Assembly (NCBI RefSeq): GCF_009939295.1
Contig: NZ_WVIC01000026.1
Coordinates: 1-64,000, forward strand
Reading direction: 5' to 3'
Source: Petrachloros mirabilis ULC683
Lineage (GTDB): Bacteria > Cyanobacteriota > Cyanobacteriia > Thermosynechococcales > Thermosynechococcaceae
Length of the DNA: 64,000 nt
How positions within the stretch are numbered: position 1 is the stretch's first letter; each line of letters begins with the position of its first letter. Position numbers and translations under genes: made by a program. The notes under the pieces were generated by a model. That model searched no databases and was not told the DNA's origin. It worked only from the letters and a program-made list of their open reading frames with translations. Below are positions 1 to 64,000 of the stretch, piece by piece.

Positions 1-118
1 GTCTCATTAGTTGGCATTTTCCTTCGGTCGCTGCATAATAAATCCGGTAGAGCCAAGCTTTTTTCTCTGACTCTGATCATTCTTTCCACTTCGTCACCTA
101 CTACTACCATAACTAGTC

Positions 119-1171
119 ATGAGTGTAAATAATTACCTTGAAGAAGCCAAAGCAATCACTTCTAAAGCAGACGAATTAGTTGCTTCCGCAAAGTACCAAG
201 CAGGAGCAGAAGCCTGTATTAAATTAGTGAGAGAATATGTCGAGTCTGAGGTTTTAGTTTTTTGGGAGAGTGGAGAACTATCTGAAAGTGATCTAGTCAG
301 TACAGAATTGCTCAAACAATCTGACAAGTCAAAAGGTATTCAAAGAAGAATTGATCAGCTTTCAGAACAGATTAAGTTTGTGATCAAGAAAGTTGCTCAA
401 GAGATTGAAGATAATTGCTTTGAAAACTGGGAAGATGCAATCGAAGGCTTTCAGGATGCTTCACCTATGCAAAGAAAAAAAGTCACTCAATTGGTATATG
501 CCGAAAAAGAAATTAATATTTCTCTGCAATCACTAAAAACAACGATTGAGCTTTTTTCACATCTTAACAAATACATCATTAATGAGCTTGAGCAATCAGA
601 ATCAACCAGTGACAAGTCACAACAGAAGAAATTAATTTTGACGAATGCCATCTTGATTTATGAGTTAGCCAGTTTTGCCATTGATTACTTAGCTCAATTT
701 GACATTCAGGGCATGAATGGAATTAATGAGGTTGAAAAAGAAATTAATGTCCGCGAGAAATCCCTTAAATTTGACCTTCAAGAACTAGAAAATTTAATCA
801 ATAAAAACAGTAATGATTTTCCAAATTCAACTAAAACGAGAATAAAAGAAGATATCAACAATAAACATAAAATCCTTGATCTAATGCTTAAAGAATGGCA
901 AGACTATAAGAGTCAAATAGACAGCAAACACTCTCAAGCAATAGAGACATGTAAGAAATCTCGCTCCATTTTAGAAGCCAAGCGCCTTGAAGCAAAGACA
1001 AACTTAGGCGTTTATGCATGTGCTTGGTGGATTGGTAGAGCCAAGGGAACTCTGGATGATATAGAGGGTATTGCAGCAATAGTCAACGAACTTGAATTAG
1101 CGTCATTGACAACTGATCGTGTTCAGAGGCTGTTTCTCAATCCCGGAGACAGCACCCTTCGGACGCTGTAA
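119..1171 (+). CDS. Orphan helical (coiled-coil) protein, function unknown
   Basis: I do not recognise this 350-residue protein. It is almost entirely charged and helix-forming, rich in Lys, Glu, Gln and Asn, with heptad-like stretches around residues 60-100 and 200-290. It has no signal peptide and only one weakly hydrophobic patch (about residues 173-195), so it looks cytosolic. The ATG at 119 is the first start in the frame; no clear Shine-Dalgarno sequence precedes it. Codons are AT-rich (AAA, GAA, AAT, ATT) and contrast with the GC-richer genes from 3.4 kb on, which suggests acquired DNA. A second AT-rich orphan follows after 63 bp on the same strand, so the two may be co-transcribed. 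The open frame with a consistent codon style supports a real gene. Confidence 0.6.
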   Translation: MSVNNYLEEAKAITSKADELVASAKYQAGAEACIKLVREYVESEVLVFWESGELSESDLVSTELLKQSDKSKGIQRRIDQLSEQIKFVIKKVAQEIEDNCFENWEDAIEGFQDASPMQRKKVTQLVYAEKEINISLQSLKTTIELFSHLNKYIINELEQSESTSDKSQQKKLILTNAILIYELASFAIDYLAQFDIQGMNGINEVEKEINVREKSLKFDLQELENLINKNSNDFPNSTKTRIKEDINNKHKILDLMLKEWQDYKSQIDSKHSQAIETCKKSRSILEAKRLEAKTNLGVYACAWWIGRAKGTLDDIEGIAAIVNELELASLTTDRVQRLFLNPGDSTLRTL

Positions 1172-1234
1172 CTCTGTGCGCCGCAAGCGGCGGGGAATCA
1201 GACCCGTTACTGTGATTGAAAAATAAGTGTAAGT

Positions 1235-1606
1235 ATGTCTTTTTTTAATGATAGTTATAAGTCTTTCTTGGGCAGCCTTAGCTATAAGATCATTTCGCCA
1301 TTGACTTCAATAAGGAAAAATCTAAGACGTCGCACAACTTTGATTAAATTGAGTTTTCAATTTAATGTGTCGAAACTTATAAATGGTAAAGTAATCAAGA
1401 AAATACAACAACACTCATTGCTAAGTCAAGTTTTCCATCCTTGGCTCAAAATTGAACTTTTAAGTCTGCCAATTTATTCAGAATCAGAACTAGAAGATTT
1501 GCTGAAATTGAGAATTGGAAAGGAGAGTCAGAAACTCATTTTATCTATTTTGGTTCAATTATATAAGGAACGTTTTTTACACTTAATTTCCAAAAAATCA
1601 AAGTAA
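1235..1606 (+). CDS. Small basic orphan protein
   Basis: This 123-residue protein is unrecognised. It is strongly basic (many Lys and Arg; C-terminus ends SKKSK) with alternating hydrophobic residues and no signal peptide or convincing membrane helix. The middle and C-terminal part reads as amphipathic helices (about residues 75-118). It shares the AT-rich codon use and strand of the preceding orphan, 63 bp upstream, and probably arrived with it. No clear Shine-Dalgarno precedes the ATG. Partnership with the upstream coiled-coil protein is inferred only from adjacency. Confidence 0.45.
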   Translation: MSFFNDSYKSFLGSLSYKIISPLTSIRKNLRRRTTLIKLSFQFNVSKLINGKVIKKIQQHSLLSQVFHPWLKIELLSLPIYSESELEDLLKLRIGKESQKLILSILVQLYKERFLHLISKKSK

Positions 1607-1737
1607 TACCAAATTCAGAAGACTACATAATCTTTTGTCAGAGTCGAGATTTACACAAACCCCGAAATGCTCTCGTCTTATTAGCCTGAGATAGATGACT
1701 TGAATGATCTTACACAATCATTTTCTAGAAATGGACT

Positions 1738-1940
1738 TTATACAGTGATTTCGACTATTTGATCAGTTGATTGAGCCATCTGGCGCTCATTAGCAACATC
1801 GAGCCAACCTTCAATAGCATCTTTTAATTGGCAATTACCTCATCTATTGAATCCCCTTTAGTAACGCAACCGGGAAATGCAGGAACTTCTGCCCAATAGC
1901 CTTCTTCTTCCGCGGAACAGATAACTGCTTTAAGTTTCAT
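1738..1940 (-). pseudogene. hicB: HicB-family antitoxin gene, frameshifted
   Basis: Reading leftward from an ATG at 1940 gives a clear HicB N-terminal fold, including GYWAEVPAFPGCVTKGDS. The frame stops after about 39 residues at an AAT-TAA near the end of the beta-sheet domain. Moving one base restores a continuation (KDAIEGWLDVANERQMAQ...) to a stop at 1738-1740. The simplest explanation is a single-base deletion in a roughly 68-residue antitoxin. No hicA toxin frame is visible on either side (1607-1737 or 1941-2035). The rest of the 1607-2035 gap holds nothing I can assign, apart from a HIP1 octamer at 1987-1994. HicB proteins normally neutralise the HicA mRNA interferase; here the system appears dead. 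Confidence 0.7.
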
Positions 1941-2035
1941 AAAACACTAATTCAAATCTAAAGTACAATTTCACGGAAATTATAATGCGATCGCAGGAAT
2001 GGGATTCATGACAAAATCTAGGCTCACAACATTCA

Positions 2036-2662
2036 TCACACTGAGCCGCCATGAGCCTGAATCTCTTGCAATATCTGATCTAAGGTTAGTGCTAGTTCTG
2101 GAAATGTAGGAGACACAATCGGTTCTTCGCCCCGAAATAGGGAGACTTGGTATTCCCCATCCACCCACTGGTAGACCGAAAAGGTTGGCTGCTTCGGGCT
2201 ACCGATATAGCGTCGTCCCCCCAGACCCAGATAGTCCACAATCCAGAACTCAGGAATGCTCATCTCCTCGTAATCCGCAGCCTTGCGCTGGTAGTCGTCG
2301 CGCCAGTTGGTACTCACGATTTCGACCACAAGGGGCATGGATTCGCCCCGCGTTAGGGTTGATTCTCGCTGCCAGCGAGGTTCATACTGGAGCTGGGTTG
2401 GATCTACCACAACGACATCAGGTAAGTAGCCTGACTGTTCGCTAAAGGGCTTGACCGTGCAACTTTTGGGCATAAAATAGGGCAACCCAAGCTGGGCAAT
2501 TTTTACTGCCAGCCGACCGTTCAAATATCCGCCCACCTGCTCGTGAACTCCAGTTGGTTTCACGTCCTGCACCCTGCCGTTGATCAGTTCGTAGCGACCT
2601 TGCCCTGGGTACCAAGCGATGAATTCATCAAAGGTGGTGATTTGAGGAGCAGCCTGAACCAT
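2036..2662 (-). CDS. Uma2 family endonuclease-like protein
   Basis: A 208-residue protein of the Uma2/DUF820 family, a PD-(D/E)XK-type nuclease fold greatly expanded in cyanobacteria. Visible family features are the N-terminal RYELINGRVQDVKP stretch, the central YLPDVVVVDP (putative metal-binding Asp), PLVVEIVST with its Glu (about residue 112), and DDYQRKAADYEEMSIPEFWI near residues 117-138. Length matches the family (about 190-220 residues). It is one of three Uma2 genes in the window. Uma2 genes are often associated with repeats and mobile patches, which fits the decayed genes on both sides. The cellular role of Uma2 proteins is not established. Confidence 0.9.
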   Translation of the reverse strand: MVQAAPQITTFDEFIAWYPGQGRYELINGRVQDVKPTGVHEQVGGYLNGRLAVKIAQLGLPYFMPKSCTVKPFSEQSGYLPDVVVVDPTQLQYEPRWQRESTLTRGESMPLVVEIVSTNWRDDYQRKAADYEEMSIPEFWIVDYLGLGGRRYIGSPKQPTFSVYQWVDGEYQVSLFRGEEPIVSPTFPELALTLDQILQEIQAHGGSV

Positions 2663-2703
2663 GGGGGTCTGTTGTTACCGAACTGCCCCAAGCTTAACCT
2701 ACA

Positions 2704-2820
2704 TCTGGGCGTGGTCTCATTAAGGGCGTCGAGCCAGTCACCGCTAGGCGCATTGTGACCCACTTTGGCCTCGAAACCCTGGACATCATCGAGCATCAAA
2801 TTGAGCGATTACCTGTTTGA
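2704..2820 (+). pseudogene. RecD2-like helicase fragment (helix-hairpin-helix region)
   Basis: In one frame a 38-residue stretch reads GLIKGVEPVTARRIVTHFG followed by LETLDIIEHQIERLPV and a stop. This matches my recollection of the N-terminal helix-hairpin-helix segment of RecD2-type ATP-dependent DNA helicases, where the pattern is GxIKGVGPxxAxRIVxxFG. No ATPase domain follows. The fragment sits alone between a Uma2 gene and a DOPA-dioxygenase-family gene, so it is a degenerate remnant of a gene that would normally be over 700 codons. Confidence 0.6.
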
Positions 2821-2872
2821 TGGTCACCCATGATGCTGAGCGACTATCCACAAAGTCATCCAAAATAAGCCA

Positions 2873-3214
2873 ATGAATATTGAAATTGTTAGCTTTCACG
2901 CTCATGTTTACTTTGATAGCGCAACCGAATCACTAGCTGCTCTGGTGAGACAAGGGTTAGATACCCGTTTTTCAGTGCAGTTGGGACAATGGCACCACCA
3001 ACCTATCGGTCCCCATCCCCAACCGATGTACCAGGTCACCTTTGCGCCTGAACGGTTTGCAGATGTTGTTCCCTGGCTGATGCTGCATAGAAAGGGTTTG
3101 AGTATTTTGGTGCATCCCAATACAGGAGATGATCTTGCTGACCATAGAGATCATTCGCTCTGGCTGGGTAATCAGCTAGCACTTAACCTTAATGTCTTGC
3201 AAAAAGCTCTCTGA
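2873..3214 (+). CDS. DOPA 4,5-dioxygenase family protein
   Basis: A 113-residue protein matching the small DOPA 4,5-dioxygenase family: HAHVYFD near the N-terminus (residues 9-15), HHQPIGPHPQPMYQV in the middle, then LSILVHPNTGD and DHRDHSLWLG. The conserved histidines would bind a mononuclear iron. Fungal and plant-associated members cleave the catechol ring of DOPA; bacterial members are mostly of unknown substrate. Length is normal for the bacterial family and the gene looks intact. It lies between two gene scraps, so it has no operon context. Confidence 0.85.
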   Translation: MNIEIVSFHAHVYFDSATESLAALVRQGLDTRFSVQLGQWHHQPIGPHPQPMYQVTFAPERFADVVPWLMLHRKGLSILVHPNTGDDLADHRDHSLWLGNQLALNLNVLQKAL

Positions 3215-3257
3215 GCTATTTGAGCAGTATCTAGATGCCTTGCAGGACAATTACTAG

Positions 3258-3377
3258 CTTTTGCTGGATCGCTATCAATTAGGTGATGCCTTTGATCGCG
3301 TGATTGCTGACTTTGCCATGGCTTATGCCCTCCAAAACCAGAGGGATTATCAAGCGATGCAGCAAGCAACTAAATAG
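3258..3377 (+). pseudogene. C-terminal scrap of a DUF2252 protein
   Basis: After an in-frame TAG at 3255-3257 the frame reads LLDRYQLGDAFDRVIADFA, then MAYALQNQRDYQAMQQATK and a stop. The FDRxIADFAxxYAxQNxRDY pattern is the C-terminus of DUF2252 proteins (kinase-like fold, about 430 residues). The same frame is open for about 15 codons before the TAG (roughly SELFEQYLDALQDNY). Everything else of the gene is missing. The stop overlaps the 3' end of the opposing RND permease gene. Confidence 0.6.
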
Positions 3378-6300
3378 GCGGGTGAACATGGGCTAGCGGG
3401 TGGTTCCCACGCACCATGAGCAGGTGGGCCGCTGGGATATAGAAAAGAGCCAGGAGGGTGGCACCCCCCAGTCCCCCGGCGATCGCAATTGCCAGGGGTG
3501 GCCAAAAGCCGGTTCGATCCAGGATCAGGGGTATGAATCCGGTAATAGTAGTGAGCGTGGTGGCCAGCACATGGCGGGTGGCGTCCATGACCACGGCTTC
3601 GGTCGCCTGGGGGTTGCCCTCGCGGGCAGCGGGGTCGTCGCGGAGTGCCGCTAGCACCACGATGGAGTCGTTGATGGCCAGACCAATTAGCCCCAGGGTG
3701 CCCAGGATGGCGGTGAAGCCAAAGAGCGATCCAAATAGCTTCAGAGCCAGAGCCGCCAACCCCACCGACAGCAGCGCCACGGAGCCAATCAATGCCGCCA
3801 ACCCAAAGGAGTTAAACGAGAGTACCAGGGTGGCCGTCATCAGGATCCCCAACAGCCCCACCGTGGAAAGGAGATTGGCGATCGCGTCTCCTCTGGCATC
3901 CGCTTCGCCCCCATATTCCAGTCGATAGCCGGAGGGAAGCTGCCAGTGTTGTTGGGCAAGCTGTTGCTGAAATTGGGTCAGAACTGTATCCGGCAATGAG
4001 CCAGCGCTCAGGAATCCCAGGACTGTATTGAGCCGCTGACCATTGCGACGGGTGATGGTGGCCAGGTCAGGTTCCAGGGTGACGGTCGCTAGGGCGGAGA
4101 GCGGCACCGTGCCATTGGCGGCGACCAGATCGAGGGAAGTCACCGGATCGAGATGACCCCGTTGGTCATTGGGCACCCGTACCCGCACAGGAACGGTCTC
4201 CGTGGCATCGAGGATAGATCCACCCACAGTGCCATTGAGGGTGGTTTGGAGTTGCTGAGCAATGGCTTGATGATCAACCCCTGCCCGGCGAGCCTGTTCC
4301 TCGTCAACCTGCAAGGCCAGCTTGGGCAAAGGGGTGCTGAGGCTGGCGCGGGTATGGGTCACGGTGGCCAACTGCGACAGTTCGGCCCGCAGGGTGTTGC
4401 CGATTTCGCGCAGTTGCCCCGTATCAGGGCCATAGAGGCGCAGTTCAATGGGGGCTTCAAAGGGGGGGCCTTGCTCAAGCTGCTTCACCAAAATTTGAGC
4501 ATCTGGAAAGGCGCTATCTAGATCGGCTTGCAGGGCTTGAATGGTTTCGCGAACCTGTTCGGTGCCCTTGAGTTGGACAATGCCCTGGGCATAGTAGGGG
4601 GCATTTTCCTGGCTATTGACCACGTTATAGAAAAACGCGGGGGCGCTTTTGCCCAGAAACCAGTGCACCTCTGTCACAGCGTCGTGGTGACGGATGCGAT
4701 CGCGCGCAGCTAACACCACCGACTGGGTTTGAGTCATGGCACTGGCCTGGGGCAGTTGCACCTCAATTTGAAACTGATCGCGGTTGGTGGGCGGGAAAAA
4801 TTGCTGCTCTAGGGAGCCAAACACGGCAAATCCCACCACCGGCAGGACGAGGGCTAATGCCACCCCCGACCAGGGATGCCGCAACACCCATTGGAGTGTC
4901 CACCGATAGCCAGCAGTCAGAACTGGACTGCTCAGCCCCCCGTTCCACCCCACCGCTTGTGCGCCCAGGGGATGCCAGCGATGCAGGCGTCCCGCTAGGG
5001 CGGCAATCACCGTCAGGGACAAAAACAGGGAACTGATCAAGGCCAAAATGACGGTTAAGCCAATGGTGCCAATGAATTCTCCGGTACTCCCCGATGAGGT
5101 GGCAATGGGCACAAAGGCCAGCACCGTAGTGAGGGTTGAGGCCAGCAGCGGCACAAACAGATGCTGCACCGTGGTGCTCACCGCCTCAGATGGAGTAAGG
5201 CCCGCTTTGAGTCGCCCTTGCACCTCCTCTACGACCACGATGGCGTTGTCGATCAACAACCCCAAGGCAATAATCAGACCCGTGACCGACATCTGGTGCA
5301 GGGGTACGCCCAGGCCCTGCATCCAGCCCAACACCATCAGCGTCGTCAGGGGCAGGGCAGCCCCCACCAGGAGCGCTGCCTTCCCCCCCAGCATCAGCCA
5401 GGACACGGCCACCACCAGCAGCGATCCAGAGATAAGATTGCCGATGACGCCATTGAGCCGCTGTTGTACATATTGGCTTTGATCCAGCACCACCCGGAGC
5501 CCCAAACCGTCGGAGAGGGTGGCCTCAAACTCGGCCAGCACGGCTTGGGCTGCTTGCGCCCAGGCATCTACCCGATACTGGGACTCGACCGTGGCCGCCA
5601 CCCCCACAGCGGCATGCCCCCCCACATAGGCTAGCGCCGCTGCCGGATCCTGAACCCCTTGACTCACCTGGGCAATCTCGCCCAATCGAGCCACCGCCCC
5701 TCGCTCTCCGACTTGAATGGGGATGGCACGAATCCGCTCTAGGGAGTCTAGGGCACTGTTGACTTCCAGCAGCAATTCACTGCGATCGCTGCGGATCTGC
5801 CCAGCGGCAACCTTGGCATCACTGGCGGCAATTTGCTGGGAGAGGGCCTGAGCCGTTAGCCCCAGTCGAGCTAGATCACTGGCGGCAATGTCCACGCGAA
5901 TTTCTTCATCGGGCTGGCCAAAGCGCTCTACTTTGCCCGTGCCGGGGAGCGATCGCAGCCGCTCCTGCAAGCTCTGGGCCAGTCGCCCCAAAATCACGTA
6001 GTTGGGCTCCCCCGGCAGTTCCCAGGTCAGTCCCACAATGAGGGCGCTAGCACTGACGTTGCTGTCCCGGTATTCTGGGTCAGAGGCCTCTGGGGGCAAC
6101 TCGGGCACCGCATCATCGATTTTGGAGCGCACCCTGGCCCACACCGGATCAACATTGCGGATAGACTCCTTGAGGGCCACCGAGATTATGGAAATGCCAG
6201 TTCCGGAACTAGAGGTCAAAGCGTCAATTTCCTCCAGCTCCAGGAGTCGATTTTCCAGGGGCTCGGTGACCAGAGACTCCACCCGCTCCGGCGTGGCTTC

Positions 6301-6450
6301 AGGCAAAAAGGTCACCACCTGGGCATTGCGCTGGGTGATTTCCGGATCTTCCATGCGGGGCAGGGTGAAGAGGGCGGAGACGCCCCAAACCACCACCAGG
6401 ATGAGGGTCAAAATCAGGAGCTGGCGATTGCGATAGAAGGCATTCAACAT
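3370..6450 (-). CDS. RND efflux pump permease (HAE1/AcrB type)
   Basis: A 1026-residue inner-membrane proton-driven exporter. It has the classic duplicated RND layout: TM1 near residues 10-30, a first periplasmic loop to about 330, TM2-6 at about 335-490, TM7 near 525-545, a second periplasmic loop, and TM8-12 from about 850. TM4 contains LGLLIDNAIVVVEEV, so the two proton-relay acidic positions of AcrB are Asp401 and Asn402. The TM10 equivalent reads LIGLAINDSIVVL, without the AcrB lysine. It is the second gene of a two-gene unit after the adaptor, with 16 bp between them. No outer-membrane TolC-type gene is nearby. Substrates are unknown; control by the divergent PadR regulator is likely from context. 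Confidence 0.93.
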   Translation of the reverse strand: MLNAFYRNRQLLILTLILVVVWGVSALFTLPRMEDPEITQRNAQVVTFLPEATPERVESLVTEPLENRLLELEEIDALTSSSGTGISIISVALKESIRNVDPVWARVRSKIDDAVPELPPEASDPEYRDSNVSASALIVGLTWELPGEPNYVILGRLAQSLQERLRSLPGTGKVERFGQPDEEIRVDIAASDLARLGLTAQALSQQIAASDAKVAAGQIRSDRSELLLEVNSALDSLERIRAIPIQVGERGAVARLGEIAQVSQGVQDPAAALAYVGGHAAVGVAATVESQYRVDAWAQAAQAVLAEFEATLSDGLGLRVVLDQSQYVQQRLNGVIGNLISGSLLVVAVSWLMLGGKAALLVGAALPLTTLMVLGWMQGLGVPLHQMSVTGLIIALGLLIDNAIVVVEEVQGRLKAGLTPSEAVSTTVQHLFVPLLASTLTTVLAFVPIATSSGSTGEFIGTIGLTVILALISSLFLSLTVIAALAGRLHRWHPLGAQAVGWNGGLSSPVLTAGYRWTLQWVLRHPWSGVALALVLPVVGFAVFGSLEQQFFPPTNRDQFQIEVQLPQASAMTQTQSVVLAARDRIRHHDAVTEVHWFLGKSAPAFFYNVVNSQENAPYYAQGIVQLKGTEQVRETIQALQADLDSAFPDAQILVKQLEQGPPFEAPIELRLYGPDTGQLREIGNTLRAELSQLATVTHTRASLSTPLPKLALQVDEEQARRAGVDHQAIAQQLQTTLNGTVGGSILDATETVPVRVRVPNDQRGHLDPVTSLDLVAANGTVPLSALATVTLEPDLATITRRNGQRLNTVLGFLSAGSLPDTVLTQFQQQLAQQHWQLPSGYRLEYGGEADARGDAIANLLSTVGLLGILMTATLVLSFNSFGLAALIGSVALLSVGLAALALKLFGSLFGFTAILGTLGLIGLAINDSIVVLAALRDDPAAREGNPQATEAVVMDATRHVLATTLTTITGFIPLILDRTGFWPPLAIAIAGGLGGATLLALFYIPAAHLLMVRGNHPLAHVHPPI

Positions 6451-6466
6451 GGGCGGTGGGGAATGG

Positions 6467-7816
6467 TTAGGGGGTCATGCTCACAACTTGGCCGGGGACA
6501 ATCCGGTGGGTGCCAGTGGTGATGGCTCGCTCCCCGGTCTGGAGGGTGCCGCGCACCAGGGTACGCTCTCCCTCGGTATGCACCACTTCTACGGCTCGGC
6601 GGCGGACGGTGAAGCGGCTCGGCGATGGCTCGATGGCTTCTGGCTCAGCTAGGACGTAGATCGACCACAGCCCCCGCTCTCCTGGCACTAGGGCCGTGGT
6701 GGGCACCCACAGACCTTCGGCTTCCTGGGTATGCTGCCAGACCCAGCGCACCGTTTGCCCCACGGTGAGATGGGGGGTCGGCAGTTGCAGCACGGCGGTC
6801 ACCGTGCGACTGGTGGCCTCCACTTCCGGCAGCAGCGCGCTCAGGGTGGCTGTGAAGGTGCGTTCCCCCACGCGGACGACCTGGGCACTGCCCAATTGGA
6901 GTTGATCCGCCACGGCAGGGGGAATGCCCACCCGTGCTTCTAGGGGAGCGGCTTCTAGAAAATGCAAGACCGGTTGGCCCCCGCTGACCACCACTCCTTC
7001 GTCTACCACTCGGGTACTGACTGTCCCGGCAAAGGGAGCCACCAGAACACTCTTGTCTAAGTTCACCGCAATTTGCTGAAGGCTGGCGTCGAGCTGACGT
7101 ACCTGGGCGGCCTGGGCCTCAATCTGCTCGGTGCGGGTGCCGGTTTCTAGCTCGCTCAACTGGCTCTGGGCCTGGGCCAGGCGGCTCTCTAAGGCCCCCG
7201 TGTTGTACTGCTCCCGGTCAACGTCTTCTCGGGAAATGGCTCTTTGGCGGTAGAGGTCTTCCCGGCGATCGCGCTGCAATCGGGCCAGAGCGAGCTGCTG
7301 CTCAATCTCGGTCACCCTGGCTTGCGCCGTGGTGATAGTTTCCAATCTTGGCCCCGCCTGAAGTTCGTGCAGTTGGGCCAAGGCGGCCTGACGCTGAGCT
7401 TCGAGTTGCTGGCGTTGCGCTTCCAGGGCACGGGTATCGAGTCGAGCCAAAGGCTGCCCAGCGACCACTTGATCCCCTTCGCGCACCTCAAGACGGACGA
7501 CCGTCCCCCCTAGCTCAAAACCGAGGGCACTGCGCCGCTGGGCCACAAGTTCCCCAGTGTAAGTGCGCTCGGTGGTGTATTGGCTGACGGGCTCAACCAC
7601 AGCAACCTCTACGGGGAGCGCCGATGGCCGTTCAAGCTCTGACTGGGGTTGAGGGCTAGAGCGAAAGAGATCGGTGGCCAAAGTGGCTGCGATCGCAACG
7701 GGCAACAAGCCCCAGCGATACTGCTTCCAGATAGGTTCTCGCCCTCGGCTGGCCGGGATGGGCGAGGCGGCAGCAGGAGGGGCGCTCTGAGGAAGCGATT
7801 CTGGATCAGGAGCCAT
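6467..7816 (-). CDS. RND efflux periplasmic adaptor (HlyD/MFP family)
   Basis: A membrane-fusion protein bridging the RND permease and an outer-membrane channel. I chose the ATG at 7816 (449 residues); the open frame extends 10 codons upstream to a TTG at 7846, but that would run into the palindrome at 7833-7844. After a Pro/Ala-rich cytosolic stretch there is a membrane anchor (about residues 38-52). A biotinyl-lipoyl hairpin half follows (GELVAQRRSALGFELGGTVV, VREGDQVVAGQPLARLDTRA), then a long Gln/Ala/Glu coiled coil and the second lipoyl half (APFAGTVSTRVVDEGVVVSG). A beta-barrel domain completes the protein. It is transcribed leftward ahead of the permease. Confidence 0.92.
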   Translation of the reverse strand: MAPDPESLPQSAPPAAASPIPASRGREPIWKQYRWGLLPVAIAATLATDLFRSSPQPQSELERPSALPVEVAVVEPVSQYTTERTYTGELVAQRRSALGFELGGTVVRLEVREGDQVVAGQPLARLDTRALEAQRQQLEAQRQAALAQLHELQAGPRLETITTAQARVTEIEQQLALARLQRDRREDLYRQRAISREDVDREQYNTGALESRLAQAQSQLSELETGTRTEQIEAQAAQVRQLDASLQQIAVNLDKSVLVAPFAGTVSTRVVDEGVVVSGGQPVLHFLEAAPLEARVGIPPAVADQLQLGSAQVVRVGERTFTATLSALLPEVEATSRTVTAVLQLPTPHLTVGQTVRWVWQHTQEAEGLWVPTTALVPGERGLWSIYVLAEPEAIEPSPSRFTVRRRAVEVVHTEGERTLVRGTLQTGERAITTGTHRIVPGQVVSMTP

Positions 7817-7832
7817 AGGAAATACCCAAAGA

Positions 7833-7907
7833 GTTGTATACAACAAGTCTTTATAAAACTTGTTGAGTATATGCCCTGTACCATATACTCAACTTATTGA
7901 GTATGTC
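7833..7907. promoter_or_regulatory. Operator cluster between the RND operon and padR
   Basis: The divergent intergenic region carries three related dyads. A perfect 12-bp palindrome GTTGTATACAAC lies at 7833-7844. A perfect inverted repeat follows, with arms GTTGAGTATATG (7862-7873) and CATATACTCAAC (7882-7893) around an 8-bp spacer. A further half-site TATTGAGTATGTC lies at about 7896-7907. Shared GTTGNGTATA cores suggest one regulator bound at several places, most simply the adjacent PadR protein repressing both its own gene and the pump. Confidence 0.65.
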
Positions 7908-7928
7908 AACCCCTTTTTCTGAACCCCT

Positions 7929-8498
7929 ATGGCCCTCGTCCACACCATCCTCACCCTCCTCTGTGATCACCCTGCCAGCGGTTATGACATCAGCAAGCAG
8001 TTTGAAGAAAGCGTGGCCTGCTACTGGAAGGCAAGTCAGCAGCAGATTTACCGAGAACTCGGCAAGATGGAAGGCAAAGGTTGGGTTGCGTTTGAACTGG
8101 TACCCCAAGCAGGAAAGCCCGACAAAAAGATTTACGCCATTACCGAAACCGGGCACCAGGAACTGCTGCGCTGGTATCAGGAGCCCACGGAGCCGACCCC
8201 CATCCGCGAAGATTTACTCGTCAAGGTTTTGGGCGGGGCTTATTTGCCCAACCCCATCCTGATTCAGGAACTCCAGCGGCGGCGACAAACGCACCTAGAG
8301 CAAATGCTGCGCTACCAGGAAAGAGAAGCCCAATACCAATCCAATCCCCATCCTTCCCTCCAGGATCGGTACCGCTACTTGACCCTGCGCCGGGGAATCC
8401 GCTACGAGCAAGACTGGATCCACTGGTGCGATGAAGTTCTGGTGCTGCTGAAGCAGCCGGATGGCGGCGTTCAAGGGTACAATGCTCTAGGTGGGTAA
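7929..8498 (+). CDS. PadR family transcriptional regulator
   Basis: A 189-residue PadR-type repressor. The N-terminal winged helix is typical: ILTLLCDHPASGYDISKQF, then YWKASQQQIYRELGKMEGKG (recognition helix) and the wing with KKIYAITETGHQEL. The C-terminal half (VirR/PadR_C-like, about residues 92-175) is helical and would dimerise. It starts 29 codon-free bases after the last half-site and has no obvious Shine-Dalgarno. It is divergent from the RND pump genes, and PadR proteins often repress neighbouring efflux genes in response to the exported compound, so it is the likely pump regulator. The inducer is unknown. Confidence 0.92.
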   Translation: MALVHTILTLLCDHPASGYDISKQFEESVACYWKASQQQIYRELGKMEGKGWVAFELVPQAGKPDKKIYAITETGHQELLRWYQEPTEPTPIREDLLVKVLGGAYLPNPILIQELQRRRQTHLEQMLRYQEREAQYQSNPHPSLQDRYRYLTLRRGIRYEQDWIHWCDEVLVLLKQPDGGVQGYNALGG

Positions 8499-8638
8499 AG
8501 CCCTGAAGTTGTCATCGCCACCTTGAGTTTATCGCCCTGATTGCCAAAACTAGGAAGCTGAAAAGCGCCCAAAGCCCCCCACCTGAGTGTAAAAGAACTT
8601 GCTCGCCGCTATCGTGGTGCTCATAACCCCATGGAGCG

Positions 8639-9001
8639 CTAAATCCTGAAAATCTGTTGCAACCCTGCAAGAATGGGGGCATATTCTGTGTTGGTCAGAG
8701 TCCCTAGATAGGCAATCATACGTCGGGCATCGATCGCCCGAATTTGATCCAGTAACACAACAGAATCCTGTGATAAGCCCCCAGCACCTGCTGCGAGTCT
8801 GGGATAAACATAGGGATTTCGTTGGGTCTACTCTCCAGACTGGGTGGTTAGAGGTGCGATTAAAACAACCAGATAGTGCACTTCTCCGGGAGGAATGCCA
8901 CCCACCAGTGCTGGGCGTTTGCCTTCCTGCTCTCGACCTTTAGGCTGGTGGACTGGCAAAGCCACCAAAATGATGTCTCCAGGAGAGAGGGTATTAGCCA
9001 A
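8639..9001 (-). pseudogene. MazF/PemK-type toxin gene with an in-frame amber stop
   Basis: From a TTG at 9001, eight bases after a strong GGAGG, the frame reads SPGDIILVALPVHQPKGREQ and then GKRPALVGGIPPGEV, which is a MazF/PemK start. A TAG at 8828-8830 interrupts at codon 58 directly after TTQSGE. The same frame then continues without a shift (TQRNPYVYPRL..., IRAIDARRMIAYLG...) to a TAG at 8639-8641. The whole frame is 120 codons, a normal length for this ribosome-independent mRNA interferase family, so the gene looks complete except for one nonsense codon, probably replacing Trp. Its start overlaps the antitoxin stop by 8 bases, as in an intact module. The flanking 8499-8638 shows nothing assignable. 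Confidence 0.75.
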
Positions 9002-9266
9002 CAGACTTACCTCCTTCCACCACAAACCCATGATCAGGCTCAAATCGAATGGGTTTACCTTTGGGAATTCCTGCTTCTCCCCACTCATAGGAAGGCAACT
9101 CATCCACTAATGGGGCGTCCAGCCATTCGCTGGTTTCAGTATCAGGATCTGCTTGCAGTTGCCCAAGCTCTGCATGGAGGGCAGATAATAGTGCATACTT
9201 TTCAGCCACTGGGAGTTGCTTGACGAGCATGAGAACTTGCTCAGGGGTCAGTTCTAAAGCAACCAT
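8994..9266 (-). CDS. Probable antitoxin partner of the MazF-like gene
   Basis: A 90-residue acidic protein started by ATG at 9266, preceded by GGAGG with 8-base spacing. This is a better start than the upstream in-frame extension to 9569, which would overlap phoH. It is helical (ELTPEQVLMLVKQLPVAEKY...) and ends in a flexible tail with KPIRFEPDHGFVVEGGKSVG. It overlaps the toxin start and carries the toxin's Shine-Dalgarno in its own last codons. This layout is characteristic of cyanobacterial MazEF-type pairs. The fold is not obviously AbrB or MazE, so antitoxin identity rests mainly on position, size and charge. With the toxin interrupted, it may be a relic. Confidence 0.65.
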   Translation of the reverse strand: MVALELTPEQVLMLVKQLPVAEKYALLSALHAELGQLQADPDTETSEWLDAPLVDELPSYEWGEAGIPKGKPIRFEPDHGFVVEGGKSVG

Positions 9267-9471
9267 CGCGAGTTCCTCCCCAAAATAAACGGCATCCAAA
9301 GCAGTTCTGAATAGCCTAGCTTGCGCCACTGGTGGGACGTCTGTGCAGGGTTGTTCTGATACAGATTCTCCAGGCGTTCCAGATAGTAAACCGGCTTGTT
9401 GAATTAGTATGGCCAAAACAACTCTAAAGTCAGCAGAAATGCTGCTGTTTTTTTGCCAGCAGCGGTTCCGA

Positions 9472-10434
9472 TTACTGGCCTGTGGCTTCGTAGCGCTCGT
9501 AGGCGTCAACAATTTTTTCGACAAGGGGATGACGAACAATGTCTCCTTTAGAGAGGTAGCAAAAGGCAATCCCTTCGATGTTGGCCAGAATTTTCTCGGC
9601 TAGGATGAGTCCTGAGGTCTGATGCAGGGGTAAGTCGGTTTGGGTGACATCGCCGGTGACGACAAGGCGCGATCGCAGCCCAATCCGAGTGAGCATCATT
9701 TTCATCTGAGCAGGGGTGGTATTTTGAGCTTCATCCAATATCACAAAGGCATTGTTGAGGGTGCGACCGCGCATATAAGCCAAGGGAGCCACCTCAATGG
9801 TGCCGCGCTCCATGAGTGCCGCAATTCGTTCTGGCTCAATCAAGTCATGGAGCGCATCGTACAGGGGTCGCAGATAGGGGTTGACCTTTTGCTGAAGGTC
9901 TCCTGGCAAAAAGCCCAGCTTTTCGCCTGCTTCCACTGCGGGTCGAGTCAGCACCAACCGCTCATATTCATTGGCCAATAGGGCTTGAACGCCCAGCACG
10001 GCGGCTAAGAAGGTCTTGCCAGTGCCCGCTGGCCCAATGCCAAAGGTGAGGGTATGTTTGCGAATTGATTGCACATACTGGCGCTGTCGAAAGGTTTTAG
10101 CGCGCAGTAAATCACCGCGTCGGGTTCGCGCCAATACATCCTCTTGTAAGGCTTGATACTCAGCTTGGCGATGGGTATTGAGTGCATGGCGCACGGTCAA
10201 AATATCGACTTCAGAGACCGGTTTGCCTGCTTGCCACAGTTCGGCCAGGAGGTGCAAGATTTCCTGACACAGAGCCACCTGCTTAGGGGTGCCCCCAATG
10301 TGAAGCTCCTGACTCCGCAGTTGGAGTTTGGCACCCGTTTGGCGGCTGAGCAATTTGAGATTAGTTTCTGCTTCCCCGGCTAAGGCCATGGCACTTTCGG
10401 GGGTGGGCAGTTGAAGGGTTATTGATTCTTCCAT
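9472..10434 (-). CDS. phoH: PhoH family P-loop ATPase
   Basis: A 320-residue cytosolic ATPase of the PhoH/PhoL family. It begins with a small KH-like region (about residues 15-65). The ATPase core has Walker A at residues 134-141 (GPAGTGKT) and Walker B at ILDEAQN. RLVVTGDVTQTDLP and a C-terminal DIVRHPLVEKIVDAYERYE, both diagnostic of PhoH, follow. Family members are linked to RNA metabolism and ribosome-associated functions, although the exact activity is uncertain. It is downstream of rpsP, the KH gene and rpsU on the same strand, but a terminator at 10452-10496 implies its own promoter or read-through. Confidence 0.95.
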   Translation of the reverse strand: MEESITLQLPTPESAMALAGEAETNLKLLSRQTGAKLQLRSQELHIGGTPKQVALCQEILHLLAELWQAGKPVSEVDILTVRHALNTHRQAEYQALQEDVLARTRRGDLLRAKTFRQRQYVQSIRKHTLTFGIGPAGTGKTFLAAVLGVQALLANEYERLVLTRPAVEAGEKLGFLPGDLQQKVNPYLRPLYDALHDLIEPERIAALMERGTIEVAPLAYMRGRTLNNAFVILDEAQNTTPAQMKMMLTRIGLRSRLVVTGDVTQTDLPLHQTSGLILAEKILANIEGIAFCYLSKGDIVRHPLVEKIVDAYERYEATGQ

Positions 10435-10451
10435 GCCCTTTCTGGCTTATA

Positions 10452-10496
10452 AAGTCAAAACACGCCTGAGATCTGCAAAACTGCCTCAGGCGTGTT
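10452..10496 (-). terminator. Intrinsic terminator after rpsU
   Basis: On the minus strand an 11-12-bp perfect stem (arms 10459-10470 and 10485-10496, core CACGCCTGAG/CTCAGGCGTG) with a 14-base loop is followed directly by TTTTGACTTT. It lies downstream of rpsU and just upstream of phoH, so it should end the ribosomal transcript. Confidence 0.8.
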
Positions 10497-10574
10497 GTCA
10501 AGATTAGCAGCGCACCCCAGTTGTCAGCGAATGATCCTAGGGCTGCGATCGCGCATTTTCTTTGAGCAATTCAT

Positions 10575-10757
10575 TTAACGACGACGCTTACGAGAGGCTT
10601 CGGCCTTGCGCTTTTTGCGAAGACTAGGTTTTTCGTAGCGTTCGCGGCGTTTCACCTCAGATAGGATCCCAGCCTTCTGAATTTTCTTCTTAAAGCGTCT
10701 GAGAGCTGATTCAATGGTTTCGTTTTCACCTAAACGAACTTCCGACACGTCCTGCAT
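10575..10757 (-). CDS. rpsU: 30S ribosomal protein S21
   Basis: A 60-residue, very basic small-subunit protein: [20 protein letters not shown] is the S21 signature, and the C-terminus ends in a Lys/Arg tail ([13 protein letters not shown]). Length is normal. An AAGGAGGTGA element runs almost directly into the ATG at 10757, leaving only three bases after GGAGG. A GTG three codons downstream is an alternative start with more conventional spacing. It is followed by a strong terminator. Confidence 0.95.
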
Positions 10758-10835
10758 TCACCTCCTTAACCGAATGCAAAAGAATAAACGCGAAGGGAAC
10801 GATGTGTTCAAGGCCGCCAAGCCTGACTGAGGACA

Positions 10836-11156
10836 CTAACGCCGTTTGATCACAGGTTTCTTCACTTCAGCACTGGCGGCTGCCGTCGAGTCTCGACCAT
10901 CCAGAACTTCAAGATGCACCTGTTGGCCAACATCGAGAGCAGCAGCAGCAAGAACGGTACGAATCGCCTGAATTGTCCGTCCGCCCCGCCCAAAAACACG
11001 CCCTTTGTCTACACTGGCAAAGGACAGGCGAATCCACACCCGTTGTTCTCCAGCATAGGTTTCACAGTCAATGCGGAGTGTTTGAGGAGACTCAAGCAAG
11101 GGCTGAACCAAGAACCGCACGAGTTCAGGATAGTTGGGTTGACTGGAAGAGGGCAT
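10836..11156 (-). CDS. khpA: KH domain RNA-binding protein (KhpA-like)
   Basis: A 106-residue single KH-domain protein. VRFLVQPLLESPQTLRID opens the domain, and GRVFGRGGRTIQAIRTVL supplies the GxxG RNA-binding loop (GRGG). The last 15 residues are a disordered basic tail. KhpA-type proteins bind RNA broadly and partner with KhpB in some bacteria. The gene follows rpsP by 16 bp, the common bacterial rpsP-khpA arrangement, so co-transcription is likely. Confidence 0.92.
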   Translation of the reverse strand: MPSSSQPNYPELVRFLVQPLLESPQTLRIDCETYAGEQRVWIRLSFASVDKGRVFGRGGRTIQAIRTVLAAAALDVGQQVHLEVLDGRDSTAAASAEVKKPVIKRR

Positions 11157-11172
11157 CGCGATCGCGAATCAA

Positions 11173-11421
11173 CTACGCCTTAACCTGCTCAAAAACATTG
11201 GCTTTCTCAAGAATACGCCGAACGGTGTCGGAGGGCTGGGCTCCATCTTTGAGACGTTTAACAATAGCATCTACCTTCAGCCGCGTTTCGTCCTTAATTG
11301 GGTCGTAAAATCCTAGCTCTTCTAGGGGACGACCGTCCCGGCGATCGCGGCTGTTGATGGCCACAATGCGATAACATGCTGCGCGCTTTTTGCCAAACCG
11401 CTTCAGTCTGAGTTTGATCAT
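11173..11421 (-). CDS. rpsP: 30S ribosomal protein S16
   Basis: An 82-residue S16: [20 protein letters not shown], then [19 protein letters not shown], the strongly conserved core. It is first in the rpsP-khpA unit. A TACAAT hexamer about 40 bases upstream (minus strand) could be the -10 element, but I see no well-spaced -35. The gene is complete and ordinary. Confidence 0.97.
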
Positions 11422-11525
11422 GCTTGGGAACCGCTCTCCTATATTGAGTTCATCCTAGATTGTATCGGGTTTTGAGAATTACCTAGGGTCAAACAATTCA
11501 TCTTAACAGTTTTAGGCCAGGGCAA

Positions 11526-12881
11526 CTACCGCATCGTCACAAATTCTTCAGCCGCACTGGGATGGATGGCCACAGTGGCATCAAAGTCAGCCTTGGTAGC
11601 ACCCATTTTCAGGGCAATGGCAACTCCCTGAATGATTTCGGCAGCATCATCCCCAACCATGTGCGCCCCCAAAACCCGATCGGTTTCCTGGTTCACAATC
11701 AGTTTCATCAGGGTCTTTTCGTCTTTGTCTGGCAGGGTATAGTACATGGGCCGAAAGCGGCTGCGATAGATTTTGATTGCTTCAGCCCCGTAGCGTTCAA
11801 CCGCTTCTGCTTCCGTCAGACCCACGGTGGCAGCTTCGGGATTGGAAAACACGGCGGTGGGCACGTTGTCATAGCTCATCTGCCAGGACTTACCCCCAAA
11901 ATGAGCATCGGCAAAGGCACGCCCTTCTTTAATCGCAACTGGGGTCAGGTTAATTCGATCGGTGCAGTCCCCCACGGCAAAAATGTGATCTACTGCGGTT
12001 TGGCTTTGGGGGTTGACTGCGATCGCACCCTGCCTCACCTCCACCTGAGTATTTTCTAACCCCAGGTTTTGAATATTGGGAATCCGACCCGTCGCGGCCA
12101 GACTGACCCCATCTGCCTCCACCACCGTTTCCTGATCACCCGACTGAACATGAATCTTCAGCCCTGACTCGGTTTTTTCAATGGCAATCCCCTCAGTTCC
12201 GCTCAAGAACTGAACACCGTGCTTAGCCATCCCCTCATGAATTTGGGTGCGAATATCCTCATCAAACCCGCGCAAAATCTGATCAGCTCGGATAATTTGG
12301 GTCACCTGGGAACCCAACCCATTCAAAATCGAGGCAAACTCAACCCCAATGTAGCCGCCCCCTAGCACCACAAACCGTCGAGGCTGATGCGGCAGATGGA
12401 ACATCTCATCCGAGGTAATCGCATACTCAATGCCAGGAATATTGTCCGGCTTCGTGGGTTTGCCCCCCACAGCAATTAAAATCTTGTCTGCTGTCACCTT
12501 GCGATCGCCCACTTGAATGCCATGGGCATCTACAAACACACCCCGATCACGGAACACCTGCACCTGGGAGTTATCTAACATCCGCTGATAAATACCATTT
12601 AGTCGCGTCACCTCGTTGTCAACCGCCCTAATCAACTTTGACCAGTCCAGATGCCGTTCACCCACCTGCCAGCCATAGCCCTGAGCCTCCTCAAAATAGG
12701 CCGGAAAATGAGACGCATACACCAGCAGCTTCTTGGGCACACATCCTCGATTCACACAGGTTCCCCCCAGCCGCCCAGACTCGGCAATGCCCACCTTAGC
12801 CCCATACTCCGCAGCCCGTCTAGCCGCCGCAATCCCACCGGAGCCAGCACCTATTACAAACAAATCAAAGTCGTAGCTCAT
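11526..12881 (-). CDS. gor: Glutathione-disulfide reductase
   Basis: Class I flavoprotein disulfide reductase (NADPH + GSSG to 2 GSH). I chose ATG at 12881 (451 residues, GAGG upstream), because the frame upstream to 12989 adds 36 unconserved residues. FAD-binding GAGSGGIAAARRAA is at residues 11-24. The redox-active disulfide is Cys42/Cys47 in GGTCVNRGCVPKK. The NAD(P)-binding GGGYIGVEFA is central, and the catalytic His sits in HPSAAEEF at the C-terminus. Cyanobacterial enzymes of this type can act on glutathione with NADPH. Neighbouring peroxiredoxin and PerR genes give an oxidative-stress context, though a terminator separates it from the peroxiredoxin gene. Confidence 0.93.
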   Translation of the reverse strand: MSYDFDLFVIGAGSGGIAAARRAAEYGAKVGIAESGRLGGTCVNRGCVPKKLLVYASHFPAYFEEAQGYGWQVGERHLDWSKLIRAVDNEVTRLNGIYQRMLDNSQVQVFRDRGVFVDAHGIQVGDRKVTADKILIAVGGKPTKPDNIPGIEYAITSDEMFHLPHQPRRFVVLGGGYIGVEFASILNGLGSQVTQIIRADQILRGFDEDIRTQIHEGMAKHGVQFLSGTEGIAIEKTESGLKIHVQSGDQETVVEADGVSLAATGRIPNIQNLGLENTQVEVRQGAIAVNPQSQTAVDHIFAVGDCTDRINLTPVAIKEGRAFADAHFGGKSWQMSYDNVPTAVFSNPEAATVGLTEAEAVERYGAEAIKIYRSRFRPMYYTLPDKDEKTLMKLIVNQETDRVLGAHMVGDDAAEIIQGVAIALKMGATKADFDATVAIHPSAAEEFVTMR

Positions 12882-13027
12882 GAATACCTCACGGAAATTG
12901 GGCAGCGCCCTAGCCATTGGAACCTGATCGGAGCTGTTGGACTGATTCAGCTCACAAAACTGCCCTGATCCTGCCACAGATATCGTCAACCTGTCGGCAG
13001 TTCAGCTCACCAGAGCAGCACCTCATA

Positions 13028-13066
13028 GAAAAACACCCATGGAACCCCAACAAGGTACTCCATGGG
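13028..13066 (-). terminator. Intrinsic terminator after the peroxiredoxin gene
   Basis: Minus-strand hairpin with 8-bp arms (CCCATGGA at 13036-13043, TCCATGGG at 13059-13066), followed by TGTTTTTC. It lies between the peroxiredoxin and glutathione reductase genes, indicating separate transcripts. Confidence 0.7.
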
Positions 13067-13155
13067 CGATCCAAGCTCAATGAGCAACTTCAAGAATCTA
13101 ACGACGACTGACTGGTGTTTTCTAAACCCCAATCCCACCTAGACTCACAGGAACC

Positions 13156-13698
13156 TTATTGATGCACCAAAGCACCTTTCAAATAAGACAGCATCGTGTC
13201 CGCATCCGACACTTCAAAGGGATCAGTGGGGCAATTATCGCCAAAATCAGGCTCAACAAAGATTTTTTCGATTTTACCGTCATTCACCACCATGGAATAG
13301 CGCCAAGAACGCATACCAAAGCCCAAGTTGGACTTGTCCACCAGCATCCCCATCTTGCGGGTAAACTCACCATTGCCATCAGGAAGCAAATAGACCTTAT
13401 CCGCTCCCTGTTGCTTGCCCCACTGGAACATCACAAAGGCATCATTCACAGAAACACAGACAATCGCATCCACACCTTGGGCTCGAATGTCCTCATACAA
13501 CTCCTCGTAGCGAGGCAGGTGTGACGAGGAGCAGGTGGGCGTAAAGGCACCGGGCAGCGAGAAGACAACAACGCGCTTGCCGCCAAATAGTTCTTGGGTG
13601 GTGACATCTTGCCAGCGGAATGGATTCGGACCTCCCACAGACTCATCCCGAACACGAGTCTTGAAAACAACATCGGGCACACGCTCGACAACAGCCAT
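13156..13698 (-). CDS. Type II (redoxin-domain) peroxiredoxin
   Basis: A 180-residue Prx5/PrxII-type peroxidase started by ATG at 13698 with AGGGAG upstream; the frame runs 7 codons further up. The peroxidatic Cys56 is in [14 protein letters not shown] and the candidate resolving Cys81 is in [13 protein letters not shown]-like and [10 protein letters not shown] segments also fit the family. It reduces H2O2 and alkyl hydroperoxides using glutathione/glutaredoxin or thioredoxin. It is divergent from the PerR-type gene across 191 bp containing palindromes, a typical peroxide regulon arrangement, so derepression by peroxide is likely. Confidence 0.94.
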
Positions 13699-13759
13699 AC
13701 TTTTCTCCCTGTAGTGCAATTACATGTGCAAGAAATTTTCTGCACATAAATCAGAATAG

Positions 13760-13820
13760 TTCTTATCTAAGAATTTATCAATAGTAAAAATGAACCATAT
13801 CTACATATAAGTTCAACTTA
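13760..13820. promoter_or_regulatory. Candidate PerR operators in the prx-perR divergent region
   Basis: Two AT-rich dyads lie between the divergent genes. TTCTTATCTAAGAA occupies 13760-13773 (6-bp arms, 2-bp spacer). TAAGTTCAACTTA occupies 13808-13820 (6-bp arms, 1-bp spacer) and is followed by AGAAC. Fur-family regulators bind such AT-rich palindromes. Assignment to the adjacent PerR-type protein is inference from location. Confidence 0.55.
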
Positions 13821-13889
13821 GAACTGATTCGCAGCTAGAGTCATATAATAAAGAATTAATGCTCTCTTCAGCTCTCAGCTCATTTGGCC

Positions 13890-14342
13890 ATGACTCTAAA
13901 GTCCGCAAATGCCATCGTGCAAACCCTAAAGGCGCAAGGAATGCGAGTGACGCCCCAGCGGTATGCCGTATATGCCAATCTGCTGTCTCGGCAGGATCAC
14001 CCCACCGTCGAGCAGATCTTGGTGGATCTAAACCGAGAGTTTCCCGTTTCTTCTCAGGCAACAGTCTATAGCTCGCTCCAAGCATTGCGAGATGTGGGAC
14101 TGGTACGGGAAGTGCTCTTAGAAGAAGGGGTCTGTCGTTACGATGCCAATATTGATCCCCATCATCACTTTTGCTGCCGTCACTGCGACAAGATCATCGA
14201 TATTCCCTGGTCAGCGTTTCCAGGGTTAGATTTAAGCCAGTTCAGCTCTCACATCTATGCTGAAAGCTATGAAGTCACGGTACAGGGACTCTGTGAGAGC
14301 TGCAATGAGTCGGATGTGCCAACTCGTCCATCGACAATTTGA
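13890..14342 (+). CDS. perR: Fur family regulator, PerR type
   Basis: A 150-residue winged-helix metalloregulator; ATG at 13890 is preferred over the TTG two codons upstream. The DNA-binding helix lies in SSQATVYSSLQALRDVGLV. Metal ligands are visible: HHHFCCRHC with Cys96/Cys99, and CESC (Cys135/Cys138) for the structural zinc. HDP-like DPHHHF supplies regulatory-site histidines. PerR proteins repress peroxide-defence genes until metal-catalysed histidine oxidation. The divergent peroxiredoxin gene supports PerR rather than Fur or Zur. Length and motifs are complete. Confidence 0.88.
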   Translation: MTLKSANAIVQTLKAQGMRVTPQRYAVYANLLSRQDHPTVEQILVDLNREFPVSSQATVYSSLQALRDVGLVREVLLEEGVCRYDANIDPHHHFCCRHCDKIIDIPWSAFPGLDLSQFSSHIYAESYEVTVQGLCESCNESDVPTRPSTI

Positions 14343-14540
14343 AGCATAGACATCAGCGCAGACATTGACTCACAGACCCCTATCCGCAACCCTTGCGGTG
14401 CTATGGATTCCATCTAGGGGCTGATTTGCCCCCATGCACCATCGGTTTAGGATAAAATTCTGCCTAATTTATGACTCATCGGCCCCCAGTCTATCGGGGT
14501 AGTGGAAAGCGCGATTACTAAATCATTTGGAGATAAAAGC

Positions 14541-16019
14541 GTGACTGAAGCGAATGGCGTCATGATGCAATATTTCCACTGGTATTGCCCTGGAGATGGC
14601 AGCCTGTGGAAACAAGTCGCTGAATCTGCTCCTGCCTTGGCCAAAGTAGGGATCACCTCTCTATGGCTGCCACCGGCCTACAAAGGCATCGGCGGTGGCA
14701 TGGATGTGGGCTATGGGGTTTATGACTTGTTTGACTTAGGAGAATTTGATCAAAAAGGCTCTGTTCGCACTAAGTACGGCACCAAGGAAGAGTATTTGCA
14801 GGCCATTGAAGCCGCCCATACAGCAGGTCTGCGGATTTATGCCGATGTCGTCTTTAATCACAAAATGGGCGCTGACGAAGCAGAAGAAGTAGAGGCCACC
14901 CCCTTTCACCCTGAAGATCGCAATGCCCCCATTGGCGAGTATCAACCCATCAAAGCCTGGACGAAATTTACGTTTCCAGGGCGAGGCGATCAACACTCCA
15001 GTATGAAATGGCACTGGTGGCATTTTGACGCTATTGACTACAACGCTTACAACGAAGGCGAAGATGCGGTTTATCTCCTGAAAGGAAAAGACTTTGATCG
15101 CAATGTAGATTTAGAGAAAGGCAATTTTGATTACCTCATGGGCTGTGACTTAGATATGTCTCACCCAGAGGTGCAGGGGGAGCTGAAATATTGGGGCGAA
15201 TGGCTCGTGGATACCACAGGCGTGGATGGCTTTCGCTTTGATGCGGTCAAGCATGTCTCTGCGGAATTTTTCCAGGAATGGCTGGCTCATGTGCGTGAGC
15301 ATTCCCAGCGAGACTTATTTGCAGTGGGTGAGTACTGGTCTTACGAAGTAGAAGCGCTCCATCACTTTGTCAGTACCACCCAGGGGCATGTGGACTTGTT
15401 TGATGCACCCCTGCACTACAACTTCCATGTGGCCAGTCGCTCCGGCAGTCACTATGATCTGCGCCAAATTTTTGACGATACCCTGGTGCAACACCAACCG
15501 ACTCTAGCGGTTACTCTGGTAGACAACCATGATTCTCAGCCGCTGCAAGCCCTAGAGTCGGTGGTAGAGTCTTGGTTTAAGCCCCTAGCCTACGCCATGA
15601 TTTTACTGCGTCAAGAAGGCTACCCCTGCATTTTCTACGCCGACTATTATGGGGCGCACTATAAAGATTGGGGGCGAGACGGTAACGAGCATGAGATTTG
15701 GATGGACAGCCATCAGTGGATCATTGACAAGTTTCTCCATGCTCGTCAAACCTACGCCTACGGCGATCAGTACGATTACTTTGACCACGCCAATACCATC
15801 GGCTGGACTCGTCTTGGGGATGACGAGCACCCGGGGGGCATGGCGGTGCTACTCAGCAATAGTAAAGAGGGTTTCAAGTGGATGGAGGTAGGACAGCCCA
15901 ACCGCACTTACATCGACCTCACAGAGCATATTGCTAAACCCGTGACCACCAATGAGCAGGGCTGGGGCGAGTTTCACTGCCCCGCAGGATCGGTGTCGGT
16001 CTGGGTACCCCAGAGCTAA
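14541..16019 (+). CDS. amyA: Cytoplasmic alpha-amylase (GH13)
   Basis: A GH13 alpha-amylase, probably subfamily 5, acting on internal alpha-1,4 bonds of glycogen or maltodextrin. No signal peptide is seen. I chose GTG at 14541 (492 residues), 8 bases after GGAG; a GTG 13 codons upstream (14502) is the alternative. Conserved regions are all present: DVVFNHK, GFRFDAVKH (nucleophile Asp234), AVGEYWSYE (acid/base Glu264) and TLVDNHDSQ (Asp331). The spacing of this triad equals that of Bacillus liquefying amylases. The stop overlaps the opposing nnr stop by four bases. Confidence 0.95.
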   Translation: MTEANGVMMQYFHWYCPGDGSLWKQVAESAPALAKVGITSLWLPPAYKGIGGGMDVGYGVYDLFDLGEFDQKGSVRTKYGTKEEYLQAIEAAHTAGLRIYADVVFNHKMGADEAEEVEATPFHPEDRNAPIGEYQPIKAWTKFTFPGRGDQHSSMKWHWWHFDAIDYNAYNEGEDAVYLLKGKDFDRNVDLEKGNFDYLMGCDLDMSHPEVQGELKYWGEWLVDTTGVDGFRFDAVKHVSAEFFQEWLAHVREHSQRDLFAVGEYWSYEVEALHHFVSTTQGHVDLFDAPLHYNFHVASRSGSHYDLRQIFDDTLVQHQPTLAVTLVDNHDSQPLQALESVVESWFKPLAYAMILLRQEGYPCIFYADYYGAHYKDWGRDGNEHEIWMDSHQWIIDKFLHARQTYAYGDQYDYFDHANTIGWTRLGDDEHPGGMAVLLSNSKEGFKWMEVGQPNRTYIDLTEHIAKPVTTNEQGWGEFHCPAGSVSVWVPQS

Positions 16020-17605
16020 GCCTGCCAGTGGGTCAAGGCCGGAATCAGGGAGTGGGCGAGGGTGAGCGCATCCACACCCATGACGGTGCGTTGCTGAGCA
16101 GCCCAGATTCCGGCCTGGGCATGCCACCAGACGGCGCTACAGACGGGCGCACTCAGATCAGCCTCACTGAACTGAGCCAGGGTGCCTCCGAGCACTCCAG
16201 TGAGAACATCGCCACTGCCCCCTCTAGCCAAAGCTGGGGTGCTTTCGGGGTTGATCCACACCCGTCCTTCAGGATTGGCGACGACAGTGCGTGCCCCTTT
16301 GAGCAACACCCAAGCACCAGACTGTTGAGCCGCAATTTGAGCGAGGCCAGTGTGGCAGGGTGCGCTCACAGCAGGAAATAACCCCTTAAATTCCCCCAGG
16401 TGAGGGGTGAGAATAGTAGCCGATTGACGCTTTTGCAGTTGGGGCACCGTGCCGAGCTGAGCCAACAGGTTCAAGCCGTCCGCATCGAGGACGAGAGGAC
16501 ACTCGCAATGCCAAAGCTGGTGCAGCACGGCATCGGTTTCACAAGTGACGCCAGGACCATAGGCGATGGCCTGGAAGTGCCTCAGATCAAATCCATCTGG
16601 CAAACGGGCAATGGCACCCTGTTGGGTTTCAGGACAGCCAATCACAAGAGCATCGGGAATCTGAGCCACAAGTCCCGGTTTTAAGGACTCGGGCACTGCC
16701 ACCGATAACATGCCCACTCCGGTGGCCTTGGCTCCCAAGGCAGCTAAGAGAATGCTGCCGCTATAGGTTTGTGAGCCCCCAACCATTAACAGGTGTCCTT
16801 GGCGGTATTTATGGGTATTGATAGGACGGGAGAGGGGAAGGGCTGCGATGGTCAAAGACCGGCCTGCGGCCATCGCAGCCCTCGTCGTAATTCGCTGACA
16901 AGCCGGTGATTGCCCTAACACCGCCATCACATCAGCCTCAGGAATTCCAAAATCAATGCGCTCAACCTGACCCACATAGGGAAGCGCCTGCTCCTGCAAC
17001 AGCCCTAGCTTCCATAGTCCCAAACAGAGCGTCTGGGTTGCCCGCAGGGCAACACCCAAAACTTCACCCGTATCTGTGTGCAACCCAGAGGGCACATCAA
17101 TGCTGACCACAGGCTGTGACCCCTGATTAATCTGAGCAACCCCTTCAGCCACGGCTCCGCTCAGATCCCGAGTCAGTCCAAAGCCAAACAGTCCATCGAT
17201 CAGCACATGGCAATGAGCCAGATCGCTAACCTGCATAACGCTAGGAATACCTAAATGACAAGCGTACTGCCCATGGTGCTGGGTAAGTTCCTTAACTTGC
17301 TCAAAAGGCTGATAGACCTGCACCTCATAACCGTTCAGCCACAGCTCCCGCGCCACAACTAGTGCATCCCCACCATTGTGACCAGGGCCAACCAGAACGC
17401 CGATCCGAGCATTGTCTGCCAGAGGATACCTTGCTTGTACCCAATCGGCAACCAGCCCAGCCACTTTCTCCATCAATGCCGCCACTGGCATCCCTGCGGC
17501 AAACAGGCGTGACTCAATCGCCTGCATTTGGGCAGCCGTTACCACCACGGTGTCCAGCTTAAGTTGAGTTGTCGCAATGGTGTGTAACGCGGTGGAACCG
17601 TCCAT
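16016..17605 (-). CDS. nnr: Bifunctional NAD(P)HX epimerase / ADP-dependent dehydratase
   Basis: A 529-residue metabolite-repair fusion. The N-terminal YjeF_N epimerase domain (about 1-220) has VGPGHNGGDALVVARELW. The C-terminal ribokinase-like dehydratase (about 250-525) has HLLMVGGSQTYSGSILLAAL, VLDADGLNLLA and GGSGDVLTGVLGG. Together they repair hydrated NADH and NADPH. The two-domain length is typical. It is convergent with the amylase gene, overlapping by four bases. Confidence 0.95.
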   Translation of the reverse strand: MDGSTALHTIATTQLKLDTVVVTAAQMQAIESRLFAAGMPVAALMEKVAGLVADWVQARYPLADNARIGVLVGPGHNGGDALVVARELWLNGYEVQVYQPFEQVKELTQHHGQYACHLGIPSVMQVSDLAHCHVLIDGLFGFGLTRDLSGAVAEGVAQINQGSQPVVSIDVPSGLHTDTGEVLGVALRATQTLCLGLWKLGLLQEQALPYVGQVERIDFGIPEADVMAVLGQSPACQRITTRAAMAAGRSLTIAALPLSRPINTHKYRQGHLLMVGGSQTYSGSILLAALGAKATGVGMLSVAVPESLKPGLVAQIPDALVIGCPETQQGAIARLPDGFDLRHFQAIAYGPGVTCETDAVLHQLWHCECPLVLDADGLNLLAQLGTVPQLQKRQSATILTPHLGEFKGLFPAVSAPCHTGLAQIAAQQSGAWVLLKGARTVVANPEGRVWINPESTPALARGGSGDVLTGVLGGTLAQFSEADLSAPVCSAVWWHAQAGIWAAQQRTVMGVDALTLAHSLIPALTHWQA

Positions 17606-17651
17606 ATCCCTTCTGATGACACCTCATGTTTCACATAGGCTCTGAATACAG

Positions 17652-17691
17652 AGCGCCCCAGCTTGACACCAAAGCATCAATGTGGGGCGCT
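17652..17691 (-). terminator. Inverted repeat downstream of psaJ, possible terminator
   Basis: Perfect 9-bp arms AGCGCCCCA (17652-17660) and TGGGGCGCT (17683-17691) with a 22-base loop lie about 80 bp downstream of psaJ. A second small stem CTCTG/CAGAG follows. There is no U-tract, so it may be an mRNA-stabilising 3' structure rather than a terminator. Confidence 0.4.
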
Positions 17692-17771
17692 GTTTACGAG
17701 ACAAAGCTTGATTTTTCGCCATCAATTGAACCAATCCCGCGACCCATTTAATCCGATCGCAGACACCAACC

Positions 17772-17888
17772 CTAGAGGGGATGGAAAAGGAGATCGGGGA
17801 AAAATCGATTGAACTCAATTAAAATCCCAGCGGTAATCGTCATCCAAATGGCTGTTAAGACGGGTGCGGAGGACAAAAATCTCTGCAT
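17772..17888 (-). CDS. psaJ: Photosystem I reaction centre subunit IX (PsaJ)
   Basis: A 38-residue single-helix thylakoid protein. It begins [20 protein letters not shown], continues [14 protein letters not shown] and ends FHPL, matching PsaJ along its length. ATG at 17888 has GGGAG nine bases upstream. It lies 40 bp downstream of psaF on the same strand, the standard cyanobacterial psaFJ operon. PsaJ sits at the PSI periphery next to PsaF and helps stabilise it. Confidence 0.95.
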
Positions 17889-17928
17889 GAATGCTTCTCC
17901 CAATCAAATATGATCGATATCAACAAGT

Positions 17929-18423
17929 TTATCGAGGTGAGACGGTGATCTCATTGGCCTTCGCCGCAATTTCACCAGTGGTGATTTCTTTGGCAGCAGC
18001 CAGGGGCCAAGCAAAGCCTAGCAACATGCACTGAAGGGCCAGAGGCACATTGATGATGATTTCGCCTTCTTCGGGCTTCTTGCTCTTCTTATTCGCTTGG
18101 ATGTAGGCTCGGCCAACCCAACCAATCCAACCGGCAATATAGAGGAACAACACACTCGGAATCAAGAAATCACCTGCATGGCTTAAGCGGCCATCCACAA
18201 TCAAATGTGGTAAACCTTCCGGGCCACAGAGAGCTTGGCTGTAGCGTTCAAATCGTTTTTGACCAGAGTCTGGATCATCTGTCGTGGGACGTGCTTTTGC
18301 TGCCCGCTCTTGAAATGCAGAAGACTCACTACAGGGAGTCAGACCTGCTACATCTGCCGAAGCAGGGGGCACAAAGCCAAACCAAAGCGTAAAAACTAAA
18401 ATAAGAGCCAACAATCGACGCAT
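17929..18423 (-). CDS. psaF: Photosystem I subunit III (PsaF)
   Basis: A 164-residue thylakoid subunit. The first 23 residues are a lumenal signal peptide ending ASA before [11 protein letters not shown]. The mature lumenal domain has two Cys and ends at [20 protein letters not shown], the main transmembrane helix, followed by [20 protein letters not shown]. These are hallmark PsaF features. It is first in the psaFJ operon. The 190-bp region up to tsaD carries its promoter and a hairpin in the likely 5' leader. Confidence 0.97.
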
Positions 18424-18465
18424 AGAATCGTTTCCCTTTTGTTACAAAACAAAAAGCATTTTCAA

Positions 18466-18485
18466 CAAAAAGTGGCGACTTTTTG
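18466..18485. other. Perfect hairpin in the psaF leader
   Basis: Arms CAAAAAGT and ACTTTTTG around a GGCG loop (18466-18485), about 43 bases upstream of the psaF start. It is an AT-rich perfect stem likely within the 5' untranslated region. A role in transcript stability or regulation of photosystem mRNA is possible but unproven. Confidence 0.4.
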
Positions 18486-18613
18486 TAAATGAACACCCAG
18501 TGGCGGAGACCCTTCTGTGCATCGCCTGACTCATTACAATTGAATTTGTCAGTCCATTAGCCAGCGCTGTAGCCTCCAGCCGAGGGCTTACTCATACAAA
18601 AAACTACCAGTTA

Positions 18614-19666
18614 ATGACCACGGTTATCGCAATTGAAACGAGTTGTGACGAAACTGCTGCCGCAGTTGTTAAAAATCGTCACATTTTAAGTCAGGTTGTG
18701 GCCTCTCAAATTGCCGCCCATCGTCCCTATGGTGGAGTTGTGCCAGAGGTCGCCTCTCGTCAACATGTCGAAATCATTAATGATGTGGTAGCAACCGCAC
18801 TTCAAGAGTCGGGGTTGCCTTGGGCAGAGATTGATGGCATCGCCGTGACTTGTGCACCGGGCTTGGTTGGGTCTTTGCTCGTCGGTGTCACCGCTGCCAA
18901 AACCCTAGCGATGCTCCATGATAAACCCTTGATTGGGGTACATCACCTAGAAGGACATATTTATGCCTCCTATTTACAAGATCCCACTCTGGAGCCTCCC
19001 TTTTTATGTCTCCTGGTCTCAGGAGGACATACCAGCCTCATCTATGTCAAAGACTGTGGCCACTACCAAACCCTAGGCCAAACCCGAGACGATGCTGCGG
19101 GTGAAGCCTTTGATAAGGTGGCACGACTTTTGGGCTTGCCCTATCCAGGCGGCCCCGCCATTGATCAGTTGGCACAGCAGGGCGATCCCCATGCCTTTGC
19201 TCTGCCCGAGGGCAACATTTCTCTGCCACAGGGAGGCTATCATCCCTATGATTCTAGTTTTAGTGGCCTCAAAACTGCGGTTTTGAGGCTGGTTCAGCGC
19301 CTACAACAAGAGTCTACAGACCTGCCCTTGGCTGATTTGGCCGCTAGTTTTCAGATGACAGTGGCGCGATCGCTCACCCGTCGCACCCTTGCCTGTGCCC
19401 AAGACTATGCTCTGCAAAAGATTGCTGTGGGGGGAGGTGTCGCTGCCAACCGGGAGCTGAGACGACAGTTGCAGGAGGCTGCTACAGCCCAGGGTCTACA
19501 GGTATTGTTTCCGCAGATGGCGCTTTGTACCGACAATGCAGCCATGATTGGCTGTGCCGCGGCTGCACACCTCGCTTGTGGCCATACTTCTGCATCAACC
19601 TTGGGGGCGCAGTCTCGACTCAAAATTGAGGACGTGATGACCCTATATGCCCCTGAGCCAATCTAG
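18614..19666 (+). CDS. tsaD: tRNA N6-threonylcarbamoyladenosine transferase (TsaD)
   Basis: A 350-residue ASKHA-fold enzyme that transfers the threonylcarbamoyl group to A37 of ANN-decoding tRNAs. Visible motifs are the nucleotide-binding [12 protein letters not shown] at the N-terminus and metal ligands His111 and His115 in [11 protein letters not shown]. Others are [45 protein letters not shown] and the C-terminal CTDNAAMIG. The gene is divergent from psaF and overlaps the opposing AI-2E permease gene by four bases at the stops. Confidence 0.97.
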
Positions 19667-20730
19667 GGATCACCTTTGGGAAAGCTCGGCAACATGGGCC
19701 GCTCATGAAGAGCATCAGCAACCCGCTTCACAAAACTGGCAGAGGGCACAGCGAGCAGCAGCCCCAACACGCCACCTAGCTTGACCCCAACCAGCAGTGC
19801 CAACACCACCACGGCAGGGTTCAACCCCGTAATGCCCCCGATCAGGCGAGGTGCAATCACATTGTCATTAATTTGGCTCAGGATGAGCGTTGCGATCAGC
19901 ACCTTAGCCGCCAGCCAAAAATTTTGGGCTGCCAGCAGCGCACTAATCACCAAGACGCTCACAGTCCCCCCAAAAGGAATAATGCTGGTCAGGCCAATCA
20001 CGAGGCCAAACAGCAGTCCAAAGGGAATTTGCAGAAGCACAAACACTAGTGAGAGCGTGCCACTCAAAATCAAAGCCAGAATCGCCTGCCCAGCAAAATA
20101 GCCCTGAAAGCTGGGCTGTAACGAGGCTTGCACTTGGGCTTTCCAAACAGGGGGTAGCCAGCTTAGTAATCCGTCCCAGAGTCTAGTGCCATTGAGAACA
20201 AGTAACAGCGTCAGCACCGCCGTAATCAATAAGTTGACGACAGTACTAATTGTGTCGAGGGTCAGGTTAATGAGTTGGCTAGTCAACGACTGGAGGGTTG
20301 CCGAGACCTGATTGGTCAGTTGGGTCGTAAATCCGCTCAGGTCGAAGGGCAGGTAGTGCAGAACACTTTGTTCGTCAATGGCTTGTAGTTGCTGCCGAAC
20401 CACCTCTAACCAGGTGGGCAAGCGATCGGCAAAGTCAACCAGTTGCTGAAAGACCAGTGGCCCGAGCACCAAGCCCAGCACAATCACCAAGACCAGCGCT
20501 ACCCCAATGACCAAAAGAACCGCTCCTGCTCTGCGCATTCCCCGTTTCTCTAGAAAGAGGATAGGGTAATCTAGCAGAAAGGCAAACAGACTAGCCGTAA
20601 TCACCATACTGGGAATGGGCTGCAAGGCTTGGCAGAGGATCAACACCAGCCAGCCATTGACAAACAAGACTGGAAAGGCCAAGCCTAAACTCAACCATCG
20701 AGGCAGCTTTGCAAAGGCAGGCTCAGCCAT
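19663..20730 (-). CDS. AI-2E family transporter (membrane permease)
   Basis: A 355-residue polytopic membrane protein with the AI-2E/PerM fold. It has paired N-terminal helices (about residues 13-50), a helix around 70-95, a long soluble amphipathic segment (about 100-150), and further helices to the C-terminus. Conserved family elements include the [10 protein letters not shown] and [21 protein letters not shown] stretches. Despite the family name, substrates are mostly unknown; some members act as Na+/H+ antiporters. It is followed on the same strand side by rph with a 1-bp gap upstream, so rph and this gene probably form one transcript. Confidence 0.9.
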
Positions 20731-20731
20731 G

Positions 20732-21472
20732 CTAGCGGACTTCCCCCTTTAAGACTTCCGCTAATGCCTGTCTCTGGGCTGCTAGCAGCTCACGAATTCC
20801 CCCCTCGGCCAAATCTAGTAACTGGTTGAGCTGATGTCGGGTAAAGGCTCCAGATTCGGCAGTGCCCTGAACCTCTAGAAGCTGTAACTGCTCTGTCATC
20901 ACCACATTGAGATCCACATCCACAGCCACATCTTCGAGGTAATTCAAGTCGAGGAGGGCTTCACCGTTGAGTAACCCGACCGAAACCGCTGCCACACCAT
21001 GCTGAATTGGAGATTCGACCAAGGTGCCTTGATCTCTGAGCCAGTTGATGGCATCGACCAAGGCCACATAGCTACCGGTGATGGCAGTGGTGCGGGTGCC
21101 CGCATCGGCTTGCAACACATCTGCATCTACAATTAGGGTGCGCTCGCCCAGTGCCTTTAGATCCAGGGCAGCCCGTAAGCTGCGGCCAATGAGCCGCTGA
21201 ATTTCCTGGGTGCGCCCCGAAAGTTTCAGGAGTTCCCGGTCGTGGCGCTGTTGGGTGGCGCTGGGCAACATGCGATATTCTGCTGTCAACCAGCCTTGCC
21301 CCGTCTCTTCTAAAAATCGGGGGACACCGGGTTTAACACTGACGGTACACAAGACCTGGGTATCGCCACAATGTGCCAGCACCGAACCCGGAGCTAGGCG
21401 GGTAAATTGACGCTGAAAGCGAACGGGACGTAGTTCGTGCGCTTGTCGCCCATCGGGACGTTGCCAAACCAT
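20732..21472 (-). CDS. rph: Ribonuclease PH
   Basis: A 246-residue phosphorolytic 3'-5' exoribonuclease that trims tRNA 3' ends. Conserved blocks include [61 protein letters not shown] and [20 protein letters not shown]. Length is normal. It precedes the AI-2E-type gene by one base on the same strand. Confidence 0.96.
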
Positions 21473-21615
21473 AAGGTTTTTCCCCTCACTCCTTAAAGAT
21501 TCGCGGCAGACTATTGACGGATTTGTATATGTAGTGTTGACTATGGGGACAAGCCACTAGCAGCCACTACATCTGCTACCCATGCTTCAAAGTCCTGTTG
21601 TCTAATTTCATCATT

Positions 21616-22152
21616 ATGGTTGCTCAGGTCGAAACTCGTCCAGCCGCGTTGAATCCCCGCATTTGTCTTGAAGTAGAAGGGCTGGTGCAAATTGTCACCG
21701 CTCCCCATCGTAGTTTCTTCACAAATATCATGGCGCAAGCACTGCGGATAGCGGGGCAGGGAACCCGTGTGCTGGTGGTGCAATTTCTGAAGGGGGGCAT
21801 TCGCATGGGGCCTGAGCACCCTATTCAGCTTTGTCAAAATCTGGAATGGCTACGCTGCAATCTACCCCGCTGCATTGATACTCCCGAGCTGGATGAAGCT
21901 GAAATGCAGGCACTCCAAGACCTATGGCAATATACGCAACAGGCGGTGCGATCGCAGCAGTATGAGCTGGTGGTGCTGGATGAGTTGAGTCTGGCCATTC
22001 ATCTGAACCTGATTGCCGAAGCAGAAGTCTTGGCTTTAATTGAACACCGACCTCGCCCCATTGATATGATTTTGACGGGGCCGGAAATGCCTAGCTCTCT
22101 TTTGGAGGTGGCAGATCAAGTGACCCAACTGCGACGGAGCTTTTGTCCCTAA
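21616..22152 (+). CDS. CobO/BtuR-like P-loop family protein with degenerate Walker A
   Basis: A 178-residue protein from ATG at 21616. After a short N-terminus it reads VQIVTAPHRSFFTNIMAQAL, then RIAGQGTRVLVVQFLKGGIR. The second part matches corrinoid adenosyltransferase (CobO) GHGxRVxVVQFLKG. Walker B-like ELVVLDELSLAI and TGPEMPSSLLEVAD also fit CobO. However, the Walker A GxxGxGKTT is replaced by APHRSFF, so phosphate binding as in CobO is doubtful. Homologues annotated as P-loop NTPase are, as far as I recall, common in cyanobacteria. It lies 24 bp before dcd, suggesting co-transcription and perhaps a nucleotide-related role. Cobalamin adenosylation is unlikely. Confidence 0.75.
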   Translation: MVAQVETRPAALNPRICLEVEGLVQIVTAPHRSFFTNIMAQALRIAGQGTRVLVVQFLKGGIRMGPEHPIQLCQNLEWLRCNLPRCIDTPELDEAEMQALQDLWQYTQQAVRSQQYELVVLDELSLAIHLNLIAEAEVLALIEHRPRPIDMILTGPEMPSSLLEVADQVTQLRRSFCP

Positions 22153-22176
22153 CCCTGCTGTTTTTTCTAACCGACT

Positions 22177-22776
22177 GTGATTAAAAACGACTTCTGGATT
22201 ACTCAAATGGCGGCCAAGGGGATGATTTCACCCTTTGAGCCAAAGTTAGTGCGTGAACTTAACTGCGATGATCCGGCAAAGTTTACCCGGGTGATTAGCT
22301 ATGGTCTATCGTCCTACGGCTATGATATTCGCCTCAGTCCGAAAGAGTTTCGCGTCTTCCGCCACATTCCTGGCACGATTGTGGATCCGAAAAATTTCAA
22401 TCCGGCCAACCTGGAGCCTGGGGCATTGCATGCTGACGAGAACGGTAGCTATTTTATTTTGCCTGCACATTCCTACGGCTTAGGGGTGGCCTTAGAGCGA
22501 TTGGAGGTGCCTGAAAATGTGTCGGTGATTTGCATTGGTAAAAGTACCTATGCTCGGGTGGGTTTAATTGCCAATCTCACGCCTGCGGAGGCGGGCTGGC
22601 GAGGCCACTTGACCTTGGAATTTTCCAATTCTTCAAGCGCGGACTGCCGTATCTATGCCAATGAAGGGATTGTGCAGCTTTTGTTTTTTCAGGGGGATCC
22701 CTGTCAAGTGAGTTATGAGACCCGACGGGGTAAGTACCAAGACCAAGATGAAGCGGTGACCTTGGCTCGGATTTAG
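22177..22776 (+). CDS. dcd: dCTP deaminase
   Basis: A 199-residue enzyme converting dCTP to dUTP. GTG at 22177 gives the family N-terminus MIKNDFWITQMAAKGMISPF; an ATG 10 codons in is less likely. Conserved stretches include YGLSSYGYDIRLSP, the catalytic region CIGKSTYARVGLIANLTPAE and AGWRGHLTLEFSN. It is 24 bp downstream of the CobO-like gene and converges on the helicase gene with 9 bp between stops. Confidence 0.95.
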   Translation: MIKNDFWITQMAAKGMISPFEPKLVRELNCDDPAKFTRVISYGLSSYGYDIRLSPKEFRVFRHIPGTIVDPKNFNPANLEPGALHADENGSYFILPAHSYGLGVALERLEVPENVSVICIGKSTYARVGLIANLTPAEAGWRGHLTLEFSNSSSADCRIYANEGIVQLLFFQGDPCQVSYETRRGKYQDQDEAVTLARI

Positions 22777-22785
22777 TTGCTTTTT

Positions 22786-25461
22786 TTAGGCGGTGACATC
22801 TTCACTGAGTTCGTTGATAGGGAAGCGATCGAGTAGTTGCTTGGCCCGCTGAGCATTTTTCTGGAGATCGGGGGACAGATGGGGCAAGTGGGGAATTTGG
22901 GACAGCACATCTAAAGTACGACGCAAAATTCTGACAATATCTCCCTCATCTAGGCTGGTATGGGCACACAGATCGGCCCAGCTTGTTTCGAGTGCCCACT
23001 GTTCAACTAAGCCCACTAATTCAAGATCGAGCCAAACGGGGAACACCACATTATGTCGATGCTGCCATTGGATCAGCTTCCGGCGCAGGGGTTGAAGCTG
23101 GGTTAGTGTAGCTTTGACCGGGGAGGATAGGGGATAGCGAGTCCAGCTATCTGAGCGGCTGCCTTCTACCACTAGGGCGGCACAGGCTGAGGCGAGATGC
23201 TGAGGATCGAGGGCATCTAAGGCTCCGGAGGTGAGGGCAAGGGCCAACCACAGTTCATTTTCGCCCCTGACCGCAGCCGCTACTTGTCCGAGTACAGTTG
23301 GGGCCAGGGACTGGAGTGCTTCAAAGGTTTGGAGGATCTCAACGAGGCTCAGGAAGGCTTGCCAGTGTAGATGCATTTGTCGGTCTAGCTTGCTTCTGCG
23401 ATCGCGCAGTTGTGATTCAAGCACCTGAGTTCGACGCAACCAGCGCAGATACTGGGGATGTCGCTGGCGAGAGTCATGGGCTGCATGTTGATCGAGTTGC
23501 TCTTGAACAGCATTCAGGCGTTGAAACTGAGCCCAAACCTCTGGGTCAGGTTCCCAGTTGACGGCAGAGAGCCGCTGGGCCAGGATGGCGCTCTGGTCAT
23601 CCCCAGGGTGAGACTGGCCCAACTTACGGGGCAAATTGGCAGGCAGTGGCAGCGGGGTTCCATCCACCACCAGGGAAATCGGGGTATCCAAGGCCAAGAC
23701 ATCATGGCAAGCTACAATGTGCCACTGGTTCTCAGCGTTGAGGCACACCAGGTAAGGCAACTGACCTGATCCAGGCAATTGAGCCATCAAAACCGCCACC
23801 TGAGGCTGGGTGAGGGTTGAACCAGGCACTCCCCGCAGCTTAATACCCAGTCGGGTACCAGGCTGAGCCTTGGCAGCCTCTGGGGCGAGGATACTCCCTT
23901 GGTATTCATTGGCTTGGGTCTGGAGAGTCTTGAGCAAGCGTTGTTCTTCTTTGAGGCGCTCTCTGAGCTTTTGATAGCTTTTCAACGCCTTGAGATCGAT
24001 GCCTGATAGTTTGGCCTGGAGTTGCGCTTGCTCTTGCTCTAGGGTCACAATTGCTTGCTTTTGGGGAGCCAGTTGCTGAATGGCTAGGTACTGACCAAAA
24101 CTACGCTCAATTAAGGCTTGAGCTTCTTCAAGGGTATGGGTTTGCAGCAGATTCAACACCATGCCGTAGCTGGGTGTAAATTGGCTCTCTAGGGGCTCAG
24201 CTCCCGCCGTGGCCAAGTAGGCGGCTTCTTTGGCTCCCTCAAAAGGGGTTTGCAGGGTAATGACATAGCCAAGGCTATCCATTCCTCGTCGTCCAGCGCG
24301 CCCAGACATTTGCAAAAATTCTGAGGGGGTGAGCAGGCGATGTCCCAGATCGGTGCGCTTAGACAAACTGGAAATAATGGTGGTGCGAGCGGGCATATTG
24401 ATGCCTGCGGCCAGGGTTTCAGTGGCAAAGACCACTTTAATCAATCCCTGCTGAAAGAGTTCTTCTACAAAGCCCTTCCACAGGGGCAATAACCCAGCAT
24501 GGTGAGCCGCCACACCTTGGTATAGGGCTTCCACATGGGTACTGCGGCCAATGTCAGGATGGTCGGCCAAAAATGCATCAATGCGGGCTTGGATCTCCTG
24601 AGCTTCCTGAGCGCTCAGTAACGTCAAGTCTGAGAGGCTTTGGAGTGCTTGGTCACACCCACGTCTGCTAAAGATAAAGTAGATGGCAGGCAACATTTGC
24701 CGCCCTTGCAATTGGGCTAACAACGTCACCAAGTCGGGTAAGTCGCTACGATAGGGGCGCCGCCCATTGGTTCGTTTGGGTAAGTGGCGACGCATTTGAG
24801 GATGAATTTGAGTTTGGGCGTCATTGAGCAGCGGAAAGAGTCCCTTAGCATTCCCAAATTCAAATCGCAGGGGGACAGGACGGACATCGGAAAAGATCAG
24901 TTGGGTCGAGCCATGTACCCAACTCATCCAGTCCGCCAATTGAGCTGCATTGGCAATCGTGGCAGACAGGGCGATCAGTTGAATTTCAGCCGGACAGTAG
25001 ATGATAGATTCTTCCCAGACAGTGCCCCGCTGGCGATCATTCATGTAGTGACACTCGTCGAGAACCACCGCCTCAACCCCAGTCAGAGAGGGACTGAGAT
25101 CGTCCAACAGGGTTCCGTAAAGGATATTCCGAAAGATCTCTGTGGTCATGACCAAGATGGGTGCTTCTCGATTGACCGATAGATCGCCCGTTAGCAATCC
25201 CACCTGGTCATGACCAAACTGCGCTCGAAAATCTCGGAGCTTTTGGTTGGACAGGGCTTTGAGGGGGGTGGTATAAAAAATCCGCCGTCCTTGGGCTAGG
25301 GCTCGGTGAATGGCATATTCACCAATCAGGGTTTTGCCGGAGCCCGTAGGAGCGGAGACGACGACAGACTGGCCTGCATTCAGGGCTGCGATCGCAGCCT
25401 GCTGAAAATCATCCAGGGGAAATGGAAAAATCCTAGAAAGTTCGGGCAAGCTAGAAGACAC
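22786..25461 (-). CDS. Ski2/Mtr4-like DEAD/DEAH-box RNA helicase
   Basis: An 891-residue superfamily 2 helicase. Walker A is SAPTGSGKT at residues 36-44, motif II is DECHYMND, SATIANAA is motif III, and QMSGRAGRRGMD is motif VI. A C-terminal DSHCT domain (about residues 730-880) and a middle coiled-coil/arch-like section resemble exosome-associated Ski2/Mtr4 helicases, which in cyanobacteria and chloroplasts (ISE2-like) are thought to handle RNA processing. Start is GTG at 25461. No close operon partner is present. Confidence 0.93.
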   Translation of the reverse strand: MSSSLPELSRIFPFPLDDFQQAAIAALNAGQSVVVSAPTGSGKTLIGEYAIHRALAQGRRIFYTTPLKALSNQKLRDFRAQFGHDQVGLLTGDLSVNREAPILVMTTEIFRNILYGTLLDDLSPSLTGVEAVVLDECHYMNDRQRGTVWEESIIYCPAEIQLIALSATIANAAQLADWMSWVHGSTQLIFSDVRPVPLRFEFGNAKGLFPLLNDAQTQIHPQMRRHLPKRTNGRRPYRSDLPDLVTLLAQLQGRQMLPAIYFIFSRRGCDQALQSLSDLTLLSAQEAQEIQARIDAFLADHPDIGRSTHVEALYQGVAAHHAGLLPLWKGFVEELFQQGLIKVVFATETLAAGINMPARTTIISSLSKRTDLGHRLLTPSEFLQMSGRAGRRGMDSLGYVITLQTPFEGAKEAAYLATAGAEPLESQFTPSYGMVLNLLQTHTLEEAQALIERSFGQYLAIQQLAPQKQAIVTLEQEQAQLQAKLSGIDLKALKSYQKLRERLKEEQRLLKTLQTQANEYQGSILAPEAAKAQPGTRLGIKLRGVPGSTLTQPQVAVLMAQLPGSGQLPYLVCLNAENQWHIVACHDVLALDTPISLVVDGTPLPLPANLPRKLGQSHPGDDQSAILAQRLSAVNWEPDPEVWAQFQRLNAVQEQLDQHAAHDSRQRHPQYLRWLRRTQVLESQLRDRRSKLDRQMHLHWQAFLSLVEILQTFEALQSLAPTVLGQVAAAVRGENELWLALALTSGALDALDPQHLASACAALVVEGSRSDSWTRYPLSSPVKATLTQLQPLRRKLIQWQHRHNVVFPVWLDLELVGLVEQWALETSWADLCAHTSLDEGDIVRILRRTLDVLSQIPHLPHLSPDLQKNAQRAKQLLDRFPINELSEDVTA

Positions 25462-25578
25462 GCTCAGATGATTAACTCCGAAAAAAGATATTCAGACGCC
25501 CTCAACATCCCCCCAAATATCCCCCAAATAGAGAGCGATCCTCAAACATTAACGCCCATCCCGCCAACAGCACAGGCT

Positions 25579-26235
25579 CTAGGCCGAGATCACCCCGATG
25601 GGGCAGGCCACATTGACTCCACCTAACCCACAGTAACCACCGGGGTTTTTGGCAAGATACTGCTGATGATAAGCTTCCGCGAAATAAAAAGTCGGTGCCT
25701 CCAGAATTTCAGTTGTGATTTGACCATAGCCCCCTGCCGTCAGCGCCTCTTGGTAAGCACCCCGAGACATCTCTGCCATCTGCTGTTGTTCAGGGGAATA
25801 GACATAAATTCCTGAACGATACTGAGTACCCACATCATTCCCTTGCTGCATCCCTTGGGTGGGATTATGACTTTCCCAAAACACCTTAAGAAGGTCACCA
25901 TAGGAGATTAAAGCTGGATCATAAACAACCCGAACCACCTCATTATGACCGGTCATGCCAGAGCAAACCTCACGATAGGTCGGATTAGGTGTATACCCTG
26001 CGGCATAGCCCACAGCAGTCACATAAACACCCGGTTGCTGCCAGAACTTACGCTCAGCCCCCCAAAAACAACCCAGGCCAAATAGAGCAAGCTCCATCGT
26101 TTCAGGATAAGGCGGCTGTAAGGAACGGCCATTGACAAAATGAGCTTCAGGAACAGACATGGGATCTGAACGTCCTGCCAAAGCCTCCTGAGGAGAAGGC
26201 AAGGTGGCCTTTTTACCAAAACCAAATAAAACCAT
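25579..26235 (-). CDS. msrA: Peptide-methionine (S)-S-oxide reductase
   Basis: A 218-residue MsrA. The catalytic Cys56 lies in [34 protein letters not shown] and [11 protein letters not shown] follow, along with the C-terminal [14 protein letters not shown] that carries a recycling Cys. It repairs oxidised methionine and acts in the cytosol. It sits between the helicase and the HELGH protein with no shared transcript evident. Confidence 0.96.
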
Positions 26236-26394
26236 AGAAAAACATGCTTATTGATCAAAGAGCAACACAGTCATCTAGAACTAGACAACGACCTCTAAGC
26301 CATTGCCCAAATGCAAACATTCGGTGCTGCACATCCGATGACTTGCTCTTATAGCGTAGCGAAGTTAACCCCGTGAGGGGCTTTAGGAGCAACA

Positions 26395-27951
26395 ATGTCG
26401 CTAGAACTGACCACTCTGGGTAATCTGAAAATACCCCCCCAGAGGCAAGCTATGGGCAAGGTACCATTTTCCCCCTTTGATGATGATGTTTCCCATGAGC
26501 TGAGTTGGGCACCTGCACAGGATCAGCCCATGGATCTTGGACAGGCACTCACGCATCAGCTTTCCCCTTTTCCAGTCGAAATACAGGCACACATCCAGGC
26601 AGGCAGTCTCCACATTAACCTCCTGGCCTCAAGCGCCCTAGAGCGCCAGGAAACAGTAGAGCACATTCAACAAGTGCTCTCCGACTTAACCCTTCCAGAT
26701 ATTCATACCGTTCAGCTTCGGTGCCAAATCAGCCAAGATGCAAGTACCCAGTGGCAGCAGGTGTGGTTTTGGCCGGGGAAAGCCCCCTTACCAGAGGCAC
26801 AGTCCCGGTTGGCGCTGCGAGACCAAGCCAGCCAAGGTCATTTGGTCGCCATGGCAACCCTAGTACAGCAGACCTTGGTTCACAAGCAGGTACAGGTTCA
26901 AGCAGCCCAAGCCGATGACCGGCTATGGCTATTTTTAAGTGCAGATCACCCCCTAGAGCCCCAACCCTGTGCAATTTTGGTGTGTCGAGAGCTCATACAG
27001 TGGTCTTGGCAGTCCCTAGAACTCAAGCAGGTCATCCTAGCTAGTCCTAGCCCGCAGCTAGCTTGGGGTTGGCTGCGCGAACTGAGCGTAACCCCAGTGT
27101 CAGGACTGACTTCAATTGCCCAGATGGCAGTAGGAAAGCACCAAGGCGGCTCCTGCCGTCGTCCCATTCAGGGTGTAACCCCTGATCAAGAGCTGCCAAT
27201 TCAAACTTTAGACAGAGAAACCTGGCAAGTGATTGCAGCCAGCCTTTTTTTGGCTGTGCTGATCATGCTTTCTTCTCAGGTGAGCTTTTTTGTGAGTGTC
27301 TTGATTACCGCTATCCATGAGCTTGGGCATACAGCCTTCGCCTGGCTGTTTGGCTACCCCGCAATTCCAGCTTTTGACTTTTTACATGGGGGCGGTATCA
27401 CCTTCTACACCCAACAACGATGGCCAGTTTTGGTATTTATACTCTACTTTGGCTTGGGCTATTTGCTCTATCGCTATCGTCACAACGCCCTCATGTCCAG
27501 ATATGTGCTGGGCACTTTGGTACTGTATAGCCTATGTCTGCTGACCCAGGGACAGGATATTCTGATTGCGGCCATGGGGCATGGCTTTGAACTCCTCTTT
27601 GCGGGTATTTTTCTCTACCGTAGTTTAAGTGGGTTTGCTTGCCGACATGCTATTGAACGTCCGCTTTACGGCATGTTGGGGCTGTTTACAGTCCTGTATA
27701 ACCTCAAATTCACCCAAAGCCTTCTGTTTAATCCGATGTTTCGCGCTCAATATCAAGAAGGCAAAGGCGGCCTACTTGATCATGATCTGATCCGTCTGGC
27801 GCGAGACTATCTCCACCTACCCTTTAATGGCGTGGTGGGATGCTTCTGGCTGAGCAGTTTGCTCACCCCTGTGGGGGTCTTTTTGCTCTATCGCTATCGG
27901 TATTGGGTGCTTTCTCACTTGCAACACTGTCTGCGGCTTGCCCACCGGTAG
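26395..27951 (+). CDS. Membrane protein with HELGH metalloprotease-like motif and soluble N-terminal region
   Basis: A 518-residue protein I can describe but not name. Residues about 45-130 and 145-225 look like two related alpha/beta units, each with a hydrophobic strand-helix pattern and a W-rich end. They are reminiscent of a small repeat found in cyanobacterial proteins. From about residue 275 there are at least six hydrophobic helices. The second contains TAIHELGHTAFAWLFGYPAI, an HExxH zinc-ligand motif placed in a membrane helix as in M50 site-2 proteases. A downstream NPDG-type M50 motif is not evident, so catalytic activity is uncertain. AGGAG precedes the ATG. The gene stands alone between msrA and a degraded stretch. 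Confidence 0.7.
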   Translation: MSLELTTLGNLKIPPQRQAMGKVPFSPFDDDVSHELSWAPAQDQPMDLGQALTHQLSPFPVEIQAHIQAGSLHINLLASSALERQETVEHIQQVLSDLTLPDIHTVQLRCQISQDASTQWQQVWFWPGKAPLPEAQSRLALRDQASQGHLVAMATLVQQTLVHKQVQVQAAQADDRLWLFLSADHPLEPQPCAILVCRELIQWSWQSLELKQVILASPSPQLAWGWLRELSVTPVSGLTSIAQMAVGKHQGGSCRRPIQGVTPDQELPIQTLDRETWQVIAASLFLAVLIMLSSQVSFFVSVLITAIHELGHTAFAWLFGYPAIPAFDFLHGGGITFYTQQRWPVLVFILYFGLGYLLYRYRHNALMSRYVLGTLVLYSLCLLTQGQDILIAAMGHGFELLFAGIFLYRSLSGFACRHAIERPLYGMLGLFTVLYNLKFTQSLLFNPMFRAQYQEGKGGLLDHDLIRLARDYLHLPFNGVVGCFWLSSLLTPVGVFLLYRYRYWVLSHLQHCLRLAHR

Positions 27952-28411
27952 GGGAGCGTCTATTGGAACTGGATTTATGGCAGCAGCCTGCTGAAACCCA
28001 ACAGTTTCCCTATGAAGTAGACTGGCAGCGGCTCTGTCTGGCTTTTGATTCAGAGGGTGGTTCCCACGCCCTTTGATCAACCACTAGCGATCGCAGCTGC
28101 GGCGATTGGGCAGTGGCCTAGTCTACTGGGGGATCGGACGATGGGCTGGCTTGAGCGTGCCAAGTCTGTAAGAGGCGGTTTGAAAAGGTGCTAACGCCTT
28201 GCACCCGCCCCCTAAATCCCCCATTCTGGGGGACTTAAGCGTGATCAAAACCCTCCAGAATGGGGGGTTGGGGGGCAGATGTAGAGCATGGGAAGACCTT
28301 GAAAACAGCCTCTAAGCTTACAAATCATTTAGGATCGCTATACACTGCCCAAGTTGCTCAGAACCAGCAACAAAAGGCACTTTTGCCCCTTACTGAACCG
28401 ATTTAACCCGC
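27952..28411. other. 460-bp gap with a possible decayed frame and a G-rich palindrome
   Basis: A frame overlapping the HELGH gene end reads LLELDLWQQPAETQQFPYEV and continues to a TGA near 28076. Skipping one G in the GGG near 28053 lets it continue (PTPFDQPLAIAAAAIGQWP...) to about 28196. This could be a frameshifted gene remnant, but I do not recognise it. The rest is the palindrome at 28207-28285 and an unassigned queC leader in which I see no preQ1 riboswitch. Confidence 0.3.
28207..28285. repeat. G-rich palindromic repeat
   Basis: Contains CGCCCCCTAAATCCCCCATT followed by CTGGGGGA, and after about 20 bp CCTCCAGAATGGGGGGTTGG. The block matches, in inverse orientation, stretches at 46089-46127 and 46988-47023 that share CCCCCAGAATGGGGGAT and AGGGGGCGAATGCA. 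It is a dispersed palindromic intergenic repeat. Confidence 0.6.
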
Positions 28412-29101
28412 GTGAAAGCTGTTATTCTTCTCTCTGGAGGGCTGGACTCCTCTACCGTGTTGTACCAAGCTAAGGCTGAGGGTGTCCAGTGTCATGCCTT
28501 ATCCTTTGACTACCAACAACGCCACCGTCAAGAACTGAAAGCGGCCCAGGCCATTGCCAAGTCTGTGGGAGTTGAGCAGCACCAAATTGTGCGCTTTGAC
28601 CTGGGGCTGTGGGGTGGTTCTGCACTCACCGATGGGGCACTGAAATTGCCTCAGCGGCGTTCCCTAGCTGAGATGTCTGCTGAAATCCCCATCACATATG
28701 TTCCAGCCCGGAACACCATTTTTCTCAGCTTTGCCCTGGGCTATGCTGAAGCGATCGCAGCCGAGCGAGTTTACATTGGCGTGAACAGCCTGGACTATTC
28801 CGGCTACCCAGACTGCCGACCAGACTATATTGAGGCCATGCAGGAGGTGTTTCGTCTGGGCACCAAACAAGGCCGCAAAGGTCAAGCCATCACCATTGAG
28901 ACCCCGTTAATTCAGCTCAAAAAAACCGAAATTATTCAACTAGGAAATCAATTGGGGGTGCCCTGGGAACTAACCTGGTCTTGTTACAGTGAAGGAAGTG
29001 AGCCACCCGTGGCTTGTGGAGTGTGTGATTCTTGTCAATTGCGACTCGCCGCCTTTTCAGCCTTGGGGCTAGAAGATTCTATTTCCTATGTATCAGCTTG
29101 A
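28412..29101 (+). CDS. queC: 7-cyano-7-deazaguanine synthase (QueC)
   Basis: A 229-residue ATP-dependent enzyme making preQ0, the precursor of queuosine. The PP-loop is LLSGGLDSSTVLY at residues 6-18. Zinc ligands are Cys191, Cys202, Cys205 and Cys208 in the CYSE...CGVCDSC region. Start is GTG at 28412. It overlaps queD by 14 bp in another frame, so the two genes are translationally coupled. Confidence 0.96.
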   Translation: MKAVILLSGGLDSSTVLYQAKAEGVQCHALSFDYQQRHRQELKAAQAIAKSVGVEQHQIVRFDLGLWGGSALTDGALKLPQRRSLAEMSAEIPITYVPARNTIFLSFALGYAEAIAAERVYIGVNSLDYSGYPDCRPDYIEAMQEVFRLGTKQGRKGQAITIETPLIQLKKTEIIQLGNQLGVPWELTWSCYSEGSEPPVACGVCDSCQLRLAAFSALGLEDSISYVSA

Positions 29102-29537
29102 AATCACTCACAATGCCGAGGCAGCCCATCGGTTTTTCCAGGCCAGTGCCTCGCCCAAATGCCGCAGCATCCATGGTCATCGCTGGATGATTACACTGAT
29201 GCTACGGTCTGAAAAGCTTGACGATCAGGGCATGGTGGTTGAATTTGGGCACCTGAAGCGCATCTGGCGCAGTTGGCTCGATGCTCATCTCGATCACGCC
29301 CTGATGCTGAACCAAGCCGACCCCATGGCAGCAGCCATTCGGGAGATCGAGCCAGGGAGTCGTTTATTTTTGATGTCTGCGGATCCAACGACGGAAAATA
29401 TCGCGCAGTTGCTCTATGAACAGGCTCAGCTCATTGTAACTGCTCTAGATTGTCCGAGCCCAGTGCAGGTGGTCGGGGTTCGGGTGGAAGAAACCCAGGT
29501 AAATGCAGTTAATTACGTCAACAGTCCTGAAGGGTGA
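29088..29537 (+). CDS. queD: 6-carboxytetrahydropterin synthase (QueD)
   Basis: A 149-residue member of the 6-pyruvoyltetrahydropterin synthase family that converts dihydroneopterin triphosphate to 6-carboxytetrahydropterin in queuosine synthesis. Zinc ligands His14, His29 and His31 lie in AAHRFFQ and SIHGHRW; the catalytic Cys25 precedes RSIHG. VVEFGHLKR and LDHALMLN are further family marks. It overlaps queC, which supports the pathway assignment. Confidence 0.95.
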   Translation: MYQLEITHNAEAAHRFFQASASPKCRSIHGHRWMITLMLRSEKLDDQGMVVEFGHLKRIWRSWLDAHLDHALMLNQADPMAAAIREIEPGSRLFLMSADPTTENIAQLLYEQAQLIVTALDCPSPVQVVGVRVEETQVNAVNYVNSPEG

Positions 29538-29732
29538 GGCTTGTGCCAGCCATTCTTGAGGGCTGCTAGAAGCTGCCACCGTTCTCCTAGGCGCTCAGCA
29601 ATCTCTAGTGATTAGATTTAGCAGCACCTAGGGGGCATAACGGTTCGGTTGAGCGGTTGCCGATAACCTCTGTTACAACATCAACCAGCTTTGTCAATCT
29701 GCTCCAACCAGATTGTTCTACTGCTGGTGCTT

Positions 29733-29818
29733 ATAAATGGAGTACATGGGGTGCAGGGGGCACTGCCCCCTGGGTGTGGAACCCCCACCCCGTAACTCAC
29801 TCAAGTGAGCATCACTAA
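29733..29818. repeat. Degenerate copy of the 108-bp element
   Basis: AATGGAGTACATGGGGTGCA, the GGGGGCACTGCCCCC hairpin and GTGTGGAACCCCCACCCCGTA with CTCACTCAAGTGAG match the 108-bp family, but both TATAGCGGTT termini are gone and the second stem is shortened. It is an old, decayed copy. The region 29538-29732 before it holds nothing assignable. Confidence 0.7.
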
Positions 29819-29963
29819 CATTTGAAATAAAATTCAGTCTCAAATGATTTTGAGATAATTTTCACAATGACTCTGCATGGCCTTAGCATGGTTTTAGTTT
29901 GTACTGAATATGGTTTCTAGAGGTTCGACTGGCTTTGCTGGCGAGTGTCCTCAGTTCTTATGG

Positions 29964-30139
29964 CTACCGTGTACATACAAGTCTTGAAAAGATTCAAAAT
30001 CTTTGCGCTCGCCCCCCTAGCCCCCCAAGTTTGGGGGGAATATAGTCCCAATTTTTGTTGATCTCCCCCCAAACTTGGGGGGTCGGGGGGGCTAATGCAG
30101 GGTGGAATGGGTTTACCTAGAGATGTGTGTACACCGTAG
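29964..30139. repeat. 176-bp palindromic element, possible MITE
   Basis: Terminal inverted repeats CTACCGTGTAC (29964-29974) and GTACACCGTAG (30129-30139) flank two G/C-rich inverted blocks (CCCCCCAAGTTTGGGGGG near 30020 and CCCCCCAAACTTGGGGGG near 30070). Related sequence recurs at 51696-51963, and a right-end fragment at about 46128-46157. There is no coding capacity. The right end lies 23 bp before the SLC13-type gene start. Confidence 0.65.
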
Positions 30140-30162
30140 GCTCTTATGGGGGTGACGCCTGC

Positions 30163-32004
30163 ATGGAAATTGTTTTAACCCTTGCCATTGTGGTTGGTGC
30201 CCTCATTTGTTTTGTGGGGGAGTGGTGGCCCGTTGATATTACTGCAATCAGTGTGGCCATTGTATTGATGGTGTTTGGGCAAGTCTTGCCTGAGACTTGG
30301 ATTGATCCAGACCGCTGGATTACTCCTGCTGAGGGCATTTCTGGCTTTGGCAATGCTGCAACCATCACTGTGATGGCCATGTTTATCCTCAGTGCTGGCA
30401 TTGCCCGTACTGGTGCGATTCAAGTGATTAGCGATTTTTTGATGCAGCGGGGGGGAAAAACCACGAGTCAGCAAATCTTTGTGCTGGGAATGGTGGTAGG
30501 ACCGGTCACAGCTTTTATTAACAACACAGCGGTGGTGGCGGTGTTTTTGCCCATTGTGGAAAACTGGTGCCAACGCATGGGGGTTTCTCCCTCAAAGCTG
30601 ATGATCCCGCTCTCCTATGCCACCATTTTGGGTGGTCTGATGACCTTGATTGGCACCTCAACCAACATTCTGGCCAGTGAGCTATCGGCTAAGCTGGGCT
30701 ATGGCGAATTTAGTCTGTTTCAATTCACCAAACTCGGAATGCTGACGTTTGGCATTGGCATGGTTTATTTGTCCGTGATTGCACCTCGACTGTTACCCAA
30801 TCGTTCCGTGCCTCAAGCGTCGGCAGCCCAGGGGAATGGCTACGGACTCACGGATTATGTCAGTGAGGTCGTGATTGCTCCTGGCTCAAGTTTGATTGGC
30901 AAGACGCTGCGCACCAGCGGGATTCAGCGCAAGTTTGACCTGGATGTCCTTGAGATGATCCGCAACGGCATCCATTTCTCGCAGCCCGTGGCTGACAAGA
31001 TCCTCAGTGCAGGGGATATTTTGCTGGTGCGGGGCAGTCGGGAGGAATTGCTGAAGGTTCAGAATGAACAGGGGTTAGAACTACTACCCATGGTCAAATT
31101 CAACCGAGAGACCATGGAAGCTGAGATCAATTCTGGTGAGACACAACTGGCTGAGGTGTTGATTCTGGCCAATGCCAACTTAATTGGCTCCACACTCAAA
31201 GACTTACGCTTTCGCCAGCGCTATAACGCTACTGTGCTCGCCATTCGCCGGGGAGAGGAGATGGTGCGAGAGCGCTTGGGCAAGCTACCGCTCAAGTTTG
31301 GCGATTTACTGCTGGTACAGGGGCCTCGGGAGAGCTTCTTGGGGCTGCAAACGAGTCGAGATTTATTGGTCATGGAGCAGCGAGAGCTAGAATCTTTGCG
31401 CCATGACAAGGCTGGGGTTGCGATCGCAATTGCCCTAGGGGTGATCCTCACCGCCGCCTTCAACTGGATGCCGATTTTGGTCAGCAGCCTTGCTGGGGTC
31501 ATCTTAATGGTGTTAACCGGATGCCTGAAACCCGGCGAACTTTACGGTGCAGTGCGCTGGGACATCATTTTCTTATTGGCGGGGTTAATTCCCCTAGAAG
31601 CTGCCATGCGTAAGTCTGGTGCCACCGAGTGGCTAGCAACCTTTGTGGTTAATATCGGCGGCACCTTACCCAGCTACGGCATTTTGCTATTTTTCTTTGT
31701 GATCACGCTACTGCTGACCGAGATCCTATCCAACAACGCCTCCGTAGTGCTGATGCTCCCGATCGCCGTGGAAGTAGCCCGCACCCTCAACCTCAATCCC
31801 TATGCCTTCATGTTTGCCGTTGTCTTTGCGGCCTCTAATAGCTTCATGACTCCGATTGGCTACCAGACCAACACAATGGTGTATGGGCCTGGGGGCTATA
31901 AGTTTACCGACTTTTTTCGCGTGGGTGCGCCCCTCAGCTTTCTCATGGCTCTGATTACCCCACCGCTGATCATTTTGCTTTTTGGACTGACCCCACCCCA
32001 ATAA
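30163..32004 (+). CDS. SLC13/DASS-type permease with two TrkA_C domains
   Basis: A 613-residue membrane carrier of the SLC13/ArsB-like superfamily. I chose ATG at 30163 (MEIVLTLAIVVGALI); the frame also runs to a GTG at 30127, but that start lies in the repeat. Helical half one spans about residues 1-205 and includes AFINNTAVVAVFLPIVENW and LIGTSTNILAS. Two TrkA_C regulatory domains follow (about 225-300 and 315-390), then the second membrane half with TEILSNNASVVLMLPIAVEV and NSFMTPIGYQTNTMVYGPGG. The duplicated asparagine-rich hairpins are the substrate and cation site. Cyanobacterial relatives include sulfate permeases, so sulfate is a candidate substrate; I cannot confirm it. Confidence 0.9.
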   Translation: MEIVLTLAIVVGALICFVGEWWPVDITAISVAIVLMVFGQVLPETWIDPDRWITPAEGISGFGNAATITVMAMFILSAGIARTGAIQVISDFLMQRGGKTTSQQIFVLGMVVGPVTAFINNTAVVAVFLPIVENWCQRMGVSPSKLMIPLSYATILGGLMTLIGTSTNILASELSAKLGYGEFSLFQFTKLGMLTFGIGMVYLSVIAPRLLPNRSVPQASAAQGNGYGLTDYVSEVVIAPGSSLIGKTLRTSGIQRKFDLDVLEMIRNGIHFSQPVADKILSAGDILLVRGSREELLKVQNEQGLELLPMVKFNRETMEAEINSGETQLAEVLILANANLIGSTLKDLRFRQRYNATVLAIRRGEEMVRERLGKLPLKFGDLLLVQGPRESFLGLQTSRDLLVMEQRELESLRHDKAGVAIAIALGVILTAAFNWMPILVSSLAGVILMVLTGCLKPGELYGAVRWDIIFLLAGLIPLEAAMRKSGATEWLATFVVNIGGTLPSYGILLFFFVITLLLTEILSNNASVVLMLPIAVEVARTLNLNPYAFMFAVVFAASNSFMTPIGYQTNTMVYGPGGYKFTDFFRVGAPLSFLMALITPPLIILLFGLTPPQ

Positions 32005-32190
32005 GGCGACTGAGTTGATCCGGTTCTGCAAGTTGTCATAGGCGGCAGGGTGAACGAAATTTTACTTGTTTCCAGAGTGTGACATCGAGCTGTTGGCAAA
32101 GCATGTTCTTGTGCTTGTCCTCACCGTGCTTGATGGACTCGACTTCTTTATTGGGGTTTGGGTTTGCGGGGGCATGGCAGTGCGTGGTAG

Positions 32191-32769
32191 TTAGGCACTG
32201 ATAACGCCTTGGTAGAGGTCTTTGAGCGCTAGCTGAATGGGTATTGAAGAGAGCTGCACCCTAGCCTCTAGACCGCTGCACTCGGTAAACAGCCACTCAT
32301 GCTCAGATTGCTTTACATACTGCTCCACATGGAGTCTGTATTGATCGATCAGCAAGTACTCTTGCAGCGTGGCGAGGGTGCGATAGGCTTCAAACTTGTC
32401 ACCTCGGTCATATTTTTCGGTAGAGTCTGACAAAACCTCTGCCAGCAGCAACGGATTCGTGACCGTATCTTTTCTGCCAGGCTTTAACTCTACCGGGTCA
32501 GCGATGACCATACCGTCGGGATAGGTATAGACATCCGTTGCCGGAATCCACAAACGTTGATCAGCAATAAACAGACTGTAGGATTTTCCCCGCAGGGCAA
32601 ACCAAAGCAAGGCATTGAGCGCACTGGCTATTTTGTTATGCTCAGGAGTTCCCCCAGTCATCGGCATGATTGCTCCGTGGCGGTATTCATGGCGAATATC
32701 AGACTTAACCTCTAGAGTCAGATACTCGTCTGCAGTGTAGGTTTTGGGTGGGCTAGACGTGATGGTCAT
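32191..32769 (-). CDS. Uma2 family endonuclease-like protein
   Basis: A 192-residue Uma2/DUF820 protein. Visible family features are KTYTADEYLTLE at the N-terminus, RHEYRHGAIMPMTGGTPEHN, VYTYPDGMVIADP (putative metal Asp), LLLAEVLSDSTEKYDRGDKF (Glu and Lys of the PD-(D/E)XK core) and EYLLIDQYRLHVEQYVK. Length is typical. It stands alone, convergent with the SLC13-type gene; the 186 bp between them holds nothing assignable. Function is unestablished. Confidence 0.92.
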   Translation of the reverse strand: MTITSSPPKTYTADEYLTLEVKSDIRHEYRHGAIMPMTGGTPEHNKIASALNALLWFALRGKSYSLFIADQRLWIPATDVYTYPDGMVIADPVELKPGRKDTVTNPLLLAEVLSDSTEKYDRGDKFEAYRTLATLQEYLLIDQYRLHVEQYVKQSEHEWLFTECSGLEARVQLSSIPIQLALKDLYQGVISA

Positions 32770-32916
32770 GGCAAGTTTAGGGGCACTTAGGATTTAGAGA
32801 CTACTCTCCAGTGTAGGCAAAGGAATACCAGTAAATCGTCGCGCTCAGGCTAATGCTCAAGCGCCATGCAGCCCCTCTGTAGTGATCTCAAATGGGTTCT
32901 CAGCAGAATTAAGTCA

Positions 32917-34209
32917 CTAGGCTTGGGCAGCATTCCAGGCTGTCTCAGCATCTAAAACAGCTTGCTCAACTGTTTTTTGACGGAGCATTGCGGCTTGCAA
33001 ATTCTCATAGAGAATTTTTTGTAACTGCTTTACGTCTTTGACTGAAGGAATTAGAACTTCTGCGGCTTGCATCTGCCCTGCACTGACGATTCGTGCCCTG
33101 TCAGCAGCACTAGCATTTTCTGACACGGTGCTGAAGTAAGGGTCTTCTAACGATCCCTGGGTGGAAGGCAAAACGTTGGCTGCTTTAGCAAAAGCCAGTT
33201 GATTCTCGGGATTGGTGACAAATAGGGCAAATTCCAGAGCCTCGTCGGGGTGTTCTGTATCCTTGGGAATGACCAGATTCATAACCGCAACGTTTTTCTT
33301 GCCCGTTGCTCCTGTTAGTTGGGGAGCTGCAGCTGAAACTCGGGCAATATCAGGTGCATTGGTGGCAACTGTGTTGAGAAATTCAGGACTAGAAGATAGC
33401 AATGCCGTTTGACCCGACTGATACAGCTCCACTGCATGGCGGTGGCCTTCAGTCAAAACCTGGGGAGGAATCAAGTTCTGCTGGTAGAGATCAACCCAGT
33501 ACTGAAAGGCTGCTCGACCTTCAGGTGTGTTAAAGGCAGCTTTGCCCTGTTCATCTACGAGGGTTGTCCCCATTTGGACTAGGGACTCCATCACTTCGCC
33601 AGAATCTTCGGGTACTGCGGTGACAAAGAAGGCATAGTTACCGGTTTGTTCTTTGATTGCTTTGGCAACTGTGGCAAGTTCTTCATAGGTCTGAGGGGGC
33701 GTGGAAATGCCTGCCTGCTCGAATAAGGCTTGATTATAGATGGCAATGCGAGAGGTGAGATACCAGGGCACCCCAAAGCTTTGACCGTTCAGGGTGTTGG
33801 CTTGCCAAATCTTCGGCAGATACTGGGCTTTGACCTCAGGTGAAACCCGATCATCCAAGGGCAACCAAGCCTCCCGACCCGCGAGCTGAGAAGCAAAATC
33901 AGGATTCAAATTGACCACATCTGGTGCAGTTCTGGCTGACACCGCCGTGAGGATTCGGCTCTCCATTGCTCCCCAGGGCACATCAACCCAGCGTACCGCT
34001 ACAGTAGGGTTTTCAGTTTCAAATTCTTGGATCAGTTCGTTGAAGTAGTCCGTAAATTTGGGCTGCAACTGCATCGTCCAAAATTCGATTTGGGTGCGAC
34101 CATCGCTTCGCGTACCACTATTTGATCCTGGTGAGCAACTGATCATTAGACTCAGGAGCAGCCCCACTAGGGCAAAAATTGCCAATCGCTTCCAAGTTCC
34201 TAACCGCAT
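32917..34209 (-). CDS. ABC transporter sugar-binding lipoprotein (family 1)
   Basis: A 430-residue extracytoplasmic solute-binding protein. The lipobox ends LMISC with Cys25 as the predicted lipid anchor. The mature part has the MalE/UgpB pattern: IEFWTMQLQPKFTDYFNELI, VPWGAMESRILTAVSARTAP (PDVVNL), GVPWYLTSRIAIYN, and the C-terminal AFAKAANVLPSTQGSL motif. A carbohydrate or glycerol-phosphate-type ligand is likely. No permease or ATPase genes are next to it, so its membrane partners must be elsewhere. Confidence 0.9.
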   Translation of the reverse strand: MRLGTWKRLAIFALVGLLLSLMISCSPGSNSGTRSDGRTQIEFWTMQLQPKFTDYFNELIQEFETENPTVAVRWVDVPWGAMESRILTAVSARTAPDVVNLNPDFASQLAGREAWLPLDDRVSPEVKAQYLPKIWQANTLNGQSFGVPWYLTSRIAIYNQALFEQAGISTPPQTYEELATVAKAIKEQTGNYAFFVTAVPEDSGEVMESLVQMGTTLVDEQGKAAFNTPEGRAAFQYWVDLYQQNLIPPQVLTEGHRHAVELYQSGQTALLSSSPEFLNTVATNAPDIARVSAAAPQLTGATGKKNVAVMNLVIPKDTEHPDEALEFALFVTNPENQLAFAKAANVLPSTQGSLEDPYFSTVSENASAADRARIVSAGQMQAAEVLIPSVKDVKQLQKILYENLQAAMLRQKTVEQAVLDAETAWNAAQA

Positions 34210-34453
34210 AGTTGTGCTCTCTCAATAGACTCAAAAGTATGGTGCCACCGAAGCCTACAGGCGAAGTGGTTGACTCTTTAGTTTACCGCTTAGGTGAGAG
34301 GGGTGGCGTTGTCGTCAATGGGGATGTTGACGGTCTTGCCCTACAAAGCTTCCTGGAATTTTACTAGAATAATCTCTGAGTTATGAGCGCGTATGTTTCC
34401 CTGCTGAGGTGGAAGCTGCGGGCGTTCCCAACTAATAGTGAGGAGAGCTGAAC

Positions 34454-35620
34454 ATGCGTTCGTGCCAACAACCTGAGCGCAAGGGTTGGAAAATAATCCT
34501 CACCCCCTCGGCTCGTTGCATTGGATCTGGGCTGGGATTACTGAGTTTGCTGATGCCCTTGCCGGTAAGCGCAATTGATCCGCTCCTGGAGGCGGAGCCT
34601 GAGTTCATTTCGCCTCCAACCAATAACGATCTTGATCTAGCCCCCTTAGATTTTGGGGCAGATCTTGCTCCAGAGTCGCCAGTCGTGACGCCACCTTCTC
34701 AATCCATTGAGGATTTGCCCATAGAGACACGGCCTGAACCCCCTCCGACTCCCAATACTCAACCTCTAGAAGAGTCATACTCTGCCCCGTACCTTGATTC
34801 TGAAGACTATCAGTTGGGGGCGACAACACCCCAGCCCTATGCCCCTGCGGGTCAAAGAGCGGGTTCTGAGCGGGTGAGTCATTGTCAAGCTGTGTTGCCC
34901 AGTGGCAAAGAATTATCTGCGAGCCTTTGCACGCCTGCACCGACTGCTCCTATCGTTGTCAGGGCTCAAACTGGAGAGGAGCCTGGGCAATGGCAAGCTG
35001 TTCCTAGAGCCCAGCTTGTTAGGCCAGTTGATGCTAGGCATGAATTATGGAATCCGCAGCCTGAGGTTGTTTCTCTGGGCACTCAGGGTTTTGCGGCGAA
35101 GCCTAGGGTTTTCAAGGGTGCTAACCCTTTGCGCTGGGTGATGCCTAATGGCAAGGATATGATCTTTCCGTTGTCGATTCCGTCGCCAATTACGTCGGCA
35201 TTTGGCTGGCGTGTTCATCCGATTAGTGGCCTGTGGCGGTTTCACTCGGGAACTGACTTGGGGGCAGCAACGGGAACGCCGGTGTTGGCGGCTTTTGCGG
35301 GTGAGGTCAAAGTGGCAGATTGGCAGGGTGGATATGGCTTGACGGTTGAACTCAAACATTCCCAAGGACAGCATCGGACGCTATATGCTCACCTGTCGGA
35401 GATTTTTGTGCAAACAGGGCAGAAGGTGGAGCAAGGTACGGTGATTGGTTTGGTGGGGAGTACGGGCAATTCTACGGGGCCACATCTCCACTTTGAGGTG
35501 CTGCAACAAACTCAGGATGGATTGATTGCAGTAGACCCAGGGGCGCAGTTGGAGACTGCACTGGCGCAGTTGGTGAGAGCACTGCAAACAGCCCGAGTAC
35601 CCAGTTCTTCTGAGAGTTAG
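34454..35620 (+). CDS. M23 family (LytM) peptidoglycan endopeptidase-like protein
   Basis: A 388-residue secreted protein. Hydrophobic residues about 22-42 act as signal peptide or anchor. A long Pro/Glu-rich low-complexity linker follows (about 45-135), then the C-terminal peptidase M23 domain (about 235-375). Zinc ligands are all present: His264 and Asp268 in RFHSGTDLGAATGTPV, and His346 with His344 in PHLHFEVL. It likely cleaves peptide cross-links in the periplasm during growth or division. GAGGAG precedes the ATG. It is followed by a hairpin. Confidence 0.92.
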   Translation: MRSCQQPERKGWKIILTPSARCIGSGLGLLSLLMPLPVSAIDPLLEAEPEFISPPTNNDLDLAPLDFGADLAPESPVVTPPSQSIEDLPIETRPEPPPTPNTQPLEESYSAPYLDSEDYQLGATTPQPYAPAGQRAGSERVSHCQAVLPSGKELSASLCTPAPTAPIVVRAQTGEEPGQWQAVPRAQLVRPVDARHELWNPQPEVVSLGTQGFAAKPRVFKGANPLRWVMPNGKDMIFPLSIPSPITSAFGWRVHPISGLWRFHSGTDLGAATGTPVLAAFAGEVKVADWQGGYGLTVELKHSQGQHRTLYAHLSEIFVQTGQKVEQGTVIGLVGSTGNSTGPHLHFEVLQQTQDGLIAVDPGAQLETALAQLVRALQTARVPSSSES

Positions 35621-35633
35621 TGTTCCGTCAGGA

Positions 35634-35665
35634 AAATTTTGAGGGGCTGTGACTCCTCAAAATTT
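35634..35665 (+). terminator. Hairpin after the M23 gene
   Basis: Perfect 11-bp arms AAATTTTGAGG (35634-35644) and CCTCAAAATTT (35655-35665) with a 10-base loop, 14 bp after the stop. There is no U-run beyond the stem, but the A/T-rich base can act in termination. Confidence 0.55.
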
Positions 35666-35714
35666 AACCCCTATCAACTTTCTGGCACTCAGTTACCCTG
35701 CAAGACAAAGTTGA

Positions 35715-35822
35715 TATAGCGGTTTACAGATTAATGGAGTACATGGGGTGCAGGGGGCAGTGCCCCCTGCGTGGGGGTGGAACCCCCACACCCCGTACCT
35801 CACTCAGGTGAGAACCGCTATA
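35715..35822. repeat. 108-bp miniature element, copy A
   Basis: Termini are TATAGCGGTT and AACCGCTATA (10-bp perfect inverted repeats). Internal hairpin 1 (35750-35770) has 10-bp arms with a central G at 35760. Hairpin 2 has arms GTGGGGGT/ACCCCCAC and loop GGA at 35779-35781. It differs from copy D at a single base by my reading. No coding capacity. It lies in the 500-bp gap 35621-36120, of which 35823-36120 holds nothing assignable. Confidence 0.9.
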
Positions 35823-36120
35823 GACTACTCGGGAAACGGTAGCCAGGGCAAAAAAAGTGCTAGCTCATCTGGTAAGCTAGCAGCTTGGAATCAGTCACGT
35901 TGTATCTCAAGCGGAGGATGCCGAACTGCGCATTCCCAGTTTGCAGTGGGCAATTGTAAAGTTCCTCACAATTTCATCGTAATGTAACTGACGACACAAA
36001 AGTTAATTTATAAAACTTTATGTATGGGATCTGCCTATCGATAATCTCGGCTAATTATAGCGATGGCTATAAATGCCAGAAAAGCCTGGGGCTTGCCAAG
36101 GTCACGGTAAGGCTGATGAG

Positions 36121-37839
36121 TTATTGGGTTTGGGCGGTTTGAGGGCTGCCCCAGAGGATCTGCTCTTGTTTGTAAATCACCATGCCAGGTTTGGCACCTT
36201 TAGGTTTGTAGACATGCCGGGGATGGGTATAGACCACGGGCACCTGATGGCTTTGGCGCGCCTGGCTATAGTAGGCAGCTAAGTTGGCTGTGAATTGTAG
36301 ATCTTCGGGGTCGGGATTTGTGCCGGCGTCCAGGCGGAGCAGGACGTGGCTACCCGGAATTTCTTGGGTGTGAAACCAAAGATCGTAATCGCTGGCGATG
36401 CGGAAGGTGAGCTGATCGTTTTGATGGTTGTTGCGGCCAATCAGGATCTCCCAGCCGTTGGGGGTTTGGTAGCGATGGAAGTTTGCGGAGGGACGGGGGT
36501 CAGGGGTGTGGTGGGGGGCGGGGATAATCTGTTGCTGAATGAGTTCTGCTCGGATCTCTATGAGGGCTTGCAGATCGGTGGGGTTTTGGTAGGTGTCAAT
36601 TTGTTGCAGGCTGGCTTGTACTTGTTCGAGATAGGCAATTTCAGCTTGAACGTCTTGCAGGAGTGGGGTGATGCGATCGCAAGCCCGCTTCAGTTTTTGG
36701 TGGCGTTTATAGAGTGCCTGGGCATTTTGGATGGCGGTTTTATCTGGATCAAGAGTCAGGGTTTGCGGTGCTCCTGTATCAAAATCAGGCAGGGTGAGGG
36801 TGGTGGTGCCCGGTTGCCATTCGCTGAGGTAGGCCATGAGTAAATCAGCCTGTTGACGATAGCGATGGGCTTCAGTGGCAGCAGCGAGTTGATCGATAAA
36901 TCCTTGGGCTTTGACTTGTAGTTTGCTGAGAGCGGCTTTGAGTTTTTGCTGTAGTTGCTGGGCGAGTTGTTGGAAATCTTGGTGCTGGCGTTGCTGGGTG
37001 TAGTAGGTGTCGAGTAGCATCTGGACGTTGGGGGTTTGCTGAGTCAGGTTCCAGCCTAGGACGGTATAGCCTGAGTCACACCAGCCTGGGGTAAAGGTTT
37101 CGGTCTGAAGGGCTTGTAGCCAGGCTTGCCAGAGCTGAAACAGACGAGCCCAATCTTGGGGGTGAAGGCTATCTGTTGGCTGTGAGGGCGACAGTCCAGC
37201 CGTCACAGCCATGGTTTTGGCGAGGGTGGCACTGACCCCCCGATAGGTTGTACGGAGCATTTTATCGAGGGCGATAGGAATTACGGTGAGCCGCTCTTGC
37301 CAGTGAGCTTGAGACTCCTCTAGGGTAGGAATTGGATCTCGCAGGGCTGGGGGGGGGACATAGGGTTGCCCAGTTTGAATAGGACGGATGCGAGATTGCT
37401 GAGTGCTGACCTGATGGGCGGCGGTGATGATCTGTTGGTTGGCATTGACGAGAATCACATTGCTATATTTGCCCATGATCTCGACATACAGGTGCCACTG
37501 GGGAACATCCTGGGGGCGGCGGCCAAACTGTAAGTCCATGACTCTTTCCCAGGGCTGGAGAGGAGCAATGGCGACTAGGGCTAGACCCTTGAGTTGATGA
37601 CGCAGTTGTTCACTAAAGGTGAAGGTATCCGGAGTTCGAGGTGGCGGGGTGCCTAGGCAAATTCGGGCGGCTTGGGGATGCCAACTGAGGGTGAGCCATC
37701 CGCGTTCTGTGAGGGTTCGCAGTCCTAGTTGCAAGGTGAAGCGATCGCATTGATAGACTTGTTCGAGTCGGGCCGGTAGCCACTGCGATCGCAGCTCACT
37801 GCAAGCGGCAGTTAAAGTGGTGTAATCAACAGGTTGCAC
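36121..37839 (-). CDS. NFACT/Rqc2 family protein (RqcH-like)
   Basis: A 572-residue protein. I prefer GTG at 37839, which yields the family N-terminus MQPVDYTTLTAACSEL; a TTG five codons earlier is possible. The NFACT-N part includes ELRSQWLPARLEQVYQ. A central coiled coil (about residues 285-420) follows, then the NFACT-R domain with IASDYDLWFHTQEIPGSHVL near residue 500. Homologues bind obstructed 50S subunits and direct C-terminal alanine tailing of stalled chains. Older annotations call them fibronectin-binding proteins. The gene is complete and alone. Confidence 0.92.
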   Translation of the reverse strand: MQPVDYTTLTAACSELRSQWLPARLEQVYQCDRFTLQLGLRTLTERGWLTLSWHPQAARICLGTPPPRTPDTFTFSEQLRHQLKGLALVAIAPLQPWERVMDLQFGRRPQDVPQWHLYVEIMGKYSNVILVNANQQIITAAHQVSTQQSRIRPIQTGQPYVPPPALRDPIPTLEESQAHWQERLTVIPIALDKMLRTTYRGVSATLAKTMAVTAGLSPSQPTDSLHPQDWARLFQLWQAWLQALQTETFTPGWCDSGYTVLGWNLTQQTPNVQMLLDTYYTQQRQHQDFQQLAQQLQQKLKAALSKLQVKAQGFIDQLAAATEAHRYRQQADLLMAYLSEWQPGTTTLTLPDFDTGAPQTLTLDPDKTAIQNAQALYKRHQKLKRACDRITPLLQDVQAEIAYLEQVQASLQQIDTYQNPTDLQALIEIRAELIQQQIIPAPHHTPDPRPSANFHRYQTPNGWEILIGRNNHQNDQLTFRIASDYDLWFHTQEIPGSHVLLRLDAGTNPDPEDLQFTANLAAYYSQARQSHQVPVVYTHPRHVYKPKGAKPGMVIYKQEQILWGSPQTAQTQ

Positions 37840-38069
37840 AGCAGTTGGCTTCAAAAAATGTTGTAATCACTACCCAGGGCTTCCCAGTGGCAATAGAACT
37901 GCTGGAAATCTGCCTTGAGGGATAAATTGCCGAGAAATTCAAGAATATCGACCCTAGGAGGTTGTTACTCCAATTCTTTTCTCGATAGGATGTGGAGTAA
38001 GACTGGCACTTTGTATTGTAGTGCCCCGACTCCCATCCCTCCGCGAATCACTCTTGCAGTCTGAGCCCT

Positions 38070-38336
38070 ATGGACATCAAGCTGATCAATATCGGATTTG
38101 GAAATATTGTCTCCGGCAATCGAGTAATTGCCATTGTCAGTCCAGAATCAGCACCGATTAAGCGTATCATTACAGATGCTCGCGATCGTGGCCAACTCAT
38201 CGATGCCACCTATGGCCGCAGGACCCGCGCGGTGATTGTTGCTGACTCTGGCCATGTGATTCTTTCAGCGATTCAGCCTGAAACCGTAGCCAATCGGTTT
38301 ATGAGTCACAAAGAGACTCAAGACGATGCCCACTAA
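38070..38336 (+). CDS. DUF370 / RemA-like protein
   Basis: An 88-residue protein of the DUF370 family: [20 protein letters not shown], then [20 protein letters not shown] and [20 protein letters not shown]. This is the RemA pattern. RemA in Bacillus is a DNA-binding activator of matrix genes. The cyanobacterial role is not established. It lies 15 bp upstream of gmk on the same strand, a neighbourhood seen across bacteria, so the two are likely co-transcribed. Confidence 0.93.
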
Positions 38337-38351
38337 TCGAGGCTAGAATCC

Positions 38352-38972
38352 ATGTCTTTCGTCATTGACTCTTTTCTGGCTCGGAATCATCAGGTTCATC
38401 CAATGTCTGCCCTGAATTCTCTCATTGTCCTGACCGGCCCCAGCGGTGTCGGCAAAGGCACATTGCTGCGACCACTGTTGGCGCGCCATCCTGAATTGAC
38501 CCTATCTATTTCTGCCACCACTCGCTCCCCTCGCCCCGGCGAAGTTCACGGGCAGCATTATTACTTTCTAGATCGACCGCAATTCGAAGCGCTCATTCAA
38601 CAAAATGCCCTACTAGAATGGGCAGAGTACGCGGGCAACTACTACGGCACCCCCCGCCAAGCTGTAAACGACCAAATTCAGCAAGGACATCGCGTAATTC
38701 TAGAAATTGAACTCGAAGGGGCTCGCCAAATTCGACAAGCAGTTCCTGATGCCCTCCAGGTCTTTGTAAGACCTCCCAGCATGGCAGACCTCGAACGGCG
38801 GATCCGCGATCGCAACCAAGACTCAGCCGCCGCCATTGCCCAGCGTCTAGCTCAAGCACAGGTTGAAATCGCCGCCGCCCATGAATTTGATGTACAAATC
38901 ACCAACGACAATCTTGAAGTAGCCCTACAAAACCTCGAAGCCGCTATAAACGTTGCACCCCACTGCCATTAA
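38352..38972 (+). CDS. gmk: Guanylate kinase
   Basis: A 206-residue enzyme phosphorylating GMP to GDP. The P-loop is [12 protein letters not shown] at about residues 28-39; [20 protein letters not shown] is the GMP-binding segment; [14 protein letters not shown] follows. ATG at 38352 has GAGG upstream, but an ATG at 38403 ([15 protein letters not shown]) matches the shorter family N-terminus and is an alternative. It follows the DUF370 gene. Confidence 0.95.
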
Positions 38973-38989
38973 ACCCTGTCCATTATGAA

Positions 38990-39097
38990 TACAGCGGTTT
39001 ACAGATCCATGGAGTACATGGGGTGCAGGGGGCAGTGCCCCTTGTGTGGGGGTTCCACCCCCACACCCCGCACCTCACTCAGGTGAGAACCGCTATA
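38990..39097. repeat. 108-bp miniature element, copy B
   Basis: Left end TACAGCGGTT and right end AACCGCTATA. The central base of hairpin 1 is G (39035). Hairpin 2 carries loop TCC (39054-39056) in place of GGA, i.e. the reverse complement of the loop in copies A, C and D. It starts 18 bp after the gmk stop. Confidence 0.9.
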
Positions 39098-39195
39098 GTA
39101 CATTAAGAACTATATTCCGACCGATAAACCGGTCTTTTATGGCATGATCATGAATAAGGGCTAGCGTACTGATATATTTCCATAGGAGTTTAAGC

Positions 39196-39831
39196 ATGTC
39201 TCTGCGTCTCGGCGATACGGTTCCCAACTTTACTCAAGACTCTTCCACCGGCCCCATTGATTTTTACGAATGGGCCGGCGACAACTGGGTAGTCCTGTTT
39301 TCTCACCCCGCAGACTACACCCCCGTTTGCACCACAGAATTAGGGGAAGTTTCCCGCCTCAAACCTGAATTTGAAAAACGCAACGTCAAAGTAATCGCCC
39401 TCAGCGTCGATGACGCCAACTCGCACCAAGGTTGGATTAGCGACATCAACGAAACTCAAAACACCACGGTTGACTACCCAATCCTGGCCGATGCCGACAA
39501 AAAGGTATCTGACCTGTACGAAATGATTCACCCCAACGCCAACGCCAAGGTGACAGTACGAACCGTATTTATCATCGACAACGAGAAAAAGTTGCGCACC
39601 AGCATTACCTACCCCCCCAGCACTGGACGTAACTTTGCCGAAATTTTACGGGTGATTGACTCCTTACAACTGACCGACAAATACTCTGTTGCCACCCCTG
39701 TGAACTGGCAGCAAGGAGAAGATGTAGTCGTAGCACCCACCATTCCCACTGAAGAAGCCCGTCAGCGCTTTCCCAAAGGGGTTACCGAAATTAAGCCCTA
39801 CCTGCGGATGACCCCTCAGCCCGACAAGTAA
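39196..39831 (+). CDS. 1-Cys peroxiredoxin (Prx6 type)
   Basis: A 211-residue peroxidase. The peroxidatic Cys45 is in HPADYTPVCTTELGEVSRL. The Prx6-type C-terminal extension (TPVNWQQGEDVVVAPTIPTE, about residues 165-205) is present, and no resolving Cys is seen. It reduces H2O2 and organic peroxides in the cytosol. AGGAG precedes the ATG. It is followed by a strong terminator, so it is monocistronic. The window thus encodes two distinct peroxiredoxins and an MsrA. Confidence 0.95.
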   Translation: MSLRLGDTVPNFTQDSSTGPIDFYEWAGDNWVVLFSHPADYTPVCTTELGEVSRLKPEFEKRNVKVIALSVDDANSHQGWISDINETQNTTVDYPILADADKKVSDLYEMIHPNANAKVTVRTVFIIDNEKKLRTSITYPPSTGRNFAEILRVIDSLQLTDKYSVATPVNWQQGEDVVVAPTIPTEEARQRFPKGVTEIKPYLRMTPQPDK

Positions 39832-39869
39832 TGCAAGTTTCAGTAGCTCCAGCAACATAAGGTAAGCGA

Positions 39870-39901
39870 CACAATGCCCCCTCCGAGTAGGGGGCGTTGT
39901 G
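39870..39901 (+). terminator. Intrinsic-type hairpin after the 1-Cys peroxiredoxin gene
   Basis: A 13-bp stem, CACAATGCCCCCT (39870-39882) against AGGGGGCGTTGTG (39889-39901) with one G-U pair and a 6-base loop, is followed by ATTTC. It lies 38 bp after the stop. Confidence 0.7.
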
Positions 39902-39945
39902 ATTTCAAACAGGTTATGCATCGAGTTAGGTCGAACTGCAATCGG

Positions 39946-40239
39946 CTACCGCATCACCAGAGCTTCAAAAAAGTTGACAGGGCAAACCTTCAAATCGTGA
40001 ATAGTAAGCTCCTGCTCAGAGATAGTCAGTTGTCGAGGCTGACAAAATTTACAGTGGGTGTAAATGACTTGGGCATTTTCTTGCTTCAAGTCTTTTAGGT
40101 AATCAAACTGAGATGCTTCTGTCTCTTGGCGATCTCGAAAAGGACCAAAGTAGTAAATACACAAGGGGTTAAGTGTCCCGACTTCGAGCCACCAAGCAGG
40201 CATCATGGGCAAGGTATTTTGATTTTTGAGTAAATTCAT
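39946..40239 (-). CDS. DUF1816 domain protein
   Basis: A 97-residue cyanobacterial small protein. The DUF1816 core is PAWWLEVGTLNPLCIYYFGP followed by FRDRQETEASQFDYLKDL, then a Cys-containing tail (HCKFCQP). Family function is unknown. It is transcribed leftward and converges on the peroxiredoxin terminator. ATG at 40239 has a weak AGGAAC upstream. Confidence 0.8.
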   Translation of the reverse strand: MNLLKNQNTLPMMPAWWLEVGTLNPLCIYYFGPFRDRQETEASQFDYLKDLKQENAQVIYTHCKFCQPRQLTISEQELTIHDLKVCPVNFFEALVMR

Positions 40240-40501
40240 AAATAAGTTCCTAGGTGCGAGGATTATATTTGTACCCCAGCAGTTGCAATAGAAGCACTCG
40301 CATTCATCTCAACTCGTGAGCTAAACATGAGTACTTTTCTTATCTTGTACAGCCACCCATCACAGGCCAAAGCCGCTGTAAGGCTTATCTTTCTTAACGC
40401 TTTTAGCTAAAAAACATCCCAAGAGATAGACACTCAGCTATGCTCAGAAAAGTGCGGGATAGCTCAAATCAAAAGATGTCACTCATCACCAACAAAGTTC
40501 A

Positions 40502-40609
40502 TATAGCGGTTTACAGATCAATGGAGTACATGGGGTGCAGGGGGCACTGCCCCCTGTGTGGGGGTGGAACCCCCACACCCCGTATCTCACTCAGGTGAGA
40601 ACCGCTATA
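40502..40609. repeat. 108-bp miniature element, copy C
   Basis: TATAGCGGTT and AACCGCTATA termini. Hairpin 1 centre is C (40547), i.e. inverted relative to copies A and B. Hairpin 2 loop is GGA (40566-40568). It lies between the DUF1816 gene and the TonB receptor gene. Confidence 0.9.
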
Positions 40610-41139
40610 ACTAATTTACAGGCTATAGTGCTTTCTAAATAGGTGAGGCGCACCAAAGTTTTGCCTTAAAACAGTTTTAGGCATTAGTGTCTACCTGACT
40701 AGATAGATTCTTTCTACATGCGTGTAAATCGTTATCTTAAAGAGCCAAATTAAACCAGACTAAATTTATACTTCAAATGTGGCTCGCTTGCTCTTATTGT
40801 ATCGGCTTAGCCTTCAGGGGAGTTAGCATTCTCCGCACTGATTCATTAAAAAAAAATTAAGAAAATTGAGATCATGTGCTGTCTTTGATAACGCTGTTGC
40901 CCGATCTCGGTAAAACCAGTATGCCAATGGCGATACCTGGTGCGATCCAATATCGCTTCTTGTGGCAAAGGACTGAATTCACCGCCTGATCCTGGCAAAA
41001 CTCCGGGGTGCGATCGCAAATACTCCGCCTGAGGATCATCATCGAGGCTATCCGTCCCCATCATCCAGTATCTTTGTTGAGAAAGATTTTTAATTATCTT
41101 TGCCAGGGGCTAATTCCTCAAAGCATTAACGGATAAGGT
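40610..41139. other. 530-bp upstream region of the TonB receptor gene
   Basis: No gene is supported. A 72-codon minus-strand frame (40846-41064) has no recognisable features. The region should hold the receptor promoter. The only notable site is the A/T-rich dyad at 41082-41101. Confidence 0.4.
41082..41101. promoter_or_regulatory. Candidate Fur box upstream of the TonB receptor
   Basis: The 20-bp AAAGATTTTTAATTATCTTT has perfect outer arms AAAGAT/ATCTTT and an A/T-rich centre, ending about 38 bp before the receptor start. Size and composition resemble Fur operators; the central match to the GATAAT hexamer repeat is only partial. Confidence 0.35.
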
Positions 41140-43629
41140 GTGATGGCTGATAACGTTCAACAATTAATTTTATTAGTGGGGATACTGGCTGGACTTCCTG
41201 TAGCCCCAGCAGTTGCAGAAACTGCGCCCCCAACCCATGGGTCGCCCGTGAGCACCGAAGCGGCTGACTTGCGGCTAGCCCAAGGACTGACGCAGATTAC
41301 AGGGGTTCGCGTTGTTTCTGGCTCAGATGGCTGGCAACTGTTTCTGGATGCAGACGGCGATCTGGCCCAGCCCACCCTGGCAACCGTCGGAAATGCCTTG
41401 ATTGTGGATATTGACAATGCCACGCTGGCTTTGCCTGAGGGCGACCGCTTTGACCTCAACAATCCCACAGAGGACATCGCCCTGATTTCTGTCAATGCCA
41501 TCGGTGCCAATCAGGTACGGATCGCCATCACCGGCCTGGACGGGCCGCCCACGGCCACGGTCAGTAGTGTAGGCAGCGGTCTGGCGCTCACCATTGGCCC
41601 CACCGTCGCTCGAAGTGAGACCAGCGATGACACGCTACGCATTGCCGTCACTGGCAGCGGGGATGAGGGCTACAACCCTACCCAGAGCAGCACCGCCACT
41701 GGCACCGAGACCCCCCTGCGAGATGTGCCTTTTTCAGTGCAGGTGATCCCGAGAGCGGTGATTGAAGATCGCAACGTCGCTGAACTGGGCAAAGCCCTAG
41801 AAACTGCCAGCGGTGTGGTCTCTGCTGGGGGGCGGGGATCCAGTGTATTCGGGCCTGGTTTCTTTATTCGCGGATTTAACTCACGCGGGGGCATTTTCCG
41901 CGATGGGATCCAAAGCAACTCTCTGGCTCCCCTCAGCAGCCAAGATCTAGAGCGAGTGGAAGTCCTCAAGGGGCCAGCCTCCATTCTCTTTGGTCAGGGG
42001 GAACCCGGCGGCATCATTAACTTGGTGTCCAAAAAGCCACTGCCAGAGCCTCGCTATGCCACATCCCTCACGATCGGCAATTTTGACAGCTATCGGGGAG
42101 ACTTCGATATTTCAGGACCTTTGACTCCGGATCAAAATCTTCGCTATCGCTTAAATTTTTCCTATGAGGACTACGGCAGTTTTCGAGATTTTGTCAATGG
42201 CAAGAGACTCCTGATCTCACCCATTCTAGCCTGGGATATTACGGACAAAACCTCAATAGAATTTTACGGGCAGCATACCTGGGATCGTGAAACCATTGAT
42301 GAGGGTATTCCCGTTGGTGCCAGCGGCATTATTGATATTCCTCGCAATCGCTTCCTCAATGAAGATTTTGGTGAATTTTCCCAAAGTCAGTTTAACCTGG
42401 GCTATCGCTTTCGACATGAATTCAGCGATAGCCTGTCATTGCGGCATTCCCTTCAATATCAGCAATATTCTCCTGAGCGCTTTGTTCCTTTCTTTGATGA
42501 TTTTGATGAAACCACAGGACTGCTGGCGCGGAGTGCCTACTTTGCAGGGGGCACCTATCGACGATTTTTTACCAATGTAGAGGCAATCGGCAAGTTCAAC
42601 ACCGGTTCAGTCAAACATCAAGTCTTGTTTGGGGTAGAATATCGAAACACTTTAGAAAAACCGGAATTTCAGTTTGGCATTCCCTATCCTGCAATTAATG
42701 TTTTTAATCCAGTTTATACGAGAACCCCATTTGCAGTTAACCCCTTCTTTTTTCGAGATGACAGAATACAAACCATAGGGATTTATCTCCAAGATCAGAT
42801 TGAAATTCTGGAAAACTTAAAGCTACTAGCTGGTGTTCGCTACGATTGGTCTGATCAATTCCGCACTACTCAGATTTTGGGCGAACCCCGTGAAGAATTT
42901 GAACAAACCGATAGTGCCTTTTCACCCCGATTTGGTCTTATTTACCAGCCCATTGAACCCGTCTCGCTCTATGCTTCATACACCACTTCCTTTAGTCCCT
43001 CTTTTGGGGCCAGTTTAAATGCCGATGGCTCTAATTTTGACCCCGAAACCGGACGTCAGATTGAACTTGGGGTGAAGGCGGATGTCACCGATCAGCTCAG
43101 TATCAATTTTGCCCTGTTTGATATTCGTCGCCAAAATGTGCAGACGCCCGATCCTAACAATCCTCAGTTCTCATTGCAGACCGGAGAGGTAGCCAGTCGA
43201 GGGCTAGAGCTGAGCGTCAATGGCAGCATCTTGCCGGGCTGGAATCTTACGGCTGCGTATACATTTTTGGATGCATTTGTGAGCAAAGATAATACGTTTG
43301 CGGTGGGCAATCAACTCGCCAATATTCCAGATCATCAGTTTAGCCTCTGGTCAACCTATGAAATTCAAAGCGGGAATTTGCAGGGGCTTGGGTTGGGTCT
43401 GGGATTTTTCTATTTGAGCGATCGCCCCGGCAACCTGGACAATACCTTTACGCTCCCCAGCTATTTCCGTACCGATGCGGCTCTGTTTTACCGTCGCAAC
43501 AACTGGCGGGTGCAGTTAAATCTTGAAAATCTTTTCAATATCAACTACTTTACGGTGTCAGATGAATTCCTGGGGGTGACACCCGGTGCCCCCTTGACGG
43601 TTTCCGGAAAAGTTTCGGTGGAATTTTAA
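41140..43629 (+). CDS. TonB-dependent siderophore receptor with N-terminal AMIN domain
   Basis: An 829-residue outer-membrane receptor (GTG at 41140 or adjacent ATG at 41143). A signal peptide (residues 1-27, ending AVAE) is followed by an AMIN domain (about 45-150: LTQITGVRVVSGSDGWQLFL...). The plug (about 185-300) has PFSVQVIPRAVIEDRNVAEL, SVFGPGFFIRGFNSRGGIFR and LKGPASILFGQGEPGGIINL. A 22-strand barrel runs to the C-terminal NINYFTV...VSVEF with terminal Phe. It should import ferric siderophores using TonB energy. The AMIN-receptor fusion is known in cyanobacteria and may tether to peptidoglycan or the periplasm. Its stop overlaps the FecB-like start, so the two are coupled. Confidence 0.94.
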   Translation: MMADNVQQLILLVGILAGLPVAPAVAETAPPTHGSPVSTEAADLRLAQGLTQITGVRVVSGSDGWQLFLDADGDLAQPTLATVGNALIVDIDNATLALPEGDRFDLNNPTEDIALISVNAIGANQVRIAITGLDGPPTATVSSVGSGLALTIGPTVARSETSDDTLRIAVTGSGDEGYNPTQSSTATGTETPLRDVPFSVQVIPRAVIEDRNVAELGKALETASGVVSAGGRGSSVFGPGFFIRGFNSRGGIFRDGIQSNSLAPLSSQDLERVEVLKGPASILFGQGEPGGIINLVSKKPLPEPRYATSLTIGNFDSYRGDFDISGPLTPDQNLRYRLNFSYEDYGSFRDFVNGKRLLISPILAWDITDKTSIEFYGQHTWDRETIDEGIPVGASGIIDIPRNRFLNEDFGEFSQSQFNLGYRFRHEFSDSLSLRHSLQYQQYSPERFVPFFDDFDETTGLLARSAYFAGGTYRRFFTNVEAIGKFNTGSVKHQVLFGVEYRNTLEKPEFQFGIPYPAINVFNPVYTRTPFAVNPFFFRDDRIQTIGIYLQDQIEILENLKLLAGVRYDWSDQFRTTQILGEPREEFEQTDSAFSPRFGLIYQPIEPVSLYASYTTSFSPSFGASLNADGSNFDPETGRQIELGVKADVTDQLSINFALFDIRRQNVQTPDPNNPQFSLQTGEVASRGLELSVNGSILPGWNLTAAYTFLDAFVSKDNTFAVGNQLANIPDHQFSLWSTYEIQSGNLQGLGLGLGFFYLSDRPGNLDNTFTLPSYFRTDAALFYRRNNWRVQLNLENLFNINYFTVSDEFLGVTPGAPLTVSGKVSVEF

Positions 43630-44651
43630 TGGCTCGATTTCGATGGCGGCAATGGCTGTTGGTTGGCTTGATGCTAGTGAGTCTGGTGGTGGCCTGTCAG
43701 CCTCAGGCAGAAGAAGAGATAGGTGCTGCTCCCTGCCGTGTGGTTACCCATGCTGCTGGAACCGCTTGTATCCCAGAGTCAATTCAACGGCTGGTGACCC
43801 TGGATGGAGTGACCTTTGAGTATGCGATCGCAGCGGGTCTTTCTCCCATTGGCACCGCAGTGAGTGGATTGATGGATCATCTGGCCGAGCAAGTGACCCA
43901 GGTTGAGAACGTCGGGGTATCGGGGGAGCCCAATTTAGAACGAGTGCTGGCGCTGAAGCCCGACCTGATTGTGGGCTTAGATTACAACCAGAGTGCCTAT
44001 GCTCAGGCAAGCCAGATTGCACCCACACTGCTATTTGAATTTGAGCACAGTGGCCAATGGAAAACTGTCTTTCAGCAATTTGCAGCGGCACTCAATCAAG
44101 CTGAAGTCGCTCAGCAAACCCTGGCAGACTACGAGGCTCGCCTCGCCACTTTTAAGGCTCAAATGGGGGAGCGGCTCAACACCCTTCAGGTGTCGGTGGT
44201 GCGCATCTATCCAGATACCATCAACCTCTACCTGCGGGATTCCTTCGTGGGCATCATCCTCCAGGATGCCGGGTTGGCGAGACCCCCAGCTCAAAACATT
44301 GGAGCAGAGGAAGCCACAGCCCGCTTTGGCAACCCCATTCAAACCAGCATCAGCCGCGAGCTGCTAGCCCAGGCCGATGGCGACGTGATTTTTGTATGGA
44401 CAAGCGAGAACACCCCTGAAGCAGCAGCAACCGCTCAACAAAATTTACAATCCCTGCAACAAGACCCCCTGTGGCAGCAATTAAAAGCCGTGCAGGCCGG
44501 TCGAGTCTATCAGGTGCCCAGCTACTGGATTGGCAGTGGCCCCATTGCTGCCAATGCGGTGGTAGGTGACCTGCTTAAAACACACTCTGGTTTTTCTTCG
44601 CCTCCTTCACCCATTGCCGAAGCGCTTTCATCACTGCATTTCGACCTGTGA
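43629..44651 (+). CDS. Iron-siderophore ABC substrate-binding lipoprotein (FecB/FhuD-like)
   Basis: A 340-residue periplasmic binding protein of cluster A-II. The lipobox ends LVVAC with Cys23. PESIQRLVTLDGVTFEYAIA, VGVSGEPNLERVLALKPDLI and GRVYQVPSYWIGSGPIAANA are typical. The start overlaps the TonB receptor stop (TAATG), so it shares that transcript and would receive the ligand from the receptor. The last 26 residues (after VVGDLLK) do not look like the usual family end and are encoded by DNA overlapping the opposing Uma2 gene by 77 bp. This may be a replaced 3' end. No permease or ATPase genes follow. Confidence 0.92.
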   Translation: MARFRWRQWLLVGLMLVSLVVACQPQAEEEIGAAPCRVVTHAAGTACIPESIQRLVTLDGVTFEYAIAAGLSPIGTAVSGLMDHLAEQVTQVENVGVSGEPNLERVLALKPDLIVGLDYNQSAYAQASQIAPTLLFEFEHSGQWKTVFQQFAAALNQAEVAQQTLADYEARLATFKAQMGERLNTLQVSVVRIYPDTINLYLRDSFVGIILQDAGLARPPAQNIGAEEATARFGNPIQTSISRELLAQADGDVIFVWTSENTPEAAATAQQNLQSLQQDPLWQQLKAVQAGRVYQVPSYWIGSGPIAANAVVGDLLKTHSGFSSPPSPIAEALSSLHFDL

Positions 44652-45231
44652 TTTTGCTTTGCTCCAGATATCGTGGAATCACCTCTTTTAGAGGCAATTC
44701 TGGAAATAAATCACTCGTTTCAGACTCAACATACCTTCCCCCTCTCAGCAGGTTGATTTGTAGCTGCCCTCGCTCAAATCGCCAAAGCTCCGGCACTCCT
44801 AGCGCTTGATAAATATTGGGATGAGTTCGAGAGGTGATGTCGATTTCTAGTGCTAAATCAGGAGGTGGATCAACGGTTAAATCTAGTCGTTTCTTGCCTC
44901 GAATGGCTGATTCATTTTGAATATAAAAGCACTGATCCGGCTCAATTCCTTTAAACATGACTTGATTCTTAAAGGTCGTTGAACCCAACGTCAAAAACTC
45001 AATGTCTAGTTCTTCTAATAAAGCCTTAACTAAATCTCCAATCACCTCTTTGGCAGCTTCATGTTCAGGCAAAGGGGTCATGATTTCCAAATTTCCATTG
45101 TCATAGGCAATTCGAGCTGATCGATGCTCTCCTAACTCCTCCAAGATCAACTCAAATTCTTGCCAGCTCACCTCATGCAACAGCACTCGCTGCCCCGGCG
45201 GCACACTCAATCGTTTCAGTTCTAGCAGCAT
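44575..45231 (-). CDS. Uma2 family endonuclease-like protein
   Basis: A 218-residue Uma2/DUF820 protein. Features include SWQEFELILEELGEHRSARI, YDNGNLEIMTPLPEHEAAK, QCFYIQNE with the expected acidic neighbourhood, and PPDLALEIDITSRTHPNIYQ carrying Asp and Glu of the nuclease core. VPELWRFERGQLQINLLRGG comes towards the end. Its 3' end overlaps the FecB-like gene on the opposite strand by 77 bp, an unusual overlap that suggests this gene landed in or extended into the end of the iron-uptake operon. Confidence 0.92.
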   Translation of the reverse strand: MLLELKRLSVPPGQRVLLHEVSWQEFELILEELGEHRSARIAYDNGNLEIMTPLPEHEAAKEVIGDLVKALLEELDIEFLTLGSTTFKNQVMFKGIEPDQCFYIQNESAIRGKKRLDLTVDPPPDLALEIDITSRTHPNIYQALGVPELWRFERGQLQINLLRGGRYVESETSDLFPELPLKEVIPRYLEQSKITGRNAVMKALRQWVKEAKKNQSVF

Positions 45232-45298
45232 TACTCAACCCTCCAATCAATGGCTCAAATGACATGCACCTGGACTCAATACTATTTTTTGGTATTTT

Positions 45299-45814
45299 CT
45301 ACGCTCCCTCTGTCCAAGCCTGTCCTCCTGGCAGTGCAATCAGGCGATTGGTGATGACCTTAGCTAAATCCTTAGCAGAGTAGTGATAAATCAGCTCTAA
45401 GAGTTGTTGAGCCGTAGCAATGAGTTGTTCTCGATTGACTTGCTCACTCAATTGCATAGGCGTTAGTTTGCCACCTAATGCCTCAACGCTAGCAGGTGCG
45501 ATCGCTCCTTCTAGGGCTTCTTCCAACAAAGGCGACCATTCATTCAAGTTGATATAGTAAGACGCTTTGTTTGCCTTTAAGTTCAACTTTTGGATTCTCA
45601 AAATTGAGTCTGAAATAGAGGCTACCCAGGAGTTTGTCAACCGTTCCTCTAACTGATTTTTGATGAGATGTACTAGCAGTCGTACTAAAAATGACTCAAT
45701 ATTTCGCAAGATGGACTGTTTGCTCATCTCCTCTAGCTCATCCACGATTTCTAAGGCGTCATCATAACGCCCTTCTACAATGCTCAGCCTCAAGTCGAGC
45801 AGTTCTTGAGTCAT
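45299..45814 (-). CDS. DUF29 family protein
   Basis: A 171-residue helical protein matching DUF29 (cyanobacteria-rich): DLRLSIVEGRYDDALEIVDE, then LRNIESFLVRLLVHLIKNQL, with the family's SWxxSIxxxRxxI-like segment (NSWVASISDSILRIQKLNLK). Function is unknown. It lies 67 bp upstream of the Uma2 gene on the same strand. ATG at 45814 is the first start. Confidence 0.8.
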   Translation of the reverse strand: MTQELLDLRLSIVEGRYDDALEIVDELEEMSKQSILRNIESFLVRLLVHLIKNQLEERLTNSWVASISDSILRIQKLNLKANKASYYINLNEWSPLLEEALEGAIAPASVEALGGKLTPMQLSEQVNREQLIATAQQLLELIYHYSAKDLAKVITNRLIALPGGQAWTEGA

Positions 45815-46040
45815 GGCTTATTCCCCTAATGAGCAGATTTAGTATGTGCTTTGAATTAAGGTAACTATCCAATTATGCGTACTTTCATCATAACTTGGTT
45901 CGGCTAACTGGTTTCCAGCATAGGCAGCTACATGGGCGAGTTTGCCCTGATTCTCTGGGACACGAAGGTGTCTGGTTCAACCACCGCAGTGCGATCGCAT
46001 CTCTTATAGGCTTGACTACCGCAGCATCACGCATCACCCT

Positions 46041-46247
46041 GGTTGACTGACAAAACTTCAATTTGGGGGGTTCTGACTATCTCACAGTCCCCCAGAATGG
46101 GGGATGTAGGGGGCGAATGCAGGGTGAAATCGTTTTTCTCAGACTTGTGTTTACACCGAAGCCCCTTGGGAGAGGGATTGGGGGTGAGGGCGTACAACTT
46201 TTGTCAGTCAATCAGCCCCGTACCTCACTCAGGTGAGAACCGCTATA
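46041..46247. repeat. Mosaic of three repeat families
   Basis: 46057-46157 carries a G-rich palindrome (CCCCCAGAATGGGGGATG, AGGGGGCGAATGCAGGGT) and ends in GACTTGTGTTTACACCGAAG, like the right end of the 176-bp element. 46161-46215 (GGGAGAGGGATTGGGGGTGA ... TTTGTCAGTCAATCAG) recurs at about 54716-54763. 46216-46247 (CCCCGTACCTCACTCAGGTG then AGAACCGCTATA) is the right-hand third of the 108-bp element. Insertions have nested here. Confidence 0.7.
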
Positions 46248-46261
46248 TTACAAATGTAATA
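46246..46261. promoter_or_regulatory. Palindrome upstream of the abrB-doc module
   Basis: TATTACAAATGTAATA: 7-bp arms with a 2-bp spacer, 17 bp before the antitoxin start. It is a likely autoregulatory operator for the AbrB-type antitoxin. Its first two bases are shared with the end of the 108-bp element remnant. Confidence 0.5.
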
Positions 46262-46278
46262 ACTCTTTTTATGAAGAT

Positions 46279-46500
46279 ATGACGACCCTAAAAATTCGCA
46301 AGGTGGGGAACTCTCTTGGGCTTACTCTCCCTAAAGAAATCTTGGAAAAGTTGCAGGTGAGTGAAGGTGACACTGTGTTTGTTACTGAAACGCCAGATGG
46401 CATCCAGCTAACTCCTTATGATCCTGCCTTCGAGCAAGCAATGGCAGCGTATCATAAGGTCAACAGTCGATATAAGAATGCCTTACGCGAATTGGCGTGA
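46279..46500 (+). CDS. AbrB/MazE-type antitoxin
   Basis: A 73-residue SpoVT-AbrB swapped-hairpin protein: LKIRKVGNSLGLTLPKEILE, then LQVSEGDTVFVTETPDGIQL. The C-terminal tail (about residues 50-73) would bind the toxin. It ends at a GTGA overlap with the Doc start, so translation is coupled. The protein likely represses its own promoter at the adjacent palindrome. In type II nomenclature AbrB-type antitoxins pair with several toxin folds; pairing with Doc is established. Confidence 0.92.
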   Translation: MTTLKIRKVGNSLGLTLPKEILEKLQVSEGDTVFVTETPDGIQLTPYDPAFEQAMAAYHKVNSRYKNALRELA

Positions 46501-46892
46501 CGAGTCACTACTTCTGGCTAGATGAGCGTATTGTGCGAGCCATGCACGCTGATCAAATTGCGCGATATGGGGGTAGTCCAGGACTTCGAGATCAGAGCTT
46601 ATTATCAGCAAGTCTGGCTCGGCCCCAGCACCTGGCAACTTACGGCCAGTCCTCAACTCTATTTGACTTAGCTGCCGCCTACGGATTTGGATTAACCAAC
46701 AATCATCCCTTCATTGATGGTAATAAGCGAACAGCATTTGTGGTTATGGCCACCTTTCTAGAACTGAATGGATACACCTTGGTTGCGCCGGAACCAGAGG
46801 TTGTAGGGATGATGGAAGATCTTGCATCTGGACTGGTCAGTCAAGAACAGATGTCACGTTGGCTGGAGTCGTATTGTGACGTATCCTACTAG
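46497..46892 (+). CDS. doc: Doc (death-on-curing, Fic-fold) toxin
   Basis: A 131-residue Fic/Doc kinase toxin that phosphorylates EF-Tu in the characterised P1 Doc. The active motif is intact at residues 70-78 (HPFIDGNKR), preceded by AYGFGLTNN and followed by TAFVVMATFLELNGY. GTG at 46497 overlaps the antitoxin stop by four bases. No frameshift or stop is seen, so unlike the MazF-like and HicB remnants elsewhere in the window this toxin should be functional. Confidence 0.95.
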   Translation: MTSHYFWLDERIVRAMHADQIARYGGSPGLRDQSLLSASLARPQHLATYGQSSTLFDLAAAYGFGLTNNHPFIDGNKRTAFVVMATFLELNGYTLVAPEPEVVGMMEDLASGLVSQEQMSRWLESYCDVSY

Positions 46893-46936
46893 CTTGCCTA
46901 CCCGACTCCCAATACTGTTCGGTTAAGCCTCAACAT

Positions 46937-47023
46937 CATTGCACTCGCCCCCCAGCCCCCCAAATTGGGGGGTTCTGAACTCAAAGTCCCCCAGAATGGG
47001 GGATTTAGGGGGCGAATGCAATG
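46937..47023. repeat. G-rich palindromic repeat downstream of doc
   Basis: Outer inverted ends CATTGCA (46937-46943) and TGCAATG (47017-47023), next CTCGCCCCCC/GGGGGCGAA, and inside CCCCCCAAATTGGGGGG and CCCCCAGAATGGGGG. It matches the internal portions of repeats at 28207 and 46057. The surrounding gap 46893-47231 has nothing else assignable. Confidence 0.65.
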
Positions 47024-47231
47024 TCTATCGCTCTTTTGTCACTTTTATGGGAGAAAACTTGTAATGCCAAAATCTCGTTCCTAAAACGACGATGCCATAG
47101 GCTCCATGGAACCAATAAGTGCAGGGTTTAGATTTCCTCTGGATAGAGTGACAAAAGAGGGATACATCAAGGAGTTCGGTAATCTGCGTGGTTTTGGGTG
47201 TATGGCTGTGGTTTCAACCGCCAAGCGGCTT

Positions 47232-47714
47232 TTAGTTGCAGGCAAAGGAGGCATCGGGGATGACTTCTGCGTAAAGAGTGGCAACTGGTGCAGTATTTTC
47301 ATTCGCCCGGACAACTGCATAATTGATTTCTAGAATGTCATCGTTAGGGTTTGGGTCACGGTCGAGGACATAGGGTCGTGAACCGAGGCTACTAGCTCGA
47401 TTACTATTAGGATCCTCTGGCGTTCGATCTTCTACATCTGGCAATGCATTATCAAGGGTTTTTCCATAATCATTACAATTATTATTGTCAGCAGGGAGTT
47501 GACTCGCCTCAAATCTAACCAATTCTAAGTCTTCCTGAATCCAGGTTGTGGCTTCGCTATACTCCTGTGCGCGAACCTTGAATAGAGAAGCAACAACCAG
47601 GGCTTGCATGGCAGCTCCGACAAAAGTGACAGTGATCAGAATACCGACCATGACCTCAACAAGGGTAAAACCTTTATGATTTAGTCTCATTAAACGGCCG
47701 ATTATGTACATCAT
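47232..47714 (-). CDS. Type IV pilin-like (PilV-type) minor pseudopilin
   Basis: A 160-residue prepilin. The leader (residues 1-15, or 1-7 from the internal ATG at MRLNHKG) ends in Gly before FTLVEVMVGILITVTFVGAA, the class III signal with Glu at +5. The soluble part has three Cys and a WIQEDLELVRFEASQL helix. It would be cleaved by PilD and inserted in the pilus base. It is last in a leftward three-gene cluster with PilX- and PilW-like genes. Minor pilins of this sort prime type IV pilus assembly or, in cyanobacteria, belong to hormogonium-polysaccharide (hps) loci. Confidence 0.85.
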   Translation of the reverse strand: MMYIIGRLMRLNHKGFTLVEVMVGILITVTFVGAAMQALVVASLFKVRAQEYSEATTWIQEDLELVRFEASQLPADNNNCNDYGKTLDNALPDVEDRTPEDPNSNRASSLGSRPYVLDRDPNPNDDILEINYAVVRANENTAPVATLYAEVIPDASFACN

Positions 47715-47786
47715 AGTTCCTTCATTCAGCTACAGCTCTAGCACCTAAAGACACTGCACAAACTACACTCTAAAGGCTTATCTAAT

Positions 47787-49157
47787 CTAATTAGAAGTTC
47801 TAAAAGGATCTGCCTCTTGTCTCCAGGCTGTAATTGGTTGAATTTTTGAAAAGGAGTTTTGTAGAGTACTTGGCAGCAAACTCCAATTGAAGCTCGTTGG
47901 AAGATTAACCACATTTTTGTTTGAGTTTGAGCCAAAGGGAGGACCTGCCCAAGTATTAATCCAAATAGCGCCGAATATGCCAAGACCGTTCCCTCCACCA
48001 TTAATTCCAGCCATAGCAGCGGGTGCAAAGATAAAAGCATAGATATCGGCAGTTCCGCTAATCTTAAGCTCTGAAGTTTCGTAGATTTTAGTATCTCCTG
48101 CTACAGCATAGTTCATAGCTGGCCCATTGACGCCCTTCCCATTACTTCCATAAATTTGCAAAGCATTAGTTTCACCCTTAATGCCAGCATTGCCTTTAAG
48201 ATCAATATTTCCTTGTACATACAATCGGACAACAGATCCAGAAGAAACGGATAGGCTATTATTACCAATATCCAAATCAGTGACTAAATAAGAGTAAATA
48301 TTTGGAGTTCCAGGATCAGGATTGTCTCCAGATCTTGGGAGTTGACAATTTTTGGAGCCACAAAGTTGTGAAGGCGTCAAAGCTGAACTGATATGACTAG
48401 GCAATAGAGGTAGCGGAGGAAAATCCAAAGCTGGTGCTATGTTCAATTTCCATTTTTTTAGATCAGAAAGATTTTTTGACTTATCAAATAAACCAGAAGT
48501 AACTTCACAATCCTTGGTTTGAACATTTCCATTTATTTTTTGATTTCCACCCCCAAGATTGCCGTTCCCAGGCGCATCAAAAGTCGCAACCCACAGAGCT
48601 GGTTCTTGTCCAATTGGTGGGGAAGAAACTACAGGTATATCCACTACAACCGCCTGTAGAGATTTTTCAGGATTGTTGTCTTGAATCGATGTTATATCAT
48701 TTGTGCCCACAACTCTTAAAGTTCCCGATGTTTCTCCTGTGCCGGGCGGCTCATAACCAATTATCTTAAAGTGACCAGTATTTGCAACGGGAACCCAGTC
48801 ATCAATAATTTGATCGACATCAATAACCTCACCCAGCGTCGTTCCGCAAACTTCCTTTTCAAGATACTGAACCCAAGCATTGGACTGGGAGGAATCTTTA
48901 TGGTCATAGGGCAGCCTAGCTAACTCAGGAGCCCTCTGAAAAAGTGATTGAGTTCTAGTGATGCCAACTTCAGCAATGCTTAATCCCTTTGTTCTATCGC
49001 TTAAAGCAATTGCATTTTGGCGATCATCTTGCGATCGCACAATCATAGTCATACCCAACAGCATCAAAATCACACCCACGCCCATCGCCACCGGCATCGC
49101 AAACCCCTGATGAGACTGCGTAGATCGCCACAGCATCCATCTTAACTTTGCGCTCAT
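47787..49157 (-). CDS. PilX-like pilus assembly protein
   Basis: A 456-residue protein. Its N-terminus resembles PilX: SHQGFAMPVAMGVGVILMLL, a basic stretch then a prepilin-like GF and membrane helix, without Glu at +5. The large exported part is Gly/Asn/Ser-rich with a beta-helix-like middle (VVRLYVQGNIDLKGNAGIKG...) similar to polymer-forming surface proteins. It contains several Cys. It lies between the PilW- and PilV-like genes on one strand, so it likely joins the same minor-pilin complex. The C-terminal domain is unrecognised and may be an adhesin. Confidence 0.7.
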   Translation of the reverse strand: MSAKLRWMLWRSTQSHQGFAMPVAMGVGVILMLLGMTMIVRSQDDRQNAIALSDRTKGLSIAEVGITRTQSLFQRAPELARLPYDHKDSSQSNAWVQYLEKEVCGTTLGEVIDVDQIIDDWVPVANTGHFKIIGYEPPGTGETSGTLRVVGTNDITSIQDNNPEKSLQAVVVDIPVVSSPPIGQEPALWVATFDAPGNGNLGGGNQKINGNVQTKDCEVTSGLFDKSKNLSDLKKWKLNIAPALDFPPLPLLPSHISSALTPSQLCGSKNCQLPRSGDNPDPGTPNIYSYLVTDLDIGNNSLSVSSGSVVRLYVQGNIDLKGNAGIKGETNALQIYGSNGKGVNGPAMNYAVAGDTKIYETSELKISGTADIYAFIFAPAAMAGINGGGNGLGIFGAIWINTWAGPPFGSNSNKNVVNLPTSFNWSLLPSTLQNSFSKIQPITAWRQEADPFRTSN

Positions 49158-49267
49158 CTGAATCCCCCCATGTAAATCTGTGCTGACCTGATGGCTATCG
49201 AACTAACGACAACCTAAATTTCACTCAAGCTCTCGATAATATAGCCGAACCCTCGTGAATCAAACCT

Positions 49268-49915
49268 CTAGTTACTGGCCTCAACACTGCGGACAAAAAC
49301 ACGAGTACTCGTGCCCAGCTTCAAAGACTCTCCAATCGTCCCATTCAGGCAAACCTGAATGCTGGAGCCTTCTAAAAATAGCTTCAACCCTGCTGCCGTC
49401 ACCTCCGTACCGCCACCGGTACAAGAACTGGTCGGACTAGCAGCAATAGCATCCACCAAGGGGAACCCCTTCTCACCCGGCTCATCCGAGCGATAAATCA
49501 TGTGTGAACCCCGCCAGCCTTCCCCGTCCACAGCACTGTCCACCACATAGTAGACCACCCGCTGCGGCGTAGTGCTGGGAGCAATGGCTGGCTTTTCCAG
49601 ATACAAAACTGGCTGATAATCATTGCTTGCAGGTTCCCAGTCAGTCCAACCCAGAGGCTCTGAGCTGCTCACCGAAAGCGCCTCACGAATATCCTCAGCA
49701 ATAAAATCTAAGGCTAAGTTAAGCTTGTTACGCCCCTGCGTTTCAGCCTGGGTCTTATGCTCAGCCCTCAGTGCTGAAGCAAACCCAACCCCAGCCCCAG
49801 AGAGAACAGCCCCAGCCAAAATCACACCAACCATCAGTTCAACCAAGGAAAACCCCCGAGACGATGAGCATCTCAGAAGCTTGGTAAGGTAATATAGCCA
49901 GTCTTGTTGGATCAT
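49268..49915 (-). CDS. Type IV pilin-like (PilW-type) minor pseudopilin
   Basis: A 215-residue prepilin. Cleavage is predicted after Gly21 in SSSRGFSLVELMVGVILAGA, with Glu at +5 and a hydrophobic helix to about residue 43. The soluble domain contains AETQGRNKLNLALDFIAEDI, as in PilW/HpsC-like proteins, and a Cys pair. It is first of the three-gene leftward cluster, 110 bp before the PilX-like gene. Confidence 0.85.
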   Translation of the reverse strand: MIQQDWLYYLTKLLRCSSSRGFSLVELMVGVILAGAVLSGAGVGFASALRAEHKTQAETQGRNKLNLALDFIAEDIREALSVSSSEPLGWTDWEPASNDYQPVLYLEKPAIAPSTTPQRVVYYVVDSAVDGEGWRGSHMIYRSDEPGEKGFPLVDAIAASPTSSCTGGGTEVTAAGLKLFLEGSSIQVCLNGTIGESLKLGTSTRVFVRSVEASN

Positions 49916-50217
49916 GAATCTTAAACCAATCAGTTGAAGGGCAACAGTGGAAGCCCGCAGTGCCTCCCCTGAATGGGTTTAGGCGAGCCGTTTCCTGTTA
50001 CTGTCTCCATGTTAAGCTTCAGCATTTCTATGCCGGTGCAGTAAAATCACGGAACTTTTCAGGCCAATTGAGCAACAATCTATCAGGTCTCTTTAGTGGT
50101 AAATACTGAAAGCTAGAGGTAATGGCTCAGAAACGGGTAAATCTCGGTGAATCCACCGTGGCTGGTGATTGATTCACTCTGCCAGGCTGAAAACGAATCC
50201 AGTCTCTCTCTTCACCC
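49916..50217. other. Divergent promoter region, pilin cluster and glycosyltransferase
   Basis: 302 bp between the divergent PilW-like gene and the glycosylphosphotransferase. It must hold promoters for both directions. I see no RNA gene, clear operator or conserved box in it. Confidence 0.3.
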
Positions 50218-51639
50218 ATGCGTAAACGTCGAAGACAAAACAAACCTCACGGGCTCTTGCAACGGTATGCCCGCATGGTTTGGATTCTCCAAAAGGTGAT
50301 CGATGCCACATTGGTGGCGGTCTTCTTGGTGGTGATGAGCCTGGCTTACCAGGTCTACTTTGACGCACCCTACATATTGCTAGCGGCGATCTCCTTTCTG
50401 ATTACTCCCCCGCTGTTTCAAGCGACTGGCCTATATTACTCATTCCGAGGCGACCATCCCGCAGCAGAATATCCCAAGATCTTTCTAGGCTGGGTGATAG
50501 AGGTACTCATCCTGCTGATCTTAGGCTACCTAACCAAAACATCCGAACACTTTTCAAGACTGCTGATCACCACCTGGCTGCTGGTCACCCCCCTAGGCAT
50601 TTGCTGCTTCCACTTGATGGTACGCATGATGCTCAGACAGCTCCGCGCCTCTGGCCATAACACCCGCAAAGCCGTGATCGCTGGCACCAATGAACTAGCT
50701 GGGTATTTAGCGCAAGAACTGAATCAGAGTCCGGAACTAGGCATCCAGTTCTGTGGATTTTTTACAGATCAGTCTTGCCTGGAGTCGGGTCGTCCCTGGC
50801 GGCAGCCCCTGATTGGTACCCTGTCAGAATTACCCAACTACATCCAGCGCTTCAAGATTGATGTAGTTTATATTGCCCTACAGCTCACTGAAGAAGAGGG
50901 CATCTCTAAACTCATGTATGCCCTCCAAGACACCACCGCCTGTGTTTATTTTGTACCCAACCTGCTGACCTTTAACCTTCTGCACGCTCGGGTTCATGAA
51001 CTACATGGCATTCCTGTCCTGGCGATTTGGGAAACCCCCTTTGATGCCCTTCAAGGCTCTATGAAGCGGATCACAGATATTATTGTTGCGCTACTGGTGC
51101 TGGTGTTGACATCACCCCTAATGGCAGCAATTGCCCTAGCCGTAAAACTGTCTTCCCCGGGCTCTATTTTGTTTGTCCAACGGCGTTACGGGCTCAGTGG
51201 CACCGAAATTCCTGTTTACAAATTCCGCTCCATGCGCGTCACCGAAGACGGGGCAGACATTCCCCAAGCCCAGCAGAACGACCCTCGCGTCACCCCCATC
51301 GGAGCCTTTTTGCGACGCACCTCTTTGGATGAGCTTCCCCAATTTATCAACGTCTTGCAGGGTCATATGAGCATTGTTGGGCCCCGTCCCCATGCTGTGG
51401 CGCACAACGAGCACTATCGTAAGTTGATTCAGGGATATATGCTGCGCCATATTGTCAAGCCTGGAATCACGGGCTGGGCACAAATCCATGGACTTCGAGG
51501 CGAAACCGAAACCCTTGACAAAATGGAACGCCGAGTCGCCTATGACCTTCACTATCTTCGTCATTGGTCTTTGTGGCTCGACCTAGTGATTATTGTCCGA
51601 ACTATTATGGTGGTGTTTAAGCACCAGAATGCCTACTAG
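50218..51639 (+). CDS. Polyprenyl glycosylphosphotransferase (exopolysaccharide priming enzyme)
   Basis: A 473-residue WbaP/WcaJ-type enzyme that loads the first sugar phosphate on undecaprenyl phosphate. Four N-terminal membrane helices (about residues 20-145) precede a CoA-binding-like Rossmann domain (about 150-260). A further membrane helix (MKRITDIIVALLVLVLTSPL) leads to the catalytic domain, with VQRRYGLSGTEIPVYKFRSM, LRRTSLDELPQFINVLQGHM and VGPRPHA. It is divergent from the pilin-like cluster, which suggests coordinated surface polysaccharide and pilus functions, as in hps-type loci. No other polysaccharide gene is nearby. Confidence 0.92.
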   Translation: MRKRRRQNKPHGLLQRYARMVWILQKVIDATLVAVFLVVMSLAYQVYFDAPYILLAAISFLITPPLFQATGLYYSFRGDHPAAEYPKIFLGWVIEVLILLILGYLTKTSEHFSRLLITTWLLVTPLGICCFHLMVRMMLRQLRASGHNTRKAVIAGTNELAGYLAQELNQSPELGIQFCGFFTDQSCLESGRPWRQPLIGTLSELPNYIQRFKIDVVYIALQLTEEEGISKLMYALQDTTACVYFVPNLLTFNLLHARVHELHGIPVLAIWETPFDALQGSMKRITDIIVALLVLVLTSPLMAAIALAVKLSSPGSILFVQRRYGLSGTEIPVYKFRSMRVTEDGADIPQAQQNDPRVTPIGAFLRRTSLDELPQFINVLQGHMSIVGPRPHAVAHNEHYRKLIQGYMLRHIVKPGITGWAQIHGLRGETETLDKMERRVAYDLHYLRHWSLWLDLVIIVRTIMVVFKHQNAY

Positions 51640-51695
51640 GGCAACATGAGTTTGGTGGCTCTCGCCTCCCCATCGCCCCAACCCCCCAGAATTGG

Positions 51696-51963
51696 CTACG
51701 GTGTACACACAAGTCTTGCAAAGATTTTGAACTCTCGCGGGTACATTCCGCCCAATTTTTACTCTTTGCACTCGCCCCCCTAGCCCCCCAAGTTTGGGGG
51801 GAAATAGTCCAGTTTTTATTGATCTCCCTCCAAACTTGGCTACCGTGTACGCACAAGTCTTGAAAAGAGTCCCAGTTTTTGCCGATCTCCCCCCAAACTT
51901 GGGGGGTCGGGGGGGCTAATGTAGGGTGGAACGGGTTTATCCAGAGATGTGTGAACACCGTAG
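51696..51963. repeat. Tandem/nested copies of the CTACGGTGTAC palindromic element
   Basis: Left end CTACGGTGTACACACAAGTC at 51696. A second left end CTACCGTGTACGCACAAGTC lies at 51840, and one right end ACACCGTAG closes at 51963. Both units carry CCCCCCAAGTTTGGGGGG-type inverted blocks. The structure is a full element (51840-51963, shortened) abutting a partial one (51696-51839). It fills most of the 351-bp gap 51640-51990. Confidence 0.65.
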
Positions 51964-51990
51964 CCCAATGTTGGCAGAGGGGTTAGAGCC

Positions 51991-54651
51991 TTAGCCCTCA
52001 GAAGACTTGTTAGATTTGCGAGTTGAGGTTTTCTTGGCCGTTGTACTTTTCTTGGCTGTGGTTTTGCGAGTCGTTTTCGCAGTACTCGTCTTCTTTTGGG
52101 TGGACTTTGTAGAAGCCTTGGTCGCCAACAACGCCACCGCTTGATTCAGCGTTAAGGACTCCACAGTTTGGCCTTCTGCAAGACTGACATTGGTTTTATT
52201 GTGCTTCACATAAGGGCCATAGGGGCCATCGTAAAGATTCACTGGGGCTTCATCTTCGGGATGATTGCCGAGTTCCCGCAGCGGAGTTTTAGCCTTCCGT
52301 CCCCCACGACTGCTCTTGGGAGTCGCCAGCAACTCCAATGCCCGCTCTAGAGACACCGTAAACAAGTCATCTCCTGCTTTCAAAGAGCGATAGTCTTTGC
52401 CCTCTTTGCCTTGGTCGTGCACCACATAGGGACCGAAGCGTCCTAACCCCACCTTGACGGGGGCACCCGTGTCAGGATGTGCGCCCAGGGTGCGGGGAAG
52501 CGCCAGAAGGCTCACAGCTTTTTCTAGGGTGACATCCTCCATGGACAGTCCCTTGGGTAGAGAGGCGCGCTTTGGCTTTTTATTTTCCTCAGACTCATCT
52601 CCTAAGCGCACGTAGGGGCCGTAAGGCCCAATCAACAGGTAAATCGGCTCGCCCGTCTCTGGGTGCATCCCGACTTTTTCGGGGCCTTCCAGTTTTTGCT
52701 TCAGCAAGACTTCAATTTGCTCTGGCGTTAGATCTGCCGGAGTCATGTCCTTGGGCAAAGAGGCTTTGACTGGGTCGCTGCCATTTTCAGTCTCAATGTA
52801 GGGACCAAAACGCCCAATGCGGACTTTGGCTTCTAGGTCATCGAGCACGATGGTGCGGGCTTCGGCAGGGTCAATGGCCGACTCTCGATCTTTGACTTGA
52901 TTTTCTAGACCTTGATCCCCCAAGTAGAAGGCTTTGAGATAGGGCAGCCATTCGGCTTCGCCGGTGGAAATATCATCTAGGGTTTGCTCCATTCTGGCTG
53001 TGAAGCCTGTGTCAACCAGATCTGGGAAGTGTTGCTCTAGCAGCGCGGTGACGGCAAAGGCCGTAAAGGTGGGAATTAAGGCATTTCCGCCGCGCTGGGC
53101 GTAGTTCCGGTCAATCAGGGTGCCAATTACAGAGGCGTAGGTGCTAGGTCGTCCAATACCCTCACTTTCGAGCATCTTGACCAAAGAGGCTTCTGTGTAT
53201 CGAGCGGGGGGTTGAGTCTCATGGCCGATTGCTTCTAAATCGGTACATTTGGGTGTATCGCCTTGACGTAGGAGCGGTAACACCACTTCTTGATCTTCAA
53301 TGGCCGCATCGGGATCATCAGAGCCTTCTACATAGGCGCGGAAAAAGCCAGGAAAGTCAATGCGCTTACCCCCAGCACGGAAGTCGGCATTGTCTACTTG
53401 CAAATGCACGGTGATATGAGTTTGGCGGGCTTCTGCCATTTGGCAGGCAATGGTGCGCTTCCAAATCAGCTCATAGAGGGCGCGCTCTTGCCCCGACAGC
53501 CCAGATGCCTGGGGGGTACGAAAGTTGCTGCCTGCGGGTCGAATGGCCTCGTGAGCCTCCTGAGCGCCTTTGGACTTGGTGGCGTATTGGCGGGGCTTAG
53601 GGCTGAGATAGTCTTTGCCGTAGAGGGTTTCAACGCAGTCTCGTGCCGCTGAAATTGCCTGTTGCGACAGATGCACCGAGTCGGTTCGCATATAGGTGAT
53701 GTAGCCTTGTTCGTAGAGGCTTTGGGCGATGCGCATTGTGTCTCGTGCTGAGAGCCGCAGCTTGCGGTTGGCCTCCTGTTGCAGGGTGGAGGTGGTAAAG
53801 GGTGCCGAGGGCTTGCGGGTGACGAGCCGCTCTTCTACGGAAGCGACTTGCCAGGGTTGTTTGGCTAGGCGAGTCTTCAGGGTTTCGGCTTCGGCCTGGT
53901 TTAGAAGGACAACATCTCGACCGGCAATCACTTGGCCGGTATTTTCGTCAAAGTCATTGCCGGTGGCGAGGCGCTTACCTGCCAGTGCCACGAGCTTGGC
54001 CTCAAAGGGGGCTTTGGCTTGCAGGAGGCTGGCCTTCAGATCCCAGTAACTCCCTTGGCGGAAGGCGCGCCGCTCTCGCTCTCGCTGGACTAGCAGCCGC
54101 ACGGCCACAGATTGCACCCGTCCTGCCGATAGACTGGGAGCAATTTTTTTCCACAACAGCGGCGACAGGGTGTACCCCACCAGCCTGTCTAAAATGCGTC
54201 GGGTTTCTTGGGCTCGGACTAAGCGTTGGTCAATGTCGCGGCAGTTATGCAACGCCGCCTGGATGGCTTCGCTGGTAATTTCATGGAACACCATGCGCTT
54301 GATGGGCACATGGGGGTTGAGCAATTGCACTAAATGCCAGCTAATGCTTTCTCCTTCGCGGTCTTCATCCGTGGCCAGCACCAATTCATCGGCTGCTTTG
54401 AGGGCATCTTTTAGCTCTTTGACGATTTTTTTCTTGTCTTTGGGCACCACATACAAGGGTTCAAAGCTCGACTCTACATTGACCCCTAGGCTCGACCACT
54501 TCTCCCCCTTAACTTTGGCCGGAATTTCAGTGGCGTCCCGAGGTAGATCCCGAACATGCCCCATGGATGCCTCGACGCGGTAGCCTGCGGGGAGGTAGTT
54601 GCGGATGGTACGGGCTTTTGTCGGTGATTCGACGATGACCAGGGTGGACAT
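51991..54651 (-). CDS. topA: DNA topoisomerase I (type IA)
   Basis: An 886-residue enzyme that relaxes negative supercoils. The Toprim domain has [13 protein letters not shown] at the N-terminus and [17 protein letters not shown]. The active-site Tyr lies in [16 protein letters not shown]. The C-terminal region has four repeats with [28 protein letters not shown] and [10 protein letters not shown], as in bacterial C-terminal toprim repeats instead of zinc fingers. The last roughly 45 residues are a Lys/Thr/Ser-rich tail, as is common in cyanobacterial TopA. Confidence 0.97.
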
Positions 54652-55284
54652 AGGTTTGCTGGAGATAAGCGATCAAGAGCGCGGAGGGATGTTCCCGGCT
54701 CCCCTCTCCCACTCTGGGAGAGGGGTTGGGGGTGAGGGTCTTAAAGATTTGTCAGTCAATCAGGTGTTTGAGCCAGAGAACTTATGCCAGGGGTGTTGGC
54801 CAAGTTCCCTATAATTTACGTCTTAGCATTGATTGAGAGAATTCTGTTGATCAATGTATTGAATTTATAGTTTGAAATTGGAATTCAGTTGCCTGGAGTG
54901 TGGATCTTTAGTGAGCTTGGTCGATGTGCTCTAAGGCTAACTTATCGCTCCTATTGTCTGGAAACAAGCGTCGGATTTTTGCCCAGAGTGGCAAAAATGA
55001 CTCGCCATTCTTTTCCCGGGGTGGGGAGAGCGAAGACGCTACAGCCTCGGGAGATGATGGTGTAATCGAGGCTTGTGCTGGCCTTTGGCGAGTGCAAACA
55101 CTTGAATCAGCAAGGTTATAATGCCCATGGCTCTGAGGAAGACTCTTGAGTCACCAAAACCGATGTTTCTTGGTCTTTTGGGGGATCGACGGGTCCCCCA
55201 TGAGCATGGGTCAGCCGCGTAAGTGATTGATTCCGAGCCAAGAGAATGTCACAATTCTCAACATGCTGTTGCTGCTTCATGGTT
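54652..55284. other. 633-bp gap between topA and ndhB with a dispersed repeat
   Basis: About 54701-54763 contains CCCCTCTCCCACTCTGGGAG, GGGGTTGGGGGTGAGGG and TTTGTCAGTCAATCAG, shared with 46161-46215. Near 55181-55200, GGGGGATCGACGGGTCCCCC is a short hairpin. The rest should include the ndhB promoter. No gene is supported. Confidence 0.45.
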
Positions 55285-56880
55285 ATGGATGTTGCCAATC
55301 TCGCCAGTCAGTTAAACGCCGGAGCAATTTTGCCAGAGGGGGCAGTCATTCTGACCCTTATGGTTGTTTTGATTGGGGAGCTGGCGCTGGGACGGGCGTC
55401 GGCTGCACGTTGGACGCCCTATGTTGCGATCGCAGGTCTCTTGCTATCCGTGGGGCTGCTGTGCTTGCAGTGGGATCTGACCCCCACCCTCTCGTTTTTG
55501 GGTAGCTTTAACGCCGACAAGCTCAGCATTGTGTTGCGGTCGATTATTGCCCTGTCTACCCTAGTCACCATTTTGATGTCGATTCGCTATGTAGAGCAGG
55601 CCGGTAGCTCCATTGGCGAATTCATGACGATTTTGCTGTCTGCCACCGTAGGTGGCATGTTCCTCTGCGGGGCTGAGGAACTGACCATGATTTTTGTCTC
55701 CTTGGAAACCCTCAGTATTGCCTCCTACCTGCTGACGGGCTACATGAAGCGTGATCCCCGCTCCAATGAGGCCGCGCTGAAATACTTGTTAATTGGAGCC
55801 GCCAGTTCAGCGGTGTTTCTTTACGGGCTGTCCTTGCTCTACGGACTCTCTGGGGGAGAAACCCACCTCAGCGCCATTGCCAACGCGTTGGCTCAAGGCA
55901 CTAATCACCTAGGATTGTTGATTGCCCTGGTATTCGTGATTGCTGGGATCAGCTTCAAAATTGCCGCTGTCCCCTTCCACCAGTGGACTCCCGATGTCTA
56001 TGAAGGAGCACCTACCCCGGTCGTAGCTTTTCTGTCGGTGGGGTCTAAGGCGGCTGGCTTTGCCCTGGCGATTCGGCTCTTGACCCAAGCCTTCCCAGCA
56101 GTCGTAGAGCAGTGGCAATTTATCTTTACGGCTTTGGCAATTCTGAGCATGGTGCTGGGGAACGTCGTGGCCATTGCCCAAACCAGCATGAAGCGGATGC
56201 TGGCCTATTCTTCCATTGGTCAGGCAGGCTTCGTGATGATTGGCTTTGTGATTGGCACCGAGGCCGGGTATGCCAGCATGATTTTCTATCTGCTGATTTA
56301 TCTGTTCATGAATCTAGGAGCCTTTACCTGTATCATCTTGTTCGCACTGCGCACCGGCACCGACCAAATTAGTGAATATGCGGGGCTGTACCAAAAAGAT
56401 CCCCTGCTCACCCTAGCCCTGAGCCTGTGCCTATTGTCACTGGGTGGCATTCCCCCCCTGGCAGGCTTCTTTGGCAAAATCTATCTCTTCTGGGCTGGCT
56501 GGCAAGCCGGGGCTTATGGCCTGGTGATTTTGGGTCTGGTGACCAGCGTCATTTCTATCTACTACTACATCCGAGTGGTGAAGATGATGGTGGTCAAAGA
56601 ACCCCAGGAAATGTCCGATGTGGTGCTAAATTATCCCGCTATTAATTGGACTCCTTTGGGGATGCGACCTTTACAGGTGGGCTTGTTTGTTACCCTGATT
56701 GCCACCTCAATTGCAGGCATTCTTTCTAACCCGCTGTTTACCCTGGTGAATAATGCCGTGGTTGAGGTGCCCCATCTGCAAACGGCCAACGCTGCGAAAA
56801 CCCCCATGGCCATCCTGCCGACGACGACACCAGAGCTGCCTGCGCCCTTGGTCAGCAACTCAGATTCTACGGCACTGTAG
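55285..56880 (+). CDS. ndhB: NAD(P)H-quinone oxidoreductase subunit 2 (NdhB)
   Basis: A 531-residue proton-channel subunit of the photosynthetic NDH-1 complex, started at ATG 55285 ([19 protein letters not shown]) because the upstream 13 codons are not conserved. It has about 14 membrane helices. Antiporter-like marks include [31 protein letters not shown] and the key [17 protein letters not shown] segment, plus [19 protein letters not shown]. The complex serves respiratory and cyclic electron flow and CO2 uptake in the thylakoid. rsmB follows after 12 bp. Confidence 0.96.
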
Positions 56881-56892
56881 CGAGTTCTTCTT

Positions 56893-58227
56893 TTGACTCT
56901 GGCTCGACAAGTCGCCTTTCTGGCGCTTCAGGATGTTCACCGGGGAGCCTATGCTGATGTTGCCCTAAATCGGCGCTTGCCCGCTGACCTTTCAGACCTG
57001 GATCGGCGACTGGTGACCGAGTTGGTCTATGGTGCTGTGCGCCGCCTCCGCACCCTGGATGCGCTGATGGATCAACTGGCCAAAAAACCTGCCTTGCAGC
57101 AGCCCCCCAATCTGCGCACGATTTTGCACTTGGGGTTGTATCAACTCCGCTACCTAGACCATATCCCAGCAGCAGCGGCTATTCACACGACGGTCGATCT
57201 AGCCAAACAAAATCATTTGGCTGGGCTGAGTGGATTGGTCAATGGGGTGCTGCGTGCTTACCAGCGGCAAACCCAACAGGGCGATCCCCTGGGTCTGCCC
57301 AGTGACCCCATGGCTCGCTTAGGGGTGCTGCATAGTTACCCCGACTGGGTGATTCAAGTTTGGCACGATCAGCTAGGACTCGCTGCCACTGAGCAGCTCT
57401 GTTGCTACGGCAATCAATCCCCAACCCTGGATCTGCGCATCAATTCCCTGCGCGCAGATCGTGACCAGGTTCAAGCCTGTTTAGCGGCAGTGGGAGTCAG
57501 TGGAGCCCCCCTGCCCGGATTACCCCAGGCGCTCCGGATTACAGAGCACTCGGGCGCCATTCAGAAGTTGCCCGGATTTGAGGCGGGGTGGTGGACGGTG
57601 CAGGAGGCCAGTGCTCAATTGGTTGGGCATGTTCTCAATCCTCAGCCCGGAGAAACAGTCTTAGATCTGTGTGCGGCTCCGGGCGGCAAAACCACCCACT
57701 TGGCCGAGCTGATGCAGGGGCAGGGGACGCTGTGGGGATGCGATCGCACCCCCTCTCGTCTGCGCAAACTAAAGCAAAACCTATCCCGACTCCAGATGCC
57801 CCAAGTTCAACTCTGGACCGGAGACAGTCGCCACCTCCCCGAAGAGATTCCATTGGCAGACGCTATTTTGCTAGATGCCCCTTGCTCAGGTCTAGGCACC
57901 CTGCATCGCCATGCTGATGCCCGCTGGCGACAAACCCCTGCATCGGTGCAAACCCTAGCCCAACTGCAACAGGAATTGCTCATAGCAGCAGCCCAGCACA
58001 CACGTCCTACGGGTCGGATTGTGTATGCCACCTGTACCCTGCATCCCCAGGAAAATGAGGCGGTAATTCAACAATTTTTGGCCACTCACCCCGACTGGAA
58101 ACTCACGCCCCCCTCCTCAGGCTTAGTGCCTACCCATTGGATTGCACCTGCAGGGTGGATCAAAATCTGGCCTCAAGCCCATAATATGGACGGCTTTTTT
58201 GTGGCGCAGCTCTGCCGAAATTGCTAG
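56893..58227 (+). CDS. rsmB: 16S rRNA (cytosine(967)-C(5))-methyltransferase
   Basis: A 444-residue RsmB/Sun. An N-terminal NusB-like domain (about residues 1-135) precedes the SAM-dependent RNA methyltransferase. SAM-binding VLDLCAAPGGKTTHLAEL is followed by Cys331 in LLDAPCSGLGTLHRHADARW and Cys381 in YATCTLHPQENEAV, the nucleophile and release cysteines. Start is TTG at 56893, 12 bp after ndhB, without a good Shine-Dalgarno; the open frame has no better ATG nearby. Co-transcription with ndhB is plausible. Confidence 0.93.
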   Translation: MTLARQVAFLALQDVHRGAYADVALNRRLPADLSDLDRRLVTELVYGAVRRLRTLDALMDQLAKKPALQQPPNLRTILHLGLYQLRYLDHIPAAAAIHTTVDLAKQNHLAGLSGLVNGVLRAYQRQTQQGDPLGLPSDPMARLGVLHSYPDWVIQVWHDQLGLAATEQLCCYGNQSPTLDLRINSLRADRDQVQACLAAVGVSGAPLPGLPQALRITEHSGAIQKLPGFEAGWWTVQEASAQLVGHVLNPQPGETVLDLCAAPGGKTTHLAELMQGQGTLWGCDRTPSRLRKLKQNLSRLQMPQVQLWTGDSRHLPEEIPLADAILLDAPCSGLGTLHRHADARWRQTPASVQTLAQLQQELLIAAAQHTRPTGRIVYATCTLHPQENEAVIQQFLATHPDWKLTPPSSGLVPTHWIAPAGWIKIWPQAHNMDGFFVAQLCRNC

Positions 58228-58292
58228 ATTTCGGCTATGACCTGTTGCGTGGCTCGGCTCACTGATTACGGGGGACGGGGTTTTAATGTCCC

Positions 58293-58319
58293 TTGAGCGT
58301 GGGTTAGGCATGTTATGAT
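58293..58319 (+). promoter_or_regulatory. Possible promoter of the tRNA pair
   Basis: TTGAGC (58293-58298) and TATGAT (58314-58319) with a short 15-bp spacer, about 77 bp upstream of tRNA-Cys. Spacing is below optimum, so support is modest. Confidence 0.3.
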
Positions 58320-58395
58320 ACTTAACTGCCATTCATTTCAGGGGACTGGGAATACGGGTTAACTCCTATTTCACCCTGGCAATGGAGCGTAGTCT

Positions 58396-58466
58396 GGCGG
58401 CATAGCCAAGTGGTAAGGCAGGGGCCTGCAAAGCCTTTACCCCCAGTTCGAATCTGGGTGCCGCCT
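58396..58466 (+). tRNA. tRNA-Cys (GCA)
   Basis: A 71-nt cloverleaf. Acceptor GGCGGCA pairs with TGCCGCC, the anticodon stem-loop gives anticodon GCA, and the T-arm CCCAG-TTCGAAT-CTGGG is intact. The discriminator base is U, a Cys identity element. CCA is not encoded. Confidence 0.95.
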
Positions 58467-58581
58467 TCGAGATTATCTCTCTTCAGAAGTCAAGCTGATT
58501 TGGACTCTAGGGTGTCAGATGAATTTTACTCAAATCCTTGACGATGAGACCGCTTTCAAGAGAAGATAGCATCTAGTGTTC

Positions 58582-58654
58582 GGGGTTATAGCTCAGTTGG
58601 TAGAGCACCTCAATGGCATTGAGGGGGTCAGCGGTTCGAATCCGCTTAACTCCA
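58582..58654 (+). tRNA. tRNA-Ala (GGC)
   Basis: A 73-nt cloverleaf. Acceptor GGGGTTA pairs with TAACTCC, including the G3-U70 wobble that identifies alanine tRNA. The anticodon loop gives GGC, and the T-arm contains GCGGTTCGAATCCGC. The discriminator is A. CCA is not encoded. It lies 115 bp after tRNA-Cys. Confidence 0.95.
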
Positions 58655-58705
58655 TTCTTGAATAACCCAATACCGTTCAAGAGGTCTGCTGGTACTACCG
58701 AGCCA

Positions 58706-58831
58706 ATGGCCAAACGAAACATTCAGCGACCACTAACTGAATCCATTGATGCTGTGGTGCGATCGCGATCCAATCGGTCAGCTTGGTTACGGCGGGGCAG
58801 ATCACTACCAAAATCTGTCATGACACAGTAA
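58706..58831 (+). CDS. Possible small basic protein (41 residues)
   Basis: ATG at 58706 opens a frame MAKRNIQRPLTESIDAVVRS... that ends PKSVMTQ, very rich in Arg and Ser. It sits 10 bp before the GNAT-like gene in the same direction. No family is recognised and the Shine-Dalgarno is poor; it could be a leader peptide or chance. Confidence 0.25.
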   Translation: MAKRNIQRPLTESIDAVVRSRSNRSAWLRRGRSLPKSVMTQ

Positions 58832-58841
58832 TCTCAAGCCT

Positions 58842-59987
58842 ATGAACATAGACACACTGCCAACAACCTTAAAAGTTTTGCCTGTAACCAGCGCCGCCGA
58901 GCAACGCCAGTTTCTGGGGGTTCCAGCTCGGGTCTACGCACAAGACCCATTGTGGGTACCCCCCCTAGAAGCGGAAGTGGCCAAGCAATTTCAAGCCAGC
59001 AATCCTTTTTTTGAATACGGCATCCTCCAGCAGTTCATTGCCGTGGTAGAGGGAAAAGCCCTAGGACGCATTGGGGCTGCCGTGAATCAGCGCTTGATTG
59101 ACCGCGAGGGCAAGGCTATCGGGTTATTTGGTTTTTTTGAATGTGTTGAAGATTTCGACATTGCCGCAGCCTTGATCGAAGCCGCTAGTGACTGGCTGCG
59201 CACCCAGGGGATGACCCAGGTTCGCGGGCCAATTGACCTCTCCACCCACAACCACTGCCTGTTTCTAGTAGATGGGTTTGATTCTGCGCCCTCTATGATG
59301 ATGCCCTACAATCCCCCATACTACCCCCAATTCATCGAGCAGCTCGGATTTGCCAAAGCCAAAGACGCCTATGCCTACGACCTGCCCCTCATCGATAGCA
59401 CCTTGATTCAAGAATTTGAGAAAGCCTACCGCATCGCCTCCAAAGCCGGGATTACCTTTCGACCCGTGCATACCAAAGGAGAAAGGTTTGAACAAGATTG
59501 TCGCAACCTCTATCGCCTGTTCACCAAAGCCTTTGCCAACAACTGGAGCTCCACCCCCCGCACCGAAGATGAGTTTTTAGAAGAGGCCAAAGGGTTAAAG
59601 TCGGTGGTCGATCCAGGTCTGTTTCCCGTTGCAGAGTATCAGGGCGAAATGGTGGGCTTTTTTATGGGATTGCCCAATTACAACCTGGTCTTCAAGCATC
59701 TGAACGGCAAGCTCAACTGGCTCGGCATTCTCAAGTTTCTGTGGTATCGCCGCACCATTGACCAGGCTCGGATGATTGCCCTCTGCGCACTGCCGGAGTA
59801 TCGGCGCAAAATGATTGCCCCTGCCTTAATTTATGTAGCCCATCGCCACGCCACCACCAAGACCCCCCCCTATCACAGCTCTGAGCTGTCCTGGGTGTTT
59901 GAAGACAACTGGCCGTCTCGCAAACTGATCGAAGCGTCGGGCGGTAAGATCTACAAGACCTATCGCATCTACGAAAAGGCGCTATGA
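58842..59987 (+). CDS. GNAT-superfamily-like protein
   Basis: A 381-residue protein that I recognise only as resembling GNAT-related cyanobacterial proteins. It has VPARVYAQDPLWVPPLEAEV at the N-terminus, then GRIGAAVNQRLIDREGKAIG and LFGFFECVEDFDIAAALIEA, like an acyl-CoA-binding N-acetyltransferase segment. A second half follows with FMGLPNYNLVFKHLNGKLNW and IALCALPEYRRKMIAPALIY, arguing for a duplicated GNAT fold. Substrate is unknown. The stop overlaps the next gene (ATGA), so the epimerase is coupled to it. Confidence 0.6.
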   Translation: MNIDTLPTTLKVLPVTSAAEQRQFLGVPARVYAQDPLWVPPLEAEVAKQFQASNPFFEYGILQQFIAVVEGKALGRIGAAVNQRLIDREGKAIGLFGFFECVEDFDIAAALIEAASDWLRTQGMTQVRGPIDLSTHNHCLFLVDGFDSAPSMMMPYNPPYYPQFIEQLGFAKAKDAYAYDLPLIDSTLIQEFEKAYRIASKAGITFRPVHTKGERFEQDCRNLYRLFTKAFANNWSSTPRTEDEFLEEAKGLKSVVDPGLFPVAEYQGEMVGFFMGLPNYNLVFKHLNGKLNWLGILKFLWYRRTIDQARMIALCALPEYRRKMIAPALIYVAHRHATTKTPPYHSSELSWVFEDNWPSRKLIEASGGKIYKTYRIYEKAL

Positions 59988-60934
59988 AAACCCTGGTAAC
60001 CGGAGCCAATGGCTTTACCGGTGCTCATCTCGTCCGAGCCCTCCTCCAGCGGGGTGATACCGTGGTGGGGTTTGTGCGCCAGTCTAGTGATCTATCTCGA
60101 CTGACGGAGCTGAGTTGTGAGTTGGCCTATGGCGACATTACCGATGTACCCGCTCTAGAAGCAGCCATGACCGGTGTAGACATTGTTTTTCACACGGCTG
60201 CCTATGTCGAATTGGGACTGGTAGACACTCAGCGCATGGAGCGTGTCAATGTCGGGGGTACCCAGGCTGTGCTGGTGGCAGCGCGGGCAGCAGGGGTATC
60301 TAAGCTGGTCTATTGCAGTACCATTGGCGTCTATGGCGATACCCAAGGGCGGGTGATTGATGAAACCTTTCAGCGACAGCAGCCTGATTTTTCCTCCGCC
60401 TATGATCGCACCAAATATCTGGCGCAGCAGGCCGTAGATGCAGCGGCTGCTGAGGGGTTTCATACCGTGAGTGTGATGCCCTCGGGTATCTTTGGTGCCG
60501 ATGATCCTCACTTCGGACCCGCAGTGCAGTTGTTTCTCAAGGGTCGGCTCAAGGTTTGGGCTGGGGGGGGGCGAATCACGGGGATTGTTCATGTGGATGA
60601 TCTGGTGCAGGCGATGCTTTTGGCAGCAGAGCGCGCTCAACCCGGTGATCACTACATCATCTCTGCGGGCGAACTCTCTACCCTGGAAATGTTTCAGTTT
60701 TTGGGGGAGCAGGTGGGCATTGCTCCGCCGAAAAATATCCCGGCAGTTTGGGTGAGGTTAGCGGGCAATCTCTTAGACCCCATTGGCAAGTTATTGAATT
60801 GGCAGCCCCCCATCAGCCGTGAGCGGGTGCATTATCTCTATGACCGCTGTGTGCGGGTCGATGCCAGCAAGGCTCGCCGAGAGCTGGGATGGCAACCCCG
60901 CTCTGTGCAAGACACTCTCAAGGATTTGATTTAG
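59984..60934 (+). CDS. NAD(P)-dependent epimerase/dehydratase (extended SDR)
   Basis: A 316-residue extended short-chain dehydrogenase. The cofactor loop GANGFTGAHLVRAL is at residues 7-20; catalytic Tyr140 and Lys144 are in YDRTKYLAQQA; STIGVYG provides the serine region. HVDDLVQAMLLA is a further family mark. It resembles dihydroflavonol-4-reductase-like and hopanoid-associated (HpnA-like) sugar epimerases. The start overlaps the GNAT-like stop by 4 bp, so they likely act in one pathway, possibly modification of a sugar or lipid; the substrate is not deducible. Confidence 0.88.
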   Translation: MKTLVTGANGFTGAHLVRALLQRGDTVVGFVRQSSDLSRLTELSCELAYGDITDVPALEAAMTGVDIVFHTAAYVELGLVDTQRMERVNVGGTQAVLVAARAAGVSKLVYCSTIGVYGDTQGRVIDETFQRQQPDFSSAYDRTKYLAQQAVDAAAAEGFHTVSVMPSGIFGADDPHFGPAVQLFLKGRLKVWAGGGRITGIVHVDDLVQAMLLAAERAQPGDHYIISAGELSTLEMFQFLGEQVGIAPPKNIPAVWVRLAGNLLDPIGKLLNWQPPISRERVHYLYDRCVRVDASKARRELGWQPRSVQDTLKDLI

Positions 60935-60992
60935 AGGGCTTGACCTCCCGCCATGCAAAAGACCTCTTCAAAAACAAGAGAAATTGTCAGGT

Positions 60993-61100
60993 TATAGCGG
61001 TTTACAGATTAATGGAGTACATGGGGTGCAGGGGGCACTGCCCCCTGCGTGGGGGTGGAACCCCCACACCCCGTACCTCACTCAGGTGAGAACCGCTATA
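60993..61100. repeat. 108-bp miniature element, copy D
   Basis: TATAGCGGTT and AACCGCTATA termini. Hairpin 1 centre is C (61038), hairpin 2 loop is GGA (61057-61059). Otherwise identical to copy A by my reading. It lies in the gap 60935-61569 with the transposase scrap. Confidence 0.9.
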
Positions 61101-61250
61101 ATCTGTTTTCAGCCTTTTGACGCTGGAATTCAATGTATTTTCCCAGTAAAGTCAAAACCCATCATTGACGAAATCGATCACGTCAGGAGTGCGTCAACAT
61201 TTAGCGAGAGAAAAATGAGAATAGAGAAGTCAGCCATAGAGGACTCCCCG

Positions 61251-61440
61251 ATGAAATCAGAAGAGCGCTCCTCAACTCAAAGCCCATGTTCGAGAGATCG
61301 CCAAACTACTCTATGCCGATGCCCAGACCAAAGACCTGTCCATGAGCAACCTCACTGAGATTGAAATAACCGTGCGCAGCCAACTACTGCAGCATGTCTT
61401 GCCCGACATCGGAATTTTTTTATCCTCAAATTTTTCCTGA
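61251..61440 (+). pseudogene. ISKra4-type transposase N-terminal remnant
   Basis: Frame 61255-61440 reads QLKAHVREIAKLLYADAQTK, then DLSMSNLTEIEITVRSQLLQ and HVLPDIGIFLS before a stop. This resembles the N-terminal helical region I recall for ISKra4-family transposases (xHVxxIAKxLY...IExTVRxQLL...PxIGxFF). An ATG at 61251 lies one base out of frame, so the start is also damaged. No DDE core follows. I see no clear terminal repeats, so the element is a dead fragment. Confidence 0.55.
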
Positions 61441-61569
61441 CGGAGCCCAGGCACATTTTTGCATTCCAGGTGAGGGTGCCAGGTGAGCATGATATAAGTG
61501 GGTGAAGCTTTAGAAACGTGGCAGATGCCACAACTAGACACGTTGTTCTGACATTAAGGCTAGTCGCTG

Positions 61570-63165
61570 ATGCGAGTACTGCTTCTCTATCCCCTCTTTC
61601 CCAAAAGCTTTTGGTCATTTGAGCGATCCCTGGAATTGGTAGGCCGCAAAGCTCTACTGCCCCCCCTGAGCTTAGTGACCGTGGCCGCCATGCTGCCGCA
61701 AACCTGGGAAATGAAGTTGGTGGATCGCAATGTTCAGGACTTAACTGAAGCCGACTGGGACGGGGTTGATTTGGTGATCTTGTCAGCCATGATTGTCCAG
61801 AAAGATGATTTTTTGGCGCAGATTCGTGATGCCAAGAGACGCGGAAAACGAGTAGCGGTGGGTGGCCCTTACCCAACAGCACTCCCTCAAGACGCCCAAA
61901 CTGCCGGAGTCGATTATTTAATTTTGGATGAGGGTGAAATGACCCTGCCCCTATTTCTCGAAGCCCTTGACCAGGGAGAAACCCATGGGGTGTTTCGGAG
62001 CACCGAGAAGCCCGATGTTACCCAAACCCCAGTGCCTCGCTATGACTTGCTGAAGTTTGATGCCTACGACAACATGGCGGTGCAGTTTTCGCGGGGCTGC
62101 CCCTTTCAGTGCGAGTTTTGCGACATCATTGTTCTCTATGGCCGCAAACCCCGCACTAAAGCGCCGTCGCAGCTCTTGGGCGAACTAGATGCCCTCCATA
62201 ACTTGGGTTGGCGCGGGGGTATTTTTCTGGTAGATGACAACTTTATTGGCAACAAGCGCAACGTCAAGCTGCTGCTGCAAGACTTAAAAGTTTGGCAACG
62301 CGAACATCAATACCCCTTCGGATTTATTACAGAAGCCTCTGTTGACCTAGCCGATGACTCAGAGCTAATGGAGTTGATGCTGGACTGCAACTTTGGCACC
62401 GTGTTTTTGGGTATCGAAACTCCAGACGAAGACAGTCTTGCCCTGACCAAAAAATTTCAAAATACCCGGAACCCGCTGGTGGAGTCGGTCGCTAAAATCA
62501 ACGCAGCCGGACTGCGAATTATTGCCGGATTTATCATCGGATTTGATGGCGAGAAAGTAGGTGCAGGGGAGCGGGTGATTCGCTTTGTGGAGCAAACCAA
62601 TTTGCCCATGCCGCTCTTTAGTATGTTGCAGGCTCTTCCAGATACAGCCCTTTGGCATCGACTCAAAAAAGAAGGTCGCCTTCTGGATGAGTCGAAAGTA
62701 GGGAACCTGAATCAAACCACCCTCTTGAATTTCATTCCTACCCGCCCGATTGAAGACATTGCCCGTGAGTATGTGACTTCGTTTTGGGAGTTGTATGACC
62801 CCGGGCGCTATTTAGATCGCACCTATCGGCACTTTATGACCATGGGCAAACCGCACTGTAAGCCTGCCATTGGCAATGTGAATCTGAAATTGGTGCAAGG
62901 AATTCTGAAATTGTTCTGGCGACAAGGAGTCTGGCGCAAAACCCGCTGGAAATTTTGGCATCACCTATTCAGTCTGCTCCAACACAACCCTGGCGTGTGG
63001 AATCGCTATCTGGCTACTTGCGCCTATGCAGAGCATTTCTTGGAATATCGCCAGTTGGTTCGAGACCAAATTGAGGCGCAGTTGCAAGAATTTTTAGCGG
63101 TTCAGTCTCGGGTTGAAGCGCAGAATGCCTCCCTTGAGGCTGAACTGCGAGAACCGGTGGCCTAA
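61570..63165 (+). CDS. B12-binding domain radical SAM protein (DUF4070)
   Basis: A 531-residue enzyme. The N-terminal cobalamin-binding Rossmann-like domain (about residues 1-140) carries GGPYPTALPQDAQTAG. The radical SAM core has Cys177, Cys181 and Cys184 in SRGCPFQCEFCDIIVLYGRK for the 4Fe-4S cluster. FITEASVDLADDSELMELML and FLGIETPDEDSLALTKKFQN follow, with a DUF4070 C-terminal region (about 370-500). Class B methylases such as HpnP (hopanoid C-2 methylase) share this layout, but the substrate here is unknown. It stands alone and ends at a hairpin. Confidence 0.9.
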   Translation: MRVLLLYPLFPKSFWSFERSLELVGRKALLPPLSLVTVAAMLPQTWEMKLVDRNVQDLTEADWDGVDLVILSAMIVQKDDFLAQIRDAKRRGKRVAVGGPYPTALPQDAQTAGVDYLILDEGEMTLPLFLEALDQGETHGVFRSTEKPDVTQTPVPRYDLLKFDAYDNMAVQFSRGCPFQCEFCDIIVLYGRKPRTKAPSQLLGELDALHNLGWRGGIFLVDDNFIGNKRNVKLLLQDLKVWQREHQYPFGFITEASVDLADDSELMELMLDCNFGTVFLGIETPDEDSLALTKKFQNTRNPLVESVAKINAAGLRIIAGFIIGFDGEKVGAGERVIRFVEQTNLPMPLFSMLQALPDTALWHRLKKEGRLLDESKVGNLNQTTLLNFIPTRPIEDIAREYVTSFWELYDPGRYLDRTYRHFMTMGKPHCKPAIGNVNLKLVQGILKLFWRQGVWRKTRWKFWHHLFSLLQHNPGVWNRYLATCAYAEHFLEYRQLVRDQIEAQLQEFLAVQSRVEAQNASLEAELREPVA

Positions 63166-63229
63166 CCTTTACGTTTTCAATCAAAGTGTAGATTGAGGTT
63201 AGGTTAAAGAAAAATTATAGCCTGGTTAA

Positions 63230-63256
63230 GCCCTGGTGGACAGGTTCCACCAGGGC
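63230..63256 (+). terminator. Hairpin after the radical SAM gene
   Basis: Perfect 11-bp arms GCCCTGGTGGA (63230-63240) and TCCACCAGGGC (63246-63256) with a 5-base loop, 65 bp after the stop. There is no run of T beyond it, so termination would be weak or the structure serves as a 3' end processing element. Confidence 0.6.
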
Positions 63257-63312
63257 ATCCAGAGTGCTAGAGTTGTTCTTGATTTCTATTCTTTGGCGAC
63301 TTAGGCTCGGTT

Positions 63313-64000
63313 ATGTTTACCCTAGATTCTGCCTCTAGTCCCATGCGCCAGTTTAAAGCTAGCCTTGGCCATATCTTGCTGGTCGAGGACGAGGATTTAA
63401 TTCGAGATACGGTTGCGCTGGCACTCCGTAATGAAGGCTACGATGTCAGTGTTTCTGAAGATGGACATGGTGCCCTGGAGTTGTTGCAACGCTTTGAACA
63501 GACGGGCGGTGCTGCCGAACTTGTGCCCCTGGATCTGATTATTTTGGATATTATGTTGCCCGGCGTCAATGGCCTGGATCTGTGCCGGTTGCTGCGGCGA
63601 CAGGGGGCCATGGTGCCAATCTTGATTTTGAGTGCTAAAGGGAGTGAGGCCGATCGAGTCGTGGGGCTAGAAGTCGGGGCTGATGATTACCTCGCCAAGC
63701 CCTTTGGTATGCAGGAACTGATTGCTCGCTGCCGAGCCCTCTTGAGGCGGCAGCGCTTGAACGTGACTGGATCACAGTCGGTCTTGCGATGTCGTGAAAT
63801 TTATCTCTATCCCCAAGAGTGTCGAGTCACAGTTCGAGGTGAAGAAGCAAATCTTTCACCCAAAGAATTTCGGATTTTAGAACTGTTTATGAGCTATCCT
63901 CGACGGGTATGGCCCCGAGAGCAACTGCTAGAAAAAATTTGGGGACCCGATTTTATTGGGGATAGCAAGACCGTTGATGTTCATATTCGCTGGCTGCGTG
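63313..64000 (+). CDS. OmpR/PhoB-type response regulator (C-terminus beyond window)
   Basis: A partial gene: 229 codons before the window edge. The receiver domain has HILLVEDEDLIRDTVALALR and phospho-acceptor Asp in DLIILDIMLPGVNGLDLC, with Thr/Ser and Lys in LILSAKGSEADRVVGLEVGA and DDYLAKPFGMQELIARCRAL. A winged helix follows (LSPKEFRILELFMSYP, VWPREQLLEKIWG, KTVDVHIRWLR). Only the last few dozen codons are missing. The overall look recalls the cyanobacterial phosphate regulator SphR, but I cannot confirm it; the cognate histidine kinase may follow outside the window. Confidence 0.85.
   Translation, partial: MFTLDSASSPMRQFKASLGHILLVEDEDLIRDTVALALRNEGYDVSVSEDGHGALELLQRFEQTGGAAELVPLDLIILDIMLPGVNGLDLCRLLRRQGAMVPILILSAKGSEADRVVGLEVGADDYLAKPFGMQELIARCRALLRRQRLNVTGSQSVLRCREIYLYPQECRVTVRGEEANLSPKEFRILELFMSYPRRVWPREQLLEKIWGPDFIGDSKTVDVHIRWLR

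Follow-up and report, generated by a model that had tools for sequence, protein, structure and literature searches.

Intramembrane proteases control membrane signalling, and site-2 proteases (S2Ps) are commonly recognised by HExxH together with NPDG or LDG. In the window, that is the whole 64,000-nucleotide stretch of Petrachloros mirabilis ULC683 DNA analysed here, the gene at 26395-27951 (+ strand) encodes a membrane protein that carries the first of these signatures without the second. Is it a protease of the site-2 kind, a membrane protein using its zinc motif for another role, or one in which HExxH arose by chance? Our preferred answer, to which we give a probability of about three in four, is that the gene encodes a putative divergent site-2-type (M50 clan) intramembrane zinc metalloprotease.

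A duplicated soluble front precedes a predicted seven-helix membrane core

The open reading frame starts with ATG, five bases downstream of an AGGAG that by eye resembles a ribosome-binding site (26385-26389, + strand). Its 518 residues comprise an N-terminal pair of repeats and, in the AF2 model, a metalloprotease-like membrane core of seven helices. The first soluble repeat (residues 50-120; 26542-26754) is modelled as alpha-beta-beta-alpha-beta-beta and matched the repeat profile with an i-E of 1.3e-9; the second (residues 141-208; 26815-27018), also seen in the model, matched it at 9.4e-11. A sequence-only reading of this DNA had described a seemingly duplicated soluble domain ahead of the membrane part, and the profile matches bear out two copies of about 80 residues. 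The same reading had put HExxH inside a hydrophobic helix, and HELGH (residues 308-312; 27316-27330) indeed falls within predicted helix 294-318. It was also right that no NPDG or LDG is visible; another conserved set is present instead, consisting of GHxxE (residues 395-399) and D464.

The predicted core appears to resemble site-2 proteases

AF2 modelled the full chain with a pLDDT of 83.5 and a pTM of 0.66, residues 1-45 being of low confidence, and the membrane core alone (residues 274-500; 27214-27894) with values of 95.4 and 0.91. Helices are predicted at residues 274-292, 294-318 (with HExxH), 344-360, 365-383, 386-412 (with GHxxE), 421-445, 447-455, 464-473, 477-500 and 502-513. The HExxH helix is followed by a beta-hairpin (residues 323-338; 27361-27408; strands 323-328 and 333-338) with GGG at 332-334, which in the models is positioned like the membrane re-entrant (MRE) beta-loop of S2Ps. 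GHGFE (residues 395-399; 27577-27591) lies in the fifth helix, and DHDLIR (residues 462-467; 27778-27795) at the N-terminus of helix 464-473, which begins at D464.

By comparing the core with 995 chains in VIA, we found S2Ps at ranks 1 to 5, namely E. coli RseP (7w6y, 7w6z, 7w6x), B. subtilis SpoIVFB (8vjl) and M. jannaschii S2P (mjS2P; 3b4r), with Z scores of 5.2-6.6 over 117-143 residues and rmsd of 4.3-6.8; the next rows had Z of 4.3 or less, and every Z was under 8, a level that alone can reflect a common arrangement. First, counted from where the aligned range begins, HExxH stands at an offset of 16 residues in the model, in RseP (H22) and in SpoIVFB (H43) alike. Second, D464 precedes the range end by 11 residues in the RseP row and by 12 in the SpoIVFB row, against 10 for D402 and 11 for D137, offsets that show consistency and not a residue alignment, as VIA ranges are end points only. 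Third, HExxH also fits in mjS2P, but the end offsets agree less well, D148 lying 25 residues before the range end and D464 19, so gaps intervene. The RseP positions H22 and D402 were verified on the K-12 sequence. For SpoIVFB, H43, H47 and D137 are numbered according to the accessible part of PMC9042235, and the accessible part of PMC7728848 gives HExxH in TMH1, an Asp ligand in TMH3 and the MRE beta-loop as S2P features.

At these modest Z scores, the modelled core appears to resemble M50 site-2 proteases: RseP, SpoIVFB and mjS2P are its best VIA matches and appear to have in common with it the register of HExxH, a beta-hairpin and a late aspartate. In contrast to these three, our protein lacks NPDG/LDG as well as PDZ and CBS domains, HExxH and D464 are separated by four helices in a span of about 150 residues, and E399 is an additional invariant glutamate. 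Searching with the core alone, Foldseek returned no significant match (best E 0.71). Among the 50 listed rows of the VIA comparison of the core there was no M48 or M56 entry, an absence that excludes nothing. In a structure search with the full-length model, the N-terminal repeats accounted for the lists; the best entry, 4hlb (alpha-lytic protease prodomain-like; Z 9.1, rmsd 2.8, 84 residues), and the assorted ring-building, KH and ribosomal domains after it were set aside as fold resemblance only.

Sequence profiles relate part of the core to M50B

The protein itself scored below the Pfam gathering thresholds for M50 (PF02163; 16.7 bits against 27.2) and Peptidase_M50B-like (PF13398; 16.4 bits against 26), and NCBIfam gave no match for it and no model at cut-off for ten relatives. 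Sequence searches of the PDB returned one irrelevant weak match with the protein and nothing significant with the repeat profile; with the core profile, a viral VP4 stretch (E 0.026) was dismissed as spurious. Among relatives, 20 of 41 family members matched PF13398 at E <= 0.01, the best at 8.2e-7, and a member of the sister family described below (L091) reached 29.5 bits against the same cut-off of 26.

We then compared the core profile with canonical M50 sets. With canonical M50B, hhalign gave Prob 94 over 75 columns that span HExxH and the hairpin only, and a forced global alignment, of low confidence, paired D464 with the aspartate of the "SD" block, which is invariant in M50B. The canonical cyanobacterial M50B set (30 loci returned, 29 usable ORFs) has the common blocks HEMGHG, GSG, GPMGPP-like, GVQA and SD; the last three were not found in our protein, and none of the 29 ORFs has GHxxE, unlike this family, or an invariant acid at the position of E399. 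What our protein has in common with PF13398 is HExGH in the second predicted membrane helix, a glycine-rich hairpin region and a late invariant Asp. Matches to other canonical M50 types covered 48 columns around HExxH (CBS type) and 32 columns (RseP type), and one stretch in the EGY-like type was rejected as spurious. The same genome also holds five canonical M50 ORFs with LDGG (L156-L160), by eye one RseP-like, two EGY-like and two with CBS-like tails. In the accessible part of PMC4284730, cyanobacterial S2P homologues (Sll0528, Slr0643, Sll0862 and Slr1821) are defined by HExxH and NPDG; like them our protein is a cyanobacterial membrane protein with HExxH, but it lacks NPDG. A literature search, mainly open-access, yielded no paper on the mechanism of PF13398 and none that we recognised as describing this protein family.

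The sequence-only reading had raised the prospect of a new type of membrane metalloprotease. The metalloprotease-type character of the protein and its duplicated soluble front stand, but a wholly new type goes too far, since the predicted core appears to resemble M50 S2Ps and L091 passes the M50B cut-off. Sequence and model rather point to a variant branch of the known M50 kind with its own active-site signature and a predicted function. This branch has been missed or weakly tagged as M50B-like, yet its set of site residues stays invariant across bins labelled as nine phyla.

Five putative site residues are invariant in the intact sequences examined

Conservation was read from two overlapping sets. 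The first came from profile searches, in which HExGH was kept in 76 of 77 homologous ORFs; H308, E309, H312, E399 and D464 were identical in all 76 intact sequences (58 of this family and 18 of the sister family). The second came from a scan with the patterns MGHG[FL]E[LI][LI]F and Wx[FM]GY[PA][AS][IVL]P[AS]; it partly overlaps the first, some of its loci being the same records, and all 40 of its ORFs kept HExGH. In the 41 sequences aligned from it, H308, E309, G311, H312, W317, G320, P325, GGG332-334, G395, E399, E421 and D464 were invariant, which for E399, as for the conservation of H396, is partly by construction, HExxH and D464 lying outside the patterns. In the hairpin, G332 was kept in 58/58 family members. 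R467 has exceptions (L134, L138, L142) and is not invariant.

H396 marks the family: it was present in 57/58 members and in 0/18 of the sister family, the exceptions that we noted being K in L084 and its loss from the second L147 gene. L147 carries two adjacent homologues with overlapping open frames (4719-5630 and 5339-6352) in one alphaproteobacterial bin; where GHxxE would stand, the second reads GLGAE.

The third zinc ligand, whose conservation the sequence-only reading had proposed to check, is most likely D464, as predicted from the range ends relative to D402 of RseP and D137 of SpoIVFB; the motif is non-canonical, and the residue is identical in 76/76 intact sequences. Homologues without HExxH, which if common would have spoken against that reading, are not common in the sample, amounting to one of the 77 sampled ORFs plus two further orthologues of that one.

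Putative pseudoprotease paralogues have lost the five residues together

These exceptions are second copies in the cyanobacterial family of genome G211. This genome has an intact copy (L009) and a 499-residue open frame (L019/L195) with FDIGQ replacing HELGH. Across its family the intact copy was found in 6/6 genomes and a second copy in 3/6 (L195 in G211, L196 in G989 and L197 in G991), the latter two being 65% and 45% identical to L019/L195. HELGH is changed to FDIGQ, YDFGQ and ADMGQ in the three orthologues: both HExxH histidines are gone, E309 is replaced by Asp, and neither E399 nor any part of the D464 segment, which is deleted, remains. G311, G320, GGG332-334 and E421 are retained, and in L197 so is a His at 396. 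W317 and P325 are altered too, so that the loss extends beyond acids and histidines. That residues far apart in the chain were lost jointly while the frame stayed open suggests that these residues form one site and that the second copies are a conserved pseudoprotease.

Two alternatives bear on these data. If HExxH were a chance occurrence in an unrelated membrane protein that is no enzyme, the weak Pfam score and the Foldseek best E of 0.71 would be as expected. We give this next to no credence: it is contradicted by conservation over bins of nine labelled phyla and by the joint loss of the site in the pseudoproteases, and with HExGH retained in 76/77 and 40/40 homologous ORFs the motif is not a matter of chance in this protein either.

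The other concerns the ligands. M48 and M56 gluzincins combine HExxH with a Glu third ligand in a later helix. By analogy, E399 of GHxxE could hold the zinc while D464 orients or gates, giving an intramembrane protease still, with ligands unlike those of M50. In favour of this, E399 matches D464 in invariance (76/76), its place is in the middle of the fifth helix, and none of the three pseudoproteases, which lack HExxH, has kept it. However, the 29 canonical M50B ORFs have no invariant acid there and keep the Asp that the forced alignment sets on D464, and the structure ranges put D464 near the S2P Asp ligand. We consider the gluzincin-like site unlikely and retain the M50-type site with D464 as its predicted third ligand.

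Proposed mechanism

Starting from the motifs, their conservation and joint loss, and the predicted fold, all of them observed, we infer the following roles in zinc binding, catalysis and domain function. A single zinc would be held within the membrane by H308, H312 and D464, and E309 would activate a water molecule. The beta-hairpin after the HExxH helix may present an unwound transmembrane substrate, as in RseP, and E399 with H396 in the fifth helix may act in the second shell or in substrate positioning, a role specific to this branch. The repeat pair would serve as a cytosolic adaptor for choosing clients or controlling access; other lineages have a zinc ribbon in its place or lack the domain.

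The pseudoproteases invite a comparison with iRhoms, which the accessible part of PMC3149277 presents as rhomboid pseudoproteases. In both cases a paralogue of an intramembrane-protease relative lacks the catalytic residues (PMC3149277, same part), but here the parent is metalloprotease-like and three cases were found, in bacteria. Only tentatively would we go further and propose a distinct intramembrane metalloprotease family with a five-residue site (H308, E309, H312, E399 and D464, with H396 as family mark), a zinc environment unlike that of solved S2Ps, exchangeable reader domains in the cytosol and, within a single cyanobacterial family, a conserved dead paralogue regulating the active one as a metalloprotease counterpart of iRhoms; we rate this full picture as doubtful. 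The extra membrane glutamate and the paired pseudoprotease make two ideas testable, namely that the S2P zinc site is variable and that dead S2P-like copies act as bacterial regulators.

The N-terminal repeat is shared with other proteins and conflicts with the charge-based topology

The repeat profile that matched both copies was built from seven copies in other proteins and run against a small ORF database. Elsewhere the repeat stands ahead of PGA_cap, CD225 and pentapeptide domains, and also of zinc-ribbon-like and SGNH/DUF1574-like parts with Pfam scores under cut-off. No Pfam or NCBIfam model scored above cut-off over the roughly 80-residue repeat in the proteins scanned. This genome has four copies in three proteins. 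More widely, this cyanobacterial repeat is joined to many unrelated domains (L154, L155, L015-L018, L020, L021). In other phyla, and in the non-photosynthetic cyanobacterial relatives L012-L014, an N-terminal CxxC..CxxC stretch often replaces the repeat, as judged by eye. Such a lineage-dependent swap of the N-terminal domain suggests an adaptor role.

The membrane orientation gives conflicting signals. Over 75 members, the mean net charge is +1.95 for the TM3-4 loop and +2.28 for the C-terminus, the basic segments of our protein being residues 359-366 (27469-27492) and 499-518 (27889-27948). A positive TM3-4 loop and C-terminus would lie inside, and the N-terminus of a seven-TM protein would therefore be outside. 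The N-terminal domains look cytosolic, because by eye the repeat is followed by a hydrophobic stretch and an exported-type domain in some proteins (L021, L017) and occurs without such a stretch in others (L020, L154, L155). The N-out topology suggested by charges thus conflicts with cytosolic-looking N-terminal domains; one helix may be non-spanning, or the positive-inside rule may fail here.

The family is patchily distributed and has a sister family

When searched with the single protein, 386 genomes from the phylum yielded 18 with a match, some to the repeat alone. Within the window's own family the core profile matched 24 of 29 genomes, the match in G398 being to the sister family. In the cyanobacterial class it matched 115 of 388 genomes, a sample that contains most of the window's own family: 54 strongly, at E <1e-50 (this family; the window's own family accounts for 23), and 61 weakly. 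The 18 weak genomes that we examined, chosen along the ranking, yielded a sister family. Its members have HExGH, in most cases G[IV]GGE, and a conserved Asp late in the chain; hhalign aligned it with this family at Prob 97.9 over 215 columns. Sister-family members (L091, L092, L094-L108, L047) often have a J-like or repeat N-terminus.

A first scan of genome contigs with the single protein gave 19 pattern matches, none of them confirmed. The later pattern scan found 39 loci in Cyanobacteriota, eight other labelled phyla (Pseudomonadota, Myxococcota, Actinomycetota, Gemmatimonadota, Acidobacteriota, Bdellovibrionota, Thermodesulfobacteriota and Lentisphaerota); the labels are those of metagenome bins, two further records carry none, and misbinned contigs may be included. 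In the phylum of a Desulfomonile genome, 1/198 genomes matched, which was the seed itself, and in that of a Gemmatimonadota genome 3/150: two seeds, plus L151, which is an RseP-type M50 with LDGG. Outside cyanobacteria, the family is sparse in the two phyla sampled.

Genomic neighbourhood

By eye, a divergent methionine-sulfoxide-reductase-like (MsrA-like) ORF lies upstream of the gene, and QueC-like and QueD-like ORFs downstream. Across 50 loci there is no general neighbour. The largest non-core cluster, of peroxiredoxin-type genes in three sub-kinds by eye, was found at six loci, as a raw count: Thermosynechococcus L057 (7792-8442), L117 (5787-6257) and L120 (5787-6284 and 2547-3203), L109 (5873-6469), and Picosynechococcus L061 (3112-3747) and L139 (6496-7131). 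In L109, L117 and L120 a BCP-like ORF is directly downstream on the same strand. The remaining clusters cover five loci or fewer and consist of abundant families or near relatives. The description of the gene as stand-alone is fair, but not absolute given these 6/50.

A real metal site could also serve a non-proteolytic role, such as lipid or small-molecule hydrolysis or metal or redox sensing, with the zinc-ribbon and repeat domains as sensors. The patchy distribution fits this, as does the lack of a known substrate and of a widely common neighbour, the peroxiredoxin-type genes notwithstanding. We regard it as very unlikely: the five best VIA matches are peptidases with a consistent HExxH register and hairpin, and the catalytic Glu is invariant. 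The proposal that the zinc motif was kept for another role likewise finds little favour: in the intact members examined neither the catalytic Glu nor the putative ligands vary, and the pseudoproteases have lost them jointly. The site-2-type protease remains our reading of the gene.

Just downstream of the gene, at 28196-28290 of the window, lies an imperfect, MITE-like palindrome. It is predicted to form a strong DNA hairpin (z -4.05) and occurs at 91-100% identity in at least 40 places in the genome, itself included (40 of 203 candidates scored).
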